Positions 1-64,000 of a stretch of DNA of 64,000 nt are shown piece by piece; within the stretch, counting starts at the first letter, position 1; the number at the start of each line of letters is the position of its first letter. A program made the translations under genes and the position numbers. Source of the DNA: Ruegeria profundi (GTDB lineage Bacteria > Pseudomonadota > Alphaproteobacteria > Rhodobacterales > Rhodobacteraceae); contig NZ_LQBP01000002.1 in the NCBI RefSeq assembly GCF_001507545.1, positions 248,001-312,000 on the forward strand, read 5' to 3'. A model generated the notes under the pieces. It worked only from the letters and a program-made list of their open reading frames with translations, was not told where the DNA came from and searched no databases.

Positions 1-2
1 TC

Positions 3-404
3 GTAAATGCACGCTACACGCCTTTTGCTGATCGCATTCGCAGACCTATGCAATGGCTTTCGATGGGCATATTCGTCGCGTTCATCGTGCTCGCGCTGGC
101 TGCGAATTGGGGCAACTTTCTTCAGTTTGCCGGGGCCATTATCGGATTGGTCGTTCTTCACAACGCGCTCGCATTTCTTGGCGGGTACGTGACCGCAACT
201 CTGGCCGGTCTGCCCGATCGGGATCGCCGGTCCGTCACAATGGAAACGGGGATACAAAACTCGGGCCTTGGGCTGATCCTGATCTTTGCCTTCTTCGGCG
301 GGTTGGGCCGAATGGCCGTCGCGGCGGCGTTATGGGGCATCTGGCACGCCATTTCGGGCATTGCGCTGGCAAGTTTCTTTGCACGTCGGGAAATACAAGA
401 ATGA
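3..404 (+). CDS. Bile acid:sodium symporter (BASS) family transporter, C-terminal part
   Basis: The gene enters from the left edge, so its start is not in the window; the frame is open from base 3. The visible 133 residues are hydrophobic with three to four membrane segments. They contain the block ETGIQNSGLGLIL, which matches the conserved Glu/Gln-rich helix of the BASS fold (family knowledge). BASS proteins are sodium-coupled importers of organic anions such as bile acids, pantothenate or keto acids. The stop overlaps the ATG of the next gene in an ATGA arrangement, so it is probably co-transcribed with the two SDR genes. The substrate cannot be told from this fragment; the SDR neighbours are compatible with uptake and oxidation of a steroid-like or other alicyclic compound, but that is inference. 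Confidence 0.8.
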   Translation, partial: VNARYTPFADRIRRPMQWLSMGIFVAFIVLALAANWGNFLQFAGAIIGLVVLHNALAFLGGYVTATLAGLPDRDRRSVTMETGIQNSGLGLILIFAFFGGLGRMAVAAALWGIWHAISGIALASFFARREIQE

Positions 405-1339
405 CCAGAATACTGATCACAGGCGCAGCCGGAGCCGTGGGAACGGCGCTTCTTCAACTTTTGGGCCAGCGCACCGACCTTGAGGTGATCGCAACAGATA
501 TCCGCGAACCTTCAAATCTGCCGTCAAACACGCGCTTTGCGAAACTGGACGTGACCAGCGACGACCCACAGAGCGTGATCTTGGCAGAGCGCCCCGATAC
601 AGTCGTGCATCTGGCTTCGATCGTAACACCCGGCCCCATCTCAACGCGGGATTTGGAGTATCTAGTTGACGTAGAGGGTACGCGCAATGTCCTTGGCGCT
701 GCGATTGCAGGCGGAGTACAGCGATTTGTCGTAACGTCGTCTGGCGCGGCATATGGCTATCACCCCGATAATCCGGTTCCTTTGTCCGAGACCGACGCCC
801 TGCGGGGCAATAAGGAGTTTGCCTATTCATGGCACAAGCGATTGGTCGAGGAGATGTTGGCAGAGGCCAGGGAAACCGCCCCGGACTTGGAACAAGTTGT
901 TCTACGCGTGGGCACAGTGCTTGGTGAGAAGATCGAGAACCAGATCACGGCCCTGTTCCACAAACCAAGACTGCTTGGCCTGATGGGTTCAGACAGCCCT
1001 TTTGTGTTCATCTGGGATCAAGACCTTGCACAGATACTGGTTCGCGCTGCTATTGACGGACCGGCAGGTATTTACAACGTCTCAGGTGACGGCGCGCTGA
1101 CTGTATCACAGATCGCAGCTGCGATGGGCAAACGCGTTCGATGGCTGCCGCCTGGATTGGTCAAAATTGCCCTGAAGCTCGCCCGACCCTTGGGTCTGAC
1201 GCGATACGGCCCAGAACAGGTGCGCTTTTTGCTGTATCGGCCAGTGCTGGACAACACCGCCCTTAAATCCCGCTTCGGCTATCACCCCAAGCTTTCAAGC
1301 TCCGAGGCATTCCAACGTTGGTGGGAGCACGCACAATGA
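401..1339 (+). CDS. NAD-dependent epimerase/dehydratase family protein (extended SDR)
   Basis: A 312-residue extended short-chain dehydrogenase. The N-terminal Rossmann motif GAAGAVG sits at about residues 7-13. The active-site Tyr-x3-Lys is seen as YSWHK near residue 142, preceded by the Ser-containing VTSSGAAYG strand. I chose the ATG at 401 because it overlaps the upstream stop and directly begins the Rossmann strand; the frame stays open further upstream but there it reads antisense-like sequence. Extended SDRs act on sugar nucleotides, flavonoids or sterols, and this one has no substrate-specific signature I recognise. Its stop overlaps the next start (ATGA), making it the middle gene of a three-gene operon. 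Confidence 0.85.
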   Translation: MTRILITGAAGAVGTALLQLLGQRTDLEVIATDIREPSNLPSNTRFAKLDVTSDDPQSVILAERPDTVVHLASIVTPGPISTRDLEYLVDVEGTRNVLGAAIAGGVQRFVVTSSGAAYGYHPDNPVPLSETDALRGNKEFAYSWHKRLVEEMLAEARETAPDLEQVVLRVGTVLGEKIENQITALFHKPRLLGLMGSDSPFVFIWDQDLAQILVRAAIDGPAGIYNVSGDGALTVSQIAAAMGKRVRWLPPGLVKIALKLARPLGLTRYGPEQVRFLLYRPVLDNTALKSRFGYHPKLSSSEAFQRWWEHAQ

Positions 1340-2106
1340 AAAAGACAGCAGTCATAACCGGGGGTGCTGGCGGATTGGGGCAGGCGCTATCGGCCGCGCT
1401 GTGTGAGCAAGGATGGCACACTGTGCTGATCGACCTCGCCGGGCCCGAGCTCGATAAGTTGGCCAACGGGAAAAATACCAGCGTTTATGCCTGCGATCTG
1501 ACCCAGCCGGATCAATGTGCTGCGACATGCGAGGACATAGTACGCAACAGACCATCTATTGATCTGGTCATTTACAATGCCGGTGTTTCACATATTTCGG
1601 CCTTCGCTGACAGTGACATGAAAACGCATCGTGACCTGTTCGAAATCAATTACTTTGCGGCAGTAGAATGCGCAAAACACTTTCTACTTCCGATCCGGTT
1701 GTCGAAAGGCACGCATTTGGCAGTGTCTTCTGTCGCTGGGTTTGCCCCTTTGCTCCATCGAACGGCCTATGCTGCCAGCAAACACGCGCTTGAGGGGTTT
1801 TTCAAATCCCTCCGGGCAGAGGAAATGGCCCACGGTGTTCATGTGACCATTGCAGCCCCTTCTTTTGTTGCGACCAATATTGGTCGGCCTCAAGCGGCTG
1901 AAAAAGGCTTTGTTCGACCGGGATCCGCGACCGACGGCGTTGACTATATGGAACCAAAGGATGCGGCACGCATTATTCTTGACGGCATTCGAAAGCAACG
2001 AGACTTCATACCTGTTGGGCGCATCGCCACGCTGTCCAGTGTAATGAACCGCATAGCGCCTAAATTTTACTTTCGGCAGATGATGCGCACAATTGGAAAG
2101 GATTGA
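1336..2106 (+). CDS. Classical short-chain dehydrogenase/reductase
   Basis: A 256-residue SDR with the cofactor motif TGGAGGLGQ at about residues 8-16, the NAG motif (YNAGVS) near residue 81, a catalytic Ser in VSSVAG and YAASK as the Tyr-x3-Lys pair. The start at 1336 overlaps the upstream stop. It is last in the BASS-SDR-SDR operon. The C-terminal end (residues about 225-256) contains a basic, aromatic stretch as in SDRs that act on lipids or sterols, but the substrate is unknown. It is a cytoplasmic NAD(P)H oxidoreductase by family. Confidence 0.85.
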   Translation: MKKTAVITGGAGGLGQALSAALCEQGWHTVLIDLAGPELDKLANGKNTSVYACDLTQPDQCAATCEDIVRNRPSIDLVIYNAGVSHISAFADSDMKTHRDLFEINYFAAVECAKHFLLPIRLSKGTHLAVSSVAGFAPLLHRTAYAASKHALEGFFKSLRAEEMAHGVHVTIAAPSFVATNIGRPQAAEKGFVRPGSATDGVDYMEPKDAARIILDGIRKQRDFIPVGRIATLSSVMNRIAPKFYFRQMMRTIGKD

Positions 2107-2291
2107 TCCGCAAGATATCCCACCCATCAAAGCTTGTCTGTCCGCGCCGAACTGAGTTTCGGCACAACGGGCATATGTATGCTGTTGTTCGATCCACAGG
2201 TCTGGATTATCGCAGCTTTTCCAAAAATTTGTCTAATTTGTTGCACAGCTTATGTGTAGTAGTACAAGCAAGTAGTGTGATTGGGTAAAGA

Positions 2292-2585
2292 ATGAAAACA
2301 CTTGAATGCAATTACCAAAGAAAAGTTGACCTGCCGGATCTGAAGGCCGCCCTTTCAGAAGGCTGTTGTGATCACTGTGGGGTAACCGCTGTGGAATTGG
2401 CGCAACAAGGAGAAATTCTTGAAATCTGCGGGCAGGAATACTGCTTTGATTATGAAACTGGCGAGGCCACTGAAACTCCGGTTGCGTTATGTCCCGCCTG
2501 CCATGCGGCCAACCACCTTGACGCGAATCAGCGACACAATCCTTGCCACATTTCTGCGCGACGCAGTCGGGAAAATCTCGAATAA
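2292..2585 (+). CDS. Small Cys/His-rich hypothetical protein, probable zinc ribbon
   Basis: A 97-residue protein that I do not recognise. It has a CCDHC cluster around residues 25-29, a second CPACH knuckle around residues 73-77, and a Cys/His-rich tail ending in an Arg-rich segment (HISARRSRENLE). The two pairs spaced about 45 residues apart suggest one treble-clef or zinc-ribbon fold, and the CPACH...NH pattern recalls HNH-type zinc sites, although no catalytic His-Asn-His set is certain. It stands alone: about 185 bp separate it from the SDR operon, and it converges on frcR. The start ATG at 2292 follows GGGTAAAG, a weak ribosome site. Confidence 0.6.
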   Translation: MKTLECNYQRKVDLPDLKAALSEGCCDHCGVTAVELAQQGEILEICGQEYCFDYETGEATETPVALCPACHAANHLDANQRHNPCHISARRSRENLE

Positions 2586-2661
2586 GCGAATAAGTTTTTC
2601 GCGCTGAAACCCTGAGGTACAAGCAGCGTTACTCCGGTTCCGCAGCGTCATGACGTGCGAC

Positions 2662-3873
2662 TTACATTCGGCATAGCCCGGCATTGGTGTTCAGCAGAAA
2701 CTGTCTGAAAATGGGACTGCTCGCTGCGCCGATACCGCGCGCGTTTTGCCCAACTGCACCCGCCTCAACGACCGGAGGGATCAATCCGCGCTTGTCCTGA
2801 TTGGCAAGATAGCGGCGCACGCGCGCGACCAGTTCCTCGCGCACCTCAGACGGGAATGCGCCGTCTATAAATATGGCCTCAAAATCGATGACGGCGCAAA
2901 TTGACAAGGCAGCCTTGGCAAGCTCCTGCGCCGTTGTGCCAATCCACGGTTCGACATAGCGGGAAATGCTGCTCCAATCCTGCGGTTTTCGCCACAGAAT
3001 ACCCCGGTCAACGCCTGCCTCGATCAACCTGTCTTCCAGTAGGAATAAAGAGGCGACATCAATCAGTTGCTGGCTTTCGCCCAAAGGACCCGTGGTGCGC
3101 ATTGCACCCAAGGCTCCAGCGTTACCTTGGTTGCCTTCGAAAACAGTGCCGTTCAATGCGACACCTCCGCCAATCATCGAACCGATGAAAAAATAAAAAT
3201 AGTCACGGTACTCTGCCCCTCGCCCATAGAGATGTTCAGCGTGACATGCCGCCGTGGCATCGTTGACCACAAAAACCGGAAGGTCACTGAACTTGGCGAC
3301 CTCGGTGAAGAAATTCACATTCTTCCAGGATCTGAATTTCTCTGCCGCAAGGCCCGAAAGATCGTGCCATTTCCAAAGTTCAAAAGGTGTTCCGATTCCG
3401 ATGCCGCAAACACGATCGCGCAGCTTTTGCGATTCAGGGGCCAGAAGTGTGTCCAGCCCTGATTTCAGGAATCCAAAAACGGCTTCTGGCAGAGGATAGT
3501 CATAGGTTGTGGAAAGCTGCCGACGTGGCTTGCCCGTGAAATCGATCAAAAGAAGATCAGCACTGCGCCGGCCGATCTTCATTCCGACCGAAAGGATACC
3601 TTCGGGGTTCAGCTCCATAGGAACCGATGGTTTGCCAACCCTACCGCGCAGTGGCGTCCCGCGCTTGAGAATCTCATCTTTTTCGAGCTTGCGAAAAATG
3701 ATTGAAACGGTCTGAGGAGAAAGTCCTGTCAACCGTGCCACATCCGCCCCGGCTGCAGGCCCATGGCGTTGTAAAACAGTCAAAATCAAGCGCTCATTGT
3801 GGTCGCGAACCCCACTTTGACTGACACCGCCAGTCAGCATTTTCAGCGCTTCTTTCTCCATTGGGTTAAACAT
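2662..3873 (-). CDS. frcR: ROK-family transcriptional regulator, probable FrcR
   Basis: A 403-residue repressor of the ROK type. The N-terminal winged helix-turn-helix (about residues 30-65, with LTGLSPQTVSIIF as the recognition region) is followed by a sugar-kinase-like fold carrying GIGIGTP and VVNDATAAC. The usual ROK zinc cluster CxCGxxGCxE is missing: the equivalent segment reads MRTTGPLGESQQ, so this branch cannot bind zinc in the usual way. I placed the start at the ATG at 3873, six bases after GAGG, rather than the GTG at 3879. It is transcribed away from frcBCAK, the arrangement known for FrcR of Sinorhizobium, and probably senses the transported sugar or its phosphate. A 21-bp palindrome lies in the shared promoter region. 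Confidence 0.85.
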   Translation of the reverse strand: MFNPMEKEALKMLTGGVSQSGVRDHNERLILTVLQRHGPAAGADVARLTGLSPQTVSIIFRKLEKDEILKRGTPLRGRVGKPSVPMELNPEGILSVGMKIGRRSADLLLIDFTGKPRRQLSTTYDYPLPEAVFGFLKSGLDTLLAPESQKLRDRVCGIGIGTPFELWKWHDLSGLAAEKFRSWKNVNFFTEVAKFSDLPVFVVNDATAACHAEHLYGRGAEYRDYFYFFIGSMIGGGVALNGTVFEGNQGNAGALGAMRTTGPLGESQQLIDVASLFLLEDRLIEAGVDRGILWRKPQDWSSISRYVEPWIGTTAQELAKAALSICAVIDFEAIFIDGAFPSEVREELVARVRRYLANQDKRGLIPPVVEAGAVGQNARGIGAASSPIFRQFLLNTNAGLCRM

Positions 3874-3913
3874 AAACACCTCTTTTCGCTATGAAAAGAT
3901 ACTCGATTGAATT

Positions 3914-3934
3914 AATAAATAAACTTTATTTATT
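3914..3934. promoter_or_regulatory. Perfect 21-bp palindrome, candidate FrcR operator
   Basis: AATAAATAAA, a central C, then TTTATTTATT: both arms are exact reverse complements. It lies about 40 bp upstream of frcR and 112 bp upstream of frcB in the divergent promoter region. ROK repressors of the NagC/Mlc type bind AT-rich palindromes of similar length (family knowledge). Assignment to FrcR is inference. Confidence 0.65.
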
Positions 3935-4045
3935 TATTGACAGCGGTGGTAGAATCGATTTTTGTTCAAACAAGTGTCTGCATTGTAAGATGCAGGTGGG
4001 TCCGGTCCGCAATCAGGGCTGGGCAGAAATTAAAACCGGGAGGAA

Positions 4046-5068
4046 ATGATGAAACATCTACTGAAGATTGGCGCGTCCGCTGTTGCGCTGACCATGGCTG
4101 CTGCATCCGCGCAAGCCGCCGGCGAAACTGTCTGCCTGATCACGAAGACGGACACCAACCCATTCTTCGTAAAAATGAAGGAAGGCGCCACGGCTAAAGC
4201 CGAAGAACTTGGAATGACGCTGAAGGCCTTTGCCGGAAAAATTGACGGCGATCATGAAACACAGGTTCAAGCCATTGAAACCTGCATCCTTGATGGCGCA
4301 AAAGGAATTCTGCTGACGGCATCTGACACAAGTTCGATCGTTCCAGCTGTTCAACAGGCGAGGGATGCAGGCCTTTTGGTTATCGCTTTGGATACCCCGC
4401 TCAGCCCGATTGATGCGGCTGACGCAACCTTCGCGACAGACAATTACAAAGCCGGCCTGCTGATCGGACAATGGGCCAAGGCGAAAATGGGTGATGCTGC
4501 CGCCGACGCAAAGATTGCGACGCTTGATCTGAATGTCAGCCAGCCAACTGTGGACGTTCTGCGTAATCAAGGCTTTCTGGACGGCTTCGGCGTTGACTTG
4601 GCTGACCCCAATGTCATCGGTGATGAAACCGATGAGCGTCTCGTTGGCAGCGATGTGACCGACGGCAACGAAGAAGGCGGGCGGCGCGCCATGGAGAACC
4701 TTCTTGCCAAGGATCCAACGATCAACGTCGTGCACACGATCAATGAGCCGGCTGCGGCGGGTGCCTACGAAGCATTGAAGTCTATCGGACGGGAAAATGA
4801 CGTTCTGATCGTCTCGGTCGATGGCGGTTGCCCTGGGGTGCAGAATGTACAGGCGGGTGTAATCGGTGCGACCAGCCAGCAGTACCCACTGTTGATGGCA
4901 TCGCTTGGTGTTGAAGCGGTCAAGAAATGGGCCGACGAAGGCGTAAAACCCGAAAATACGCCGGGCAAAGACTTCTATGACACCGGCGTTGCACTGATCA
5001 CGGATCAGCCCGTTGATGGTGTGGACTCGATTTCGGTCGAGAAAGGTCTGGAGCTCTGCTGGGGCTAA
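4046..5068 (+). CDS. frcB: Sugar ABC transporter periplasmic binding protein, FrcB-like
   Basis: A periplasmic binding protein of the ribose/fructose class (340 residues counted from the first ATG). A Sec signal peptide occupies about residues 1-24 (cleavage after SAQA). The mature part starts with [15 protein letters not shown], typical of type-1 sugar-binding folds, and hinge segments such as [17 protein letters not shown] are visible. GGGAGG lies just before a tandem ATGATG, so translation may start at 4046 or, with better spacing, 4049. It is followed by a permease, a short ATPase and a kinase, which is exactly the FrcBCAK order known for fructose/mannose/ribose uptake in rhizobia. Cysteines near residues 30 and 338 could form a disulfide. 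Confidence 0.9.
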
Positions 5069-5181
5069 GGCCGCAACAAAAGGTGGGGCGCGGGTGCGCC
5101 TCACCAATCGTTTCACCAAAAACCAAAAACTTCCTGTAAACTAACTTCGTGACTGCAAGTTTGGCCGCGAAAGGGAGAGAT

Positions 5182-6252
5182 ATGTCTGACGCAAACCAAG
5201 GCGCCGAGGAATTTGAATCTGCCGCTCGTCCAACAGAAACTGTTGCAGAATTTGAGAACCATCGGAGCGGTATTTTAGGGAAGTTTCAGCATCTTCTCCA
5301 CGTCAATCCATCGTTTGTTCCGCTCATCGTCCTTGTGGGGGCGATTGTGATTTTCGGCCTGCTCCTTGGCTCGAAGTTCTTTTCACCCTTCGCAATGACA
5401 TTGATCCTTCAACAGGTTCAAATCGTTGGCATCGTAGCCGCAGCGCAAAGTCTGGTTATCCTGACAGCCGGAATTGACCTGAGTGTCGGCGCGATCATGG
5501 TTTTTTCTTCTGTCATAATGGGGCAGTTCACCTTCCGCTATGGTATCCCGGTACCGATAGCCGTTATGTGCGGTCTTGCTGTTGGTACGCTGATCGGGGC
5601 GGTCAACGGTTGGCTCGTCAGCCGCGTGAAGCTTCCCCCATTCATCGTAACGCTTGGGATGTGGCAAATCGTTCTGGCAACGAATTTCCTGTATTCCGCG
5701 AATGAAACAATTCGTAGTCAGGACATCGAGACCAACGCTCCGTTCCTGCAGTTTTTCGGCACCAAATTCAGCGTCGGCGGCGCGACCTTTACAGTGGGCG
5801 TGATTTTCATGCTCGTTTTGATCTTTGTCTTGGCCTATGCGCTCAAACATACAGCTTGGGGGCGACATGTTTACGCGGTCGGCGACGACCCCGAGGCTGC
5901 GGAACTGTCCGGTGTAAACGTGCACGGAACACTTATGTCTGTGTATATGCTGTCCGGTTTAATCTGCGCCTTCGCAGGCTGGGCCTTGATCGGGCGCATC
6001 GGATCCGTATCGCCAACATCCGGCCAGTTGGCAAATATTGAAAGTATCACTGCTGTAGTTATAGGTGGCATATCCCTGTTCGGCGGCCGTGGTTCCATTT
6101 TAGGAACACTGTTCGGAGCGCTGATCGTTGGCGTGTTTACTCTTGGGCTCAGACTGCTGGGGGCGGATGCGCAGTGGACCTACCTGCTGATCGGGCTTCT
6201 TATCATCGCAGCCGTGGCAGTGGACCAATGGATCAGAAAGGTTTCGGGCTAA
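5182..6252 (+). CDS. frcC: Sugar ABC transporter permease, FrcC-like
   Basis: A 356-residue inner-membrane permease of the BPD_transp_2 (RbsC) family with eight to ten hydrophobic helices, including the typical ILTAGIDLSVGA helix at about residues 97-108 and the late GGISLFGGRGS segment that contacts the ATPase. I chose the ATG at 5182, preceded by GGGAGAGA, over an in-frame GTG at 5149. The acidic N-terminal tail of about 45 residues is cytoplasmic. It overlaps frcA by one base (TAATG), indicating translational coupling. It forms the channel through which the FrcB-bound sugar passes. Confidence 0.9.
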   Translation: MSDANQGAEEFESAARPTETVAEFENHRSGILGKFQHLLHVNPSFVPLIVLVGAIVIFGLLLGSKFFSPFAMTLILQQVQIVGIVAAAQSLVILTAGIDLSVGAIMVFSSVIMGQFTFRYGIPVPIAVMCGLAVGTLIGAVNGWLVSRVKLPPFIVTLGMWQIVLATNFLYSANETIRSQDIETNAPFLQFFGTKFSVGGATFTVGVIFMLVLIFVLAYALKHTAWGRHVYAVGDDPEAAELSGVNVHGTLMSVYMLSGLICAFAGWALIGRIGSVSPTSGQLANIESITAVVIGGISLFGGRGSILGTLFGALIVGVFTLGLRLLGADAQWTYLLIGLLIIAAVAVDQWIRKVSG

Positions 6253-7034
6253 TGTCAGACACAACACCAATCGTCCAGGGCCGTGGCATCGTCAAGCGAT
6301 ACGGGCATGTCACCGCCATCGACCATTCCGATTTCGAGCTGCGCCAGGGTGAAATCCTTGCGGTCATCGGGGACAATGGCGCAGGCAAATCTTCAATCGT
6401 CAAGGCGATTTGCGGTGCAACAATCCCGGATGAGGGCGAGATTCTGATCGAAGGGAAAAAGGTCAACTTCACCTCTCCGATTGACGCCAGAAACATGGGG
6501 ATCGAGATCGTTTATCAGCAGCTGGCAATGTCCCCTGCCCTTTCGATTGCGGATAATATGTTCATGGGGCGGGAAATCCGCAAAAAGGGCTTGATGGGCA
6601 AATACCTGCGTCAGCTTGATCGGCCCGCCATGGAGCAATTCGCAAGGGAAAAGCTGACCGAGCTTGGCTTGATGACAGTACAATCAATAAATCAGGCAGT
6701 TGAAACGCTGTCGGGCGGTCAGCGCCAGGGCGTTGCGGTAGCACGCGCTGCAGCCTTTGCCACGAAGTTCATCATCATGGACGAACCGACGGCTGCTTTG
6801 GGCGTCAAGGAAAGCCGAAAAGTTCTTGAGCTTATTCAAGATGTACGCGCACGCGGAATTCCGATCATTCTGATCAGCCACAACATGCCGCATGTGTTCG
6901 AAGTTGCCGACCGCATTCATGTGCATCGATTGGGGAAACGGCTGTGTACCATCGACCCGAAGGACTACACGATGTCTGATGCAGTTGCGTTCATGACCGG
7001 CGCCAAAGAGCCTCCGAAAGAGGACGCGGCGTGA
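6252..7034 (+). CDS. frcA: Sugar ABC transporter ATP-binding protein, FrcA-like
   Basis: A single-domain ABC ATPase of 260 residues, about half the length of RbsA/XylG-type tandem ATPases, which is the hallmark of FrcA. The Walker A motif GDNGAGKSS is at about residues 39-47, the signature LSGGQRQGVA near 156, and Walker B FIIMDEPTAAL near 174, followed by a His switch in ISHNMPH. The start overlaps frcC (TAATG) and its stop overlaps the GTG of frcK. It powers sugar import from the cytoplasmic face, most likely as a homodimer. Confidence 0.9.
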   Translation: MSDTTPIVQGRGIVKRYGHVTAIDHSDFELRQGEILAVIGDNGAGKSSIVKAICGATIPDEGEILIEGKKVNFTSPIDARNMGIEIVYQQLAMSPALSIADNMFMGREIRKKGLMGKYLRQLDRPAMEQFAREKLTELGLMTVQSINQAVETLSGGQRQGVAVARAAAFATKFIIMDEPTAALGVKESRKVLELIQDVRARGIPIILISHNMPHVFEVADRIHVHRLGKRLCTIDPKDYTMSDAVAFMTGAKEPPKEDAA

Positions 7035-7726
7035 TCGAACAAGACGTAGAACGCGTTTGTAACTTGATAAACACGCGCACGCAGGTTGGGGGCCGGACGA
7101 TTGTAGCAATTGCTGGCCCGCCTGCCTCGGGCAAGTCGACCTTGGCTAAGGCCGTTGTGGAAGCCCTAAATTTTCAACAACAGTCAGCAACCCCTTGCGC
7201 CACCTTGGTGCCGATGGACGGCTATCATCTGGACAACACTGTGCTTGAAGCGCGGGGCCTGTTGGCGAAAAAGGGCGCTCCGGAAACGTTTGATGCGTTT
7301 GGATTTTGCAACGCGGTCAAAAACCTTCATGTAGCGCGGCACGAAAGTTTTTTTCCCAAGTTCGACCGACAGAGAGATTTGGCGATTGCCAATGCAATTC
7401 CGGTTCACCCTGACACACCCGTCGTCGTTGCAGAAGGCAACTACCTTTTGATGCAAAGCGATCCATGGTCGACTTTGGCCGATATGTTTGCCGTTACGGT
7501 TTTTGTTAACCCAACGTTGGATGAGCTGAAAACCCGGCTGCAACAAAGGTGGATAAATCACGGGCTTGATCCGGCAGCTGCGCTTCAACGTGCGCTTGGG
7601 AATGACCTGCCCAACGCTGAACGTGTTTTGAAGAACAGCCGAACTGCCGATCTTACGCTCAACCAGAGTTACACAGACATTGGCGCAAGCAACACGTTGC
7701 CAGCCCACACACCCAAGCGCACGTGA
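7031..7726 (+). CDS. frcK: Nucleoside/sugar kinase-like P-loop protein, FrcK-like
   Basis: A 231-residue P-loop kinase with AGPPASGKST at about residues 28-37, a MDGYH motif near residue 63 as in the uridine-kinase/pantothenate-kinase family, and an EGNYLLM strand near residue 135. It starts at a GTG overlapping the frcA stop, so it is translationally coupled to the importer. In rhizobia FrcK has this similarity and was proposed to phosphorylate an imported sugar, but its substrate is not proven. The gene ends six bases before the convergent znuB stop, and I see no strong terminator between them. Confidence 0.85.
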   Translation: MIEQDVERVCNLINTRTQVGGRTIVAIAGPPASGKSTLAKAVVEALNFQQQSATPCATLVPMDGYHLDNTVLEARGLLAKKGAPETFDAFGFCNAVKNLHVARHESFFPKFDRQRDLAIANAIPVHPDTPVVVAEGNYLLMQSDPWSTLADMFAVTVFVNPTLDELKTRLQQRWINHGLDPAAALQRALGNDLPNAERVLKNSRTADLTLNQSYTDIGASNTLPAHTPKRT

Positions 7727-7732
7727 GCAGGG

Positions 7733-8530
7733 TTAAAGCTTGTGCTTTGTCTGCCATCCCACAAGGCTGAAACACGCGAACAATATCGCCGCAACACAGA
7801 CAATCGACGGACCTGCTGGCGTGTCGAATACGTAAGCGGCCCGTAACCCGGCTACGGCGGAAAACGCGCCGATTGCAGCAGCGATCAAGGCCATCGACTC
7901 GGGCGATCGTGCTAAGCTGCGGGCAGCAGCCGCCGGAATGATCAGCAGGGCCGCAATCAACAGGACGCCCACGACCTTGATCGCCACTGCGACGGTAACA
8001 GCCAGAGACAACGTCAGGATCAATTGCTCGCGCTTGGGGTCGTAGCCGCTGGCATAGGCCAGTTCTTCATTCAACGTCGCTGTCAAAAGCTGCGACCATC
8101 GCCATATGATCAGGGCCACGACCAGCGCGGCGCCACCCCAGATCACAAGCAGATCAGAACGCGAGACTGCCAGGATGTCGCCAAAAAGATATGCCATCAA
8201 ATCAATACGAATACCAGACAGAAGTGAAACGGCCACAAGGCCGAAGGCAAGCGCAGAATGCGCCATAACGCCCAGCAATGTGTCCATGGCGTAGCCGCGC
8301 CCAGACAACAGCGTGACCGTCATCGCCATAAGAAGTGCAACTGCCAGCGCTCCGGTAAAGACCGACATCTGGAATGTCAGTGACAGCGCAACACCCAGAA
8401 TTGCCGCATGTGCTGTTGCATCGCCAAAATAGGCCATCCGGCGCCAAACGACGAAACATCCAAGGGGCGCTGCGGCAAATGCAACGCCAATGCCAGCAAG
8501 CGTGGCGCGTGTCATAAAATCATCAAGCAT
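7733..8530 (-). CDS. znuB: Zinc ABC transporter permease ZnuB
   Basis: A 265-residue polytopic permease of the ABC-3 family with about eight membrane helices. Typical landmarks are the early FAAAPLGCFVVWRRMAYFGD region with the family Ala-His pattern (ATAHAAILG) and the GVLLIAALLIIPAAAARSLA helix that couples to the ATPase. It overlaps znuC by one base (TAATG). Together with ZnuA and ZnuC it imports zinc from the periplasm. The identity as zinc rather than manganese rests on the adjacent Zur and on the His-rich ZnuA. Confidence 0.92.
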   Translation of the reverse strand: MLDDFMTRATLAGIGVAFAAAPLGCFVVWRRMAYFGDATAHAAILGVALSLTFQMSVFTGALAVALLMAMTVTLLSGRGYAMDTLLGVMAHSALAFGLVAVSLLSGIRIDLMAYLFGDILAVSRSDLLVIWGGAALVVALIIWRWSQLLTATLNEELAYASGYDPKREQLILTLSLAVTVAVAIKVVGVLLIAALLIIPAAAARSLARSPESMALIAAAIGAFSAVAGLRAAYVFDTPAGPSIVCVAAILFACFSLVGWQTKHKL

Positions 8531-9270
8531 TATTCAGCAGCTTCCCGCGAGTCTTTACTGTGATCATGTTCATGATCGTGTTCATGGCGATAAAGGGCCA
8601 GCGCACCACCGGTGCCCGTACCGAATAAAGCCCTGTATTCCGGGGCCGAGGCCACGACTGCCGGTGACCCCTCGCAACACACGTGGCCGTTGAGGCAAAT
8701 AACCCTGTCCGATGCGCTCATGACCACATGCAGTTCATGACTGATCATCAAAATGGCACAGCCGGTTTTACGCCTGACATCTTCGATCTGATGATAAAAG
8801 GCTGCGGACCCCGGTTGATCGAGGCCCTGTGTCGCTTCGTCTAACAGCAAGATGTCGGGCCGGTTGATCAATGCGCGTGCCAACAGCACACGTTGGAATT
8901 GTCCCCCGGACAATTGTGACATCTGCCGCGTTAACAGGTCCGGCACACCAGCCGTTTTCAGCGCCTCAACGCAGTTCTTTCGCGAAACGCGATTGGTAAG
9001 GCGCATGAACCGTTCAACAGATATCGGCAGCGTCGGGTCGATATGCAGCTTTTGCGGAACATAGCCGATTTTCAGTCCCGGTTTCAGCGTCACCTGTCCA
9101 GCAGAGGGTTTGGTCGCTCCGATTATGGCCCGCAGCAGGCTGGTCTTTCCCGAACCGTTGGGGCCTACAATCGTGACGATCTCACCGGCCTCGATCACCA
9201 TGTCGACATGGCGCAAGACAGTGTTTGCGCCATAAGACACGCTAAGGTTTTCAACAGTAATGAGGGTCAT
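8530..9270 (-). CDS. znuC: Zinc ABC transporter ATP-binding protein ZnuC
   Basis: A 246-residue ABC ATPase: Walker A GPNGSGKTS near residue 36, signature LSGGQFQRVLL near 120, Walker B ILLLDEATQGLD near 140, and the switch His in ISHELHV. The C-terminal tail is unusual in carrying HEHDHEHDHS at about residues 231-240, a metal-buffering stretch found in ZnuC of several proteobacteria. It lies between zur (upstream, three bases apart) and znuB (overlapping), so zur-znuC-znuB form one operon that is probably repressed by its own first product when zinc is plentiful. Confidence 0.93.
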   Translation of the reverse strand: MTLITVENLSVSYGANTVLRHVDMVIEAGEIVTIVGPNGSGKTSLLRAIIGATKPSAGQVTLKPGLKIGYVPQKLHIDPTLPISVERFMRLTNRVSRKNCVEALKTAGVPDLLTRQMSQLSGGQFQRVLLARALINRPDILLLDEATQGLDQPGSAAFYHQIEDVRRKTGCAILMISHELHVVMSASDRVICLNGHVCCEGSPAVVASAPEYRALFGTGTGGALALYRHEHDHEHDHSKDSREAAE

Positions 9271-9272
9271 TT

Positions 9273-9785
9273 CTACGCCTTTTCGGTGCAGTCCGGGCAG
9301 ATTCCCTCGGCTTCTACTACCGTTCTCTCAATCTCGAAACCCACTGCGCGCGCAGCGGCCCCCAGAATACCCTTTGCCGGAGCAGACTTGGCTTCGGCCA
9401 CGGCGTCACACTTTCGGCAAATCATAAAGGCCGGGGAATGTTCAGCGCCCGGGTGTGAGCATGCAACGAATGCGTTCAATCGCTCAATCTTGTGGACGAA
9501 CCCATTCTGAACAAGAAAATCAAGCGCACGATAAGCAACCGGTGGCTGCGATCCAAATCCTGCATCGCGCAACCGGTCAAGAATGGCGTAGGCGCCAAGT
9601 GCCCTATGTTCCTGAAGCAGCATTTCAAGAACCTTGCGCCGGACGGGCGTCAGGCGGAGACCATCCTGTTTGCACTGAGCTTCCGCCGCCCCCAGGGCGG
9701 TCTGGACGCAAGTGTCATGGTCATGTTTGTGGAACCCGACCGGGGCCGTTGCGTCGACCGGAATGGGGTGCGTCTCACTTGTCAT
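9273..9785 (-). CDS. zur: Zinc uptake regulator Zur (Fur family)
   Basis: A 170-residue Fur-family repressor. The winged helix covers about residues 30-110 (GLRLTPVRRKVLEML, then the AYAILDRLRDAGFG recognition region). The C-terminal dimer domain has a structural zinc site formed by CRKCD and CPDC. The N-terminal tail is His-rich (HKHDHDTC). I took the ATG at 9783-9785; the frame is open further upstream but crosses the Zur-like sites. The GC-rich divergent neighbour znuA and the downstream znuCB make the zinc assignment secure. Zinc-loaded Zur should repress both directions. Confidence 0.92.
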   Translation of the reverse strand: MTSETHPIPVDATAPVGFHKHDHDTCVQTALGAAEAQCKQDGLRLTPVRRKVLEMLLQEHRALGAYAILDRLRDAGFGSQPPVAYRALDFLVQNGFVHKIERLNAFVACSHPGAEHSPAFMICRKCDAVAEAKSAPAKGILGAAARAVGFEIERTVVEAEGICPDCTEKA

Positions 9786-9800
9786 GTTATTCCATATCAT
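9784..9800. promoter_or_regulatory. Zur-like box at the zur start
   Basis: ATGTTAT-TCC-ATATCAT: an imperfect inverted repeat of two 7-base arms with a 3-base spacer, overlapping the zur start codon. It has the same architecture as the site at 11136. Assignment to Zur is inferred from its position. Confidence 0.5.
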
Positions 9801-9814
9801 GTATGCCGCTCGTA

Positions 9815-9831
9815 ACGTTATAAAATCACAC
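9815..9831. promoter_or_regulatory. Zur-like box upstream of znuA
   Basis: ACGTTAT-AAA-ATCACAC, with the same 7-3-7 layout as the other two sites, ends 11 bp before the znuA start. The left arm includes the palindrome TAACGTTA (9813-9820). This is a weaker match than 11136, and binding is inferred. Confidence 0.45.
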
Positions 9832-9841
9832 AGAGGGTCTG

Positions 9842-10987
9842 ATGTCCAGAAAGCTTCTCCCACTATCGATCACCGCTGTATTACTAGGTGGAACGGCTAT
9901 GGCGGATGTGCCGAACGTAGCGGTCGACATCGCGCCTGTTCACTCGCTTGTGGCGCGGGTGATGGAAGGTGTCGGTACACCAGACTTGATCGTCCCGCCG
10001 GGTGCTTCCCCGCATGAACACAACCTTCGCCCGTCAGAAGCTGCTGCGCTGCAAGAGGCTGATTTGGTATTCTGGATCGGCGAGGACCTGACCCCGTGGC
10101 TGGAAGGTGCGGTGGAAACGCTCAGCGAAGGCGCGACTGTCACGACCCTGCTTGAAGCCGACGGTACGGTTCTTTTGGACTTCCGGGAAAACGCCCTGTT
10201 CGAAGCACACGATCACGGAGATCAAGATGATCACGGACATGACGACGACCATGGAGACGCGCATGCAGACGAGGCGGCGCATTCACATGACGACGAACAC
10301 GGCCACGATGATCACGATCATGACGAGCATGCTGAAGCAAAAGGGCATGACGACCATGGGCATGATGAGGAACATGCTCATGACGATGAGCATGCCGACG
10401 ATGCGCACGAAGAACACGCCGGACATGACGATCACGAAGACCATGCCGATCATGGCCACGAGGGTCATGCGCATGGCGAACATGACCCCCATGCTTGGTT
10501 GTCGCCAGCAAATGCAGAGACTTGGCTGAACGTAATTGCGGCACAGCTATCGGCCGCCGACCCGGACAACGCTGGCACCTATTTTGCCAATGCCGCTGCT
10601 GCGCGCGAAGAAATGGTCGCACTCTCTGCCGAAGTGGCACAGACACTCGAACCCGTCCGTGGCGGCAGCTTTATAGTGTTCCACGACGCGTATCAGTATT
10701 TTGAGAATGCGTTTGATTTCCCGGCCTCGGGTGCAATTTCAGTGAGTGATGCGACGAACCCAAGCCCGGCCCGCATTGCAGAGATTCAGGCGCGCATCAA
10801 GGACGAAGGCGTCAATTGCGTAATGGCCGAACCGCAGTTCGACCCCGGGATCGTTGCCACTGTGCTGGATGGTACCGAGGCAAACACAGGTGTCATAGAC
10901 CCTCTTGGGTCTGATCTGGAACCCGGAGCGGCCCTGTACCACCAAATGATCCGGAACCTGGCCAAGACATTGGCTGAGTGTCTGTAG
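9842..10987 (+). CDS. znuA: Zinc ABC transporter substrate-binding protein ZnuA
   Basis: A 381-residue periplasmic zinc-binding protein. A Sec signal peptide covers about residues 1-21 (cleavage near TAMA-D). Likely metal ligands are the His in IAPVHSLV (about 38), the His in DPHAWLSP (about 218) and the His in VFHDAYQYF (about 281). Between the first two lies an extremely His/Asp/Glu-rich insertion of about 100 residues (about 120-222), far longer than in E. coli ZnuA and probably a zinc-collecting loop. It is divergent from zur and followed by a clear terminator, so it forms its own transcript, probably under Zur. Confidence 0.93.
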   Translation: MSRKLLPLSITAVLLGGTAMADVPNVAVDIAPVHSLVARVMEGVGTPDLIVPPGASPHEHNLRPSEAAALQEADLVFWIGEDLTPWLEGAVETLSEGATVTTLLEADGTVLLDFRENALFEAHDHGDQDDHGHDDDHGDAHADEAAHSHDDEHGHDDHDHDEHAEAKGHDDHGHDEEHAHDDEHADDAHEEHAGHDDHEDHADHGHEGHAHGEHDPHAWLSPANAETWLNVIAAQLSAADPDNAGTYFANAAAAREEMVALSAEVAQTLEPVRGGSFIVFHDAYQYFENAFDFPASGAISVSDATNPSPARIAEIQARIKDEGVNCVMAEPQFDPGIVATVLDGTEANTGVIDPLGSDLEPGAALYHQMIRNLAKTLAECL

Positions 10988-10997
10988 GCTAAAAACT

Positions 10998-11030
10998 ACC
11001 CGGTCGAAACGCAGTTTTCGGCCGGGTTTT
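10998..11030 (+). terminator. Rho-independent terminator after znuA
   Basis: An 11-bp stem (10999-11009 with 11016-11026, one G-U pair), a 6-base loop, and a TTTT run at 11027-11030. It begins 11 bp after the znuA stop and isolates znuA from the COG0523 operon. Confidence 0.8.
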
Positions 11031-11135
11031 GCACAGCGAGAAATTATATTTCTGCATTTTCTATTTACTGGCTCAACTTTAAAAGAACTCAGTCAGTACC
11101 GAGGCCGGTTTCAGGACAGGTTGTCTTTCCTTGAA

Positions 11136-11152
11136 ATGTTATGATATTACAT
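11136..11152. promoter_or_regulatory. Zur-like box before the COG0523 operon
   Basis: ATGTTAT-GAT-ATTACAT: two 7-base arms with one mismatch around a 3-base spacer, 21 bp before the GTG start at 11173. It resembles the Zur box reported for alphaproteobacteria and is the best of three related sites in this window. The gene content downstream (COG0523, DUF1826) is typical of Zur regulons. Confidence 0.65.
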
Positions 11153-11172
11153 TATCAACTAAGGAGAGAGCA

Positions 11173-12294
11173 GTGATTTCCCAAGCAGCAACTGGCGTCG
11201 AACCCACCAAAGACCGGCGTATCCCCGTCACAGTTCTGACAGGCTTTCTTGGTGCCGGGAAAACAACATTGCTGAATACTGTGCTGGCGGAAAGCTCTGC
11301 TGGCAAAATCGCGGTTATCGTCAATGAATTCGGTGAGGCAGGGCTGGATCACGAACTGATCGCATCCGTTGAGGACAAAGTCATTTTGATGCAGTCGGGG
11401 TGTCTTTGTTGTTCAATTCGCGGAGATTTGGCCGGGACAATTTCTGATCTGGTCGAACGCCGTGATGACGGGCTTGTCCAGTTTGATCGGATCGTCATCG
11501 AAACCACCGGGCTTGCTGACCCCGCCCCGATTTTGCAGACGCTTTTGATCGACCCGGAACTGGCGCGTACAACCCGTATGGATGGGCTGGTCACGATTGT
11601 CGATGCGGCCAACGGATCCGAGACCCTGGACGCGCAGTTTGAGGCGGTCTCGCAAGTTGCCATGGCTGACCTGATCCTTCTCAGCAAAACGGATCTGGTT
11701 TCTGACGCTGCAGCCGTGGCCTTTTCGAAACGGCTGAGCGGCCTGAACCCCACAGCGCGGATTGAACGGCCGGTCGCTGGGCGGTTCAACCCCAAGAAAC
11801 TCTGGGGCTTAAGCGGCCTTCGCAAAGGTGTGGCACAGCAAGACGCAATCGCGTGGACCACGAAGGTTGCCACTCCAAACACCGACCCGCTGGCCAACCT
11901 CTCTGGATTGTCCAAGCCAAAGCCAGCACCTTTTGCGCCGACGCCTCACGATGCACGTATCAGTTCCGCGTCAATCGTCCTGGAGGACCCAATCAAGGAT
12001 TCAGTTTTTGACCTTTGGCTGGACACCCTGATCGCCCTGAAAGGACCGGACATTCTGCGCGTTAAAGGCATTGTCTTTCTTGAGGGCATTGACGTGCCGT
12101 TCGTCTTTCACGGCGTGCAGCACATTTTTGACCCGCCCGTTCCACTAAAAAACTGGACCGGAGATGACCGTCGATCACGCATTGTCGTCATCGCCCGTGA
12201 CCTCAGCCGACCCGATTTGCAACGCAGCCTCGACATGCTGCGCGCGCATCAACCTTCCAACGCCAAGAAAGAAGAGTTTCTGAGCGATGTCTGA
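11173..12294 (+). CDS. COG0523 (CobW/ZigA-type) GTPase, first copy
   Basis: A 373-residue metal-related GTPase: Walker [10 protein letters not shown] near residue 24, the metal-binding SGCLCC motif near residue 77, ETTGLADP near 108 and the SKTD guanine motif near 174, then a CobW C-terminal domain. COG0523 proteins are metallochaperones that hand metal to client enzymes in a GTP-dependent way. I chose the GTG at 11173, seven bases after AAGGAGAGAG, rather than the ATG at 11131, which lies at the edge of the Zur-like box. It overlaps the second copy by 8 bp. The Zur-like site upstream suggests a role under zinc limitation. Confidence 0.88.
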
Positions 12295-13501
12295 TAATCG
12301 TCTTCCCGTCACCGTATTGTCCGGCTTTCTTGGGGCCGGCAAAACCACTCTGCTGAACCGTGTGCTGAATAATCGTGAAGGACGACGTGTCGCAGTTATC
12401 GTCAACGATATGTCCGAAGTGAATATCGATGCCGATCTGGTACGTGCTGAAACCGAGTTGAGCCGCACCGATGAAACGCTGGTCGAAATGTCGAACGGCT
12501 GCATCTGCTGCACCTTGCGTGACGACCTACTGGATGAAGTGCGGCGGCTGGCGGCAGAAGGACGGTTCGACTATCTTCTGATCGAGTCCACTGGCATATC
12601 CGAGCCATTGCCCGTCGCGGCGACCTTCGATTTTCGCGACGAAGCAGGTGAAAGCCTTTCGGACGTTGCCCGTCTCGACACGATGGTTACGGTTGTGGAT
12701 GCCGTAAACCTGCTTAACGATTTCTCAAGTCACGACTTCCTCCATGACCGTGGCGAAACCATGGGAGAAGAGGACGAACGCACGCTTGTCCACCTGCTGA
12801 CGGATCAGATCGAATTTGCGGACGTGGTTGTTCTTAACAAAGTCGACGACGCAGGACCCGAGCGCACGGATGCGGCGCGCAAAATCATACGCAGCCTGAA
12901 TGCGGACGCGAAGATTATTGAAACAAACCACTCAGAAGTCGCCAGCGACGACATTCTTGACACCGGTTTGTTCGATTTTGAAGAAGCTCATAAGCATCCC
13001 ATGTGGGTGAAAGAGCTTTACGGCTTTGCCGATCATGTTCCGGAAACCGAGGAATACGGCGTTGCATCATATGTCTATCGGGCACGTCAGCCGTTTGAGC
13101 CAGAAAAAATCCTGGCGGTGCTTAACGGCGAATTGCCTGGCGTGATCCGTGCAAAGGGGCATTTCTGGATTGCAACACGCCCTGAATGGGTGGCCGAGTT
13201 CTCTCTGGCCGGTGCCTTGTCCAGTGTTCAACCGATTGGTACGTGGTGGGCGTCCGTCCCGGATACCCGGTGGCCGGACCACCCCTCGGTGCTGGATTAC
13301 ATCAAACAGCATTGGATCGAACCATGGGGCGACCGGCGGCAAGAGATTGTTTTTATCGGCGCTGGGATTGACTGGCCAACGTTGAAATCGCGGCTAGACG
13401 CCTGCTTTTTGTCAGAAGATGCAGCGCCCGGGCCAAACTCTCTTCCAACCGATCTACCCGATCCATTCCCGGTATGGCGAAAGGTGGAGGATGCCGCGTG
13501 A
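12287..13501 (+). CDS. COG0523 (CobW/ZigA-type) GTPase, second copy
   Basis: A 404-residue GTPase with GFLGAGKTT near residue 12, [13 protein letters not shown] near 41, the metal motif [10 protein letters not shown] near 66 and NKVD near 180. The NDMSE and CxCC pattern and the length fit the ZigA/YciC branch, which is induced in zinc starvation. It overlaps the first copy by 8 bp and the DUF1826 gene by 4 bp (GTGA). Two different COG0523 proteins in one operon suggest two clients or a heteromeric partner, which is inference. Confidence 0.9.
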
Positions 13502-14133
13502 GCATTATCCGCACTGAAATAAAGAGCGCCGCCGCGGGTGTCGGCGTCACCGACACTCCGGACGGCTTGGCAAAGATCAAGAGGCCGGAGTGCGCCGCCA
13601 CAATCTGGCGACGGCAGCTGTCTCCAGAGTTTCAGACATGGATTGACGGGCTTGATCCCATGCACCTGCCCAAGGGGCGGCTTGTTTTGCGACCCACCGC
13701 AGTCCGCGATGCAGTCGGGCATCTCTGCGATATCGCTGGTATGGACGACACGGTCCAACGCAGATGGCTGGAACACGATATCGCTGATCTGGCCACGCGC
13801 TTTGCCGACTTCATGCGGGTACCTTATCTGCGTGTTCGGCTGGATGTAATCAGTACGAACGCTTGCCGAAAATTCCACATCGACGCCATTCACGCGCGCC
13901 TTATCTGCACCTACCGGGGTACCGGCACGCAATATGGTGTTCCAACCGACGGTGAAGACCCAGAACGCGTATTCACTGTCGCGACCGGAGCTCCGATGGT
14001 CATGCGCGGCACGCTCTGGCCGCAGAACCCGCCATTGGGTCTGCGACATCGCTCGCCCCCAATCGCCGGTACGGGTGAAACGCGGCTTGTTCTGGTGCTT
14101 GATCCAATTTTTGATCTTGATGAGGCCGACTGA
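13498..14133 (+). CDS. DUF1826 domain-containing protein
   Basis: A 211-residue protein whose central block [17 protein letters not shown] (about residues 123-139) matches the DUF1826 signature, with conserved His and Asp residues that could bind a metal. It starts at a GTG overlapping the preceding GTPase stop. DUF1826 genes commonly sit beside COG0523 genes in putative Zur regulons (established context knowledge), and the function is unknown. The position makes it a possible client or partner of the ZigA-type GTPase. Confidence 0.82.
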
Positions 14134-14390
14134 TGGGCCGAAACCTTGGTCAGACAAAGCTACGTAAACGACGTCGCCGCGAAAACCCCATGCGCGAATT
14201 CGATCGTCTTCCACCGATCTTGCGGTCTTGGGTTTCGCAGGCGGCCTTACCCTGGAGGCCACGTTCCGTTCTGCGGGCCTACAACACTGCTTTGGCCAAG
14301 ACAGGCGATCAAAGTTGTGCGTTGGAAGAGTTACGGCGGCTTGAAGCCGTTCAACTGGCGAAGGACACGCAGATAGAAACTGCTGTTTGA
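14133..14390 (+). CDS. Small basic protein of the DUF6525 type
   Basis: An 85-residue, Arg-rich protein beginning [18 protein letters not shown], followed by a helical segment with FDRLPPILRSWVSQAALPW. It resembles a short family found in Rhodobacterales and annotated DUF6525. Its ATG overlaps the DUF1826 stop (TGATG), so it is the fourth gene of the operon. The charge suggests nucleic-acid or ribosome contact; nothing else can be concluded. Confidence 0.65.
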   Translation: MGRNLGQTKLRKRRRRENPMREFDRLPPILRSWVSQAALPWRPRSVLRAYNTALAKTGDQSCALEELRRLEAVQLAKDTQIETAV

Positions 14391-14487
14391 CAGCGCCTTT
14401 CGGCTCTGGGATGTCTTGGAGGTGGTTTGATCACGCGCAGACAGGCCGCGGCGTTAGCCTTGGCGTCTCTGCGATTTGTATCCCGGT

Positions 14488-15894
14488 TTAGGTCCCGTCA
14501 CTCCAAGGCCCATGAAAGACGCCGGGTTTATCGACACGCGCGACCCCGTGGCGGCCGAAAAAGTCCCGTTGACCTTGTATCAAATCGGCGGTTCCGCGCG
14601 CTTGGCTCATTGCGTCCAACCAGCCTAGGGCCGCCATCATGACCGGAACCGGCTGGGCCGCGGCGATAGCCGTGGTGACGATCTGGCGCAGCGCGGGAAG
14701 ACACAACGCAAGCTCATCCGCAAATTCAGGGCAGAAGGCCAAAGTGTCATCCCGGTCACGACCGCGCAAGGCGGTAGCTATTTCATCCAAAAGATCTGAA
14801 CGGATGATACAGCCCGCCCGCCAAATCTCGGCACAACGCGCGAGGTCCATAGCCCAGTCGAATTCGCAAGACGCAGCTTGCAACAAATCGAAACCCTGAC
14901 TGTGGCAGACGATACGCGTCGCAAGGACGGCCTGATGCAGCACCGCCGGGTCCAGATCGACCTTGGCGCGTGGCTGTGCAAACAGCGCAGCACCTGTTGC
15001 CCGGCCATTGCGGTCCGCTGACCAAACCCGCGCGCCAACCGCAGCCTCGATGGTTGACACCGAAACACCCTGGGTTAGGGCTTCAATAGCCGTCCACCGG
15101 CCAGTTCCTTTCTGGCCGGCACTGTCGACGATCAGATCCACAAAGGGCTGGCCGCTATCCGGGTCATGGGTACGCAGAACCGTGGCGGATATCTCCATCA
15201 GATAGCTTTTCAGGACACCCTTGTTCCAATCGTCGAACAGGTCCGCAATCTGCGTGGTAGACCACCCCGCCCCGTGACGCATCAGCCCGTATGCCTCGGC
15301 GATGAGCTGCATGTCGGCATATTCGATCCCGTTATGCACGGTCTTGACGAAATGGCCCGCGCCGTCAGGGCCAACCCGATCAACGCACGGTTCACCCTGG
15401 AAATCTGCGGCAATCGCTTCGAGCATCGGACGAACGCCGTTCCAGACGGCCTCGGTTCCGCCGACCATCATGGCTGGACCGGTTCTTGCTCCGTGCTCGC
15501 CGCCGGAAACACCCATACCCAAATAGGCCAGTCCCTGTTTCTCGAGCATCGTTGCGCGGCGCCGCGTGTCGTGGAAATTGGCGTTCCCTGCGTCAATGAT
15601 CACATCACCGGGTTGCAGATACGGCTGCGCCTCGGTGATCGAATCGTCCACCGCCTGCCCCGCCGGTACAAGCAATATGATCGCCCTTGGCGACGGCATT
15701 GACTTGACCATGTCCGCGAGACTGCGGTGGCCGGTAAAGGCATCCCCAAGACAGTCCGCACGGGCCAGAAACTTGTCCGTATCTTCAGCTACAAAAGAGG
15801 CGACATGCAGGCCATAGCCCTTTTCGGCAATGTTCAACGACAAGGCCGAACCCATCGTGCCCAGACCATAAAGGCCAAAATGCGTAGTGCTCAT
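14488..15894 (-). CDS. gnd: 6-phosphogluconate dehydrogenase, decarboxylating
   Basis: A 468-residue enzyme of normal family length that converts 6-phosphogluconate to ribulose 5-phosphate plus CO2 with NADP+. The Rossmann motif GLGTMG is at about residues 9-14, the catalytic region GVSGGEHGA near 128, and the Lys/Glu-bearing HFVKTVHNGIEY near 180. It is encoded downstream of a TRAP transporter and gluconokinase on the same strand, 31 bp after dctM, so gluconate imported and phosphorylated by these genes can enter the pentose phosphate route here. Confidence 0.95.
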   Translation of the reverse strand: MSTTHFGLYGLGTMGSALSLNIAEKGYGLHVASFVAEDTDKFLARADCLGDAFTGHRSLADMVKSMPSPRAIILLVPAGQAVDDSITEAQPYLQPGDVIIDAGNANFHDTRRRATMLEKQGLAYLGMGVSGGEHGARTGPAMMVGGTEAVWNGVRPMLEAIAADFQGEPCVDRVGPDGAGHFVKTVHNGIEYADMQLIAEAYGLMRHGAGWSTTQIADLFDDWNKGVLKSYLMEISATVLRTHDPDSGQPFVDLIVDSAGQKGTGRWTAIEALTQGVSVSTIEAAVGARVWSADRNGRATGAALFAQPRAKVDLDPAVLHQAVLATRIVCHSQGFDLLQAASCEFDWAMDLARCAEIWRAGCIIRSDLLDEIATALRGRDRDDTLAFCPEFADELALCLPALRQIVTTAIAAAQPVPVMMAALGWLDAMSQARGTADLIQGQRDFFGRHGVARVDKPGVFHGPWSDGT

Positions 15895-15925
15895 TTAGGG
15901 GTCTTTCGTCTTATTCCCGGGTTGC

Positions 15926-17254
15926 CTAGTGGATTGCGATGCCGGGGAACAGGATCAGCAAGCCGACTGCGGTGATCTGAAGCATGATGAACGGCAGCAG
16001 CGCGCGGAAAATCTCGCCCAGACTGATATCAGGTGGCGCAACACTTTTTAGGTAAAAGGCAGCTGGCCCAAAGGGTGGCGACAAAAAGCTGACCTGCATG
16101 TTCATGGCGAACAGGACACCAAACCAAATCGGGTCATAGCCCAGGCTTGTCACGATTGGAACAAAGATCGGCATGGTCAGAAGAGCCACCCCTACCCAGT
16201 CCAAGAACATGCCAAGCACAAACAGGATCAGCATCATGAACAGGATCACAACGGTCGGGTTGTCAGAAATCCCCGTGATCAGCGCCTGCACAAATCGGAT
16301 GCCACCCATCAGGTTAAACACACCCACCAGGGCCGATGCTCCGATACCAATCCAGACGATCATTCCGACGGTAGCCAGCGTTTGACGCGCAGCACCCAGG
16401 ATCAGGGAAAATGTGAACTCACGCCGGATCATGGTCGAAAGCGTCACACCCAACACACCCACGGCAGAGGCCTCGGTCACGCTGGCGATACCGCCATAAA
16501 TCGAACCCAGAACAAAGATCACAACCAGAACCGGCAGAACCAGCCCCTTGAGCAAGCGCAGCTTTTCGGCCGTAGAAATTTCGTCCGGTTCCGGAATGGG
16601 CGCAACTTCGGGGTTGGTATAGGCACGGAACAGAATGTAGGCGGCATACATGCCGGCGAGCATCAGGCCCGGCAGGAAGGACGCGGTGAACAGGTCGCCG
16701 ATTGATACGCTGGCGGTCAGACCATAAATGATCAGAACGATCGATGGCGGGATCATGGTGCCCAATGCGCCACCCGCGCAGCAAACGCCGATGGCCAGGC
16801 GTCGGTCGTAGCCCAGCCTCAGCATCTGAGGCAATGCAATCACGCCCAAAAGCACGACTTCGCCACCGATGATGCCGGACATCGCCGCAAGAACCACTGC
16901 GACCAGCAAGGTCTGTATCGCCACGCCGCCGCGCAAGCGTCCGCCGACGATACGCATTGCATCGAACAGATCGCGCGCAATGCCGGAACGGTCGAGGATC
17001 GCCGCCATCAGAACGAACATCGGCACTGAAACAAAAACAAACGAATTCACAAAGCTGAAGATTCGGCTGACGATCAACGGGATCGCGTTTGGTCCAAACC
17101 AACCCAGAGCAAAAATCAGCGCCACCAGCAGCGTCACAAAAGCAAGCGGCATGCCGGTCAGCAGCAAAAGCAGAAGCGAGCCGAACATCAACAGCGTCGC
17201 GGTTTCGATCCCAAGTGACTTGAGATCGGGAATCAGGGCAAGCAGCTCGGTCAT
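15926..17254 (-). CDS. dctM: TRAP transporter large permease (DctM family)
   Basis: A 442-residue, very hydrophobic DctM protein with about twelve membrane helices, including LLTGMPLAFVTL near residue 31 and the conserved GGEVVLLGVIALPQML segment near 126. The ATG at 17254 overlaps the stop of the small permease (ATGA); the frame is open upstream but reads through the small permease gene. It is the sodium-driven channel subunit. Substrate is inferred as gluconate or a related sugar acid from gntK and gnd. Confidence 0.92.
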   Translation of the reverse strand: MTELLALIPDLKSLGIETATLLMFGSLLLLLLTGMPLAFVTLLVALIFALGWFGPNAIPLIVSRIFSFVNSFVFVSVPMFVLMAAILDRSGIARDLFDAMRIVGGRLRGGVAIQTLLVAVVLAAMSGIIGGEVVLLGVIALPQMLRLGYDRRLAIGVCCAGGALGTMIPPSIVLIIYGLTASVSIGDLFTASFLPGLMLAGMYAAYILFRAYTNPEVAPIPEPDEISTAEKLRLLKGLVLPVLVVIFVLGSIYGGIASVTEASAVGVLGVTLSTMIRREFTFSLILGAARQTLATVGMIVWIGIGASALVGVFNLMGGIRFVQALITGISDNPTVVILFMMLILFVLGMFLDWVGVALLTMPIFVPIVTSLGYDPIWFGVLFAMNMQVSFLSPPFGPAAFYLKSVAPPDISLGEIFRALLPFIMLQITAVGLLILFPGIAIH

Positions 17255-17793
17255 TTCCGCCTCAGGTAATTTACGGCAAGAACAGCGAATTGAACGGACA
17301 TCAGGATCAGGATGCCCATAAGAAACAGTTTCATGAGACCCGGTGTTGGCGGATCCCATGCGGAACCTGAGGTTTCAAGACGGAACTCACCCGCCGGCGT
17401 CCAGACTGCACGCTGAACAACGAGCCATGCAGCCCAGGAAAACAAGGCTGTAGCGGTCGCACAAACAAGCGAGATGCCGATGTTGAAAGCGCGCCTAAGC
17501 TGTGGCGTCAAAAGGTCATAGATAAGAACGACGCGAATGTGCTTGTTGGTCGCAGCCGCATACAGGCCACCGAACACAAAGGTAATCGCTGTCAGGAAGA
17601 TCACCGTTTCATGCGCCCATTTGGTCGGAGCGTTGAAGCCGTAGCGCATGACCACTTCGAAAATCAAGGCACAGGCGGACAGGACGATAGCGATTGCGAA
17701 TACATCGCCCAGACGCGTTACCAGACGACCCAAAACTCCGGCCTCGGGTATCGATTCCTGCCTGTTTTCTTTGGCTTCGGTCTGATGTGCCAT
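17251..17793 (-). CDS. dctQ: TRAP transporter small permease (DctQ family)
   Basis: A 180-residue membrane protein with four helices, including ALIFEVVMRYGFNAPTKWAHET near residues 41-62, which matches the DctQ core where the Arg and Trp-Ala-His-Glu residues are conserved. It partners DctM and is translationally coupled to it. It is separated from dctP by 71 bp holding a strong hairpin, which may set the ratio between the binding protein and the membrane subunits. Confidence 0.9.
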   Translation of the reverse strand: MAHQTEAKENRQESIPEAGVLGRLVTRLGDVFAIAIVLSACALIFEVVMRYGFNAPTKWAHETVIFLTAITFVFGGLYAAATNKHIRVVLIYDLLTPQLRRAFNIGISLVCATATALFSWAAWLVVQRAVWTPAGEFRLETSGSAWDPPTPGLMKLFLMGILILMSVQFAVLAVNYLRRK

Positions 17794-17814
17794 TTGCTTT
17801 TTCCAACTTGAAGA

Positions 17815-17841
17815 CCGACCCGACGGCTGTGGTCGGGTCGG
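17815..17841 (-). other. Intercistronic hairpin between dctP and dctQ
   Basis: A perfect 10-bp GC-rich stem (17815-17824 with 17832-17841) with a 7-base loop. On the transcribed strand no U-run follows, so it is not a standard terminator. Such hairpins downstream of abundant binding-protein genes usually protect the 5' mRNA segment from 3' exonucleases. The role here is inferred. Confidence 0.6.
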
Positions 17842-17864
17842 CCCAATGTTACGTTAGGTCGGGG

Positions 17865-18884
17865 TTATTCAGCCAACAGCCCCTGTTCGACCAGATATGC
17901 TGACAGTACGTCGTATACGCGCTGCGCGTTATCCGATTTTCCTGCGATTTCTGCCCACTGCGACTTGGCGATCGCGCGGAATTTGGCGCGCTCTTCCGCG
18001 GACCAGTTGTGTACGGTGATGTCAGGATCGGCGATGGCTTCGGCCACGGCGACCGCGTCTCGCATGGCCAGCTGGCTGGTCATGTCACGCGCAAAGTCAC
18101 GCACCGACATTTCAAGGATCGCCTGAAGATCCGGCGACATGCTGTCCCATGTTCCCTTGTTGATCGATACTTCGACCAGCGGCATTGAGTGGAAGCCGGG
18201 GTAGACCGGGTGGCCTGCCACATCATGCATGCCCTGCTGGTGGTTGGTCGAGAATACGGTGTAATCCGCCGCGTCGATGACGCCCTTGTCCAGCGACGTG
18301 AACACTTCGGACCCCGGCAGGTTCACAGGAGCGGCTCCCGCAGCCAGGAACACATTCTGCACCAGACCTTCGGGCGCGCGCATCTTCAAACCTTTCAGGT
18401 CATCAACGCCATCAAGCGGCACTTTCGAGATGAATGCCTCAAGGCCCGGTGTGGTTGCGCCGATGAACTGCAGACCATAGGGGTTCAAGAGATCATTCAT
18501 GAGCTCTTTACCGCCGCCGTATTCGATGAAGTTCAGCATCTCGGAAGGCGAGCCATAGGCGCCAACCGGGTTTGCGATCAGGCTGAAAGCAGCATCCTTG
18601 CCCGCGAAGTACGACGTGTCAGTCACGTGCCCATCAATGATGCCCGAGGCGACAGCGTCCTGTGTTTCGGTATGCTGAACAATGGAACCCACCGGCAGCA
18701 TCTCGACCGTGACGCGGCCGCCGGTCAGAACGCCAACCCGCTCGGCCCACTGCTGCTGCAGCACGAAGTTGGGGTTGCCCGATGGGTCCGAAGACTGAAA
18801 GCGCAGCGCAAAGTCTGCGGCCAGTCCGGCCGTCGCCGTGCAGGCCACAACCGCAGTGGCGGCAATGGTTTTCAGAAATGTCAT
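17865..18884 (-). CDS. dctP: TRAP transporter substrate-binding protein (DctP family)
   Basis: A 339-residue periplasmic protein with a Sec signal peptide of about 22 residues (ending TAGLAA). The mature part has the DctP pattern LRFQSSDPSGNPNFVLQQQWAE and the conserved LKGLKMRAPEGL region with the Arg that normally salt-bridges a carboxylate ligand. GGAGGAGACC precedes the ATG at 18884, supporting this start over an upstream in-frame ATG. The carboxylate-binding Arg and the adjacent gluconokinase suggest a sugar acid ligand. Confidence 0.92.
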   Translation of the reverse strand: MTFLKTIAATAVVACTATAGLAADFALRFQSSDPSGNPNFVLQQQWAERVGVLTGGRVTVEMLPVGSIVQHTETQDAVASGIIDGHVTDTSYFAGKDAAFSLIANPVGAYGSPSEMLNFIEYGGGKELMNDLLNPYGLQFIGATTPGLEAFISKVPLDGVDDLKGLKMRAPEGLVQNVFLAAGAAPVNLPGSEVFTSLDKGVIDAADYTVFSTNHQQGMHDVAGHPVYPGFHSMPLVEVSINKGTWDSMSPDLQAILEMSVRDFARDMTSQLAMRDAVAVAEAIADPDITVHNWSAEERAKFRAIAKSQWAEIAGKSDNAQRVYDVLSAYLVEQGLLAE

Positions 18885-18886
18885 GG

Positions 18887-19456
18887 TTAGGTCTCCTCCT
18901 GTTGAATTTCCGTCAGGCATGGCCCCCCGTCGTGGGTGGCCCGATTAAGTTTGGCTAAAACGTCATCGACGATGCGGCCTTGGCTTAGGCTGGCATCCAA
19001 GGCGATGTGATCCTCGGCCGTTGTCGGCGGTTCCAGATCGGCAAGCTGGCTGTCCAGCAACGTGAGCGGCATAAAGTGGTTGGTCCGGGCCGTCATGCGC
19101 TCGGCTATAACGTCTCGCGGGGCAGTCAGAAAGACGAATTTCGCGTTTGGCAAATCTGATCTCAGGATGTCACGATAGGATTGCTTGAGCGCTGAGCAGG
19201 CAACAACGATATCCTTGTCACTATCTGCCTCGTGCTGTTGTCTGACCTCACGAGCGATCCCTCTGAGCCATGGACCCCGCATCGCGTCGTTCAATGGCAC
19301 GCCACGCCGCATGGCCTCAATGTTCTCTGGCGGATGGAACTCGTCGGCCTCGACATAAAGCCCTGACATGCGATCAGCCAATGCCCGCGCGACCGAGGTT
19401 TTGCCGACACCGCAAACCCCCATCACGACCAAAGTCAGGCCACATTCGCCGCTCAT
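18887..19456 (-). CDS. gntK: Gluconokinase
   Basis: A 189-residue P-loop kinase with GVCGVGKTS near residue 13, the gluconate-binding region EADEFHPPENIEAMRRGVPL around residues 36-55, and the ACSALKQSYRD motif near 85, all typical of GntK. It phosphorylates gluconate to 6-phosphogluconate, the substrate of the gnd product encoded in the same cluster. It is first in the cluster, with dctP three bases downstream, and is divergent from the LacI regulator across an 18-bp palindrome. Confidence 0.93.
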   Translation of the reverse strand: MSGECGLTLVVMGVCGVGKTSVARALADRMSGLYVEADEFHPPENIEAMRRGVPLNDAMRGPWLRGIAREVRQQHEADSDKDIVVACSALKQSYRDILRSDLPNAKFVFLTAPRDVIAERMTARTNHFMPLTLLDSQLADLEPPTTAEDHIALDASLSQGRIVDDVLAKLNRATHDGGPCLTEIQQEET

Positions 19457-19485
19457 TCACGTTCCTCCTGCTAAGCATGATCATT

Positions 19486-19503
19486 AATGATTGCGCAATC
19501 ATT
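19486..19503. promoter_or_regulatory. 18-bp perfect palindrome, candidate LacI-family operator
   Basis: AATGATTGCGCAATCATT is its own reverse complement and has the central CG step typical of LacI/GalR operators. It lies 30 bp upstream of gntK and 56 bp upstream of the divergent LacI-family gene, so one bound dimer could control both. Assignment to that regulator is inference. Confidence 0.75.
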
Positions 19504-19558
19504 TTGCAATCAGATTTTTCTGATTATATAATTTCCTTTAAAAACAGGGTCAGAAGCG

Positions 19559-20554
19559 ATGACAAAGCCAACTTTGGTAGATGTTGGAAAAGAAGCAGGA
19601 GTTAGCGCAATCACGGTGTCGCGCGCGCTTCGCTCACCCGAGAAGGTGTCCGACTCGCTACGGGCGAAAGTCGATGCGGCGGTGCGCAAGCTGGGTTATG
19701 TACCCAATCAGTCTGCGTCAACGCTGGCATCGAGCGAGACCAACTCTATCGTCGTCATGATCCCGTCCATTTCCAATAATGTGTTCACGGATGTTCTGCG
19801 CGGAATTGAGGATGCGCTTAAACATACGCGCTTGACCCTACAGATCGGCAACACGGGTTACGACCCGATCGAAGAAGAACGCGTGCTGCGATCCTTCCTT
19901 AATCCGGCGCCAAAAGGGGTTATCCTTGCCGGTATCGAACAGACGAATGAAACCCGGCAGATGTTGGCCAATGTCGGGGTGCCGGTGGTGCAGATCATGG
20001 ACCTAAGTGACGCGCCGATCGATCAAATCGTGGGGTTTTCTCATGAAGACGCGGCTTTTGCGGCTGCGAACCATTTGATCGACAAAGGCTACTGCAACAT
20101 TGGGTTTTTGGGCGCGCAAATGGACCCGCGCTCGCAAAAACGCCTCGCTGGGTTCCGAAAGGCGTTGCAGAACGCCGGTATGTACGATGAGCGGGCTGTC
20201 GTGGTCACCAACCGGCCGTCCGACGTGAACATCGGCGCCATTCTCTTTGGCAAGCTGACAACCCAGTACCCGGAATGCGACGCAGTGTTTTGCAACAATG
20301 ATGACCTTGCGCTTGGCGTCTTGTTCGAATGTCAGCGTCGCGGCATCAGGGTTCCGACCGAGCTTGGGATCTGTGGATTCAATGATCTTGGTGTGACGTC
20401 GCAATGCGTTCCCACGATCTCGACCGTACGAACACCGCTTTACGATATGGGCGCCAAGGCCGGGAAAATATTGGTCGACGGCGGCGCGGGCGCCAAGGAC
20501 AGGCAAGTCGACCTCGGCTTTTCACTTGAAATTCGAAACAGCTCGCTCCGCTAA
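19559..20554 (+). CDS. LacI-family transcriptional regulator, probable gluconate repressor
   Basis: A 331-residue LacI/GalR protein. The helix-turn-helix is at about residues 4-24 (LVDVGKEAGVSAITVSRAL), with the hinge LGYVPNQSASTLAS near residues 45-58 and a periplasmic-binding-type effector domain after that. It resembles GntR of the gluconate type in the hinge region and by context: it is divergent from gntK, the TRAP genes and gnd. The effector is probably gluconate or 6-phosphogluconate. Confidence 0.88.
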   Translation: MTKPTLVDVGKEAGVSAITVSRALRSPEKVSDSLRAKVDAAVRKLGYVPNQSASTLASSETNSIVVMIPSISNNVFTDVLRGIEDALKHTRLTLQIGNTGYDPIEEERVLRSFLNPAPKGVILAGIEQTNETRQMLANVGVPVVQIMDLSDAPIDQIVGFSHEDAAFAAANHLIDKGYCNIGFLGAQMDPRSQKRLAGFRKALQNAGMYDERAVVVTNRPSDVNIGAILFGKLTTQYPECDAVFCNNDDLALGVLFECQRRGIRVPTELGICGFNDLGVTSQCVPTISTVRTPLYDMGAKAGKILVDGGAGAKDRQVDLGFSLEIRNSSLR

Positions 20555-20709
20555 TTTGCAAATTACCGTTGATGAGCTTGCAACCCGATAAGCCCGCTGA
20601 CCTCGTTCAGTATTCCGGTGGTCGGCGCGACCCAGCCAAATCGAAACACGCAGGCAAGGTAAAGCGAGTGCACCTCAGCCCTGCCTACGGTTATCGCACT
20701 GCCAAGCCT

Positions 20710-21513
20710 TTATTGCGACGTCCACCCACCATCGACGGGAATAGTTGTTCCCGTCACGTTATGCGCGATCGGATCACATAGCCAAAGGGCCAGCGCGCCG
20801 ATTTCAGAGGGGTCAGATGTGCGGCGCGACGGTTGTTTTTCCGCAAGAAGGTCGGCAATCCCTTTTTCGCGATCCCCACCGAACTGAGCCGCACGAGCCT
20901 CTACTTGGGGTTCTATGATCGCTGTTTCAGTCCAACCCGGAGCAATGCAGTTGACCGTCACTCCACCGCTTTGTTTGTTACCGGCACGTGCATATTCCAA
21001 CGCAGCCACTTTACTTAACCCGACGATCCCGAACTTGGAGGCAACGTAAGGGGCCTTGTTTACCGAGGCGACAAGCCCGTGGACCGATGCAATGTTAATC
21101 ACCCGGCCAAAGCCACGTTCACCCATCGTTGGCATGGCAAGGCGCATCGTGTGAAAAGCACCAGACAGATTGACTGCCAATACAGCGTCCCAAGTGGCGG
21201 CGTCGGCCTCTGCGAGGCCTACGGTCTTTTGGATCCCAGCGTTGTTGACAAGTATGTCTGCCCCGCCCCAATCCGCGACATCACTCATCATCTTTTCGAT
21301 CGCAAAAACGTCGCGCATGTCTGCGTCGAAGAACCGGACCTCTGGGCTGCCGGCATCTTCCAAAACCTGCGCTGTGGCGTCGACGTCATCTGCGCTTGCC
21401 AAGCCATGAAATGCGATGCGCGCCCCGGCACCCGCAAGGGACTTTGCGATAGCAAGACCAATGCCTTGGACCGACCCCGTAACAAGCGCAGTTTTTCCCT
21501 TAAGCTGACTCAT
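20710..21513 (-). CDS. bdhA: 3-hydroxybutyrate dehydrogenase-type SDR
   Basis: A 267-residue classical SDR: TGSVQGIG near residue 12, NNAGIQ near 91, catalytic Ser in IASVHGLVAS (about 145) and YVASK (about 158). The combination HGLVAS...KAPYVASKFGIVGLSK and NCIAPGWTETAI closely resembles NAD-dependent D-3-hydroxybutyrate dehydrogenases, which interconvert 3-hydroxybutyrate and acetoacetate. It overlaps the acyl-CoA ligase stop by one base (TAATG). With ligase and thiolase it could form a route from a hydroxy acid to acetyl-CoA, though another beta-hydroxy acid is possible. Confidence 0.75.
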   Translation of the reverse strand: MSQLKGKTALVTGSVQGIGLAIAKSLAGAGARIAFHGLASADDVDATAQVLEDAGSPEVRFFDADMRDVFAIEKMMSDVADWGGADILVNNAGIQKTVGLAEADAATWDAVLAVNLSGAFHTMRLAMPTMGERGFGRVINIASVHGLVASVNKAPYVASKFGIVGLSKVAALEYARAGNKQSGGVTVNCIAPGWTETAIIEPQVEARAAQFGGDREKGIADLLAEKQPSRRTSDPSEIGALALWLCDPIAHNVTGTTIPVDGGWTSQ

Positions 21514-23039
21514 TAGATTGCATCCTTCTGCAACGTGGCGCGTAGTTCAGTTTTCAGTATTTTGCCGTAGTTGTTCTTGGGCAAAGAACTGGTAAAGCGA
21601 TAGATTTTTGGCCGTTTGAAGCGGGCGATCCGATCCAGGCACATTGCGTCCAGATCATTTTCGTCCACTTGCTCGCCACTACGGCAAACAACAAAGGCAA
21701 CAACGATTTCACCCCATTCGCTATCTGGTTGGCCCACAACGGCGACCTCTTGCACTCTGGGATGTGAAAGCAAGACTTCCTCAACTTCGCGCGGATACAC
21801 ATTCGACCCGCCGGTGATGATCATGTCCTTGGAGCGATCTTGCATGGTCACATAGCCGTCTTCATCCATGCGGCCCATGTCACCGGTCCATAGCCAGCCA
21901 TTGCGTATAGCTTTTTGCGTAGCTTCCGGATTTTGCCAATAGCCCTTCATAACCGTACGACCACGAACCACGATTTCGCCAATTTCCCCAACAGGCACCT
22001 CGTGACCCTCTGTATCGACGATTGAGACCTGAACCTCGGCTTGCGCATACCCCACGGAATTCAGGCGTTCGCGCCAGCGTGGATGCGTTCTGTCCGACAC
22101 ATCCCCCCGCGGCAACACAGAAATACCCATGGGACATTCACCCTGGCCATACACCTGCACAAAACGGGACCCAAGGACTTCCGTCGCCTCAAGAATATCT
22201 GCCTCGTACATGGGACCGCCGGCATAAACGATGGTCCGCAAGCCTTCGCCGGACTGCCCGGACGCGCGCGCGGTATCGACCAATCGCTTTACCATGGTCG
22301 GAGCCGCAAACATGGACACTGAACCAATCTGCGAGGCAAGACCAAGGATTTCAGCCGCATCAAACCCACCGCTTTGCGGCACCACATGCCGCGCACCTCG
22401 CAGCACGTGCATGAAGTTGTAAATACCTGCGCCGTGGCTCATCGGTGCGGCATAAACGATCGCATCTTCAGGCCGGACTTCATCCACATCCGCGAAGTAG
22501 GTCAGCGTCATTGAGGTCAGATTGCCAGCTGTGATCATCACGCCTTTGGGGCGACCGGTCGTTCCAGACGTGTAGAACAACCAGATAAGATCGTCGGCGT
22601 CCCGCAAAGTCGGAGCGTCGGACCCCGACATATTTCGCAGGTTCTGGAAAGTAGCACTGTCGAAAGACAGGGACACGACATCATCCGGCAGACAATCGGC
22701 CAAATCCTGGGATGTTTTCTTATCGACAAAAACCATGCGCGCGCCCGAGTCCGCAATGATCCAGGCGGCTTCTTTTACGTGCAGCTTGGCGTTGATCGGC
22801 ACCGCGACCGCCCCCAACCACCAAATGCCATAAAGCGCCTCAAGATACTCGGTTCGGTTTCCACAGAACAGCGCAATCCGGTCATCCTTTCGAATACCCT
22901 GCGCTTTCAACGCTGCAGCCAAAGCCGCCGCACGTTTGGCAAACTCTGCGTAGTCTGCCACGCACTCGTCGGCACGAAACAGCGCCGGTGACTGGGGCAT
23001 CCGCTTCGCCGTTCGTTCTAACCAGATCGCCGGGTTCAT
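21513..23039 (-). CDS. Acyl-CoA synthetase (AMP-forming)
   Basis: A 508-residue ANL-superfamily ligase with the AMP-binding motif YTSGTTGRPKG near residue 161, the GQGE motif (YGQGECPM, about 290), the WLWTGDMG segment near 377 and the C-terminal catalytic Lys in PKNNYGKILKTEL. The ATG at 23039 overlaps the thiolase stop (ATGA). It activates a carboxylic acid to its CoA ester; chain length is unclear. Its place between a thiolase and a hydroxyacid dehydrogenase suggests short- or medium-chain acids. Confidence 0.88.
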   Translation of the reverse strand: MNPAIWLERTAKRMPQSPALFRADECVADYAEFAKRAAALAAALKAQGIRKDDRIALFCGNRTEYLEALYGIWWLGAVAVPINAKLHVKEAAWIIADSGARMVFVDKKTSQDLADCLPDDVVSLSFDSATFQNLRNMSGSDAPTLRDADDLIWLFYTSGTTGRPKGVMITAGNLTSMTLTYFADVDEVRPEDAIVYAAPMSHGAGIYNFMHVLRGARHVVPQSGGFDAAEILGLASQIGSVSMFAAPTMVKRLVDTARASGQSGEGLRTIVYAGGPMYEADILEATEVLGSRFVQVYGQGECPMGISVLPRGDVSDRTHPRWRERLNSVGYAQAEVQVSIVDTEGHEVPVGEIGEIVVRGRTVMKGYWQNPEATQKAIRNGWLWTGDMGRMDEDGYVTMQDRSKDMIITGGSNVYPREVEEVLLSHPRVQEVAVVGQPDSEWGEIVVAFVVCRSGEQVDENDLDAMCLDRIARFKRPKIYRFTSSLPKNNYGKILKTELRATLQKDAI

Positions 23040-24196
23040 GCGACGGCCTCCAGGATTGAGCAATAGTTCGCCACGCCCGAACCGCCCATATTGAACACAG
23101 CCGCCAGTTGCGCACCGGGAACCTGCATGGCGTCGGCAGACCCAGTGACTTGCCGAGCAGCAAGAACATGCATCGAGACACCCGACGCACCCACCGGATG
23201 CCCCTTGGCCTTTAATCCGCCCGACAAGTTGACAGGCAATCGCCCACCGCGTGCCGTCACCCCGTCTTTGACCAGCCGCCCGCCCTGCCCTTTGGGGGCA
23301 AGGCCCATGGCTTCGTAGATAAGCAACTCGGCGATGGTGAAACAGTCATGAACCTCGGCCAGATCAAGATCTTCCACGGAAATACCCGCCTCAGCAAACG
23401 CAGCAGCAAAGGTGTGTTTCGCTGCGGTCAGTTCAGTCAGATCACGTTGCGACATCGGAAGGACGTCATTCATCTGAACGGCCGCCCGAAACCCGACTGC
23501 GCGAGGAAAGTCGCCGACCAGATCGTCGGCAACCATGACCATTGCAGCAGCGCCATCACTGACCAAAGAACAGTCTGTCATTCGCAGCGGGGATGCGATC
23601 ATCGGGTTTTTATCCGAAATCGTGTTGCAAGCGGCAAACCCCAGATCTTTTTGCAAATGCGCCAACGGATTGTCCAATGCAGCCTTGTGGTTCTTGGCTG
23701 CTATCCCCGCCAGAGCGGCAGACTGATCGCCGTAGGCCTGAAAGTAAGACTGAGCAAAGCGCGCAAAGATTTGCGGAAATGATACTCCGGCCTCTTCGGC
23801 CTGATAAGAGGCGCCGGCCAAGGCTTCGGTAACACCTTTTGTATCTCGATCAGTCATCTTTTCCGCGCCGACCACCAGCGCCCGGCGCACGCGCCCAGAC
23901 CGGATGGCATCGCGCGCAGCATAGATCGCAGCAGAGCCGGACGCACAGGCGTTTTCAACCCGCGTCGCTGGAATGAACCGCATAGCTGGATCAAGTCCCA
24001 ACACCAGTGACGACCCAAAGGCATCCGGCACCAGCCCGTTGTTGAAATGCCCCAGCCAAATTGCGTCAACGTCCCCGGGGGACAGCCCCGCGTGATCAAG
24101 CGCCTCGCGCGCGGCGTCGATGATCAGGTCTTCAAAGCTTTTGTCCTTGAGCGCACCAAAACGGGTGTGGCCCCAGCCAACGATCTTTGCATCCAT
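23036..24196 (-). CDS. Thiolase-family protein (acetyl-CoA acyltransferase type)
   Basis: A 386-residue thiolase-superfamily protein. The nucleophilic Cys lies in VENACASGSAA near residue 85, the HDCFT motif is near 282, and the GHPVGASG block near 345 supplies the late His. The second catalytic Cys of classical degradative thiolases (CxG in the last 15 residues) is not obvious: the tail reads FNMGGSGVANYCSIL, so this belongs to the SCP-x/thiolase-like branch. It is first in the operon with the ligase and SDR, divergent from a PAS-LuxR gene. Confidence 0.85.
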   Translation of the reverse strand: MDAKIVGWGHTRFGALKDKSFEDLIIDAAREALDHAGLSPGDVDAIWLGHFNNGLVPDAFGSSLVLGLDPAMRFIPATRVENACASGSAAIYAARDAIRSGRVRRALVVGAEKMTDRDTKGVTEALAGASYQAEEAGVSFPQIFARFAQSYFQAYGDQSAALAGIAAKNHKAALDNPLAHLQKDLGFAACNTISDKNPMIASPLRMTDCSLVSDGAAAMVMVADDLVGDFPRAVGFRAAVQMNDVLPMSQRDLTELTAAKHTFAAAFAEAGISVEDLDLAEVHDCFTIAELLIYEAMGLAPKGQGGRLVKDGVTARGGRLPVNLSGGLKAKGHPVGASGVSMHVLAARQVTGSADAMQVPGAQLAAVFNMGGSGVANYCSILEAVA

Positions 24197-24276
24197 GCTT
24201 GCCTCCCTTATTGCGGCAATGAATACTACGTGGATCGGGGCTACGCCAATTCCGGTAAAATACGTAAAGGATATAC

Positions 24277-24822
24277 ATGACGGGTCTGGCTGACATCGCT
24301 TTCGAGAACGCGCCGGTCGGGCTGATCTATTCCGAGGACAGGATCATTCGGCGCTGCAATCCCAGTTTTGCGGAGATGTTTGGCTATCACCCGGATGAGT
24401 TGCACAACACCTCGCTGTCGCGCCTTTACCCGTCAGTTGCTGAGTTCGACCATATCGGAAGAGTCGGGCTGCGAAAAATGGTGGGGGGAGGTCGTTACGC
24501 TGATGAACGGATCATGCGGCGCGCTTCGGGAGAATTGTTCTGGTGCCGGGTAAGGGGCCAATCGCTGACACCCGATACACCGTTCAACAAAGCAGTCTGG
24601 ACGTTTTCAGATTTATCAGAGGTCCGCCCAAGTACAGGTCTGACATTACGGGAAAGGCAAGTTGCAAAGCTGATGATTGGCGGCGTCACGACCAAGGAAA
24701 TCGCACATGAATTGGGAATTTCTCCTAGAACAGCCGAAGTGCACAGGGCTCGGCTGTTAAAGAAAATGGACGCGAAGAACGGCTTGGAGCTTGTTGCACG
24801 CCTTGTTGGCATCCCTTTGTGA
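24277..24822 (+). CDS. PAS domain and LuxR-type helix-turn-helix regulator
   Basis: A 181-residue protein: an N-terminal PAS domain (about residues 5-105, beginning IAFENAPVGLIYSEDRII) joined to a GerE/LuxR DNA-binding domain (about 118-178, LTLRERQVAKLMIGG...TAEVHRARLLKK). There is no receiver domain or membrane segment, so it senses a cytoplasmic small molecule or redox state. Eighty base pairs separate it from the divergent thiolase-ligase-SDR operon, which it probably controls; the ligand may be a CoA thioester or acid, which is inference. Confidence 0.85.
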   Translation: MTGLADIAFENAPVGLIYSEDRIIRRCNPSFAEMFGYHPDELHNTSLSRLYPSVAEFDHIGRVGLRKMVGGGRYADERIMRRASGELFWCRVRGQSLTPDTPFNKAVWTFSDLSEVRPSTGLTLRERQVAKLMIGGVTTKEIAHELGISPRTAEVHRARLLKKMDAKNGLELVARLVGIPL

Positions 24823-25248
24823 AAAAAGCCCACTATTAACACGAGGACGTTTTTTCTGGGTAACAATAGTGACCGGGTCAGGGTGTATCGGTATCTAAGC
24901 GCTGGCCTTTGGTGGGCATTCGACTTGTGCCTAAACTTTATTAATTCAGATGCTGGCCGCGTTGGTTTCTGCTGGATACGAGATGAACGCGCGAAACGAC
25001 CGTTCTACTGTTGGCAGACTGGCGTCATCTGTAGCCAGCCATCCGGTTTCTTTTTCACGCGAAAGATTTGCGCCAAAGTAAATGACTCTTTAAACTCACT
25101 TTGGGCTTAGGGGTTAAGAGGACTCAATCGAGACAGGGGAATTCTATGGGGTTGGTCATCACCTCGATTTTCGTGCCTCTTATTGATGAACGATGCTAAC
25201 CTGCAAATAAAACTTAGTTCTCGTTAGTATCGTGTGCGCAAGTCGACC
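24823..25248. other. Intergenic stretch without a supported gene
   Basis: This region lies between two genes converging from left (PAS-LuxR) and right (cheD). A 7-bp inverted repeat CACTATT/AATAGTG (24831-24837 and 24865-24871) has a 27-base loop and no convincing T-tract. An open frame from a GTG at 24883 has no ribosome site or recognisable motif. I see nothing else. Confidence 0.5.
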
Positions 25249-25803
25249 TCAAAACAGCACAAGCTGACTTTTTTGAGGCTGAGCCGCTTTACGATTTTCC
25301 TCATCAATCGCGGGATATTGGTGACTTGTCACAAACACCTGCTTCACACGTCCGCTAGCAGGGTGAAACCGAATGCGCCGTGCTTTGTTTCCGCCAACCG
25401 ATGACGAAACACACTCAATCCCTTCTTCGGTTAAGTACCTTTGAACGAAGTTTGTATTTTCCGCTCCGACATCGGGTAGATTGGGAAGCATGTTGCCACC
25501 GCCAAAGATCTTGGCACGAAGATTGCTGCGTGTCCCACCGAGTTTCAGGATGCCATTGACCAAAAGCTCCATAGCGTTGATACCGTAGCGGCTGCTTTGA
25601 TCCTCGACCGAACCTGCGGCAAGAAGAAAGTGGTTCATTCCACCAACTCCTTCCCTCACGTCATACAAGCACGCTGAAATGCACGATCCCAATATCGTAG
25701 AAAAGACTACGTCGGCCTTGTGAGTCACTTTGAACTCGCCCTGCAGCACGCCAACTGCGGGCGCTTTTTCGAGATAGTCCGTCAATGCAGTTCCTATTCT
25801 CAT
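25249..25803 (-). CDS. cheD: Chemoreceptor glutamine deamidase CheD
   Basis: A 184-residue CheD protein. The catalytic Cys is in LGSCISACLYD (about residue 40), the His in GGMNHFLLA (about 57), and the Thr-bearing AKIFGGGNML strand follows near 97. CheD deamidates Gln side chains on chemoreceptors and can also bind CheC/CheY in other bacteria. It is the last gene of a receptor-cheB-cheD set transcribed to the left, 29 bp after cheB. No cheA, cheW, cheR or cheY is in the window. Confidence 0.92.
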   Translation of the reverse strand: MRIGTALTDYLEKAPAVGVLQGEFKVTHKADVVFSTILGSCISACLYDVREGVGGMNHFLLAAGSVEDQSSRYGINAMELLVNGILKLGGTRSNLRAKIFGGGNMLPNLPDVGAENTNFVQRYLTEEGIECVSSSVGGNKARRIRFHPASGRVKQVFVTSHQYPAIDEENRKAAQPQKSQLVLF

Positions 25804-25832
25804 TTTTGAATTGAGCTTGCGCCCAACAGCGT

Positions 25833-26777
25833 TTACGCCATTCGGACAAGAGGCACCTGACGTTGGGCTGCCCCAAGCTGCCAGGCAGCGCGCGGCATAC
25901 CATAAACGACCGAGCTGCGCTCATCCTGAACAAAGGTGGCGGCACCCGCCCGTCGAAGCGCCAGTAACCCTTCGGCCCCGTCCCGCCCCATGCCTGTCAA
26001 AACGGCTGCGACCACTCTTGAAGCTATGGGGCGAGCGGACAAGAACACTTTATCCACGGAAGGAACATGCCCTGACACAGGCGGTCCTTCCGTCAGTCTT
26101 GCGCGCAGTGGCGTGCCCGAGCTCAATTCAAGATGTTGCCTGTAGCCAGCAGCAATGCACACCAGACCGGATTCCAAAACCAAACCGTTTTGGGCCGCAA
26201 CCACGCGCGCGGGGCAAAGCCGCGACAAAAGGTCAATCAACCCCCCGCCAAAGTCTTCACCCGTGTGTTGAACAATGACTGTCGGTGGGCAATCGGCAGG
26301 AAAACGTTTGAGGATCGTACTCAGTGCATCTACCCCGCCCGTCGAAGACCCGATGATAATGATCTTGGAATCCTTATTACTTTTCGACGAGTCTTTGGGA
26401 CGTTTCTTGTGCGTCGCGTTTTTTGCTTCTTTGATCCACGACACGTACGAGGCGGCTGTGTCGCTTTTGCGGAAAACCCGTGGACCTGCGGACGTTTTGG
26501 CAGATCCTTTTTCTCCAACGTATACGCAAACGGATTTTAACTCATGAAACAGTGTCTTCATAGTTTCGAACTCTGGAATATCTGTAAATCCCTGCTCGAT
26601 AATGACAGCCGAAGGCTGCAGCTCCTCACTCGTTGCGTAGGCCGCCATAAGATTGTCCACTATGAGAATCCGAACGCCGGGCGCCACTTCGCCGAACTGA
26701 CTTTTCAAGCGCGTCGCCCAAAAGGGATCAGTGCTCACGACCAAGATATTTTTCACTTTCAAACACCCACACTGCAT
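25833..26777 (-). CDS. cheB: CheB methylesterase with degenerate receiver domain
   Basis: A 314-residue CheB. The C-terminal methylesterase domain is complete: Ser in GSSTGG (about 145), His in IVQHTGEDF (about 171), and Asp in TGMGRDGAEGL. The N-terminal 115 residues have the receiver fold pattern (ILVVSTDPFW, then a beta-3 strand AVIIEQGF), but the phospho-acceptor Asp is replaced by Glu-Gln and only one acidic residue remains in the first acidic pocket. It is therefore unlikely to be switched on by CheA phosphorylation. The start is uncertain: the GTG at 26756, in front of KNILVV, is an alternative. Confidence 0.88.
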   Translation of the reverse strand: MQCGCLKVKNILVVSTDPFWATRLKSQFGEVAPGVRILIVDNLMAAYATSEELQPSAVIIEQGFTDIPEFETMKTLFHELKSVCVYVGEKGSAKTSAGPRVFRKSDTAASYVSWIKEAKNATHKKRPKDSSKSNKDSKIIIIGSSTGGVDALSTILKRFPADCPPTVIVQHTGEDFGGGLIDLLSRLCPARVVAAQNGLVLESGLVCIAAGYRQHLELSSGTPLRARLTEGPPVSGHVPSVDKVFLSARPIASRVVAAVLTGMGRDGAEGLLALRRAGAATFVQDERSSVVYGMPRAAWQLGAAQRQVPLVRMA

Positions 26778-26830
26778 TTGGCGTCAATGGCCCCTTTCGC
26801 CCAAAGCGCGGGGAAAGGGGCCAAACAATT

Positions 26831-29188
26831 TCAAAACTCCTGCCAGACCTCAGGGCCGTCCAATTGGCCATTGACTGCGATTGGCCGTGCTTCCACTTTG
26901 GTGTTCGGGCCCCAATCTGCACCGTGGGCCGTTGGGCGCTTGATCTCGACAACTGTGGACTGTGGGTCATCAAATTCAGTTTCAACTCGGAACCGGGCCA
27001 CAAGTTCAGACAGTTTTGCCGCATCCGAATTCAACAGGTGACTTGAAGCAGAAGACTCTTCAACCATGGCAGCGTTCTGCTGTGTAACTTCGTCCAGCTG
27101 AGTTACACCGATGTTAATCTCACCCAGCCCTGTGGACTGTTCCGCTGCACCATCGGCGATTTCCGACACCATCTGAGAGATGTGACCGACCCTATCCACA
27201 ATTCTATTGAGCGCGTCCCCGGCCTTCCCGACAAGATCCACGCCACGTTCAACCTGCTTGGAGCTATTGCCGATGAGTGTCTTGATTTCCATTGCAGCTT
27301 CGGAACTGCGCTGCGCCAAGGCCCGAACTTCAGAGGCGACAACCGCGAAGCCACGCCCCGCGTCGCCTGCGCGTGCAGCTTCGACCCCGGCGTTCAAAGC
27401 CAGCAGGTTAGTTTGGAACGCAATGTCGTCAATGACACCGATGATCTGGCTGATATGGCTTGCGGATTCTTCGATTTCCGTCATCGCTGCGACAGCGTTC
27501 TGGACCACTGCCCCACTGTCTTCAGCTTCCTTGCGCGACTCTGTCATCGTCACCTCGACCGACTTTGCACCTTCAGCCGCGGATTTTACGCTTGCAGTCA
27601 TTTCATCCAGTGCGGCTGCAGTCTGCTCGAGCGTTGCAGCCTGGCTTTCCGTCCGGTGTGAAAGGTCTTCGGAAGCCTGCGATATCTCAGCCGCGCCCTG
27701 GCGGATACTGTTAGACGTGTTGATCACTTCGACCACGGTTGCATTCAGCGTTTGCATTGTTGTGTTGAAGTCTTGACGAAGCTGTTCGTGGTCGGACCGG
27801 AACGGTACCGTGATGGGTTGCGAGAAATCGCCAGCAGACAAACGTCGCAGACCTATACTCAGTTCTTTGACCACTTCTTCTTGCTCACGCTGATGCTGGT
27901 TACGTTCCTCTTCGGCCTTCCGAGCTTCACGCAGGTCATCGCGCATTCGGACAAGTGTCCTTCCGATCGTTCCAAAATCGTCGCGGCGCGTTGCCTCAGG
28001 CACTTCGACATCAAGATCGCCTTGGGTCACCTGTTCCATTGTATGGCGAAGCGAATTGATGGGTCCGGTAATTGTACGGGCAAAAAGCCAACCGACCACC
28101 GAAAGAACTAGTGCGCAGGCAATTGAAACCAAAATCTGGAAATTTCGTTCCGCCCTTACAGGCGCCAGAATTTCATCCAGCGATTGCTCGGCAACCAAAG
28201 CCCAGCGGTTGTTGTGAAAAACGATCGAGGACACATAAGAGGCAACTCTGTCGCCGTTGATACCGGTTGCATTGGGGAAAAAGCTGGTGTTGCCGCTCAA
28301 CGCGAATTCAATCTGCTCGCTGAACGGCACTTTCTCCAGAACCTTCACACCATTCTCAAATCGTGACGCAATGCGTGTATTGTAATCTTCTCCGACAAGA
28401 AGGACTTCACCGGTTTCACCTAGACCAACCGGGTTGTTAACAATGCCTTCCAACATGGCGATTGGCACCTGAATGACCAGAACACCGACATAGTCGCCGT
28501 TTTCGTTGATGACCTTCGTCGCGACAAAACTGGACGGAACGTTATTGCTTGGCTCGTAAGGAGACAGGTCTGAAAAGTGAACAGTGCCGGGTGCGTCGGT
28601 TGCCGCATCCCTGAAGACTTGCCCAAGCCCCGAGTCCCTGAAACGCCCGTTCAGCAAATTGGTTGTAAAGTCTTTTTCTTTTTTTACCGAGTAAACAACA
28701 TCCCCCTGCGGGCTAACCAGCAGAACATCATAGAATCCCTTGGAATCAACGATCGACAAAAAGGGGGGATGATAACGACCGTGGTGCATGTGGTACACTT
28801 CAGACCCTTCGGCTTTGCTCAATAACTGACGCTCGCCGACGGGATATGGGTTTCCTGAAATGTAGGCTGTGGTCAGGGCTTGCCTTGGGTCGCCCTCTGA
28901 CGCGCTCCAGGTTGCTGAGAACCATTCCAGAGCCGTCGATGTAGAAGGGACCGCCGCCAAGGCCAAAACATCCGCATCCAAGCCTTCCAACCAGCTTTGC
29001 AACGTTGCTTCACGTTCCAAAACCAACGTTTTGAAGTGTTCTTCGACGTTTGTTAGGGCTGTATCCCGAAATCGGAGATCGCTTAATGTCACCAACACAA
29101 CGGTAACCAATGCGCAAAACCCTACAATCGTGAGTGGAAGTTTCAACGCCAGTTTTGGCGACAAAATCATCTTCATTTTGTTCTCCAA
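26831..29188 (-). CDS. Methyl-accepting chemotaxis protein with periplasmic sensor domain
   Basis: A 785-residue chemoreceptor: membrane helix 1 at about residues 14-34, a large periplasmic region of about 325 residues with the length and motif spacing of a double Cache domain ([17 protein letters not shown] near 170), helix 2 at about 362-382, HAMP at about 383-436, a second HAMP-like linker, and the signalling domain with the tip [20 protein letters not shown] near residue 605. It ends in VWQEF, an aromatic-x-x-aromatic pentapeptide of the CheR/CheB-tethering type. It precedes cheB (53 bp) and cheD on the same strand. Confidence 0.93.
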
Positions 29189-29471
29189 CAGTTATCGCGC
29201 AGGGGTCTGCCCGCCGCATTTCCTCCTTTTTTCAGCTCAGGTGTTAATTTATCGCTTAACGTCGTCCTTTGGTTTGATCGGAAATTGATTAGACTTTTCT
29301 CTTTTTACTGACTTCAGGTTAGTTCACTTCGCGCTTTGCCGATCGGCGACGGCGCCTTTGCGATCCTCTGCGACGAGGTGAAGTCACTGACGAGCCCTGA
29401 CAACCAATCTGTCCCGCCTCCGAAGGCTGGTTACGAGTTGCTCATAGCCATAGCCGAACTATCTCCCGTGG

Positions 29472-31019
29472 ATGAAAACAAACTCGTCAGCCGCCAAAGA
29501 CGCCCGACTGCTGTTGATTTTGGGCGATCAACTCAGCCTTGATATCTCCTCTTTGCGCGCCGGAAAGCCTGACCGTGATATTGTCCTCATGGCAGAGGTG
29601 CAGGACGAAGCGAGCTATGTCCCGCATCACAAAAAGAAGATTGCGTTCGTGTTTTCCGCCATGCGTCATTTCGCAGCCGAATTGGAAGACGCTGGGTGGT
29701 CGGTGAGATATGTAAAACTGGACGACCCCGACAATAGCGGCGATCTGCCCGGTGAACTTGCGCGCGCCGTGAAAGATCACGGCATCGACCATGTGCTGAT
29801 GACAGAGCCGGGAGAATTTCGACTGAAGGCTGTATTGTCGGATTGGTCCAAAGACGCGCAGACCGAACTGGAAATGTTGGATGACGACCGGTTTGTAGCC
29901 TCTCATGCCGAGTTTCGCGACTGGGCCAAGGGGCGCAAGCAGTTGCGGATGGAATACTTCTACCGCGAAATGCGACGCAAAACCGGGCTGTTGATGGACG
30001 GAGACGCTCCGGAAGGCGGCAAGTGGAACTATGACAGCCAGAACCGCAAACCCGCCCAATCAGACCTTTTCATGCCGCGGCCGCTGGAAACAGAACCCGA
30101 CGCCATAACAGAAGAGGTCCTGAAACTGGTCGAAGACCGGTTCGACGATAATTTTGGAACCTTGCGCCCTTTTTGGTTTGGCGTGACGCGTGCGGACGCG
30201 CTGAAAGCACTGACGATGTTTGTGGAACAGGCCTTGCCGCGTTTCGGCGACTATCAGGATGCGATGTTAGAGGGCGAGCCGTTCCTGTATCACTCGGTTC
30301 TGTCGCTTTACATCAATGTGGGGCTTCTTGACCCGCTTGAAACCTGCGAACGCGTTGCACAGGCCTATCACGACTGTGATGCCCCGTTGAATGCGGTCGA
30401 GGGCTATATCCGCCAAATCATCGGATGGCGCGAATATATGCGCGGCATCTACTGGCACAGCGGGCCAGAGTACACGCAACAGAATTTTTTCGGGGCAAAG
30501 CGGCCATTGCCGGATTTCTATTGGACCGGGCGCACAGACATGGCGTGCATGGCCGCCGCGATCGGACAGACAAAAGAAGAAGCTTACGCGCACCATATTC
30601 AGCGCCTGATGGTGACCGGGAACTTTGCCATGTTGGCCGGTATCGACCCGCACGAAGTGCATGAATGGTATCTGGCTGTTTATGCCGACGCCTACGAATG
30701 GGTCGAGGCACCAAACGTGATCGGAATGAGCCAGTTTGCAGATGGCGGATTGCTGGGTTCAAAACCCTACGCAGCCAGCGGAAACTACATCAACAAGATG
30801 TCGGATCACTGTGCCAACTGCAGCTATGATGTGAAACAAAAGACAGGGTCCGACGCATGCCCGTTCAACCCGCTCTATTGGGATTTTCTGTTGCGCAACG
30901 AAGATAAGCTGCGCGGTAATCCGCGCCTTGGTCAAGTGTACCGCACATGGGACAAAATGGATGAGGACAAGAAAAAAGAATACCGTGACAGCGCGCGGGC
31001 GGTATTGGACAGGCTTTAG
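29472..31019 (+). CDS. phrB: Fe-S photolyase/cryptochrome (PhrB/CryB family)
   Basis: A 515-residue member of the bacterial Fe-S cryptochrome/photolyase group. It starts with the antenna strand LLLILGDQLS. Four cysteines at residues 359, 447, 450 and 463 reproduce the 88-3-13 spacing of the [4Fe-4S] ligands of Agrobacterium PhrB, a (6-4) photolyase. The C-terminal half binds FAD (IRQIIGWREYMRGIYW near 318). It repairs UV (6-4) photoproducts or acts as a blue-light sensor (CryB-like); sequence alone does not decide. Its stop meets the convergent photolyase-like gene with a 4-base overlap. Confidence 0.92.
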   Translation: MKTNSSAAKDARLLLILGDQLSLDISSLRAGKPDRDIVLMAEVQDEASYVPHHKKKIAFVFSAMRHFAAELEDAGWSVRYVKLDDPDNSGDLPGELARAVKDHGIDHVLMTEPGEFRLKAVLSDWSKDAQTELEMLDDDRFVASHAEFRDWAKGRKQLRMEYFYREMRRKTGLLMDGDAPEGGKWNYDSQNRKPAQSDLFMPRPLETEPDAITEEVLKLVEDRFDDNFGTLRPFWFGVTRADALKALTMFVEQALPRFGDYQDAMLEGEPFLYHSVLSLYINVGLLDPLETCERVAQAYHDCDAPLNAVEGYIRQIIGWREYMRGIYWHSGPEYTQQNFFGAKRPLPDFYWTGRTDMACMAAAIGQTKEEAYAHHIQRLMVTGNFAMLAGIDPHEVHEWYLAVYADAYEWVEAPNVIGMSQFADGGLLGSKPYAASGNYINKMSDHCANCSYDVKQKTGSDACPFNPLYWDFLLRNEDKLRGNPRLGQVYRTWDKMDEDKKKEYRDSARAVLDRL

Positions 31020-32230
31020 ACCGCGTAATCTAAAGACCTAAGAATAGTGGGGATTTTCTTTTTCAGGCCAAAGAAGCCGCGCGTCGCGTGTGGCCACGCC
31101 AGGCTGTCATAGTCCCGACGAATTTGACACAGCGTTAGTCCGGCACGGTCGAGTCGCGCATTCTGTAGTTGCGTGGCGACTGGTCCGACAGGTGCAAAGC
31201 CGGTGACAACGGTTTTTACACCTGCCGTTTCGGCCGCTGCGATTATCTGTTCAGCCCAGCTTTCATCTTCGGCCCCAACCGCACCAACGGCATCCGAGAC
31301 CGCGCCCGCAGCAAAGGATTGTACAATTGGCTCGATCGCTAAAGGTGATCGTCGTTGCGTGGCAAGTAGCCCGATCTCTGCTTTGGGTTGGCGCGGCAAA
31401 GTTGCACCAATTTGACAATCGTCTTCAGTCACCAGAAGCAGAAAACCTTCGTCCGGCATGGCATCTGGCGAGGGCACTGGAACACGAGGATGCGCGTTCT
31501 CTTCCGTCAAAGGCTCTGCCGTCTTAGCCAACTGTCCCTCGGGGTTGAACCTGCCATTCGTGTATTTGGCGATGTTGGACGGCCGGGCGAGATACGTTTT
31601 CCCCTTGGTGTGCAAACCGGCAACCCAGCGCCAGCTCAGCGTGTTGGACGCAGGGTCGCCGTCAAGCAGATGACGCAGGAAGAAATCGGCGCCCAGTTCC
31701 CAGGGCAGACGCAATGTGAACACCCAGATCGAAGCGAACCACATCCTTGTATGGTTGTGCAGATACCCCGTCTTGATCAGTTCGCGGACCCAGTGATCAA
31801 AACAATCGATGCCTGTTCGCCCTTCGACGGCGTCGTTGTAATCGGTCGTTCGTGCACCGTCGTCCAGTGCGCGTTGAAGTCCCTCGTTGTAGGACGTCCA
31901 GACACTTGGTTGCTGCTGTAACCAGCCTTTGAAATAGGTGCGCCAGAAAACTTCTTGAACGAACTTTTCGGCCGCTAAATATGAGTGGCGCGCCAATGTT
32001 GCGTTCAGAACCTCCTGTTCTGTGATCAGACGGTGCCGTATCCACGGGGACAGAGCCGAAACGTTGCTGCGTCTGTCGGGACCGAAGTCGAAATTGCGTT
32101 GGCTGGCATAGTGCTTGCCTGTACGCGCAGCAAACTGATCCAACCGCAAAAGCCCGGCCTGTCGTGTGGGTGAAAACTCTGCAGCCCTTGCATGATCGGC
32201 CTGTGTTTCGAACAAGTCCCCGGTAGTCAT
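31016..32230 (-). CDS. FAD-binding photolyase-family protein with domains in reversed order
   Basis: A 404-residue protein. Residues about 1-250 are the FAD-binding helical half of a photolyase ([15 protein letters not shown], then [15 protein letters not shown] and a WRWVAG FAD-loop pattern); no antenna domain precedes it. Residues about 255-404 form an alpha/beta segment whose end ([12 protein letters not shown], then [16 protein letters not shown]) resembles the end of the Rossmann-like antenna half normally found first. I used the ATG at 32230, which overlaps the DUF2256 stop (ATGA). It is probably a light-active flavoprotein; DNA repair is unproven. Confidence 0.8.
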
Positions 32231-32364
32231 GCGGCACGCCTGCAACGTTTCGAGCAGTAGCGTACTTCGTCCCAAACTTGCGCCCATTTCTTCCGCCACG
32301 TGAATGGTCGACCGCAGGTCACGCAGATCTTAGTGGGCAGATCTGATTTCTTCCGCATTTTCAT
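32227..32364 (-). CDS. DUF2256 small zinc-finger protein
   Basis: A 45-residue protein with [14 protein letters not shown] and CSKRC, i.e. four Cys in two pairs about 20 residues apart, plus many Arg and Lys: the DUF2256 pattern. Its ATG overlaps the stop of the upstream photolyase (TAATG) and its stop overlaps the start of the next gene (ATGA), so it is fully embedded in the photolyase operon. DUF2256 is known to occur next to or fused with photolyase/cryptochrome-like proteins; a zinc- or DNA-binding accessory role is plausible. Confidence 0.85.
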
Positions 32365-33893
32365 TATTGATCCTCGAATGGTAGGGACATTTGGGTATCT
32401 GGTTCCTTTTTCCGGCGTCCACCCCGATTGCGTGTTGAGCTTTTTCGGCTGGCATGTTTGGACACTATGGCAGCAGCTTCCACCCGAAAGCCTTCGCCTT
32501 TTCGCACAGCCCAGATCGCTTCTCGCGCTGCGCGGGCGGCTGCGATATGGTCGACGATTGGTTCCGGATAAGCCTTCCCCAGCACGTCCGCGGCATTTTC
32601 CGCCTTCCACGGTACTTGCAGAAACCTATCGGGGATCGCGGCCAGTTCGGGCACCCATTTTCTGGTAAAGCGCCCCGTTGGGTCCTGATCGTGGCCCTGT
32701 TTCACCGGGTTGTAGATCCGAACCGCGTTAATCCCCGTGGTTCCGGATTGCATCTGAACCTGGCTCCAATGAATGCCAGGTTCATAATCGGTGAAGCTGC
32801 GGGCAAGGTGCAGCCCCGGAGCGCGCCAATCCAGCCAAAGGTGATAGCTTGCAGTTGCCATGACCATCGATCGCATCCGGAAATTCAGCCACCCCGTTGC
32901 GCGCAGGTACCGCATGCACGCATCCAGAAACGGCAAACCGGTTTCACCCTTGGCCCACGCGTCCAGCTTATCTTGATCCGGGGCAGATGGGCGGATTCCC
33001 TTGTAGCCGCGATGCAGGTTCTCATATTCAAGTCTCGGCTCAGACTCGAGCTTTTGGATAAAATGACAATGCCAGTGCAGCCGTCCGTTGAACGAAGTCA
33101 GAGAGCCGCGCCAAGATGACTTTCCTTTTGGCGGAGTGTCCCGCAGCGCACGTTGCCGCGCCCATGTCGCCTGAGCGACTTCGCGCACCGAGAGTGTGCC
33201 CCATGCCAGATGCGGTGAAAGCCGAGAGCAGGCTGTTTCGCCCTCAACCGGCGACGACATCGCGCGACGATAAGGTTCGCCACGCTTTTGCAGAAAACTG
33301 TCAAGCAGGCTTTGCCCGTCTGCTCGCCCGCCTTTTTGACGCAGCGGGCAGTGATCAGGCGCAAGACCAAGTGTTTCCGCGGTCGGAATGTCACCTACAT
33401 CCAGTGACAGCGGTCCAAGATTCGGAGGGTTTGTTATGGCCTCTGACATGAACGCATCCCAGCGCTCGGCCCATCCATTTCGGGATTTCATTCGCCGGAC
33501 GACGCCGTGATTCTGAACCTCGTTCCAAGGGATGCTGTGCGCGCGGCACCAGTCTGCGACACGCAGGTCGCGCTGAAACGTCCAATCATTACCGGTTTCT
33601 TCATGTGACCAGAGCGCGGTCAGGCCGTGATCCCGGTGAAGGTCGCTTAGGATTTCAACAATGTTGCCGGTGCGTACGATAAGAGGCTGACCCAGCTTGT
33701 GCAGGTCGGCGCGCAGTTGGTGCAACGTTTCTGCGATAAAGCTCCATTGCCGACCAGACATGTCGGGCGCGCGCCAGAGCTCAGGCTCGGCCACGTAAAG
33801 CGGCAAAACCGCGCCATGCGCGGCAGCCCGCGCCAATGCGCGGTTGTCTTGAACCCGTAGGTCGCGCTTGAACCAAACGACGTGCAACGTCAC
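32364..33893 (-). CDS. Deoxyribodipyrimidine photolyase/cryptochrome
   Basis: A 509-residue photolyase of standard domain order: the antenna domain starts at [16 protein letters not shown] (about residues 5-20), and the FAD-binding domain carries [17 protein letters not shown] (about 223), [18 protein letters not shown] (about 326) and [21 protein letters not shown] (about 372). The ERCGxxFR-type pattern of class I photolyases is degenerate, and an extended basic C-terminal tail of about 45 residues ([16 protein letters not shown]) is present. It heads a three-gene operon with DUF2256 and the reordered photolyase-like protein. Substrate (CPD or signalling) is not certain. Confidence 0.88.
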
Positions 33894-34074
33894 TCCTCAC
33901 ATCCGATTTCTTTCGCTCTGACGTAAGGCGATTTTCGTTTGTCTCAATTCTGAATGTTGGCCCGTGATCCGGAACCAGCATTCCCGCCGGCTGTACGGCG
34001 TGTAAACATCTGTTCAAGATCGACGGTGCCGGGTAAGGCGATAGTGGCGCTGCGACTTCCTAAAGGACTCACAC

Positions 34075-35334
34075 ATGATTCACGGCAACCCCGCTCTGAT
34101 AGACGCAATCCGAAACCGGTTTGCACATGTCGAAAACTGCCCGTTTCAAGGTAAGCGGATCTTTTTCGAGAACGCAGGCGGTGCGTTGACGCTGAAGACA
34201 GTGGTCGAGACTTCGGCCTTCTATGCCGCTATTCCAGACAATCCGGGGCGCATAAACCCAGCAGGCCAAGGCACGCAGAATGTAATCGATAAGGCCAAAG
34301 CGGATTTGGCAGTGTTCATGAACACCTCGACTGGGCAGTTCTTCGCCGGGGAAAGCGGTACTGAGCTTCTGTTCCGCTTGATCCGTACCGCTTGCCTCGC
34401 CGCGCCCAAGGGGGCCAAGGTCATCGGCTCATCGATCGAACACCCCGCCACCCGCAGCGCCGCACGCCGCTGGGCCGAGATTGCCGGTTTGGACTATGTG
34501 AACGTTCTGCATGACAACGCAACCGGGTTGGTCACGGCCGAGGACTACACTGCGCAAATGACCCCGGACGTGGCGGTGGCAACGATCCTTCACGCTTCGC
34601 CCGTGACGGGTATGGGCATGGATGTAGCTGCGATTTCCAAAGCGATAAGGGCTGTGGCGCCGGATTGTATGATCATTGTCGATGGCATCCAGCACGCAGC
34701 CCACGGACAGTTGGATTTGGATAGCTACAAGGTCGATGGCTACGTGATTTCACCGTACAAAGTGTTTTCACGCCACGGATATGGCATCGCCTGGATTTCA
34801 GACCGAATGGGCAGCATCCCGCATGATATGCTGATTGACGCGCCAGCAACGGCCTGGGAATTTGGAACGCGTGACGCTGGTTCATACGCCACGGTGTCAG
34901 ATGTCGTGTCGTATTTCGACTGGCTGGGCGGAGAAGTCTCAGGCGAAACCGACCGGCGCAAACGAATCGAAGCCGCAGGGCATGCCATCCGTGACTATGA
35001 AACCCATCTGACCAACACTGCAATCAACGGCACCGGTAACCTGCCGGGACTGAGAGAGATGAAACACGTCACAATTCTGGCTGGGCCCGATAATCCCGCG
35101 CGAGAAGGGCTTGTTTCCATCGTGGTCGAGGGAAAAGCTTCGGAAGATGTGGTGGAAATTTTGAACCAACAAGGTATCCGAACCCATACGCGCAAAGCCG
35201 ACCACTACTCCGGAAACGTCCTCACACCGCTGGGCTTGTCGGATTGTATCCGCATCTCCTTTTGTCATTACAACACTGAACAGGAAATCGCGCGCCTTCT
35301 GGGCGCGATCAAAGTGCTGGGCCCCGACGATTGA
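34075..35334 (+). CDS. Class V aminotransferase (cysteine desulfurase-like)
   Basis: A 419-residue PLP enzyme of fold type I. FFENAGGALTLK near residue 29 is the cofactor-phosphate region, IIVDGIQHAAHG near 200 gives the Asp and His stacking on PLP, and the Schiff-base Lys is in YVISPYKVFSRHGYG near 225. The active-site Cys loop of cysteine desulfurases is not evident, so I keep the general class V name; kynureninase- or isopenicillin-epimerase-like reactions are alternatives. It is a single gene, divergent from the photolyase operon and closed by a bidirectional terminator. Confidence 0.82.
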   Translation: MIHGNPALIDAIRNRFAHVENCPFQGKRIFFENAGGALTLKTVVETSAFYAAIPDNPGRINPAGQGTQNVIDKAKADLAVFMNTSTGQFFAGESGTELLFRLIRTACLAAPKGAKVIGSSIEHPATRSAARRWAEIAGLDYVNVLHDNATGLVTAEDYTAQMTPDVAVATILHASPVTGMGMDVAAISKAIRAVAPDCMIIVDGIQHAAHGQLDLDSYKVDGYVISPYKVFSRHGYGIAWISDRMGSIPHDMLIDAPATAWEFGTRDAGSYATVSDVVSYFDWLGGEVSGETDRRKRIEAAGHAIRDYETHLTNTAINGTGNLPGLREMKHVTILAGPDNPAREGLVSIVVEGKASEDVVEILNQQGIRTHTRKADHYSGNVLTPLGLSDCIRISFCHYNTEQEIARLLGAIKVLGPDD

Positions 35335-35420
35335 CTGCGGTCGCGAAGCTTTGGACGCGTTGTGATCCAGCCCGTGTTCAAAGAGTCTCGTGATTTAAAC
35401 ATGCGACGCGCGTTCAGAAA

Positions 35421-35446
35421 AAAGGCGCCCGGAATTGGGCGCCTTT
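35421..35446. terminator. Bidirectional terminator between aminotransferase and dabA
   Basis: A perfect 10-bp stem, AAAGGCGCCC (35421-35430) with GGGCGCCTTT (35437-35446), and a 6-base loop. A-rich and T-rich flanks on both sides let it work for both converging transcripts. Confidence 0.85.
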
Positions 35447-35461
35447 CGTTTGCCTTTTGGC

Positions 35462-37870
35462 TTACTCCGCCGCGATGGCTCGGTCGGCATCCAAACCGGT
35501 CTGGATCGGAGACCATTTCAAGTCGCCATCGTAACGCCAGGACAGCTTGCCCTGATCGTCCATTGCGATCAGGTGCAACCATCCATTGTCGAACAAAGCG
35601 CGCACCTCGGCGTGGCGCGACAGGATGTCGGACATCGCCTCGCGTGGGGCTTCGATGATAACCGACAGGCGCAGTGGATCGTGCTGCAAACGCTCGCCAT
35701 CATGCACCGACTGCCATGGAAGGCCCGGACGCGGGGCACCACCATTGCCTTCAAGCACTCCAATGCCGCCAACCACGTTGTGCAACAGCTTGTTGCCCCC
35801 GCCGAACAGCTGCGGTGCAACGGTAGACCCGTAATATTGCAGGCTGATCCAGCTTACGACGACGACAGGTGCGGTCATGATCAACTCCAGCACACCGAAC
35901 CCGTCATCTTTGCGCCAATTGTAATTATGCAAAAAAGCCTGCCCCTCCAGATCCGCCCCATCGGTGCGGTTGCGGGGTGCGGCAATGAAGGCGCGACACC
36001 CTGCCAGACCCCATTCGGGGCGGGTTTCGGCCCAGTCCTGCGCGCGCCGCTGAATATCGGTGGACTTGTTCGCGCGCGGCAGACGGGCCGCACGTTCGGC
36101 GCGGGTGAGCTGCCCGGCGGCGGCAAGCCAGTTTTTCAACTGCTCCAGATCGCTGGACCAGTCACCCTCGGGCAGGTCCTGGTCGAACAAACTGACCCTG
36201 TCAGTCGTGGTGTAATGCATCGCCGGCAGGAAAACCGTGTCGGCAGGGATTTCTATCCCCTGCCCACGCAATCCGGTCCTTACATCAGCATCGTTCAGTA
36301 GACCTGCCAAAAGCCGCGCGTTGACGTCGCCTGCATGTCCACCGCAAGCCCCGCAGTGCAACGCGCTTTCGTGCGGGTTGTTGGTCACGTCCGCGCCATG
36401 CCCCGCCAGCATCACGATCCGTGCGAAATTTTCCGTCAGTGACATGGCGTTCAGGACCGTCTTGGCCATACCAATACGGGTTTCAATATCCAGGCTCGGG
36501 TCCAGTTGCGGGGCCGGGTCTGTCTTTGTTTTGCCAACCAAACCCAGCGCGTCACGCATCAGCTTGCCTGCGTATAAAGGCCCGGTTGCTTCGACAAACG
36601 CAAACGAGGACACAGCCGCCAATTTGAACCGCCCCCAGGCCCGTTTGGCCCGCGCAGTATAGCGTCTTGTCAGATCAGCCTTTTCAGGCTCAGCGGCGTG
36701 CGAGCAAACGCCGGGCCGCAACAGAACCGGCCCGTGCTGTTCAACAACGTCCGACCCAGCAGCCCTATGAGCGCTGGCAAGGCCGAAGAACCCCGCAAAA
36801 CCTAGGGTTTCAATGCCGCTGTCCTGCGCTTCAAACGCGCGGCGGAACACCTCGGACCGGACGTCGATGCAAAACGCAGCCTGCACCTGCGGGCGATCTG
36901 GGCCCTTGCGAACGGAACCCGGCAGCAGCCGCGCGGCCAGCTTGCGCTGCTGCGCACGCTCGGCGGCCTCTTGCAGCACTGCGTCGATGACAAAATCGGT
37001 GGTAGGCGTAACCGGCGCTTCATGCGCGGCGACAACATCGGCCCATTTGTCAGCAATCTGGTCTTCATAAAGCTCGTACAGCGCCTCATCGAATACCATT
37101 CGCAGGGCCAAAAGCTCGGTTACAGTATTGTCTTGCTCTCCCTTCAGTTCGGCGTCCCATAGGAGGTAGCGCGCGTATTGCGCCCACCCGCCCATTGAGC
37201 TGAGCCAACGATGATACGCCGTAGCTGAGGCTTCGGTGCTCAGGCCCAGCCGTTCGGAGGCCCGGCCAATCGCGCGCCAATGCGAGCGGTTCGTATCGGC
37301 CACAAAGGCACCAAACCCTTTCAGACCATGAATTTCCGGCGTCAGGTCGCGCGTTGCAAACTCGCGCCACGCGCTGAACGTCCCCCCGGCCCGCGCTTGC
37401 TGCCACAGCGCCTGCCCTTGATCGAAATGGCTGGCCGCCCAAACACCGATCCGGTCTTCGATCAGACCGGGCCAGTCTGTACCCGACACGTCTGCCGCCA
37501 GCTCGGCCACGGTGGGCAGCGGTTTGGGTTGCTCTGCCTGCTGACGCAAAGCGGCAATGACATCGTCAAGACTGGGGGCGTTGAACTTGCCTTCCAGTCC
37601 GGACAATGCATCCAGGATGTCGACCTCGGTGATGTCACCAGCGTCCAGCTTCTCTGCCCAATATGACCGATCTGGCGTGATCCGCGCGCCCGCAACCCGT
37701 GCCAAACGCGCCGAAGTTACAGCCAATGGCTCATTGGCCTGTCCAAGGAACGGGTTCACTGCAACATTCGCAGAAAGTGGAAAAAGCGGCGGGATTGCCT
37801 TGGCGGCTGATTTTGCTTCGGCCACCAGTTCCAGCAGCGGCGCCGGGTAAGATTCGAGTTTGGCAAACAT
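35462..37870 (-). CDS. dabA: DabA, zinc-dependent inorganic carbon transport subunit (DUF2309)
   Basis: An 802-residue DabA protein. The beta-carbonic-anhydrase-like zinc site is intact: Cys334 and Asp336 in FCIDVRSE, His491 in LAGHGADV and Cys506 in LHCGACGG, with the same internal spacings as the characterised Halothiobacillus protein. DabA sits at the inner face of the membrane and turns CO2 into bicarbonate in an energy-coupled, one-way manner together with DabB. The ATG at 37870 follows a ribosome site, and longer in-frame extensions look non-coding. dabB is 14 bp upstream in the same operon. Confidence 0.94.
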   Translation of the reverse strand: MFAKLESYPAPLLELVAEAKSAAKAIPPLFPLSANVAVNPFLGQANEPLAVTSARLARVAGARITPDRSYWAEKLDAGDITEVDILDALSGLEGKFNAPSLDDVIAALRQQAEQPKPLPTVAELAADVSGTDWPGLIEDRIGVWAASHFDQGQALWQQARAGGTFSAWREFATRDLTPEIHGLKGFGAFVADTNRSHWRAIGRASERLGLSTEASATAYHRWLSSMGGWAQYARYLLWDAELKGEQDNTVTELLALRMVFDEALYELYEDQIADKWADVVAAHEAPVTPTTDFVIDAVLQEAAERAQQRKLAARLLPGSVRKGPDRPQVQAAFCIDVRSEVFRRAFEAQDSGIETLGFAGFFGLASAHRAAGSDVVEQHGPVLLRPGVCSHAAEPEKADLTRRYTARAKRAWGRFKLAAVSSFAFVEATGPLYAGKLMRDALGLVGKTKTDPAPQLDPSLDIETRIGMAKTVLNAMSLTENFARIVMLAGHGADVTNNPHESALHCGACGGHAGDVNARLLAGLLNDADVRTGLRGQGIEIPADTVFLPAMHYTTTDRVSLFDQDLPEGDWSSDLEQLKNWLAAAGQLTRAERAARLPRANKSTDIQRRAQDWAETRPEWGLAGCRAFIAAPRNRTDGADLEGQAFLHNYNWRKDDGFGVLELIMTAPVVVVSWISLQYYGSTVAPQLFGGGNKLLHNVVGGIGVLEGNGGAPRPGLPWQSVHDGERLQHDPLRLSVIIEAPREAMSDILSRHAEVRALFDNGWLHLIAMDDQGKLSWRYDGDLKWSPIQTGLDADRAIAAE

Positions 37871-37884
37871 GATTTTGTCCCTTC

Positions 37885-39435
37885 TCAGGCTGCGGACCGC
37901 TTGGACCAACCGTCCAGCAGCTTGTCGAAAATCGCGTTGGCATATAGGCCATTGGACAGGTGTACCCGCAGGCCCGCAGCCGCAGGGTGCGGTGCCCAGA
38001 GCGGGAAGGTCGCTTGCGCCACTGCGACAAGGCCAAAGCTGATCAAGGCAAGTACGATCAATGCCCATTCCAACGGTCCCGGTGCGGGCGTTGCAGGCAG
38101 CGCACCGGCAGTCAGGTGAAGGGCGATAACCTGCAACGCGAAGTAGCTGACCGACGTCACCAAAGCATAGACCACCGTGCGCTGCGTCAGCTGGCGCGGG
38201 GCCGCGTCTGCAAAACCCTGGGCCAGCAGGTAGGCAACACCAAAGATCAGGATAACGCCCAACGCGATGGCTTGAACGGATTTGCCGTCAAAGCCCAGAA
38301 CCGCGCCAACCAAGGCATAGATGATGATCGCAGTGGCAAAGGCACGCAGAACGTTGCTTGCACTGGGCACCGCGATCGGGCCGGGCCGGTGAATGGCCGC
38401 GACATTGCGCACGGCTTCACCAGAGCTCAGGAAGGCATGGGCCTTGTACAGGGAATGCGCCACGATATGCAGCAGCGCCAAAGGAAACAGCGCAAGGCCA
38501 CATTGCATCACCATGAAGGCCATCTGGGCAATCGTTGACCAAGCCAGCGATGTTTTCACCGCAGGCTGGGTCAACATCACAAGGCCGCCAAACAACGCAG
38601 TGAACCCGCCCAGCATTACCAAAAGGGCCATAACTCCGGGCGCGACCAGCATCACATCGGCAAAGCGGATCAACAGGAAGCCTCCAGCATTGATCACGCC
38701 CGCATGCAGCAGGGCCGAGACAGGCGTGGGTGCTTCCATGACCTCAGTGAGCCAGCCATGCACGGGGAATTGAGCCGAGGCCAACACCGCGGCAACAGCA
38801 ACAAACAAGGCCGCTGTCAGCACCATCCAATTGGCCTGAACCGTGGTCAGGATCGTGTGGATATCGGTTGTGCCTGTGGCAGCGATCAGCAGGATAACGG
38901 CAGCCGCCAATGCCCCCTCGCTCAGCCGCGCCACAAGCGCTTTCTTGCGGGCAGCGCGTTGCGCAGTTGCGCGCTCGGGGTAAAACAACAGCAGCTTGTT
39001 CAGGGCAAGACTGGTTGTCGTCCAGGCGACCAGCAACTGAACCAGATTGCCCGACATGACCAGGAACAGAACCGAGGCAAGCGTCAGCACCATCCACTGG
39101 GTGAACATGCCCTGCCGTGCTTCGCCATCCATATAAGTTGCTGAATAGCGCAGGACGATCCAACCGATAAAGCTGACCAGTACCAGCATCACTGCGCTGA
39201 CCGCGTCCAACCTTACGGAAACCCCGACACCGAACGCGCCGATCAGGGCCGAGGTGCCGGGCCCCAGGATCACAAGACAGACGGCCGAGATCGCGGCCGC
39301 TATAAATGCCGCAAATGCAGCCGCTTCGGCCCATTGCGGCACGCGACCCGGACGAAGACCCGGATTGCGCCCTGCATAGATCGCAGCGGCGAACAGGATC
39401 AGCGGGCTCAGCAGCGGAAGAAAAAGGTATAACAT
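37885..39435 (-). CDS. dabB: DabB, NuoL-like proton channel subunit
   Basis: A 516-residue membrane protein of the NuoL/MrpA (proton_antipo_M) family with about fourteen helices. The typical segment HGWLTEVMEAPTPVSALLHAGVINAGGFLL is visible around residue 230, including the conserved channel His residues. In the DAB system it supplies cation flow to DabA. It starts at the ATG at 39435; the frame extends 11 codons upstream without a better start. It is first in the dabBA operon and divergent from a LysR regulator. Confidence 0.93.
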   Translation of the reverse strand: MLYLFLPLLSPLILFAAAIYAGRNPGLRPGRVPQWAEAAAFAAFIAAAISAVCLVILGPGTSALIGAFGVGVSVRLDAVSAVMLVLVSFIGWIVLRYSATYMDGEARQGMFTQWMVLTLASVLFLVMSGNLVQLLVAWTTTSLALNKLLLFYPERATAQRAARKKALVARLSEGALAAAVILLIAATGTTDIHTILTTVQANWMVLTAALFVAVAAVLASAQFPVHGWLTEVMEAPTPVSALLHAGVINAGGFLLIRFADVMLVAPGVMALLVMLGGFTALFGGLVMLTQPAVKTSLAWSTIAQMAFMVMQCGLALFPLALLHIVAHSLYKAHAFLSSGEAVRNVAAIHRPGPIAVPSASNVLRAFATAIIIYALVGAVLGFDGKSVQAIALGVILIFGVAYLLAQGFADAAPRQLTQRTVVYALVTSVSYFALQVIALHLTAGALPATPAPGPLEWALIVLALISFGLVAVAQATFPLWAPHPAAAGLRVHLSNGLYANAIFDKLLDGWSKRSAA

Positions 39436-39502
39436 GGTGGCGTTCCCAGCGTGGTAGGTTTGAGCCAACCAGTTAAGACAGATTATTTGACATTAAAAAT
39501 TC

Positions 39503-39539
39503 ATTGTTCTTTGGAAATCGTTCACTTAAATAGAACAAT
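39503..39539. promoter_or_regulatory. Inverted repeat in the dabB-LysR promoter region
   Basis: ATTGTTCT (39503-39510) and AGAACAAT (39532-39539) are exact inverse complements 21 bases apart. The right arm abuts the start codon of the LysR gene. Two separated half-sites of this kind suit LysR tetramers or autorepression. Binding is inferred. Confidence 0.6.
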
Positions 39540-40430
39540 ATGCCTTTGAACTATCATCACCTGCGGTATTTCTGGGCCGTCGCCCACGACGGTAACCTGA
39601 CCCGTACAGCGCAGCGGCTGAACCTGTCGCAATCGGCCTTGTCTGTGCAGATCAAACAGTTGGAAGAACGGCTGGGGCACGACTTGTTTGAACGCCGGGG
39701 ACGACAGCTTTACCTGTCCGAGGCCGGGCGCATCGCACTGGATCATGCGGATGCGATTTTCTCGACCGGGCAGCAACTGGTTGCGACCCTCACCGAAACC
39801 GTTCAGATCCGAAAAGCGCTGCGCGTTGGGGCGCTGGCGACCCTTTCGCGCAACTTTCAGATCGGATTTCTCAGACCAATTCTATCGCGTATGGACGTCG
39901 AAGTTGTCTTGCGCTCGGGCAGCCCGACCGAATTGATGGAGGGTTTAGAGACGTTGAACCTGGATCTGGTGCTAATGAACCGGCCGCCCCCGGATGACAG
40001 CCTGACCCCTTTTGAAACCCACCAGATCGCTGAACAGTCTGTCAGCATTGTTGGCACGCCCGACCGGTTGGACCCTCAGAGCCCGATTAAAGAGTTGCTG
40101 CGTACCCAACCCTTCATCCTGCCCACCACTGACAACAGCGTGCGGTCGGCCTTCGATGCTCTGGCCAGCCGGTTGTCAGAGCGACCACAGATCGCAGCCG
40201 AGGTGGATGACATGGCGATGCTGCGTCTCATGGCGCGCGAGGATATCGGTTTGGCCCTTGTGGCCCCGATCGTCGTCAAGGACGAGTTGACCTCAGGCCG
40301 ATTGGTTGAGGCGCAAGAACACCCACGCATCAAGGAAACCTTCTACGCTGTGACCTTGCGGCGCCGCTTTCCCAATCCGCTGGTGCATGATCTGCTATCC
40401 TACGATCCTGATCCCATGCTTCTGCCCTGA
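39540..40430 (+). CDS. LysR-family regulator, probable dab operon regulator
   Basis: A 296-residue LysR protein. The N-terminal helix-turn-helix spans about residues 4-62 (GNLTRTAQRLNLSQSALSVQIKQLEERLG), and the effector domain starts near 92 (LRVGALATLSRNFQIGFL). The YHHLRYFWAVAHDGNLT opening is shared with the NhaR-like branch, which senses ions in other bacteria. It is divergent from dabBA, 104 bp apart, so it most likely regulates carbon uptake in response to CO2, bicarbonate or pH. This is a positional inference. Confidence 0.88.
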   Translation: MPLNYHHLRYFWAVAHDGNLTRTAQRLNLSQSALSVQIKQLEERLGHDLFERRGRQLYLSEAGRIALDHADAIFSTGQQLVATLTETVQIRKALRVGALATLSRNFQIGFLRPILSRMDVEVVLRSGSPTELMEGLETLNLDLVLMNRPPPDDSLTPFETHQIAEQSVSIVGTPDRLDPQSPIKELLRTQPFILPTTDNSVRSAFDALASRLSERPQIAAEVDDMAMLRLMAREDIGLALVAPIVVKDELTSGRLVEAQEHPRIKETFYAVTLRRRFPNPLVHDLLSYDPDPMLLP

Positions 40431-40545
40431 CCTTGTGGATTGGTCGCAAAGTTGCTCATACCATCGCAGTCCATGGGTAAATATATTGATTTTCTTGAAT
40501 GTTTTTGCCTATCCTGCCGGTGGAGCAAAAAACTGAGGGGTGCAT

Positions 40546-40875
40546 ATGGACGCTTCTATTCCCGACGAAGCCCTGGCCCGACTGCCCTTTTGGGTCACAC
40601 CACCGGGAGAGACCGATGGCTTTTTGATCACGGTCGGCATCCTGCTCGTCCTTATCCTGCTGGGGTTCGGGGCGCTTTACTTCACGATCCAAGCCATACC
40701 TGACCGAATGGCAGCAGGCGCCCATAAAGTTCAAATGCAATTGGTGGGAGTGTTGGGGCTGATTTCCCTGTTCACCCTAAACAACGCCTTCTGGATTGCT
40801 GCCATACTCATAGCTGCGGTGCCCTTGCACGAGATATTCCCGTTGCAGCGCGAGTCTGAGACACCCGATGCTTGA
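40546..40875 (+). CDS. Small inner-membrane protein paired with an HlyD-type adaptor
   Basis: A 109-residue protein with two hydrophobic helices at about residues 27-50 and 68-92 and short polar ends. The segment ALYFTIQAIPDRMA, followed by LISLFTLNNAFW, resembles the layout of DUF3302 (YiaW-like) proteins, which accompany an HlyD-like protein in E. coli, but the match is weak. The ATG at 40546 lies near GAGGGG. Its stop overlaps the next gene by 8 bp, implying coupled synthesis of a two-component membrane complex. Confidence 0.6.
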   Translation: MDASIPDEALARLPFWVTPPGETDGFLITVGILLVLILLGFGALYFTIQAIPDRMAAGAHKVQMQLVGVLGLISLFTLNNAFWIAAILIAAVPLHEIFPLQRESETPDA

Positions 40876-42094
40876 GCTTATCTTCTCAGCCTTAATCACG
40901 ATCATCCCGGATTACCTCTATCGCCGGTACAAGCAAGGCAAGCGTTGGGGCAAGGAAATAACTCTGTTCAATGTCTGGTACGAGCTGCGCTGGGGTCTTA
41001 CCGCTTGTGCAATCCTTGCGGTGTCCCTGATCACAGTCATCTTTTACTTCCACCCCTCTACACAAAATGTATCCGCAGCTTTTCGCACCGTCACCATATT
41101 GTCGGATCGGCCTGGCCGTGTGGCCGAAGTTTATGTGGCCAACAATGAAAACGTTACTGCCGGGCAAGCAATCTTTCGGCTGGACACATCAAGGCAAGAA
41201 GCCGCCGCCGAGACCGCCCGCCGCCGGATAGAAGAAATCGACGCAGCTCTTGGCGTGATTGAAACGGATGCTGCGGCCGCTCAGGCGCAGCTGAACGCGG
41301 CCGAGGCTGATTTTCGTCAGGCCGTGGACGACCTCGACCGCCGCCAATCCTTGGCCGAGCGCAATAATGCCACCGTCAGCGAACAGGAGTTGGAGCGCTT
41401 GCAAACCGCGGTCTCTCGCACCGACAGTCAACGCGCCGCCGCTGCTGCGGCGTTGGACGGGATTAAACTGCGCCAAACCACTCTGCTGCCGGCACAACGG
41501 GCCAGTGCCCGTGCGGTTTTGGCGGAAGCCGAGACCGAAATCCAAAAATCCACCGTGTTTGCCGAAGTCGATGGCACCGTCACACAGTTTCTGCTCAAGC
41601 CGGGCGACATTGTGAACCCGATCCTGCGGCCCGCTGGCATCCTTGTGCCCGAGGTTTCGGGTCAGGGGCGTTTCGTGGCGGCGTTTCGCCAAATCTCGGT
41701 CAGTGTGATCAAGCCGGGTATGCTGGTCGAGATCACCTGCCCGGCCAAACCGCTGGTCGTCATTCCGATGGTGGTGGATGAGGTGCAAGACGCCATTGCA
41801 GCCGGGCAGTTCCGCCCCGGGGATACGCTCATCGATCAACAGGATCGAGCGCGTCCCGGTACAGTAACGGCTTTCCTTGCCCCGGTTTTCCCTGCGCATC
41901 TTGACCAGATTCCGCCGGGCAGCGCCTGCGTTGGGGTCGCCTATTCCAATCGCTCCCAACAACTTGAGAGCGGAGAGATCACCGGCTTTTCAGCGTTCCT
42001 CACCCGCATCGTTGATGGAATGGGCATTGCAAACGCCATTGTCCTTCGGGCGCAAGCCATACTGCTTCCGGTAAAATCTCTCGTGTTCAACTGA
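40868..42094 (+). CDS. HlyD-family secretion (membrane fusion) protein
   Basis: A 408-residue adaptor: one membrane anchor (about residues 42-63), a biotinyl-lipoyl-like half (ILSDRPGRVAEVYVANNENVTAGQAIFRLD, about 77-106), a long coiled-coil hairpin rich in Ala, Glu and Arg (about 107-215), then the second lipoyl half (FAEVDGTVTQFLLKPGDIV, about 228) and a beta-barrel domain. No ABC or MFS exporter is adjacent; only the small membrane protein is encoded with it, as in YiaV/YibH-type pairs. It may export small amphiphiles or act in envelope maintenance. Confidence 0.85.
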   Translation: MLELIFSALITIIPDYLYRRYKQGKRWGKEITLFNVWYELRWGLTACAILAVSLITVIFYFHPSTQNVSAAFRTVTILSDRPGRVAEVYVANNENVTAGQAIFRLDTSRQEAAAETARRRIEEIDAALGVIETDAAAAQAQLNAAEADFRQAVDDLDRRQSLAERNNATVSEQELERLQTAVSRTDSQRAAAAAALDGIKLRQTTLLPAQRASARAVLAEAETEIQKSTVFAEVDGTVTQFLLKPGDIVNPILRPAGILVPEVSGQGRFVAAFRQISVSVIKPGMLVEITCPAKPLVVIPMVVDEVQDAIAAGQFRPGDTLIDQQDRARPGTVTAFLAPVFPAHLDQIPPGSACVGVAYSNRSQQLESGEITGFSAFLTRIVDGMGIANAIVLRAQAILLPVKSLVFN

Positions 42095-42273
42095 CGCCAT
42101 CTCTTGACCAATCACCCTTTTGGCCCGTTGAAACAGATTTCAACCGCACCGAGCACGCTATCCTACGTGCCCCGTTTTTCACGGAGCCATTGTTTTCCCA
42201 ACATCTGAACGACTTGAATACTGCTATCCCTAGTACTATTGTCGGGAATTGTACAAGCAAGCAGTCCCACATC

Positions 42274-42705
42274 ATGATGCAGGCAATCGGTTTCTCAAAC
42301 ACGGACGACTTTCGCGCCCCACCTTCTCCGCAATTGGAGGCGCGGACGATGCAGATCATAAACCATCTGCGGATGGTTGCACTGCGATGCCGGTCTGCCG
42401 CACGGGTAGATTTGGATCAGGCTTGTGCTTTGCTATTGGCTGATCCGTCAGATGAATGGATGCGCCACGCCGAAACACTGATGCGGGGATTTCGTCAGGC
42501 TGTAGAAAAGCGGCCTGTGTTCTATCGTCCCGGAGTTACAGAACTGTCTTTTGACGAGGCATGGCTAGGTCGGCTGTTCGAAGCGGTTGAGCAAAAAGAT
42601 CAGGACAGTTTCCGCTTTCTCATCCGGTCGCGCGTGCCACGTTGGACACAGCGGAATTTTGCCTTTCTGGTTGGGTCGATTTCCAAGAATTTTAGCCTTT
42701 TTTAG
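42274..42705 (+). CDS. Hypothetical protein of unknown function
   Basis: A 143-residue soluble protein from the ATG at 42274. It is mostly helical, with a conserved-looking core LEARTMQIINHLRMVALRC and a Phe/Arg-rich C-terminus, and has no signal peptide or known motif. Three starts compete: a TTG at 42190 (171 residues), the ATG pair at 42274, and the ATG at 42349, which has the best ribosome site (GGAGG eight bases before). It lies between the HlyD pair and dps, and its stop codon falls inside the Irr-like palindrome. I do not recognise a family. Confidence 0.5.
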   Translation: MMQAIGFSNTDDFRAPPSPQLEARTMQIINHLRMVALRCRSAARVDLDQACALLLADPSDEWMRHAETLMRGFRQAVEKRPVFYRPGVTELSFDEAWLGRLFEAVEQKDQDSFRFLIRSRVPRWTQRNFAFLVGSISKNFSLF

Positions 42706-42718
42706 AATTATTCTAAAA
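42700..42718. promoter_or_regulatory. Irr-like iron control element upstream of dps
   Basis: A perfect 19-bp palindrome, TTTTAGAAT-T-ATTCTAAAA, about 97 bp before the dps start. The core TTTAGAA-N3-TTCTAAA resembles the ICE motif described for the iron regulator Irr in alphaproteobacteria. Fur, PerR or RirA sites are alternatives. It overlaps the end of the preceding gene. Confidence 0.6.
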
Positions 42719-42815
42719 ACCTCTTGGAATTTGGCTGCGATCCCCTAATTTAGGGATCAGAATATTGATGTTGCGGCATTCCGGCGCGACGAAAATTAAG
42801 AACCAGGGAAATATT

Positions 42816-43286
42816 ATGACGCAAACAGCCATCGACCTGACACCCGATTCCCGCGCTGCGATTGCCGAGGCGCTGAACCAATCCGTGGCCGAAACTGCCG
42901 TCACCACGATGCTGGCGCAGAATTTCCATTGGAACGTGACCGGCATGGCCTTTGGCCCATTGCACGATTTGTTCCAGAAAATCTACGAGGATCACTTCCA
43001 GGCGCAGGATGATCTGGCCGAGCGTATCAAAGCTCTGGACGCCCATGCCGAAGGCACGCTGGCTGGTATGCTAAAGCGGTCGAAAGTGGCTGAACATGAC
43101 GGATCCGCCACTGACAAGGACATGGTCAAAATGATGCTCGACGCTCAGGAAACCCTGGCCGCGACCCTGGCCGGAGCGGGCGAACTTGCCGCCAGCCACG
43201 GCGACGCATTGACCGAGGATCTGTGCATCAGCCGCGGCCAAACCCACGAAAAATTCGCGTGGTTCCTGCGTTCACATCTGCGCTGA
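42816..43286 (+). CDS. dps: Dps-family ferritin-like DNA-protection protein
   Basis: A 156-residue Dps. The ferroxidase ligands are visible in NFHWNVTGMAFGPLHDLFQKIYEDHF (His near 41, His near 53, Asp/Glu near 57-68). Dps proteins assemble as dodecamers, oxidise Fe2+ with peroxide and store iron, thus protecting DNA. The ATG at 42816 follows an AGGGAAA ribosome site; a longer reading frame starts in the leader. The Irr-like palindrome upstream indicates iron control. The gene ends one base before the convergent DUF1289 stop. Confidence 0.92.
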   Translation: MTQTAIDLTPDSRAAIAEALNQSVAETAVTTMLAQNFHWNVTGMAFGPLHDLFQKIYEDHFQAQDDLAERIKALDAHAEGTLAGMLKRSKVAEHDGSATDKDMVKMMLDAQETLAATLAGAGELAASHGDALTEDLCISRGQTHEKFAWFLRSHLR

Positions 43287-43287
43287 G

Positions 43288-43542
43288 CTAACCTTCCAAG
43301 GTGATTTTCATCTTGGCTTTTTTCTTCCTCAGCTTCTTCAGATAGGCCGGTCCCCAATGGGTGTACCGGCCCATTTGTTTCTGCTGACAAACCAGCATCT
43401 CAACAAATGCCTCTTGCTGATCGGGGCGTTTGATCGCCTTGAACAGCTTTTTCTGGCTCTTTGTCATGGAACACCCAATGCAATGTCCCGCGCGGCGGAA
43501 CTTGCACACGTCAATGCAGGGGCTAGGAATTTTTTTGCTCAT
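43288..43542 (-). CDS. DUF1289 domain-containing protein
   Basis: An 84-residue protein with SPCIDVCKF and HCIGCSMT, i.e. four Cys in the CxxxC...CxxC pattern that defines DUF1289, followed by a Lys-rich tail. It probably binds zinc or an Fe-S cluster. The family is widespread in proteobacteria with unknown function. The start ATG at 43542 directly precedes the conserved region; a longer frame upstream has no support. Confidence 0.85.
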   Translation of the reverse strand: MSKKIPSPCIDVCKFRRAGHCIGCSMTKSQKKLFKAIKRPDQQEAFVEMLVCQQKQMGRYTHWGPAYLKKLRKKKAKMKITLEG

Positions 43543-43854
43543 CAATGACTCTGGTTGATGCAGATTTCTGGCCTTACAAATTGGACCTGCCACAAACCCG
43601 GAAAAGAGGCCAAAGCGTCGCGGCCAGGTATTTTCAGGTGGATAAACACCTCTAAACCCGTCAGCCGAGCCTCGGTGGGTTCAGAAAAACATCACCGAGA
43701 CGTCGTGGCAGAAAGGCGGCGACACAGAAAACAAGGCCGCAACGCGTGTCCAACGGGTCGGTGAACCCGAACATATTGGATGGGCCCGCGTGCAGGTAAG
43801 AGTTTTGTTTGGCAGAGCTAAGCTGCTTCCGGCTCATCTGATTCAGCAGCCCGT
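43543..43854. other. Intergenic stretch without a supported gene
   Basis: It lies between the PsiE-like gene and DUF1289, both on the minus strand. A short inverted repeat (CTCGGTG near 43672, CACCGAG near 43695) has no T-run and a long loop. An open minus-strand frame over 43661-43894 shows no motif or codon bias. I found nothing else. Confidence 0.5.
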
Positions 43855-44295
43855 TTAACCCTTTTCGGATGAGGTCCTCGTCCAATCCACCCACAGAAGC
43901 ATCGCAAAAGCACAGCCCAAGGCAAGGACCGCGGCCGACAGACCGAAAATCAACAAACCCGAAACCTGGTCAATCTCCATGACGATCAGTTTTCTGACCA
44001 CGGCGAGGATACCGATCATCAAGACAACCCGGACCTGTTCGTAACCCTTGCTGCCCTTAACCATCAAATGCACGGAGTGGGCCAGTTCCAAGGCTATAAT
44101 CGCCCCCAGGAGCAGGGCAAAAAGCTGTTGCAGGTCCTCGTATGTCACCCCGGTGCCAGAGGCCATCACAACGGCTGCGGTTTCCCGAAGGAAACTGGCT
44201 GTCGCAAGCAGAATGACAATCAATGTTCCTGCCAACAGCAAGACGGCCATAGCCGCAGAAAACCAAGCATAAGCCTTGTCAATCGTTTCGCGCAT
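43855..44295 (-). CDS. PsiE-family membrane protein
   Basis: A 146-residue inner-membrane protein with four helices at about residues 10-33, 53-77, 87-105 and 112-134. The pattern LALELAHSV near 70 and RVVLMIGILAVVRKLIV near 89 matches the phosphate-starvation-inducible PsiE family. Its function is unknown; PsiE is induced by phosphate starvation and cAMP-CRP in E. coli. No Pho box is evident in the short upstream region shared with cydB. Confidence 0.75.
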   Translation of the reverse strand: MRETIDKAYAWFSAAMAVLLLAGTLIVILLATASFLRETAAVVMASGTGVTYEDLQQLFALLLGAIIALELAHSVHLMVKGSKGYEQVRVVLMIGILAVVRKLIVMEIDQVSGLLIFGLSAAVLALGCAFAMLLWVDWTRTSSEKG

Positions 44296-44374
44296 CTCGA
44301 AGAAGTAAATCGAAATACGCAGAAGTCATCTTGAAACTGCCGAGATTCAAGCGCCGATAGTGTACCGCAAAGGT

Positions 44375-45385
44375 TCAGTCGTAGCGCAGCTCCGTCGCCT
44401 TGCCGCGAAAGATCGTATATGACAAGACAGTGTACCCGGCGATGACGGGCAACACAAAAATCGCGCCGATAAGGATGATGAACAGGCTTTCTGGAGCACT
44501 GGCCGCCTCGTAAATCGTCAACTGCTCGGGGACGACGTATGGGTAGAAACTATAGGCCATCCCAAAGAACGCCAGCGTGAACAAAACAATCGACGCCGCA
44601 AACGGAAACCAGGCCCAACTGTCGTTCCTAGTCGGAAGGTGGCGTAAGGCGTACCACAGCAACGTGATCAAGATCCCGGACATCAGAGGCAGCGGCAACA
44701 GCAGGAAAAACTCGGGGAAGGTGAACCATTTCTCGAAGATACGAGGGCTGACTAACGGTGTCACCAATGAGACGGCACCGAGCCCGATAATAAGCCCCCA
44801 GATGCCCCCTTTGGCCCATCGAACGGCTTTTTCCTGTAGTTCTCCGTCGGTTTTGAGGATTATCCAGCAGGCACCGATGAACGAATACCCAACAGCCAGA
44901 AAAACAGCCGTAATCATCGCAAAGGCCCATGTGGCCCAACTGCTTTCCAATCCCATGATGTACTTACCCAGCATGAAGCCCTGCGCCAGGGCGGTCATCG
45001 AAGAACCCGCAAAAAAGGCCAGATTCCAGTAGTATTTGTGATGCGAGGGCGCTTTAACCCGAAACTCGAACGCAACGCCCCTTAGGATCAGACCGATCAG
45101 CATGATGGCAACTGGCAGGTAAAGCGACGTCAAGATCACCCCATGGGCGGTTGGAAAGGCCACCAGCAAAATACCGATGGCCAAAACCAACCATGTCTCG
45201 TTGGCGTCCCAGAACGGCCCGATCGAGGCGACCATCCGGTCTTTCTCCGCGTCATCGGCGAAGGGGAACAGGACCCCTACGCCAAGATCGAAGCCGTCCA
45301 ATATCACATAGACCAGGATCGACACCCCCATGAGTGCCGCAAAGGCAAGCGGCAGCCAGTGGGTTGGATCACCAAAAAGTTCCAT
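44375..45385 (-). CDS. cydB: Cytochrome bd-type ubiquinol oxidase subunit II
   Basis: A 336-residue membrane protein with eight or more helices. The early segment ILDGFDLGVGVLFPF (about 28-42) and FPTAHGVILTSLYLPV mark CydB/CioB. It pairs with CydA, encoded six bases upstream, to reduce O2 to water with quinol. No cydX-like small gene is visible after it, and no cydCD assembly ABC genes are in the window. Confidence 0.93.
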   Translation of the reverse strand: MELFGDPTHWLPLAFAALMGVSILVYVILDGFDLGVGVLFPFADDAEKDRMVASIGPFWDANETWLVLAIGILLVAFPTAHGVILTSLYLPVAIMLIGLILRGVAFEFRVKAPSHHKYYWNLAFFAGSSMTALAQGFMLGKYIMGLESSWATWAFAMITAVFLAVGYSFIGACWIILKTDGELQEKAVRWAKGGIWGLIIGLGAVSLVTPLVSPRIFEKWFTFPEFFLLLPLPLMSGILITLLWYALRHLPTRNDSWAWFPFAASIVLFTLAFFGMAYSFYPYVVPEQLTIYEAASAPESLFIILIGAIFVLPVIAGYTVLSYTIFRGKATELRYD

Positions 45386-45391
45386 CGCGTT

Positions 45392-46777
45392 TTACTCCGC
45401 CGGTACCGCTTTGACGCCCTGGGGCGCCGAAACGGGATCATTTTGCTGCGACAGGTTGGTTTTGGCCGCTTTACGGGCGAGGTAAAACAACACTCCGACA
45501 TAAGCAGCCAGCAGCAGCGCATAGATCATTAGATAAGCCGCCAAAGTGGTTCCAACCATCGGGGCGGGAACGTCCGCCACCGCCTGTTCCGTCGTCAACA
45601 CGCCATGCACAAGCCACGGCTGGCGACCAATTTCGGTCGTGTACCAACCCGCCAGAGTGGCAACCCACCCTGAAAAGGCCATCGGCACCAGCACCACCTG
45701 CATCAGCTTTGGCACCCCACCCGGCCCGCGGCCCCGCCGCATGAACCAGAGCGCGGACCAACTGAGCAAAAGCATGGTAATGCCTGTGCCCACCATAACG
45801 CGGAATGACCAGAAAACGGGCGCAACCGGCGGATGAAGAACGGTGCCATCCTCGGACACGAAATCGTTCAGGCCCGGCACAACACCATCGGCCTTGTGCG
45901 TCAGGATGATCGAGGCAAGGTTCGGGATGCTGACCTCATGGTGGTTTTCCCGCGACTCCTCGTCCGGTAAAGCAAACAACACCAACGGGACGTTGGATTT
46001 GGTCTCCCAGTTGCCTTCCATGGCTGCCACTTTCTGGGGCTGATACTCCAGTGTGTTCAGGCCGTGCAGGTCGCCCATGTAGATTTGCACCGGGATCAGC
46101 AGCGCGCCGAGCCACGCCCCGGTTTTGAACGTGGCTCGCACGTCCGAACCACGGTCTCCGACCAGCCAGCGAAAAGCTGACAGGCCAAGGATCAAAAACG
46201 CCACTGTCAGGCCACTTGCCAACAGCATATGGGTCAAACGGTATGGCATCGAGGGGTTGAAAATGATCGCCCACCAATCTGTCGCGAAGGCCACGCCGTC
46301 GCGCATCTCAAACCCTGCGGGCGTGTGCATCCAGCTGTTCAGAACCAGAATCCAGAACGCGGACATGGTCGTACCAAACGCCACAAGAAAAGTTGCGGTC
46401 GTGTGCAGCCAGTTCGGCACCTTTGAAAAGCCAAACAGCATGATGCCAAGGAACACGGCCTCAAGGAAAAACGCGGTTAGAATTTCGTAGGCCAGCAACG
46501 GCCCTGCGATGTTTCCGACAGCCTCCATAAAGCCCGGCCAATTGGTTCCGAATTGGAAAGACATCGTAATTCCGGAAACGACACCCATCGCGAAGGACAA
46601 GGCAAAGACCTTGACCCAGAAACGATAGGCTTGCATCCACTTCTCATCCCCGGTTGCGTTGAAGCGCAGCTTGAAAAACAGCAGCACCCAACCCAATGCG
46701 ATCGTGATCGTCGGGAATAGAATATGAAACGATATATTCGCCCCAAATTGAATTCGGGACAGCAGTAATGTGTCCAT
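45392..46777 (-). CDS. cydA: Cytochrome bd-type ubiquinol oxidase subunit I, cyanide-insensitive type
   Basis: A 461-residue CydA homologue. Heme ligands are visible: His near residue 18 (ISFHILFPT), His near 185 (RLTHMLLAS) and Met in the late helix. The quinol motif QPQKVAAMEGNWE is near 245, and the short Q-loop, together with GWYTTEIGRQPW near 380, places it in the cyanide-insensitive oxidase (CIO) group rather than the long-loop E. coli type. These oxidases give respiration under cyanide, NO or low O2. The nearby NO-response genes fit such a role. Confidence 0.93.
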   Translation of the reverse strand: MDTLLLSRIQFGANISFHILFPTITIALGWVLLFFKLRFNATGDEKWMQAYRFWVKVFALSFAMGVVSGITMSFQFGTNWPGFMEAVGNIAGPLLAYEILTAFFLEAVFLGIMLFGFSKVPNWLHTTATFLVAFGTTMSAFWILVLNSWMHTPAGFEMRDGVAFATDWWAIIFNPSMPYRLTHMLLASGLTVAFLILGLSAFRWLVGDRGSDVRATFKTGAWLGALLIPVQIYMGDLHGLNTLEYQPQKVAAMEGNWETKSNVPLVLFALPDEESRENHHEVSIPNLASIILTHKADGVVPGLNDFVSEDGTVLHPPVAPVFWSFRVMVGTGITMLLLSWSALWFMRRGRGPGGVPKLMQVVLVPMAFSGWVATLAGWYTTEIGRQPWLVHGVLTTEQAVADVPAPMVGTTLAAYLMIYALLLAAYVGVLFYLARKAAKTNLSQQNDPVSAPQGVKAVPAE

Positions 46778-46957
46778 CTCACACCTGTATGTGGTTCGTT
46801 TGATAGACAGTTAGCGTTGGTTATTGAGGGTAAAAGACACCCTGCGACAGCCCGTCATGCGGCACAGTATCCCATGCGAACTACGGCCCATTCATACCAC
46901 TGCTATGAATGCGATTTTTCGAATTGATGGTGAAAAATCCACCTCGTGTTGGGTTGC

Positions 46958-47240
46958 TCAGCTGACTGACCCGATCAACAGTGCGTCCGAGAACAGGCGA
47001 CCACCGATCTTGAGCGCCGTTTCCTCCGAGATTTGCTGAACCAGGGCCGGGTTTATGATACTTTCTGCGAACAGTGCTGCCGAACCTTCAGCCGTCAGTT
47101 GAGTAATCAGGACTGCAACGTCTTGTGCCGAAGGTTCAGCCTCGGTATCAATGGCGACGGGTGCGAGGAAGTTCATGTCGTAAGCATCCGACAAGCCCCC
47201 AACGTGTCATGCGCGGTCACACCACGCGCTGTCCGCAGGG
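46958..47240 (-). pseudogene. Frameshifted remnant of a zinc/manganese ABC substrate-binding protein
   Basis: On the minus strand, one frame reads VTAHDTLG (47197-47220), matching the conserved VTxHDxxGY motif of cluster A-I metal-binding proteins. After a run of five G residues (plus-strand C at 47196-47200) the match continues in another frame as LSDAYDMNFLAP, then TEAEPSAQDVA and LFAESIINPALVQQISEETALKIGG, ending LFSDAL and a premature stop. This is the C-terminal third of an AztC/ZnuA/MntC-like protein with a one-base frameshift. The N-terminal part is not found upstream and the last 20 residues are lost. Confidence 0.75.
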
Positions 47241-47607
47241 TCGGGGATCAATGACTTGCAAGTCAACGCTTTCCAAATCTTTCCGAGGTCTGTGCCCAGT
47301 GGACGATCTTGGGACGGCTTTCTGCCTACGGTTGCGGGGACAGCTTTGGATTTGGCCAGATCGCTGTACCAAATTCCATTCTTCTTAGCACGTCTCGCGC
47401 ATGGAACCACCGCGCCTTATGCGCTTCAAATCATGCGGTCGGTCAGGGTTTTTCAACATGAGAAGCAGATTATACCGCTGGGACAGGGCAGTTGGCTTCT
47501 TTTTTACGCGGCGTGAGGCTGAGTAGAGTGATTTTGGCCAGAACCACTTGCGTTAGACAGCCAGGCACGGGCTGGGCGTATTGGCACGGATTGCCGCAGT
47601 GGGCACC
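47241..47607. other. Degenerate intergenic region
   Basis: About 370 bp between the binding-protein remnant and the WYL regulator. Both strands have short open frames without motifs or ribosome sites. It may hold decayed N-terminal sequence of the same metal-binding protein, but I could not align any of it with confidence. Confidence 0.4.
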
Positions 47608-48318
47608 TTAGCCCCTTATCCCGTCCTCATAGCGTTTGCGTTCAGCGTCCGCGGCCCTGCGCCATTCGGTCCGCAACAGATCCATGCGACGTGGGATTGG
47701 CGTATCAAGAACTTCCGCTTCGACGATCCGCTCGGTCCGGAAGTAGCGAAAGCCTTGGCGCAACTCGCACCACGCGGCAATGATCCGGCTGGTGTCTCGA
47801 TAACCCAGAAGAACTGGCCAGATCACCCGGCGCGAATGTCGACCTGTGAAATCTGTATAAACAAGAGAAATCTTCTTGCGGTGCCGAATGGCCCGGCGGA
47901 TGGATGCAGCCCCAAGCGTCTCCTCCGGCTGGCCTACCGGAGCAACGCTGACCACTGGCTCTAGAAACGAGGTTCGGTATTTTGCAGGCGCAACGGTTTC
48001 CAACTTTGTGATCAGCTTTTCAGCGGCCACCGCGAGTTCGGGTTCACCCCGTGTTTGGACCCACATGACCCCGAGCATGACCGCCTCGATCTCATCCGGT
48101 GTCAGCATCAGCGGCGGCATGTGGAAACCCGGCTCAAGGATATAGCCGACACCGGCTTCACCGGTGATTGGCACACCCTGCGCGATCAGAGCGGCCATAT
48201 CCCGGTAGACCGTACGCTTTGTGACACCCAATTCGGCCCCAATAGACTGGGCCGAGATTGGCGCCTTCGCGCGTCTCAGAATTTCGATGATTTCGAACAG
48301 CCTGTCACCGCGTCGCAT
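47608..48318 (-). CDS. YafY-type HTH regulator with WYL domain
   Basis: A 236-residue regulator: N-terminal HTH_11 (about residues 1-58, RGDRLFEIIEILRRAKAPISAQSIGAELGVTKRTVYRD) and a C-terminal WYL-type domain (about 135-215). The start at 48318 directly precedes the conserved MRRGDRLFEI. Such regulators are often divergent from a VOC (glyoxalase-fold) gene that they control; here the expected partner on the right is truncated. The ligand is unknown. Confidence 0.88.
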   Translation of the reverse strand: MRRGDRLFEIIEILRRAKAPISAQSIGAELGVTKRTVYRDMAALIAQGVPITGEAGVGYILEPGFHMPPLMLTPDEIEAVMLGVMWVQTRGEPELAVAAEKLITKLETVAPAKYRTSFLEPVVSVAPVGQPEETLGAASIRRAIRHRKKISLVYTDFTGRHSRRVIWPVLLGYRDTSRIIAAWCELRQGFRYFRTERIVEAEVLDTPIPRRMDLLRTEWRRAADAERKRYEDGIRG

Positions 48319-48319
48319 A

Positions 48320-48568
48320 TGGGGTCCTTTCGACATCGAAGGCGGTTGGTTCGCCATCGTGTCTCGGGACCGGTACGCACCCGGGGCTGAGCCTGGGTCA
48401 GGCGCGGTTCCCTATCTGCAAGCTGCCGATCTTGAAGTGCTTCAATCCCGCGTCGTGGCAACCGGTGCCGCAGCACCCGAAATAATCAAAGAGCCCGGTA
48501 TCCACCTTCTCAAGATCACTGATCCCAACGGCCAATTGATCGAATTCTTCAAGCTGACCGGCAAGTGA
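48320..48568 (+). pseudogene. Truncated VOC (glyoxalase/dioxygenase fold) gene, 3' half
   Basis: From about 48335 the frame reads GGWFAIVSRDRYAP...VPYLQAADLEVLQSRVVATGA...LKITDPNGQLIEFFKL, a single beta-alpha-beta-beta-beta module of a VOC protein ending in a normal C-terminus. The N-terminal module is missing: upstream, the same frame only mirrors the opposite-strand WYL regulator, and no start codon lies at the module edge (nearest in-frame ATG at 48287). I interpret it as a 5' deletion that joined the gene to the regulator promoter region. Confidence 0.6.
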
Positions 48569-48615
48569 CGACAGCGAAAAACACAATCGGACACGCTTAA
48601 AAAAGGAAATTTACA

Positions 48616-48972
48616 ATGCAAATGAACTACTGCGTTATCGGGACGAATGACATGGACGCTGCGACACGGTTCTACGACCGACTTTTCGATCGTTCCGGAA
48701 TGAATCGCGTCTCGCCCAGTGAGAGGATGACGTATTGGTTGGGCGAAGGTTCTGCCTTTGCGGCCGCCATCCCTTTTGACAAGCAGCCCGCCACCAATGG
48801 CAACGGCACCATGGTCGGCTTTAGCGTGGGATCACCCGAGGAGGTCGAGAGGCTCTACACTCTTGCAATCGCGTTAGGCGGGACATGCGCGGGCGAGCCG
48901 AAACTGCGTGGCCCACGATTTTCAGCATATGTACGGGATCTCGACAGGAATAAGCTGTGCCTTTCGGATTAG
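48616..48972 (+). CDS. VOC family protein (glyoxalase-like)
   Basis: A 118-residue VOC-fold protein with two beta-alpha-beta-beta-beta modules: YCVIGTNDMDAATRFYDRLF near residues 5-24 and FSAYVRDLDRNKLCLSD at the end. The usual VRDPDGN metal-ligand segment is VRDLDRN, and the first module lacks the common His ligand, so catalysis is uncertain. An AAGGAAA ribosome site precedes the ATG. It follows the truncated VOC gene by 47 bp, and both may once have belonged to the regulon of the WYL regulator. Confidence 0.8.
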   Translation: MQMNYCVIGTNDMDAATRFYDRLFDRSGMNRVSPSERMTYWLGEGSAFAAAIPFDKQPATNGNGTMVGFSVGSPEEVERLYTLAIALGGTCAGEPKLRGPRFSAYVRDLDRNKLCLSD

Positions 48973-49193
48973 CGTATTGAAACTCCGCTGGTCGACTAGC
49001 AATCAGGTAAAACGCGACCGGACGTCCGATTGCCGTCGTCTCCTTTGTATCATCACGTTGGCCACAGAGTGCACGGCGCGCCCGCGAAACGAAACAATGC
49101 GGCGTCATATCGCATCGTTTCACAGTGGTTTTTTGGTCCCTCGGACTACGTTCTTCCCGGACTGAACTGATAACTTTCAGGAAGAAAAACCAC

Positions 49194-49652
49194 ATGCCCA
49201 AGGATGACGATCAGGCGGTTCGAAAGCAAAACACTTGCGGAGCAAATGACACGGCCCCGCAACGTGCCACTGTGTATTTTGATGGCTCCTGCCCGCTCTG
49301 TTCCCTTGAAATAGGGTATTATGCCTCTTGCGAAGGCGCAGATGGCTTACGGTTTGTGGATGTTTCAGACCCTGACGCACAGCTTGCAGAGGGGCTCTCG
49401 CAGGACAAAGCAATGGCAAGGTTTCACGTGCAATTGCCTGATGGAACGCTTGTGTCCGGAGCAAATGGGTTTGTCGCCGTTTGGCAGGCGTTGCCCAAGT
49501 GGCGGTGGCTTGCGCGTGTAGCTCAACTTCCCGGCGCGGTGCAGGTGATGGAGGTTGCCTATCGCATGTTCCTTCCCCTGCGACCGATACTGTCACGGAT
49601 CGCCTCGCGATTGGGGGCTAAGCCGAAGAAACACTCGGATACCACCGTATGA
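49194..49652 (+). CDS. Thiol-disulfide oxidoreductase-like DCC family protein (DUF393)
   Basis: A 152-residue protein with the DCC motif YFDGSCPLCSLEI near residues 28-40 in a thioredoxin-like first strand, an LVSGANGFVAVW segment and a hydrophobic C-terminal helix. DCC proteins are thought to be redox-active or to bind thiols. The ATG at 49194 is preceded by AGGAAG. It overlaps the next gene (ATGA) and starts a three-gene membrane-related operon. Confidence 0.85.
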   Translation: MPKDDDQAVRKQNTCGANDTAPQRATVYFDGSCPLCSLEIGYYASCEGADGLRFVDVSDPDAQLAEGLSQDKAMARFHVQLPDGTLVSGANGFVAVWQALPKWRWLARVAQLPGAVQVMEVAYRMFLPLRPILSRIASRLGAKPKKHSDTTV

Positions 49653-50500
49653 CCAGTCCAGGCGATGGTCATTTAAAGCGATTGGTCAGGCTTGCAAGCG
49701 GTGCATTGAACCCCGAACCGGGCGCTGGCCGGATCATGTTGGCACTTTGTTTTGGCGTTGTTACCCATATCGTTTTTGCACTGGCGGTTGTCGCTATGGT
49801 CGTCGCGATGTTCTTCGGCATGAGCGAAAGCCTTGGCACGGTGCCGTGGCCAGCCGCCGCACTTACCAACGCGCTGCTGATTTTGCAGTTTCCTTTAGCC
49901 CACTCTCTTTTGCTGACCGGCCGTGGTATGAAATGGCTGGCCCGTTTTGTCCCCGGCCCACACGGTGCAACTCTGGGCACGACAACTTACGCCATGATCG
50001 CTTCACTACAACTTCTGGCTCTTTTTGTTCTATGGACCCCAAGCGGTATTGTTTGGTGGCAGGCGGAGGGGTGGGCATTTTATCTTGTCACAGCATTGTA
50101 CGTGGCGTCCTGGGCATTGCTGATCAAAGCCAGTTGGGACGCGGGTGCCGAAGTTCAGTCGGGTGCTCTGGGCTGGATGTCCCTGATGCAAAATAAAAAG
50201 CCCGTGTTCCCTGACATGCCGACAACAGGCTTGTTCCGCGTGATACGGCAGCCGATATACGTTGCCTTCGCATTGACGTTGTGGACGGTCCCAACGTGGA
50301 CCCCTGACCAGCTTGCCCTTGCAATCGCGCTTACGACCTATTGTCTTGCGGCGCCGATGTTGAAAGAGCGTCGGTTTGAAAAACGTTTTGGTCGCCGCTT
50401 TGAAGACTACAAAAAAGACGTCCCCTACGCCGTTCCAAAGCTGAGATTCACGGGCCGTTCTTCGGCGCTGGGTCTTCGGCGTCCCGCTTCCAAGAATTAG
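49649..50500 (+). CDS. Isoprenylcysteine methyltransferase/NnrU-like membrane protein
   Basis: A 283-residue integral membrane protein with about six helices. The C-terminal part contains TTGLFRVIRQPIYVAFALTLW and ERRFEKRFGRRFEDYKKDVP, the S-adenosylmethionine-binding pattern of ICMT/PEMT-like methyltransferases. The N-terminal half resembles NnrU-type helices. It overlaps the DCC gene (ATGA), and a DUF4149 gene follows 18 bp later. The substrate is unknown; a phospholipid, isoprenoid or thiol is possible. Confidence 0.75.
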   Translation: MTSPGDGHLKRLVRLASGALNPEPGAGRIMLALCFGVVTHIVFALAVVAMVVAMFFGMSESLGTVPWPAAALTNALLILQFPLAHSLLLTGRGMKWLARFVPGPHGATLGTTTYAMIASLQLLALFVLWTPSGIVWWQAEGWAFYLVTALYVASWALLIKASWDAGAEVQSGALGWMSLMQNKKPVFPDMPTTGLFRVIRQPIYVAFALTLWTVPTWTPDQLALAIALTTYCLAAPMLKERRFEKRFGRRFEDYKKDVPYAVPKLRFTGRSSALGLRRPASKN

Positions 50501-50518
50501 AACAGGGAAAGTCTGCAC

Positions 50519-50917
50519 ATGCTTGAATTTGCACTTCTTGTCACCGCTCTGATGTTTGGTGGGACGACGCTCTATTCCTTCGGGTTTGCCGCGTTCGTTT
50601 TCACGGCTCTCCCGGCGGAAACGGCGGGGCCGCTTATTCGACGTGCATTCCCGTATTTCTACTTGTTCGTGCTGGCAACCTCGGCGGTGGCTGCCATCCT
50701 TCTGATCGCCAGAGACCCGATTTCCAGCGCATCCATGGGTGTAATTGCGGTGACGACGGTTTTCGCACGGCAGGTTCTGATGCCCGCGATCAATGCTGCA
50801 ACGGATTCAGGAGATAAAAGCCGATTTAAACGGCTTCATACTTTGTCCGTAGTGATAACATTGGCGCATATCGGCTGCGCAGCCTTCGTCATAATACGTC
50901 TTGCCGGTCAATCCTGA
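50519..50917 (+). CDS. DUF4149 membrane protein
   Basis: A 132-residue, four-helix membrane protein (about residues 3-30, 47-66, 73-95, 111-129). LIRRAFPYFYLF, then ARQVLMPAINAATD and RFKRLHTLSVV match the TMEM205-like DUF4149 family. The function is unknown. It is the third gene after DCC and the ICMT-like protein. It converges on the LOV gene nine bases away. Confidence 0.8.
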   Translation: MLEFALLVTALMFGGTTLYSFGFAAFVFTALPAETAGPLIRRAFPYFYLFVLATSAVAAILLIARDPISSASMGVIAVTTVFARQVLMPAINAATDSGDKSRFKRLHTLSVVITLAHIGCAAFVIIRLAGQS

Positions 50918-50926
50918 TTGTTTTCA

Positions 50927-51319
50927 TCACACAGGGTTCTGGGCTCCGGCAAAAAACATCAACTGCCCCTGTCCATCGTAAATTGGGCGGATGCGCAGAC
51001 GGTTTACGAATGGCGTTCCGTCTTTGCGATAGTTCAGAATGTCGATTGTAAATCGTGTTTGCGCCTTAAGCCCCATACGGATGGCTTCGATTGTCCAAGG
51101 ACTGGTGTCAGGTCCTTGCAGAAAACGGCAATTTCGCCCCAAGGCCTCTTCAACGCTATAACCCGTCTGCTTTTCGAATTCGTCGCTGACAAAAATCATG
51201 GGATTGTCGGGTTGCGATGGATCGGAAAACACTACGCTCATTTCGACTTCATCCGTTTCCAAAAGGGATCGCATGTAATCCGTATCTATGTCGCGATGGG
51301 TCATACTGTCATCCTTCAT
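50927..51319 (-). CDS. Short LOV-domain blue-light photoreceptor
   Basis: A 130-residue protein that is almost only a LOV domain. The flavin-adduct motif GRNCRFLQG is complete (Cys at about residue 63), followed by the FMN-contacting Arg/Gln and Asn residues of the family (NYRKDGTPFVNRLRIRPI, then FFAGAQ). Short helices flank it, and no kinase or output domain exists. Comparable short LOV proteins occur in Dinoroseobacter and Pseudomonas. The start may be the Met at residue 6 (51304). It lies between DUF4149 and a LysR gene. Confidence 0.92.
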   Translation of the reverse strand: MKDDSMTHRDIDTDYMRSLLETDEVEMSVVFSDPSQPDNPMIFVSDEFEKQTGYSVEEALGRNCRFLQGPDTSPWTIEAIRMGLKAQTRFTIDILNYRKDGTPFVNRLRIRPIYDGQGQLMFFAGAQNPV

Positions 51320-51457
51320 TCAAACATCTGTATTTTATAGACTTCCCGATACAACTGATCAACGGCGTCGGTTAAGCGTCGCATAGAGGTCGTCGCAAAC
51401 GAGTTGTGCGCCGCTTCGTCTCGGTCACTCGGCAAACCCACCACACTGTTGCAAGTC

Positions 51458-52375
51458 TTATTCGCCGAAATCCCTGTCCCAAGGCGGCAAATCCCCCCCG
51501 AGATGTTCCAGTATGAAGTCGATGAAAACACGCACCTTCGCAGGCAAATGACGACGCTCTGGATAGATGGCATAAAGCGTCTGTGACGGTAGTGGACATT
51601 CTGGCAGCACTCTTTCCAGCCGTCCCGCCACAAGATCTGGCCCTGCCGTGAAGGTCGGCAATCGTCCGATACCCGTTCCGCCAAGGATCGCCTCACGCAG
51701 GGCATCCCCGTTATTCACTCTGTAGCTGCCGGTGGGGCGAAAGGTTTTGGTCTTGCCTCCGAACTGAAAAACCCATTCCTGGAAGTCCCGGCTGTAGGAA
51801 TACTGCAAGCAGTTGTGGCCGTTCAGATCACTAATCGTTTCCGGCCTTCCATGCCGCTCCAGGTATTCTGGTGAGGCCGCCAGAACATTGCGTAAAGGTG
51901 CGATTTTACGCGCAACAAGCATCGAATCTGCCAACGTGCCGCCGCGCAAAGCCAGATCAAAGCCGTCAGCAAACAAATCGATCACCCGGTCATCCATCAC
52001 CATATCGACGGTCACGCCCGGATACCGCCGCAAAAACGCGGACATGAGCGGCGCGATGTGCAAGCGCCCGAAAACCATTGGTACGTTCACCTTCAGGCGT
52101 CCTTTGGGCGAATCCTGAAGGGCCAGAACGCTGTCTTCAGCCTCACGCGCCGCATCAAGCGACCTGACTGCATGCGAATAGAAATGCTCGCCCGCCTCGG
52201 TCAGGCTGACGTTGCGTGTAGATCGGTGAAACAGCTGCGCGCCCAGTCGTTTTTCAATCTGCGTAACCCTTTTGCTGACTGCGGATTTCGACACCCCCAG
52301 CCGACGCGCCGCAGCAGCAAATCCTTGCGTTTCGGCAACCGCCACAACAACCGGGATATCGCCCATTCCTTCCAT
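51458..52375 (-). CDS. LysR-family transcriptional regulator
   Basis: A 305-residue LysR protein: helix-turn-helix at about residues 5-63 (FAAAARRLGVSKSAVSKRVTQIEKRLG), effector domain from about 90 with MVFGRLHIAPLM and a DLALRGGTLADSMLVAR segment as in the CrgA/AaeR-like branch. It is divergent from the secreted orphan gene at 52577 with about 200 bp between, making that gene a likely target. I see no clear operator. Confidence 0.88.
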   Translation of the reverse strand: MEGMGDIPVVVAVAETQGFAAAARRLGVSKSAVSKRVTQIEKRLGAQLFHRSTRNVSLTEAGEHFYSHAVRSLDAAREAEDSVLALQDSPKGRLKVNVPMVFGRLHIAPLMSAFLRRYPGVTVDMVMDDRVIDLFADGFDLALRGGTLADSMLVARKIAPLRNVLAASPEYLERHGRPETISDLNGHNCLQYSYSRDFQEWVFQFGGKTKTFRPTGSYRVNNGDALREAILGGTGIGRLPTFTAGPDLVAGRLERVLPECPLPSQTLYAIYPERRHLPAKVRVFIDFILEHLGGDLPPWDRDFGE

Positions 52376-52576
52376 CGTCCCTCTCCAGCTTTGGGTGATT
52401 TTTTCTCAACATTCGGTTTCATAATAGCCGGATTATCTGCGTCATGGAAACCGATTAGATTTACAGAGCCATCCAGAAGAAACCATGCGGCAGTGCAAAA
52501 CCGTGCCGCAGATTGTCCCTGTTTTTTGGCACCCACCCAGGGACGCCCTGTGAAACCTGAACTGGAGAAATCCACC

Positions 52577-53389
52577 ATGAAACTGTTCTCAAAACTTGTT
52601 ATGGCAGCGGCTGTTCTGTGCTTGCCCGCGCAGGCCTTTGCCAACCCAGAAGACACCGCTGGCGTGTTGAAACTTGAATACACCGATGGGCGGGCCGCAA
52701 CATTTGGCGTGGAAGACGTGAACGCAGTGCTGCAAAGCGTCGGCGTCCGCGTCAGCACTGTCGCGATCCCGGAACAGGCCTTGCCTATACTTGAAGCGTC
52801 ACACAGCCGTGCAATCACAGCCGAAGAAGAAGAGCAGCTGATTTCTGATTTCGAGCTGACTCGTGCGGACCTTCTGGCCGAGATCAAGGCGGCTGGTCGC
52901 ATGCCGACGGTCGAAAACGGTGGCTCACTTACCACGTTCGAAGAGGGGATGGCACCGTACCCCAAAATTTACGACATGAACAAGATGGACGCCGAAACCC
53001 GTGCATGGGTTCACAACAAGTTCGGCCCATTGCACGTCAATCACACGGATGAAGGTGTGGGCATTGACGAGGTTATGACGATTGTCTCTGGCGGACCCTG
53101 GGTTTGGTTTTTCGAGCTGCCCGGCGATGTGATCGGCAAGCTGACACTCGGCTATGTCGGCCTGGACGGAGAGGCATGGCGCATCAGCTATCCGGGTATC
53201 AAGCCCCATGGCGGGTTTCTTGACCCCGAATTCGGCCTCGTTGTTGCGTATGCCCATGGTCCCGAACAATTCGAGATGCGGTTCGACGCGGACAATATTG
53301 CCGGGTCACGCCTGAATGGGACAAATGCGTGGATAGATACATCCGGCAGTAAACCCTTGCTTCTGAACACTCCGCTGAAGACCAACTAA
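52577..53389 (+). CDS. Secreted protein of unknown function
   Basis: A 270-residue protein with a clear Sec signal peptide (about residues 1-22, AQAFA-N). The mature part contains an acidic N-terminal half with helical ELTRADLLAEIKAAGR and a C-terminal beta-rich half with SGGPWVWFFELPGDVIGKLTLGYVG. It has no cysteines and no motif I recognise. It is single-copy, divergent from a LysR regulator and closed by a terminator, so it forms a one-gene transcript. The pattern suggests a periplasmic binding or stress protein, but that is speculation. Confidence 0.75.
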   Translation: MKLFSKLVMAAAVLCLPAQAFANPEDTAGVLKLEYTDGRAATFGVEDVNAVLQSVGVRVSTVAIPEQALPILEASHSRAITAEEEEQLISDFELTRADLLAEIKAAGRMPTVENGGSLTTFEEGMAPYPKIYDMNKMDAETRAWVHNKFGPLHVNHTDEGVGIDEVMTIVSGGPWVWFFELPGDVIGKLTLGYVGLDGEAWRISYPGIKPHGGFLDPEFGLVVAYAHGPEQFEMRFDADNIAGSRLNGTNAWIDTSGSKPLLLNTPLKTN

Positions 53390-53395
53390 ACACCC

Positions 53396-53435
53396 AAGCG
53401 GCTGCGGACGACGGACCTCTCGGCAGCCGCTTTTT
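53396..53435 (+). terminator. Rho-independent terminator after the secreted orphan
   Basis: Stem AAGCGGCTGC (53396-53405) with GCAGCCGCTT (53423-53432), a 17-base loop, and a run of five T (53431-53435). It follows the stop by six bases. Confidence 0.8.
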
Positions 53436-53501
53436 CAATACCTCTGTACATCGTGGAATACGGTTGTGAACTCTCCTGATTGACCAAGCGTCAGTTCAGG
53501 A

Positions 53502-54170
53502 TCAACCAGCTGAAACTCCGATGACAATTGGGTGCAATGTGAAAAGGATTGCAAAAAGAACAACGCCCGCGATCAGGCGCAACAATACCTGCCGCCATGA
53601 TACTGGCTTGTGAAACAGCGGTGCACGATTGATCTGGGCTACAACAGCCCCCCAATTTTCCTCACCCAAGTCACGACGTTTGCGCAGGTCAATTATTTTG
53701 CGTCCAGCGACGGCAAAGCAGCCCAATACGCCAAACAAAAGAACATGCGCAAGATCGCCATTCGGCAGCAGGTGCAACCCGGCCCACAATGCCAAAGCCA
53801 AAAGGATCGGATGTCTTGTAAAGCGCACGATCCCAGGGTGTTGCGGGTCAAACCGTTCGTTTCGGCGACCGCCAAAAGACAAGGGATTGGGTCGACCGAT
53901 ACTCAAGGCCAGGATCAGGCACACCCCAAGCATACCGATCTGCACCATGTGGCGGTGCCACGGATGCTGGGGCCAAAGCTGCACATATGGGGCCTGACCT
54001 GCGGACCAGATCAGCAAGGACAGCATCGCAAGCGACAGGATCGAGTATCCGATACCGAAACCCGCCGAGCCCGTCTGCGCGACGATGCGGGCTTTGACGG
54101 CCGGGCGCACCGGGATCGAATGAGTAACGAAAAACGCGGCAAATATCGCCGCAAAGCCGGTCCAACTCAT
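53502..54170 (-). CDS. nnrU: NnrU family membrane protein
   Basis: A 222-residue membrane protein with five to six helices and the NnrU signature RPNPLSFGG followed by GIVRFTRHPILLALALW. NnrU is required for normal denitrification/NO metabolism in rhodobacteria and rhizobia; its reaction is unknown, and it belongs to the ICMT-like fold. The ATG at 54170 overlaps the nnrS stop (ATGA). It is last in the nor-nnrS-nnrU set. Confidence 0.88.
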   Translation of the reverse strand: MSWTGFAAIFAAFFVTHSIPVRPAVKARIVAQTGSAGFGIGYSILSLAMLSLLIWSAGQAPYVQLWPQHPWHRHMVQIGMLGVCLILALSIGRPNPLSFGGRRNERFDPQHPGIVRFTRHPILLALALWAGLHLLPNGDLAHVLLFGVLGCFAVAGRKIIDLRKRRDLGEENWGAVVAQINRAPLFHKPVSWRQVLLRLIAGVVLFAILFTLHPIVIGVSAG

Positions 54171-55363
54171 GCCCCATCTACCGTTTTGGGTCGCATCAGG
54201 GCGGGGCCGTAAGCCCAGACAAACCCGGCGAATGCGACCAACCACAAGCATCCTGAGATATGGATCATCTCTGGCCAGACAGACGTCAACAGTCGAGTGA
54301 ACACGGATCCGAAAATGCACAAATACACCAGAACGGTCATTCGATTGGCCCTTAGTTCTTGCCCCGTGTGACCCAAAGTGGCCCGGGTCATAACAGACAG
54401 TGTCATGGTACCGATCGCACCAGCCATCCACAAATGCTGTGCTCCTGCAGTGTTGGGGCTACCTAAAATCCGATCAACCCCGATCGCCAGCGCACCCAGC
54501 GGGATCAATAGGTACGACGCGTGTAAAACCCAAACCAACGGTTCGCCAAATGTCTGATGTCCCTGCCATCGAATAAGCCGAACGAAATGCAACACACCGA
54601 GTGCGACCAAAGCTATTGCTGTGAGCAGATCAAAGGGCCTCAGCGTCCAAAGGCCCAAGCCAATAAGGCTCAGCAGAAGGACAGCTTTGTCAAATCTCTG
54701 CATCGGCGGAGCGGGGCGGGCCGGGTTGTGCTGGCGAACAAGCCAGTTGCGCGTGAATGAGGGCACGATGCGGCCACCTATGACTGCGATCATTATGATG
54801 GCGGTGGCAACGCCAAGTCTTAAGCCAACCCCTTGCGCCGCATAGCCACCGGAAAGGGCTTCGTAGTGGAAAATGGCATTGGCGAGGGTAAAGACCGCCA
54901 GCAGAGCCAACACGATCAGGTTGCGCCAGTTTTTGCCTGCAACGATCTCACGAAGGATGACCACGCCAAGAACAACCGAAAGGGACAGGTCGACAATCGG
55001 GGCCAACCAGATTGGCAGGGTCGCTGAGAACAGGATTGCAAACCGCCCGATGACCCAAAGCGCAAACAGCCCTGCTAACCGCAACCCCACAATCGGCAAT
55101 CGCCCGGTCCAGTTCGGCACTGCAGTCAGCAGAAAACCGGCTAGCACAGCACCCAGGTAGCCGAAAAGAAATTCATGCGCGTGCCATGAGATGCTATCAA
55201 ATCTTGTTGGTAAGTCCACTGCGCCCCCCAGCGCCGCGAGCCAAAGCAGCATTGAAACAACCGCCCATACAGCCGCAAACAGAAAGAAGGGCCGAAATCC
55301 AAAGCTAAAGGGTGCCGGGCCTTTCCAGGCGCGCATCTGTTCAGCAGAAGTTTGTGACATCAT
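54167..55363 (-). CDS. nnrS: NnrS family heme-copper membrane protein
   Basis: A 398-residue protein with twelve membrane helices. SFGFRPFFLFAAVWAV near residue 19 and ISWHAHEFLFGYLGAV near 58 carry conserved His residues, and the late MTRATLGHTGQEL segment is typical. NnrS binds heme and copper and protects cells from NO, as shown for homologues. It follows the small secreted peptide gene downstream of norD. With intact NnrR-type regulator, NnrS and NnrU, an NO defence remains even though NO reductase is lost. Confidence 0.93.
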   Translation of the reverse strand: MMSQTSAEQMRAWKGPAPFSFGFRPFFLFAAVWAVVSMLLWLAALGGAVDLPTRFDSISWHAHEFLFGYLGAVLAGFLLTAVPNWTGRLPIVGLRLAGLFALWVIGRFAILFSATLPIWLAPIVDLSLSVVLGVVILREIVAGKNWRNLIVLALLAVFTLANAIFHYEALSGGYAAQGVGLRLGVATAIIMIAVIGGRIVPSFTRNWLVRQHNPARPAPPMQRFDKAVLLLSLIGLGLWTLRPFDLLTAIALVALGVLHFVRLIRWQGHQTFGEPLVWVLHASYLLIPLGALAIGVDRILGSPNTAGAQHLWMAGAIGTMTLSVMTRATLGHTGQELRANRMTVLVYLCIFGSVFTRLLTSVWPEMIHISGCLWLVAFAGFVWAYGPALMRPKTVDGA

Positions 55364-55419
55364 CGTCCTCCTTCACTGGCGGAAAGTACTTCAAGCTGTT
55401 GCCAAGGTGCGCGACACGT

Positions 55420-55578
55420 TTAGGTCGGACGCCACACGTATCGGTCTTCATCTTTGAGTTCCAGTGTCTGCAACATCCATTGGGTTGCGGATTGCGCCTG
55501 CGGAATTGGCCCGTCGAAGGTTTCGGCAAATGCCAGTGACGCGAATAGTACGGCGACGCAAAATAATAAGCTGCGCAT
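55420..55578 (-). CDS. Small secreted protein between norD and nnrS
   Basis: A 52-residue precursor: signal peptide of about 18 residues (MRSLLFCVAVLFASLAFA) and a short mature part of 34 residues with ATQWMLQTLELKDEDRYVW. It begins two bases after the norD stop, with AGGAGACC eleven bases ahead, so it is in the operon. I do not recognise it. Length and position suggest a small subunit or assembly peptide of a membrane complex, or an NorE-locus remnant. Confidence 0.6.
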   Translation of the reverse strand: MRSLLFCVAVLFASLAFAETFDGPIPQAQSATQWMLQTLELKDEDRYVWRPT

Positions 55579-55579
55579 G

Positions 55580-57187
55580 TCAGGTCTCCTGTGTGAGTGT
55601 TCGGTAGATTTCCGGCAGCGCCCGCGACAGGCGCTCGGGGTTTGGCAAAAGCGTGAAATCACCGCACCCAAAGATTTGCGCAAACCAATCCTGCCCGTCT
55701 TCGTCGATGATCACGCTATGCAAACTCTGGCCGGCGGTCCGGGCTTCGCGCACGGCCATATGGCTGTCTCCGATACCGTGCTGGCCCTCGTAGTGATCAA
55801 GATCGTTGGGTTTACCGTCCGTCAGCACGATCAGCAGTTTGCGGGCGCTTGGCTCCTTGGTAAGCTGTGTACTGACATGTCGGATGGCTGCGCCAAGACG
55901 GAAATAGTGGCCGGGCTTCAACGCCCCGATCGCGCTGGTCACATTGGTACCCATCTTTTCTTCAATCCCCTTGCAGCGCGTCAGAAACACGCGATTGCGC
56001 CGCAGAGACGAAAACCCCCAAATCGCTGAGCGGTCCACCTGTCGCGTGGCTTGCCAGATACGATCAGCCCCGCGTCCGGTGGCCAATAAATCCGCGCGCG
56101 CGGTCAGCAGGGCATCAAGATCAAGCTCTTGCCCATTAATCTGGCGCGGTTGAAGCACCCGCCGCGGGCGAAGCGCCTCAAACTGCCGACGCACAGCGCG
56201 AAAATATCGGTCATTCGGGGCAAACTGTGGCCGTTCAGACTGTATCGGCCCCTCAAGAACCCGGCAGTGATCCTGCATAAAGCTACGAGTTCGGTGGTTC
56301 CATTCCGGGTATGTATATTCGCCCGCCAACGCTTCGTGATCTGCATCGGCGGGCGACAGATCAAGATGCAGCCTCAGGCGTGTCGCGGTCTTTCGGCTGT
56401 GCTGGTCCTGATCTTTCCGCTCGCCGAGCTTGCGGCGACTGAGTGACGCCGATGGAGCCGGCGCGGGTTGCTCTGTATCTGCCTCAGGCGCAGCGCTTCC
56501 GCCTTGTCCCGGAGCTTCAACTCGCAACCAGATTGGCACTGGTGCAAATGGCATGAAACTGCGGGTTGTGCTTGCAGTTTTACCAAAGTTCAGCACATCA
56601 CCGCCCAGCTGCATGCGAATTGCCTTTTCGATCGACGTTTCTTGTGCGGGTCGATGCAAATCCGGTCGCGTCTTGGCGCAATAGGCCGCCATCTCTGCAT
56701 AGTCTGCGCGCAGACCCGGGCAACTTTTAAAAACGGCATCCGCCGCTTGGGCGTTTGCGTGGATCTGAGCATAATCCTGGGCTGGTCCAGCACCTGTAAG
56801 GTCCAAGGTCGCAAGCTCGGTTTTGGCGGCAAGGGCAGTCAGCCAGAAATACGCCGCGCGGTTCAGCCTGGGGTCGGGAAACGCATCCATAACCGGAGGA
56901 AGGTATAGCTTTTCGCTATCGTATTGTGCCACATATTCAAGGTCACGTTCTGCCCCCAACTTACGCTTGGGTGGCTGCCGATGTCGCACCAGCGTCGCGG
57001 CAGCCTCTCCGATTTCAACCCCGCCAGAGCCACCAAGTGCACGGAAAAGAACCGCCAGGCTGGGGCGCACAGATGCCAATTCCACACGCGCCGAGGGAAA
57101 GCGCGTCTCAGTTCCAATCCCACTTGCCATATCGTGCCAGAGGTTGCCGATCGTTCCCTCTGGCTGCATGAGATCAACGAGACGCAT
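55580..57187 (-). CDS. norD: NorD with internal deletion in the VWA domain
   Basis: A 535-residue NorD-like protein, where the family is usually about 620-640. The N-terminus (LDLMxPE-type LVDLMQPEGTIGNLWHD) and C-terminus (LLIVLTDGKPNDLDHYEG...DEDGQDWFAQIFG) are well kept. At residue about 386 the sequence jumps from RIWQATRQVDR to AIWGFSSLRR; the roughly 45 residues that normally lie between, including the DxSxS metal (MIDAS) motif, are absent without loss of frame. The protein therefore cannot form a normal VWA metal site. In intact operons NorD and NorQ help to activate NorCB. Confidence 0.85.
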   Translation of the reverse strand: MRLVDLMQPEGTIGNLWHDMASGIGTETRFPSARVELASVRPSLAVLFRALGGSGGVEIGEAAATLVRHRQPPKRKLGAERDLEYVAQYDSEKLYLPPVMDAFPDPRLNRAAYFWLTALAAKTELATLDLTGAGPAQDYAQIHANAQAADAVFKSCPGLRADYAEMAAYCAKTRPDLHRPAQETSIEKAIRMQLGGDVLNFGKTASTTRSFMPFAPVPIWLRVEAPGQGGSAAPEADTEQPAPAPSASLSRRKLGERKDQDQHSRKTATRLRLHLDLSPADADHEALAGEYTYPEWNHRTRSFMQDHCRVLEGPIQSERPQFAPNDRYFRAVRRQFEALRPRRVLQPRQINGQELDLDALLTARADLLATGRGADRIWQATRQVDRSAIWGFSSLRRNRVFLTRCKGIEEKMGTNVTSAIGALKPGHYFRLGAAIRHVSTQLTKEPSARKLLIVLTDGKPNDLDHYEGQHGIGDSHMAVREARTAGQSLHSVIIDEDGQDWFAQIFGCGDFTLLPNPERLSRALPEIYRTLTQET

Positions 57188-57192
57188 CCGAC

Positions 57193-57600
57193 CTATCCGT
57201 AGACAGCCAGAACAAGATCACGCAACGCCTGCTGTACATCTGGCTCGTCGCTCAGCTGAGGTTGGGCTGCGATGCCGTTTGGTTGCGACTCGATCCAACC
57301 TTTCAGGATATCAAAGGCATCTTCGGGACTGTCTTGAACGCCCCACGGGGTCATGACGTTTTCGAGTTCGGGCGCTAAATACGCGCCCTCTCCGTGGAGG
57401 CTGTGGCAATTGATGCAGGAGTGTATTTCCCAAATGTGTTTGCCGTGAACGACCACATCACTCAACTCCATCCCCGAGGTTGACGTGCTGACGACATACC
57501 GGTGGGATTGAACGGTCAGGGTCACGAAAACCACGACAAAAAAGATCGAGCCTCCGTCGCAAATGTTGTGCGCGCACGATTTCGTTAAGATTTCCGCCAT
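57193..57600 (-). pseudogene. norC: norC-norQ deletion fusion (norC 5' part joined to norQ 3' end)
   Basis: Residues 1-110 are NorC: MAEILTKS, one membrane anchor, and the heme site CINCH at 62-66, followed by WGVQDSPEDAFDILKGW. After QPNGI (about 57270) the sequence turns into DEPDVQQALRDLVLAVYG, the typical C-terminus of NorQ/CbbQ ATPases. norB and nearly all of norQ, normally between them, are missing. The 135-codon frame stays open. Several usually conserved NorC residues are changed (SCAHNICDGG near residue 8), suggesting relaxed selection. GCAAAGGTAAGC precedes the ATG at 57600. Confidence 0.82.
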
Positions 57601-57924
57601 TAGCTTACCTTTGCGGGCAAGGAATGGGGAATAATTAGCCGGTGGCAATCGGACCAAGTTTGCGCAAGCGCAATGTTCTGATGATTTCCTTGCCCAAGTA
57701 TTCGACAAGGAAGAGAGGTCTATGCACAACCAAGCTTGGAATATTCCGATCTGTTCTTGGAAAGTATAATGCCGTGCCGTCCGTAAACAGTTGCCTTGTT
57801 CATGCGGCATTCGACGCTGTGTGTGCTGTTTGATAAGTCCCTTTCAAACGAACGCTGAAGCGCATTGCGAATACGCCGTGAATGATGATGCGTTTCTGCC
57901 CGAGTTATGGGAAGCAACGGAACT
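57601..57924. other. Promoter region of the nor remnant and end of the Crp/Fnr gene
   Basis: About 320 bp with no supported gene. It holds the NnrR-type box at 57660-57673. The rest has no recognisable element; open frames here lack ribosome sites and homologous motifs. Confidence 0.5.
57660..57673. promoter_or_regulatory. NnrR/DNR-type Fnr-family box upstream of norC
   Basis: TTGCG-CAAG-CGCAA, a perfect palindrome in its arms. It has the Fnr-family spacing (5-4-5) with the TTGCG arm reported for NnrR targets in Rhodobacter. It lies 60 bp upstream of the norC start on the minus strand. Its persistence in front of a broken operon is notable. Confidence 0.7.
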
Positions 57925-58650
57925 CTACTCTATTCTGGCCTCACTGATTGCGGCCAAAGCACGCGGATCAAGAACCTTGATCCTTTTTCGGCGGCTTTCA
58001 ACCATCCCCTTCTTTTCCCACGCACTAAGCAGGCGACTGACAGTATGCAGGGTGGTTGCGGTCATTTCCGAAAGATCCTGCCGCGTGATCGGAAAATCGA
58101 TCTCGATCCCGTCAGGGACTTTACGGCCGGTCTGATGGATAAGGCGCAGCAGCGCACTGGCGACGCGTTGTTCAACCTGCAAGGTTGAGATTTCGACAAC
58201 CCGATTGTTTATCTCACCCAGACGGGTTCCAACGGTCTTGTAGGTTTCGGTCGAAAAGCCTTCATATTCTGCTGCGAACGTTTCCCAAAGCCGCATGGGC
58301 CAACTCAACGCGATGCTTTCGGTTGCCGTTATCGCCGTCGCTGGATAGGTCTGCCGCCCAATCGCCTTGGCAAAACCCATCAATTGTCCCGCTGGAATGT
58401 GTAGTGCAGTGACCTGTTCACCTGTCGGCGTAACCCTGACGACGCGAACATATCCATCAAGCAACAAATAAAATCGTTCGGCCGGCGCATCTTCTTCAAA
58501 GATTGCGGTACCAGGTTCGTATCGGCGTGAGCTTGCCTGATCAAGGATCGTGCGCAGCTGTCGGCGCTCCAGTTTTGAAAAGGGCGGCAGATGCGTCAGC
58601 AGGCTTTCGTCAAGCTGCGGCAAGGTCTTGCGCGTCGGTAGGTCGTTCAT
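57925..58650 (-). CDS. nnrR: Crp/Fnr-family regulator, probable NnrR
   Basis: A 241-residue Crp/Fnr regulator: cyclic-nucleotide-binding-like fold (about residues 20-130), dimer helix, and C-terminal helix-turn-helix (ITRQDLSEMTATTLHTVSRLLSAWEKKG, about 188-215). It has no N-terminal Fnr-type cysteine cluster, so it is not an oxygen sensor of the Fnr type. It fits the NnrR/DNR class, which senses NO through heme. Located next to the nor remnant with an NnrR-like box between, it is the probable regulator of nor and nnrS. Confidence 0.85.
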   Translation of the reverse strand: MNDLPTRKTLPQLDESLLTHLPPFSKLERRQLRTILDQASSRRYEPGTAIFEEDAPAERFYLLLDGYVRVVRVTPTGEQVTALHIPAGQLMGFAKAIGRQTYPATAITATESIALSWPMRLWETFAAEYEGFSTETYKTVGTRLGEINNRVVEISTLQVEQRVASALLRLIHQTGRKVPDGIEIDFPITRQDLSEMTATTLHTVSRLLSAWEKKGMVESRRKRIKVLDPRALAAISEARIE

Positions 58651-59040
58651 GAACCGCCTATGCCACAACATCCGGGCTAGTGGCCACTAAATCTCACCGA
58701 TCCCACCCGGGCATGACGCCGCAAGACATTTGTTCCAGAACAGTACCCGCTTGCGAAAATGCCTATGGATCAGCCCGAGAAGCCACAGCCAAAAAGTTAC
58801 CACAGTGTTTATGACAGCTTTGGCAAGTATCTGGTTTGTTGCATCTCTGCCAAGCGTGCCATTTTGTCACCGCTTGTCTCAACGTTGAAGGCGACCAACG
58901 CCGCCTGGACAAAGCTCTATATGCCGACCTCACCTAATCGGCGCGCACGTCAGACGTTTGAGACAGCGCAACCTGATTTTCAAGGCTTATCGCAACTTCA
59001 CGATTGACAATTCGCAGTAGATACAGTCAATTTTCGCGCG
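58651..59040. other. Intergenic stretch before the cobalamin riboswitch
   Basis: About 390 bp without a convincing gene. An open plus-strand frame at 58759-59007 (82 codons) lacks a ribosome site and motif. The promoter for the B12 operon should lie near the right end. I see no other structure. Confidence 0.5.
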
Positions 59041-59215
59041 TTCTGGTCCGGGTGGGATTCCATCCGGATAATAGGGAACGGGGTGCGGCCATTGCGCCAA
59101 TTCCTCGACTGCCCCCGCAACTGTAAGCGGTGAGCTTTGCCGGCACATGCCACTGTCCTAAAAGGGATGGGAAGGCCCGGTTTGGCGTCGATCCGAGAGT
59201 CAGGAGACCTGCCAG
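59041..59215 (+). ncRNA. Cobalamin riboswitch aptamer
   Basis: The usual conserved blocks appear in order: GGTCCGGGTGGGATTCC region at the 5' end, AATAGGGAA, the GCCCCCGCAACTGTAAGCGG stretch (59111-59130), the B12 box GCCACTG (59149-59155), GGGATGGGAAGGC (59164-59175) and GAGAGTCAGGAGACCTGCC (59195-59213). This is a classical adenosylcobalamin-sensing element. It lies 168 bp before btuB and should switch off the uptake operon when cobalamin is abundant. Confidence 0.95.
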
Positions 59216-59290
59216 AGCGATCACCCTGTCCGGACGCGGGGCGCGTCTTTGGCAACGGTCTATCCGTAGCGGTGACATTTCGCCGTCTGC

Positions 59291-59367
59291 GGAGGTTGTT
59301 TTCCTCCAACGACAACAACCAATCAAGACACCGAAAAAGGTGTCTTATGCCCTTTCTCCGGAAAGGG
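59291..59367 (+). promoter_or_regulatory. Hairpin-rich expression platform of the cobalamin riboswitch
   Basis: Several hairpins lie between aptamer and btuB. GGAGG/CCTCC (59291-59295 with 59303-59307) competes with GGTTGTT/AACAACC (59294-59300 with 59314-59320). Then follow AAGACACC/GGTGTCTT (59325-59346) and CCCTTTC-TCCG-GAAAGGG (59350-59367). The last ends three bases before the GAGGGA ribosome site. None has a U-run, favouring translational control. The switching mechanism is inferred. Confidence 0.55.
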
Positions 59368-59383
59368 GTCCGAGGGACAAACA

Positions 59384-61252
59384 ATGAAGAAAACCGCCTT
59401 ACTGAAAGCGTCAGCCGCGACAGTTTTTGCAGTTGCCACGTCTGCCCACGCGCAAGAAACGATTGATATCGGAACAATCGTGATTTCCGGGGGCTTCACA
59501 CCCATTGAAGAACAGAAATACGGCCGTGCAGCCAGTGTGATTACCTCGCAGGAGATCGAGCAGCGTGGTATCACGACAGTGCAAGACGCCCTGCGGGCTG
59601 TTCCGGGTGTGTCCGTCAGCGGATCAGGTGATGCCTTGACGCAAGTTCGAATCCGGGGCGCCGAAGCCAACCATACGCTGATCCTGATTAACGGCGTTCC
59701 GGCAGCCGGCGGTGACGGAGAATACATCCTGTCCGGCATTCAGACGGCCAATATTGAACGCATCGAGGTTTTGCGCGGCCCGCAATCCGTTTTCTATGGT
59801 TCGAATGCTTCGGCTGGTGTGATCAACATCATCACCAAGCGAGGCGGGCTGGGTCACGAATATGGTGGCACGGTTGAATTTGGTGACGGGTACAACGCGT
59901 CCGCCCGGTATTCCTATCGTAACGATAAAGGCGGCGTCGCTGTCGGTATCGCGCGGCTGGACGATGACGGATATGACTACTCCGGCAGCAATGGGGAAAG
60001 AGACAGTGTTGACCGCACCACGATTGACCTGACCGGAGATTATTTTGTTGCCGAAGGTCTGAAACTTGGGTTTGTGTTTCGCGACTCAGATGAAAACTAT
60101 GACTTCGACAGCACAGACTTCCTGGCCACCACCCCCGAGGGCTACGTCGTAGACGATCCTACCCAACGGTCTGAGCGGAAGGAGCGGCTTGGTCAAGTCT
60201 ACGCCGAATACGAGGCACGAGGAGGTCAAATGGTTCACCGTTTCAGCTATGATCGGACGGATAACGAACAATCTACCAATGGTGGCACACCGACCGAAAC
60301 GGATCGGGACTCGGCCCGCTATCTTCTCAGCCTCGGCCTGGATGGGCGCGCGACGGTTGACAGCAACCACTTGCTGAACGGAATTGTGGAATGGGAAGAG
60401 GACAGCAGTTCCTCTGATCCCGAGTTTGAGCGCGAAACAACATCATACGCGCTGGAATATCGGGGATCGCTGCAGAATGGGCTGAATGTTCAGGCCGGCA
60501 TCCGGTACGACGACAACAAAACGTTCCAGAATGATTTCACCTGGACACTGGCGGCGTCTTACACTCTGCCTCAAGGCGTACGTTTGCATGGATCGGCCGG
60601 GACAGGCATCGTCAATCCATCTTACTTCGAATTGTTTGCCGACTCTTTTGGATTTGTCGGCAACCCGAACCTGAAACCCGAGAAAAACAAGTCTTTCGAT
60701 CTGGGTGCCGAAGTGCCGTTTTGGGCCGGACGCGGATTGGTTGATGTGACCCTGTTTCACGACGATCTAACTGATGAGATCACGGCGGTCTTCGATCCGG
60801 TTTTGGGTAGTTCGACCTTCATCAACCAAGCCGGGGACAGTACTCGCCGCGGGGTCGAGGTTTCGGGCACGCTTGAGGCGACAGACACGCTCGATCTGCG
60901 TCTGAGCTACACCTATATCGACGCGGAAAACCCGGATGGATCGGTGGAAGTTCGCCGCCCCCGGCACGAATTATTGCTGACCGCAACGCAAGAGTTCCTG
61001 CAAGGGCGTGGGTCTGTAACCGGCGATATTCGTTATGTGGCGGACAATTACGACACGCAGTTCTTCGGTAGCTTTGAAACGAAAAAACTGCCCGACTACG
61101 TAACCGTTGATGTTGCGGCGCAGTATTCGCTGACCGACAACGTTAAACTGACTGGTCGTATCGTTAACCTGTTCGACCGAGAATATTCCGACGTCTGGGG
61201 TTTCGCCAAACGCGGGCGCACCGGTTATATCGGCCTGAGCGCGGCGTTTTAA
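59384..61252 (+). CDS. btuB: TonB-dependent cobalamin receptor BtuB
   Basis: A 622-residue outer-membrane receptor of the BtuB length class. Signal peptide about residues 1-23 (AHAQ), a weak TonB box (DIGTIVISGG), plug domain about 30-150 with LINGVPAAGGDG and IERIEVLRGPQSVFYGSNASAGVINI, then a beta-barrel ending in GYIGLSAAF with the terminal Phe needed for insertion. It brings corrinoids across the outer membrane using TonB energy. It is controlled by the cobalamin riboswitch upstream, and btuF starts three bases after its stop. Confidence 0.95.
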   Translation: MKKTALLKASAATVFAVATSAHAQETIDIGTIVISGGFTPIEEQKYGRAASVITSQEIEQRGITTVQDALRAVPGVSVSGSGDALTQVRIRGAEANHTLILINGVPAAGGDGEYILSGIQTANIERIEVLRGPQSVFYGSNASAGVINIITKRGGLGHEYGGTVEFGDGYNASARYSYRNDKGGVAVGIARLDDDGYDYSGSNGERDSVDRTTIDLTGDYFVAEGLKLGFVFRDSDENYDFDSTDFLATTPEGYVVDDPTQRSERKERLGQVYAEYEARGGQMVHRFSYDRTDNEQSTNGGTPTETDRDSARYLLSLGLDGRATVDSNHLLNGIVEWEEDSSSSDPEFERETTSYALEYRGSLQNGLNVQAGIRYDDNKTFQNDFTWTLAASYTLPQGVRLHGSAGTGIVNPSYFELFADSFGFVGNPNLKPEKNKSFDLGAEVPFWAGRGLVDVTLFHDDLTDEITAVFDPVLGSSTFINQAGDSTRRGVEVSGTLEATDTLDLRLSYTYIDAENPDGSVEVRRPRHELLLTATQEFLQGRGSVTGDIRYVADNYDTQFFGSFETKKLPDYVTVDVAAQYSLTDNVKLTGRIVNLFDREYSDVWGFAKRGRTGYIGLSAAF

Positions 61253-61254
61253 TC

Positions 61255-62085
61255 ATGTGGCTGCGGTTGATTACTGTTTGTGTTCTGGTCAGCCTGACCA
61301 AAATGGCCTGGGCGCAACCGCAGCGCGTGGTCTCGATAAATGTGTGCACCGATCAGTTGGCCATGATGCTGGCCGCCCCTGGCCAACTGATCTCGGTGTC
61401 TTATTTCGCGCGCGACAGCCGCGTGTCGGCCATGACCACAGAAGCCATGCGCCACGGGGTCAATCACGGTCTCGCCGAAGAAATCTACCTGCAACGGCCG
61501 GATCTCGTGATCGCAAATCGCTTTTCTGCACAGGCGACGGTGGACATGCTCAGAAGGCTGAGTGTTCCTGTCGTCGTGTTCGAGTCCGCCCGCTCGCTGG
61601 AGGATATCCGCACCAACATCCTGAAAATGGGAGAGGTCCTGGGCCGTCAAGACGCTGCGGACAAGCTTTTGCAGGACTATGAGGCAGGGCTTGCAGCACT
61701 CACCGCAAATGGGGCGCATGGACCTCGTGCCGCGATATACTCAACGCACGGCTGGACATCTGGTGATCAAACCCTGTCGGGCCAAATTCTGACCGCCGCA
61801 GGGCTGCAAAATATCGCGGCAGAGATGGGCATGACCGCCGGGGGCGTTTTGCCTTTGGAACAATTGGCGCTGTCCAACCCGGACATCGTGATCACCGCGC
61901 AACCCTATCCGGGACACAGCCGGGCCGAAGAATACTTGCAGCATCCCGTGGTCAAACAGCTACAGGCGCGCTCGGGTCAGGTACTGGTGTCAGATCGCGA
62001 CTGGGTTTGCGGTACTCCTTACGTCGTTCGCGCGATTGACAACCTCAGGCGTGCACGCGAAGACTGGCAACGGGGCATTGAATGA
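61255..62085 (+). CDS. btuF: Corrinoid ABC transporter substrate-binding protein, BtuF-like
   Basis: A 276-residue periplasmic binding protein of the BtuF/FhuD/HemT class with a signal peptide (about residues 1-20, AWAQ). The mature part opens with RVVSINVCTDQLAMMLA, and a long alpha-helix joins the two lobes. RPDLVIANRF near residue 80 is typical. It hands corrinoid from BtuB to BtuCD. Its stop overlaps btuC (ATGA). Confidence 0.88.
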   Translation: MWLRLITVCVLVSLTKMAWAQPQRVVSINVCTDQLAMMLAAPGQLISVSYFARDSRVSAMTTEAMRHGVNHGLAEEIYLQRPDLVIANRFSAQATVDMLRRLSVPVVVFESARSLEDIRTNILKMGEVLGRQDAADKLLQDYEAGLAALTANGAHGPRAAIYSTHGWTSGDQTLSGQILTAAGLQNIAAEMGMTAGGVLPLEQLALSNPDIVITAQPYPGHSRAEEYLQHPVVKQLQARSGQVLVSDRDWVCGTPYVVRAIDNLRRAREDWQRGIE

Positions 62086-63065
62086 CGCGCCTTATGATCG
62101 TTCTGCTGTCCTGCGGAGTTGGGCTGTTTCTGTTATCTCTGACCATCGGTCCGGCGGGTATCCCCGCCAGGGACAGTCTGGCTGCTTTGTTCTCCGCAGA
62201 TTACGGGCCGCTGACGCTGGTGATGCGCGAAATTCGTCTGCCGCGCGCCATTTTGGCGATTTTTATTGGCGCAGGGCTGGGCCTTGCAGGGGCCGCGATG
62301 CAGGGTTATCTGCGCAACCCGCTGGCCGAACCCGGGTTACTGGGTGTTTCCGGGTCTGCGGCCTTGGGGGCTGTGCTGGCGATTTACACCGGTCTGGCCG
62401 CAAGCAATGTACTGGCCCTTCCTTTTGCCGCTCTTGCCGGAGCTGTTATTGGCGTCACACTAATCATGATCCTTGCGGGGCCGCGCGGTGGGTCTTTGAC
62501 GCTGATCCTTGCCGGGATCGCGATCTCTGCCCTAGCCGGCGCGCTGACCTCGCTGGCGCTGAATCTCTCGCCCAATCCCTTTGCGGCCAATGAAATCGTG
62601 TTCTGGATGATGGGATCTTTGTCAGATCGGTCGATGGTGCATGTCTGGCTGGCGCTGCCCTTTTTCCTCGTCGGTGCAATTATGATTGCTGTAACGGCCC
62701 GAGGGTTGGATGCGCTGACGTTGGGCGAAGAAGCAGCCGAAACGCTTGGCATCAACCTGTCCCGTCTGCGTATCCTGTTGGTGCTGGGAACGGCAAGTAT
62801 CGTAGGGGGAGGAACGGCCGTTGCCGGAGCGATAGGATTTGTCGGCCTTGTGGTCCCACACATCTTACGGCCAATGGTCGGCGCCAGCCCGTCCAGATTG
62901 CTTTTGGCTTCAGCGCTTGGTGGCGCCGTCATGCTGCAACTGGCTGATATCGCGGTGCGGATTATCCTGCCCGACCGTGATCTTAAACTGGGTGTTGTTA
63001 CCGCCCTTGTAGGTGCGCCACTCTTCCTGCACCTGATCTACAAGACGCGGAGAGACATGCTATGA
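62082..63065 (+). CDS. btuC: Corrinoid ABC transporter permease, BtuC-like (FecCD family)
   Basis: A 327-residue FecCD-family permease with about ten helices: RLPRAILAIFIGAGLGLAGAAMQG near residue 50, the LAEPGLLGVSGSAALGA segment and the coupling helix GEEAAETLGI near 217 that touches the ATPase. It overlaps btuF and btuD by 4 bp each, so the three ABC genes are translated together. Specificity for corrinoids follows from the riboswitch and cbiZ. Confidence 0.92.
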   Translation: MTRLMIVLLSCGVGLFLLSLTIGPAGIPARDSLAALFSADYGPLTLVMREIRLPRAILAIFIGAGLGLAGAAMQGYLRNPLAEPGLLGVSGSAALGAVLAIYTGLAASNVLALPFAALAGAVIGVTLIMILAGPRGGSLTLILAGIAISALAGALTSLALNLSPNPFAANEIVFWMMGSLSDRSMVHVWLALPFFLVGAIMIAVTARGLDALTLGEEAAETLGINLSRLRILLVLGTASIVGGGTAVAGAIGFVGLVVPHILRPMVGASPSRLLLASALGGAVMLQLADIAVRIILPDRDLKLGVVTALVGAPLFLHLIYKTRRDML

Positions 63066-63820
63066 CCGCCTTTGAACTGCGCGATCTGGGCGTCACCCTG
63101 CGAAACCGAGAGGTGTTTCGCAGGGTCAGCCTTACGATTTCTGCTGGTGAGATGGTGGGGCTAATCGGCCCCAACGGGGCAGGCAAAACCAGCCTGATGC
63201 GGGCGGCCCTGGGGTTGATACCGCATTCCGGTCAAAGCTCGCTTGCGAACCTGACCGCCCGTGACCGGGCCCGGACAGTCGCATGGATGCCGCAAGCGCG
63301 CGAAATCGCATGGCCGGTCACCGTTGAGCGGCTTGTTGCGCTTGGACGCCTGCCGCATCTATCACCAACAGGTGCGATACCTGAAAGGGATCAGGCTCTT
63401 ATTGACCAGGTCATCGACAGAATGGACCTGGGGGCGCTACGCCTGCGTGCTGCATCCCGCCTTTCGGGCGGTGAGCAGGCCCGTGCGCTGATCGCGCGGG
63501 CCGTGGTACAAGACACGCCCATCCTGATGGCAGATGAGCCCACCGCAGGTTTGGATCCTGCACATCAGATTTCGACCATGAAAGTGTTCCGTGATCTCGC
63601 CGATGAAGGCAGGGCTGTGCTTGTGTCCTTGCATGACCTTGGGCTTGCCGCGCGTCATTGCACGCGGCTGATCCTGTTGGCAGAGGGCGGAGTGATCGCG
63701 GACGGTCCTCCGGCGCAAGTCCTCTCAGCCAATCTGATGGCGCGCAGCTTTGGCATTTCCGTCTGGCACGAGAACACCGTCTCTGGTCCCGTGTTTCAAC
63801 CGCTTGAGGTCGTCGGGTGA
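63062..63820 (+). CDS. btuD: Corrinoid ABC transporter ATP-binding protein, BtuD-like
   Basis: A 252-residue ABC ATPase with Walker A GPNGAGKTS near residue 37, Q-loop around MPQAREI, signature LSGGEQARALI near 138 and Walker B PILMADEPTAGLD near 156, and a switch His in SLHDLG. It drives corrinoid import across the inner membrane. The stop overlaps the GTG of cbiZ, so salvage is coupled to uptake. Confidence 0.92.
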   Translation: MTAFELRDLGVTLRNREVFRRVSLTISAGEMVGLIGPNGAGKTSLMRAALGLIPHSGQSSLANLTARDRARTVAWMPQAREIAWPVTVERLVALGRLPHLSPTGAIPERDQALIDQVIDRMDLGALRLRAASRLSGGEQARALIARAVVQDTPILMADEPTAGLDPAHQISTMKVFRDLADEGRAVLVSLHDLGLAARHCTRLILLAEGGVIADGPPAQVLSANLMARSFGISVWHENTVSGPVFQPLEVVG

Positions 63821-64000
63821 ACGGTCTGACATTGAACGCCCCGTGGCTGAGATTTGACCTTGGGCAGCAAATGGCAGTGCTGAGCTGGTCAGTCAACCGG
63901 CCCGGTTTTGTTCTGGCCTCACAGATTCTATGGCGTGAGGTGCGCAACGCCGATCTGCCCCAGGGAATGGATGTGCGCATGTGGTTGGCAAACGAGTTGA
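63817..64000 (+). CDS. cbiZ: Adenosylcobinamide amidohydrolase CbiZ, N-terminal part
   Basis: The gene runs off the right edge; 61 residues are visible, beginning at a GTG that overlaps the btuD stop. LSWSVNRPGFVLASQILWREVRNADLP resembles the start of CbiZ enzymes. CbiZ cleaves the aminopropanol linker of adenosylcobinamide (and pseudo-B12) to cobyric acid, so that imported corrinoids can be rebuilt with a preferred lower ligand. Finding it behind btuFCD supports corrinoid salvage as the role of the operon. Confidence 0.8.
   Translation, partial: MNGLTLNAPWLRFDLGQQMAVLSWSVNRPGFVLASQILWREVRNADLPQGMDVRMWLANEL

Follow-up and report, generated by a model that had tools for sequence, protein, structure and literature searches.

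The window, the whole stretch of 64,000 nucleotides analysed here, contains on its minus strand an open reading frame of 135 codons (57193-57600; ATG at 57600, stop at 57195-57193) in which norC and norQ have been joined by an in-frame deletion. This norC'-'norQ fusion is very probably a stub without function, judging from its sequence, and we are confident that it belongs to a lineage-specific decay of the cNOR module, next to which the regulator, nnrS and nnrU look intact. In the closest-type layout among relatives, a divergent nirV-nirK pair is followed by a Crp/Fnr regulator, norC, norB, norQ, norD, small genes, nnrS and nnrU, and relatives outside this type vary around norCBQD. Measured against this layout, nirK-nirV are absent from the locus, a gap of about 2.2 kb reaches from the final part of norC to that of norQ, norD lacks two stretches, and the small genes are for the most part missing.

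The first 110 codons of the fusion (57271-57600, minus strand) derive from norC and encode the membrane anchor and the start of the cytochrome c, as indicated by tblastn to relatives and by phmmer alignments that begin at residue 1 of the frame, both with the NorC-like chain 4xyd_B (E 5.8e-46) and with NorC 3o0r_C (E 1e-21). In a comparison with 14 hand-picked relatives, this part is 83.6% identical to its counterpart in Roseovarius sp. MMSF_3281 (L042). The heme c motif CINCH at codons 62-66 (57403-57417) is intact, as it is in 64 of 64 relatives. Comparison with the relatives' norC and norQ DNA assigns the junction zone, codons 111-115 (57256-57270), to neither gene, and codons 116-135 with the stop (57193-57255) derive from norQ. 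Residues 245-264 of the NorQ of L034 match these codons with 80% identity in tblastn, and the tail matches the norQ end in five of the six relatives' loci tested (70-80% identity, E 4e-7 to 4e-5), L040 being the locus without a match. Aligned without gaps, residues 116-135 share on average 16.1 of 20 positions with 65 NorQ tails (best 18, worst 11) but at most 3 of 20 with the same residues of 64 NorC proteins, which excludes a chance match of the tail. norD starts 5 bases past the fusion stop, the same gap as between norQ and norD in L034. If codon 116 is taken as the junction, the DNA missing relative to L034 amounts to 2205 bp, a multiple of three. The preliminary description of this DNA had proposed just such a deletion, with a NorC part of 110 codons bearing an intact CINCH and with norD directly behind the fusion, and all of these points are upheld; its identification of the NorQ tail also stands, but not its starting point, which it had set at codon 111.

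norC, norB, norQ and norD stand in this order in 64 of the 65 related loci fetched, and the remaining one (L100) is a contig whose start falls within norQ, confirming the earlier supposition that norB and most of norQ normally lie between the two breakpoints. L100, thus cut, and apparently also L037, judged by a shorter match, have a norQ frame of 161 codons compared with about 264 in relatives; in L037 this may be a frameshift or an artefact of start choice. The fusion in its full length has no match among the other 147 relatives or among the 59 loci of a further comparison; both sets hold one genome per species, and the 59-locus set may omit records lying especially close to that of the window.

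The junction also costs NorC a conserved Met. Positions 116-117 are Met-Pro in the NorC of 64 of 64 relatives, each 150 codons long, whereas the fusion carries a NorQ-derived Leu116. We take the conserved Met116 to be the sixth ligand of heme c, equivalent to Met112 of P. aeruginosa NorC; a literature search on the Met ligand of the NorC heme c returned no statement of the ligand. Compared with NorC of the cNOR structures (PDB 4xyd and 3o0r), the fusion shares the membrane anchor and the CxxCH motif but lacks this Met, the NorC C-terminus and a NorB partner. Heme could still be attached to the product, although its iron would be coordinated differently and there would be no NorB to serve; at most, the product would be a membrane-anchored stub unable to do the job of NorC because both the partner and the Met ligand are missing. 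Likewise, of NorQ, a MoxR AAA+ ATPase, only the last 20 residues persist, while the entire ATPase core (AAA_5) and the CbbQ_C domain are gone, and no CbbQ_C match was found in the genome.

The neighboring norD (55580-57187, minus strand) is damaged independently of the fusion, its 535 codons comparing with 606-647 in 65 relatives. Alignment with 8 of these 65 relatives places two in-frame deletions, one of 50 codons at about 56395, corresponding to residues 265-314 of L034, and one of 44 codons at about 56035, corresponding to residues 435-478. Alignment with the NorD of the cNOR maturation pair still holds for the N-terminal domain and for what is left of the VWA domain, but the second deletion takes the DTSRS stretch, that is, the DxSxS part of the MIDAS (DxSxS-T-D), leaving the second half of the VWA domain in place. 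Exchanges of MIDAS residues in P. denitrificans NorD are reported to abolish cNOR activity (PMC9976466). The first deletion removes linker codons; the linker is given as residues 242-393 in the numbering of J. thermophila NorD, and all linker deletions tested in P. denitrificans NorD are reported to yield a non-functional cNOR without FeB (PMC13036017). The shortened NorD would thus probably be unable to mature an NO reductase.

A TTG-N8-CAA box (TTGCGCAAGCGCAA on the plus strand; 57660-57673), presumably the site of a Crp/Fnr-type regulator, lies 73 bases before the fusion ATG, within the range of -71 to -75 seen in the 21 relatives listed; the promoter box has therefore survived, as described earlier. 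The window stretch yielded no TTGAT-N4-ATCAA box, and the norD-nnrS gap holds no TTG-N8-CAA box in the window or in the 21 relatives listed. The order of regulator, norC and norD and, where listed, the box position are the same as in the norCBQD operons of Roseovarius sp. MMSF_3281 and Roseovarius sp. 217 (L051), but in the window norB is missing, norC has lost its end and norQ most of its length, norD is cut, and nirK-nirV are not at the locus. The Crp/Fnr-family regulator (57925-58671, minus strand), identified by Pfam, is full length. On the other side, the small-gene remnant after norD (55420-55578, minus strand), recognized by comparison with relatives, keeps the first part of one small gene without its end, the next gene is missing, and the norD-nnrS gap has shrunk to 219 bp compared with 424-673 bp in the 21 relatives. 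nnrS (54167-55363, minus strand; Pfam NnrS, 371.7 bits) is full length, and nnrU (53502-54170, minus strand; start codon inferred) matches nearly the whole Pfam NnrU profile at 163.3 bits. At E 1, queries with nirK and nirV found no match in the window. In the place that nirK-nirV occupy in closest-type relatives, the window has a cobalamin riboswitch (RF00174, 133.1 bits; 59027-59230, plus strand) and past it, at 59384, a gene that by eye resembles a TonB-dependent receptor. Two observations concern the comparison loci themselves. The nnrU of L034 (12008-12357 of the reversed locus) matches only in two separate pieces and may itself be broken or carry a deletion. L096 (JAFKDC010000020.1), titled Enemella evansiae, which is an actinobacterium, and L038 (G055:C20) both come from contigs of 117129 with the same nor cluster; G055 is placed in the window's own family, and the title of L096 looks mislabelled or its assembly mixed.

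No NorB was found elsewhere in the genome, a draft of 33 contigs for which 100% completeness and 0.08% contamination are listed. The NorB of L034 as query gave no genome match at E 1e-60 or better, and no norB remnant was detected within the window at E 1; the Pfam models applied here do recognize both the NorB (248.8 bits) and the NorQ of L034. We considered whether a NorB or a qNOR might reside elsewhere, and rejected this possibility, since the three COX1-family genes in the genome, scored as partial sequences, have CtaD, CyoB and CcoN as their best models (CcoN alone above the cut-off) and the NorB query has no match. The claim that the catalytic subunit of NO reductase is absent thus holds for the draft genome. 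No NirK was found above the cut-off in the genome, the best candidate being a weak, multicopper-oxidase-like frame at 25.5 bits; cytochrome cd1 was not found there, NosZ was not found by the one model used (TIGR04244), and NapA did not reach its cut-off (best 125.6 bits, with 930.55 required). A globin of the PF00042 type as substitute NO scavenger was likewise rejected, as the genome contains no such globin. NCBIfam models provided no name for the fusion, norD, nnrS or the relative's NorB.

Within a family sample of 395 genomes, NorC and NorB each have a match in 106, and both occur together in 105. The window's genome is the only one of the 106 NorC-bearing genomes without NorB; thus, no other genome in this sample is seen to retain NorC by itself. 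The converse case, NorB without NorC, is a fragment at a contig start in G219. In G176 (C36:19230-19561), the NorC match consists of two overlapping pieces, one with an internal TAA, next to an intact NorB, which may reflect a broken gene or a sequencing error. Among the congeners, 46 of 53 bear a NorC, but the window's type occurs only in G046 and G002 (73 and 70% identity), the remaining 44 having a NorC of a 50-53% type; the nor type of the window may have been acquired separately. NorC matches were also found in 234 plasmid records, and among the 40 of these listed, identity does not exceed 66.7% and no match extends past query residue 129. None of the 20 near plasmid records listed, out of 39, covers the nor genes.

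To the structural losses, conserved sites add a second line of evidence. Using 31 closest-type relatives hand-picked from the synteny list, with columns dropped where any row had a gap or where norC passed codon 110, 7 of 58 otherwise invariant sites are broken in the NorC part (relatives: mean 0.10, maximum 1), including R9C, R11H, F14C and Y15D in and before the membrane helix. norD has 12 of 170 sites broken (31 relatives: mean 1.74, maximum 13 in L085, which shows no gross deletion), compared with 1 of 88 in the crp regulator (30 relatives, rows of at least 260 codons dropped: mean 0.83, maximum 9) and 1 of 110 in nnrS (28 relatives: mean 0.86, maximum 6). Wider sets, from which nnrS rows of at most 380 codons and L096 as a near duplicate of L038 were removed, give 6/44 for norC, 6/83 for norD, 0/51 for crp and 0/59 for nnrS; in the wider set L040 breaks 20 norD sites. 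The contrast is weaker in the set of 14 hand-picked relatives (norC 10/71, norD 21/257, crp 6/118, nnrS 4/139), and no conserved site of the NorQ tail is broken. In these comparisons, norC shows the greatest loss of constraint, norD shows it as well, and the flanking crp and nnrS show none. Codon models on the 14 relatives do not mirror this pattern. On the window branch, omega is 0.043 for norC against 0.069 in the background (2 delta lnL 1.6; an omega of 1 is worse by about 66), 0.069 against 0.086 for norD (1.2) and 0.050 against 0.091 for nnrS (7.3); crp is the sole gene with a rise (0.096 against 0.041; 8.7). The optimiser iterations were limited, and branch lengths of 2.7 to 6.5 point to saturated synonymous change; the branch-wide omega therefore mostly reports the time before the loss. 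Of the usual marks of a pseudogene, changed conserved sites are present, while raised dN/dS, stops and frameshifts are absent, both frames being open. The suggestion that altered conserved residues point to relaxed selection is therefore sustained for the changes themselves but finds no echo in omega.

The preliminary description had considered the deletion possibly very recent. This is unsupported: in BLAST comparisons of rpoB covering 50 of the 54 genus genomes, the window's own included, the nearest of 49 congeners has 94.3% identity, so that the loss may have occurred anywhere on a long branch, and pieces of norD, small genes and nirK-nirV were lost as well. An rpoB tree built with FastTree was set aside, since a branch length of 1.33 in it hints that the orientation of its rows was mixed.

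The draft state of the genome invites the idea that norB-norQ collapsed or dropped out during assembly at the junction. We regard this as extremely unlikely because the separate deletions in norD and the separate substitutions in norC and norD agree with a loss of function; moreover, no NorB was found anywhere in a genome listed as complete, and at the two breakpoints the relatives' sequences share short similarity but no long repeat. Nor does it seem at all probable that the fusion has been re-purposed as a membrane-anchored cytochrome c with a new role. The intact CINCH motif, membrane anchor, box and frame would fit such a role, as would the low branch-wide omega, but the loss of Met116, the broken invariant sites (some of them in and before the membrane helix), the lack of any other NorC retained without NorB among the 106 NorC-bearing genomes and the lack of a whole-fusion match in the 147 relatives and 59 loci compared all oppose it. 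The earlier proposal of a cytochrome c kept for another purpose thus gains no footing, the Met behind the heme motif being lost and this genome being the only one without NorB among the NorC-bearing ones of the family sample.

Decay of the module also has to accommodate its open frames. None of the three coding deletions in norC-norQ and norD shifts the frame, and neither a stop nor any other frameshift is present, which weakly suggests selection for open frames. As a refinement of the decay explanation, one that we hold doubtful but deserving of some weight, the dead norC'-'norQ and norD frames could be kept open as a translated leader, thereby avoiding polarity on nnrS-nnrU. The position of the box before norC, with none in the norD-nnrS gap, fits this, as nnrS may then depend on the norC promoter. 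When neutral change is simulated on the 14 relatives up to the observed number of broken invariant sites, 0.74-0.81 nonsense hits are expected in norC and 1.63-1.74 in norD, and the joint chance of none is 0.09-0.10. Multiplied by 1/27 for the deletions, this becomes small, but the product is post hoc. Furthermore, the simulation puts all broken sites in the neutral phase and hence overstates the expected stops, since crp and nnrS also break sites in the 14-relative set. The shared transcript is putative, and a different kind of promoter may serve nnrS.

Under decay of the cNOR module, the regulator and its box probably still work, serving nnrS-nnrU as a response to NO stress, and norC'-'norQ and norD would then be mainly leader sequence of the nnrS-nnrU transcript. 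In Phaeobacter inhibens, nnrS has been suggested to relieve NO stress, and deletion of the nor operon is reported to have had no detectable effect on growth under nitrite or NO (PMC10356946), indicating that such a loss can be tolerated. Among the titles found in a literature search on truncated or lost denitrification genes, none describes a norC'-'norQ fusion, although this does not prove the fusion to be unpublished. If the open frames are indeed selected, the locus would offer a testable example of polarity shaping operon decay. If norC and norD were annotated here, the strain would be mistaken for an NO reducer; the locus instead shows the stepwise dismantling of a denitrification module, in which NirK, cytochrome cd1 and NorB were not found and the regulator, nnrS and nnrU remain at full length.
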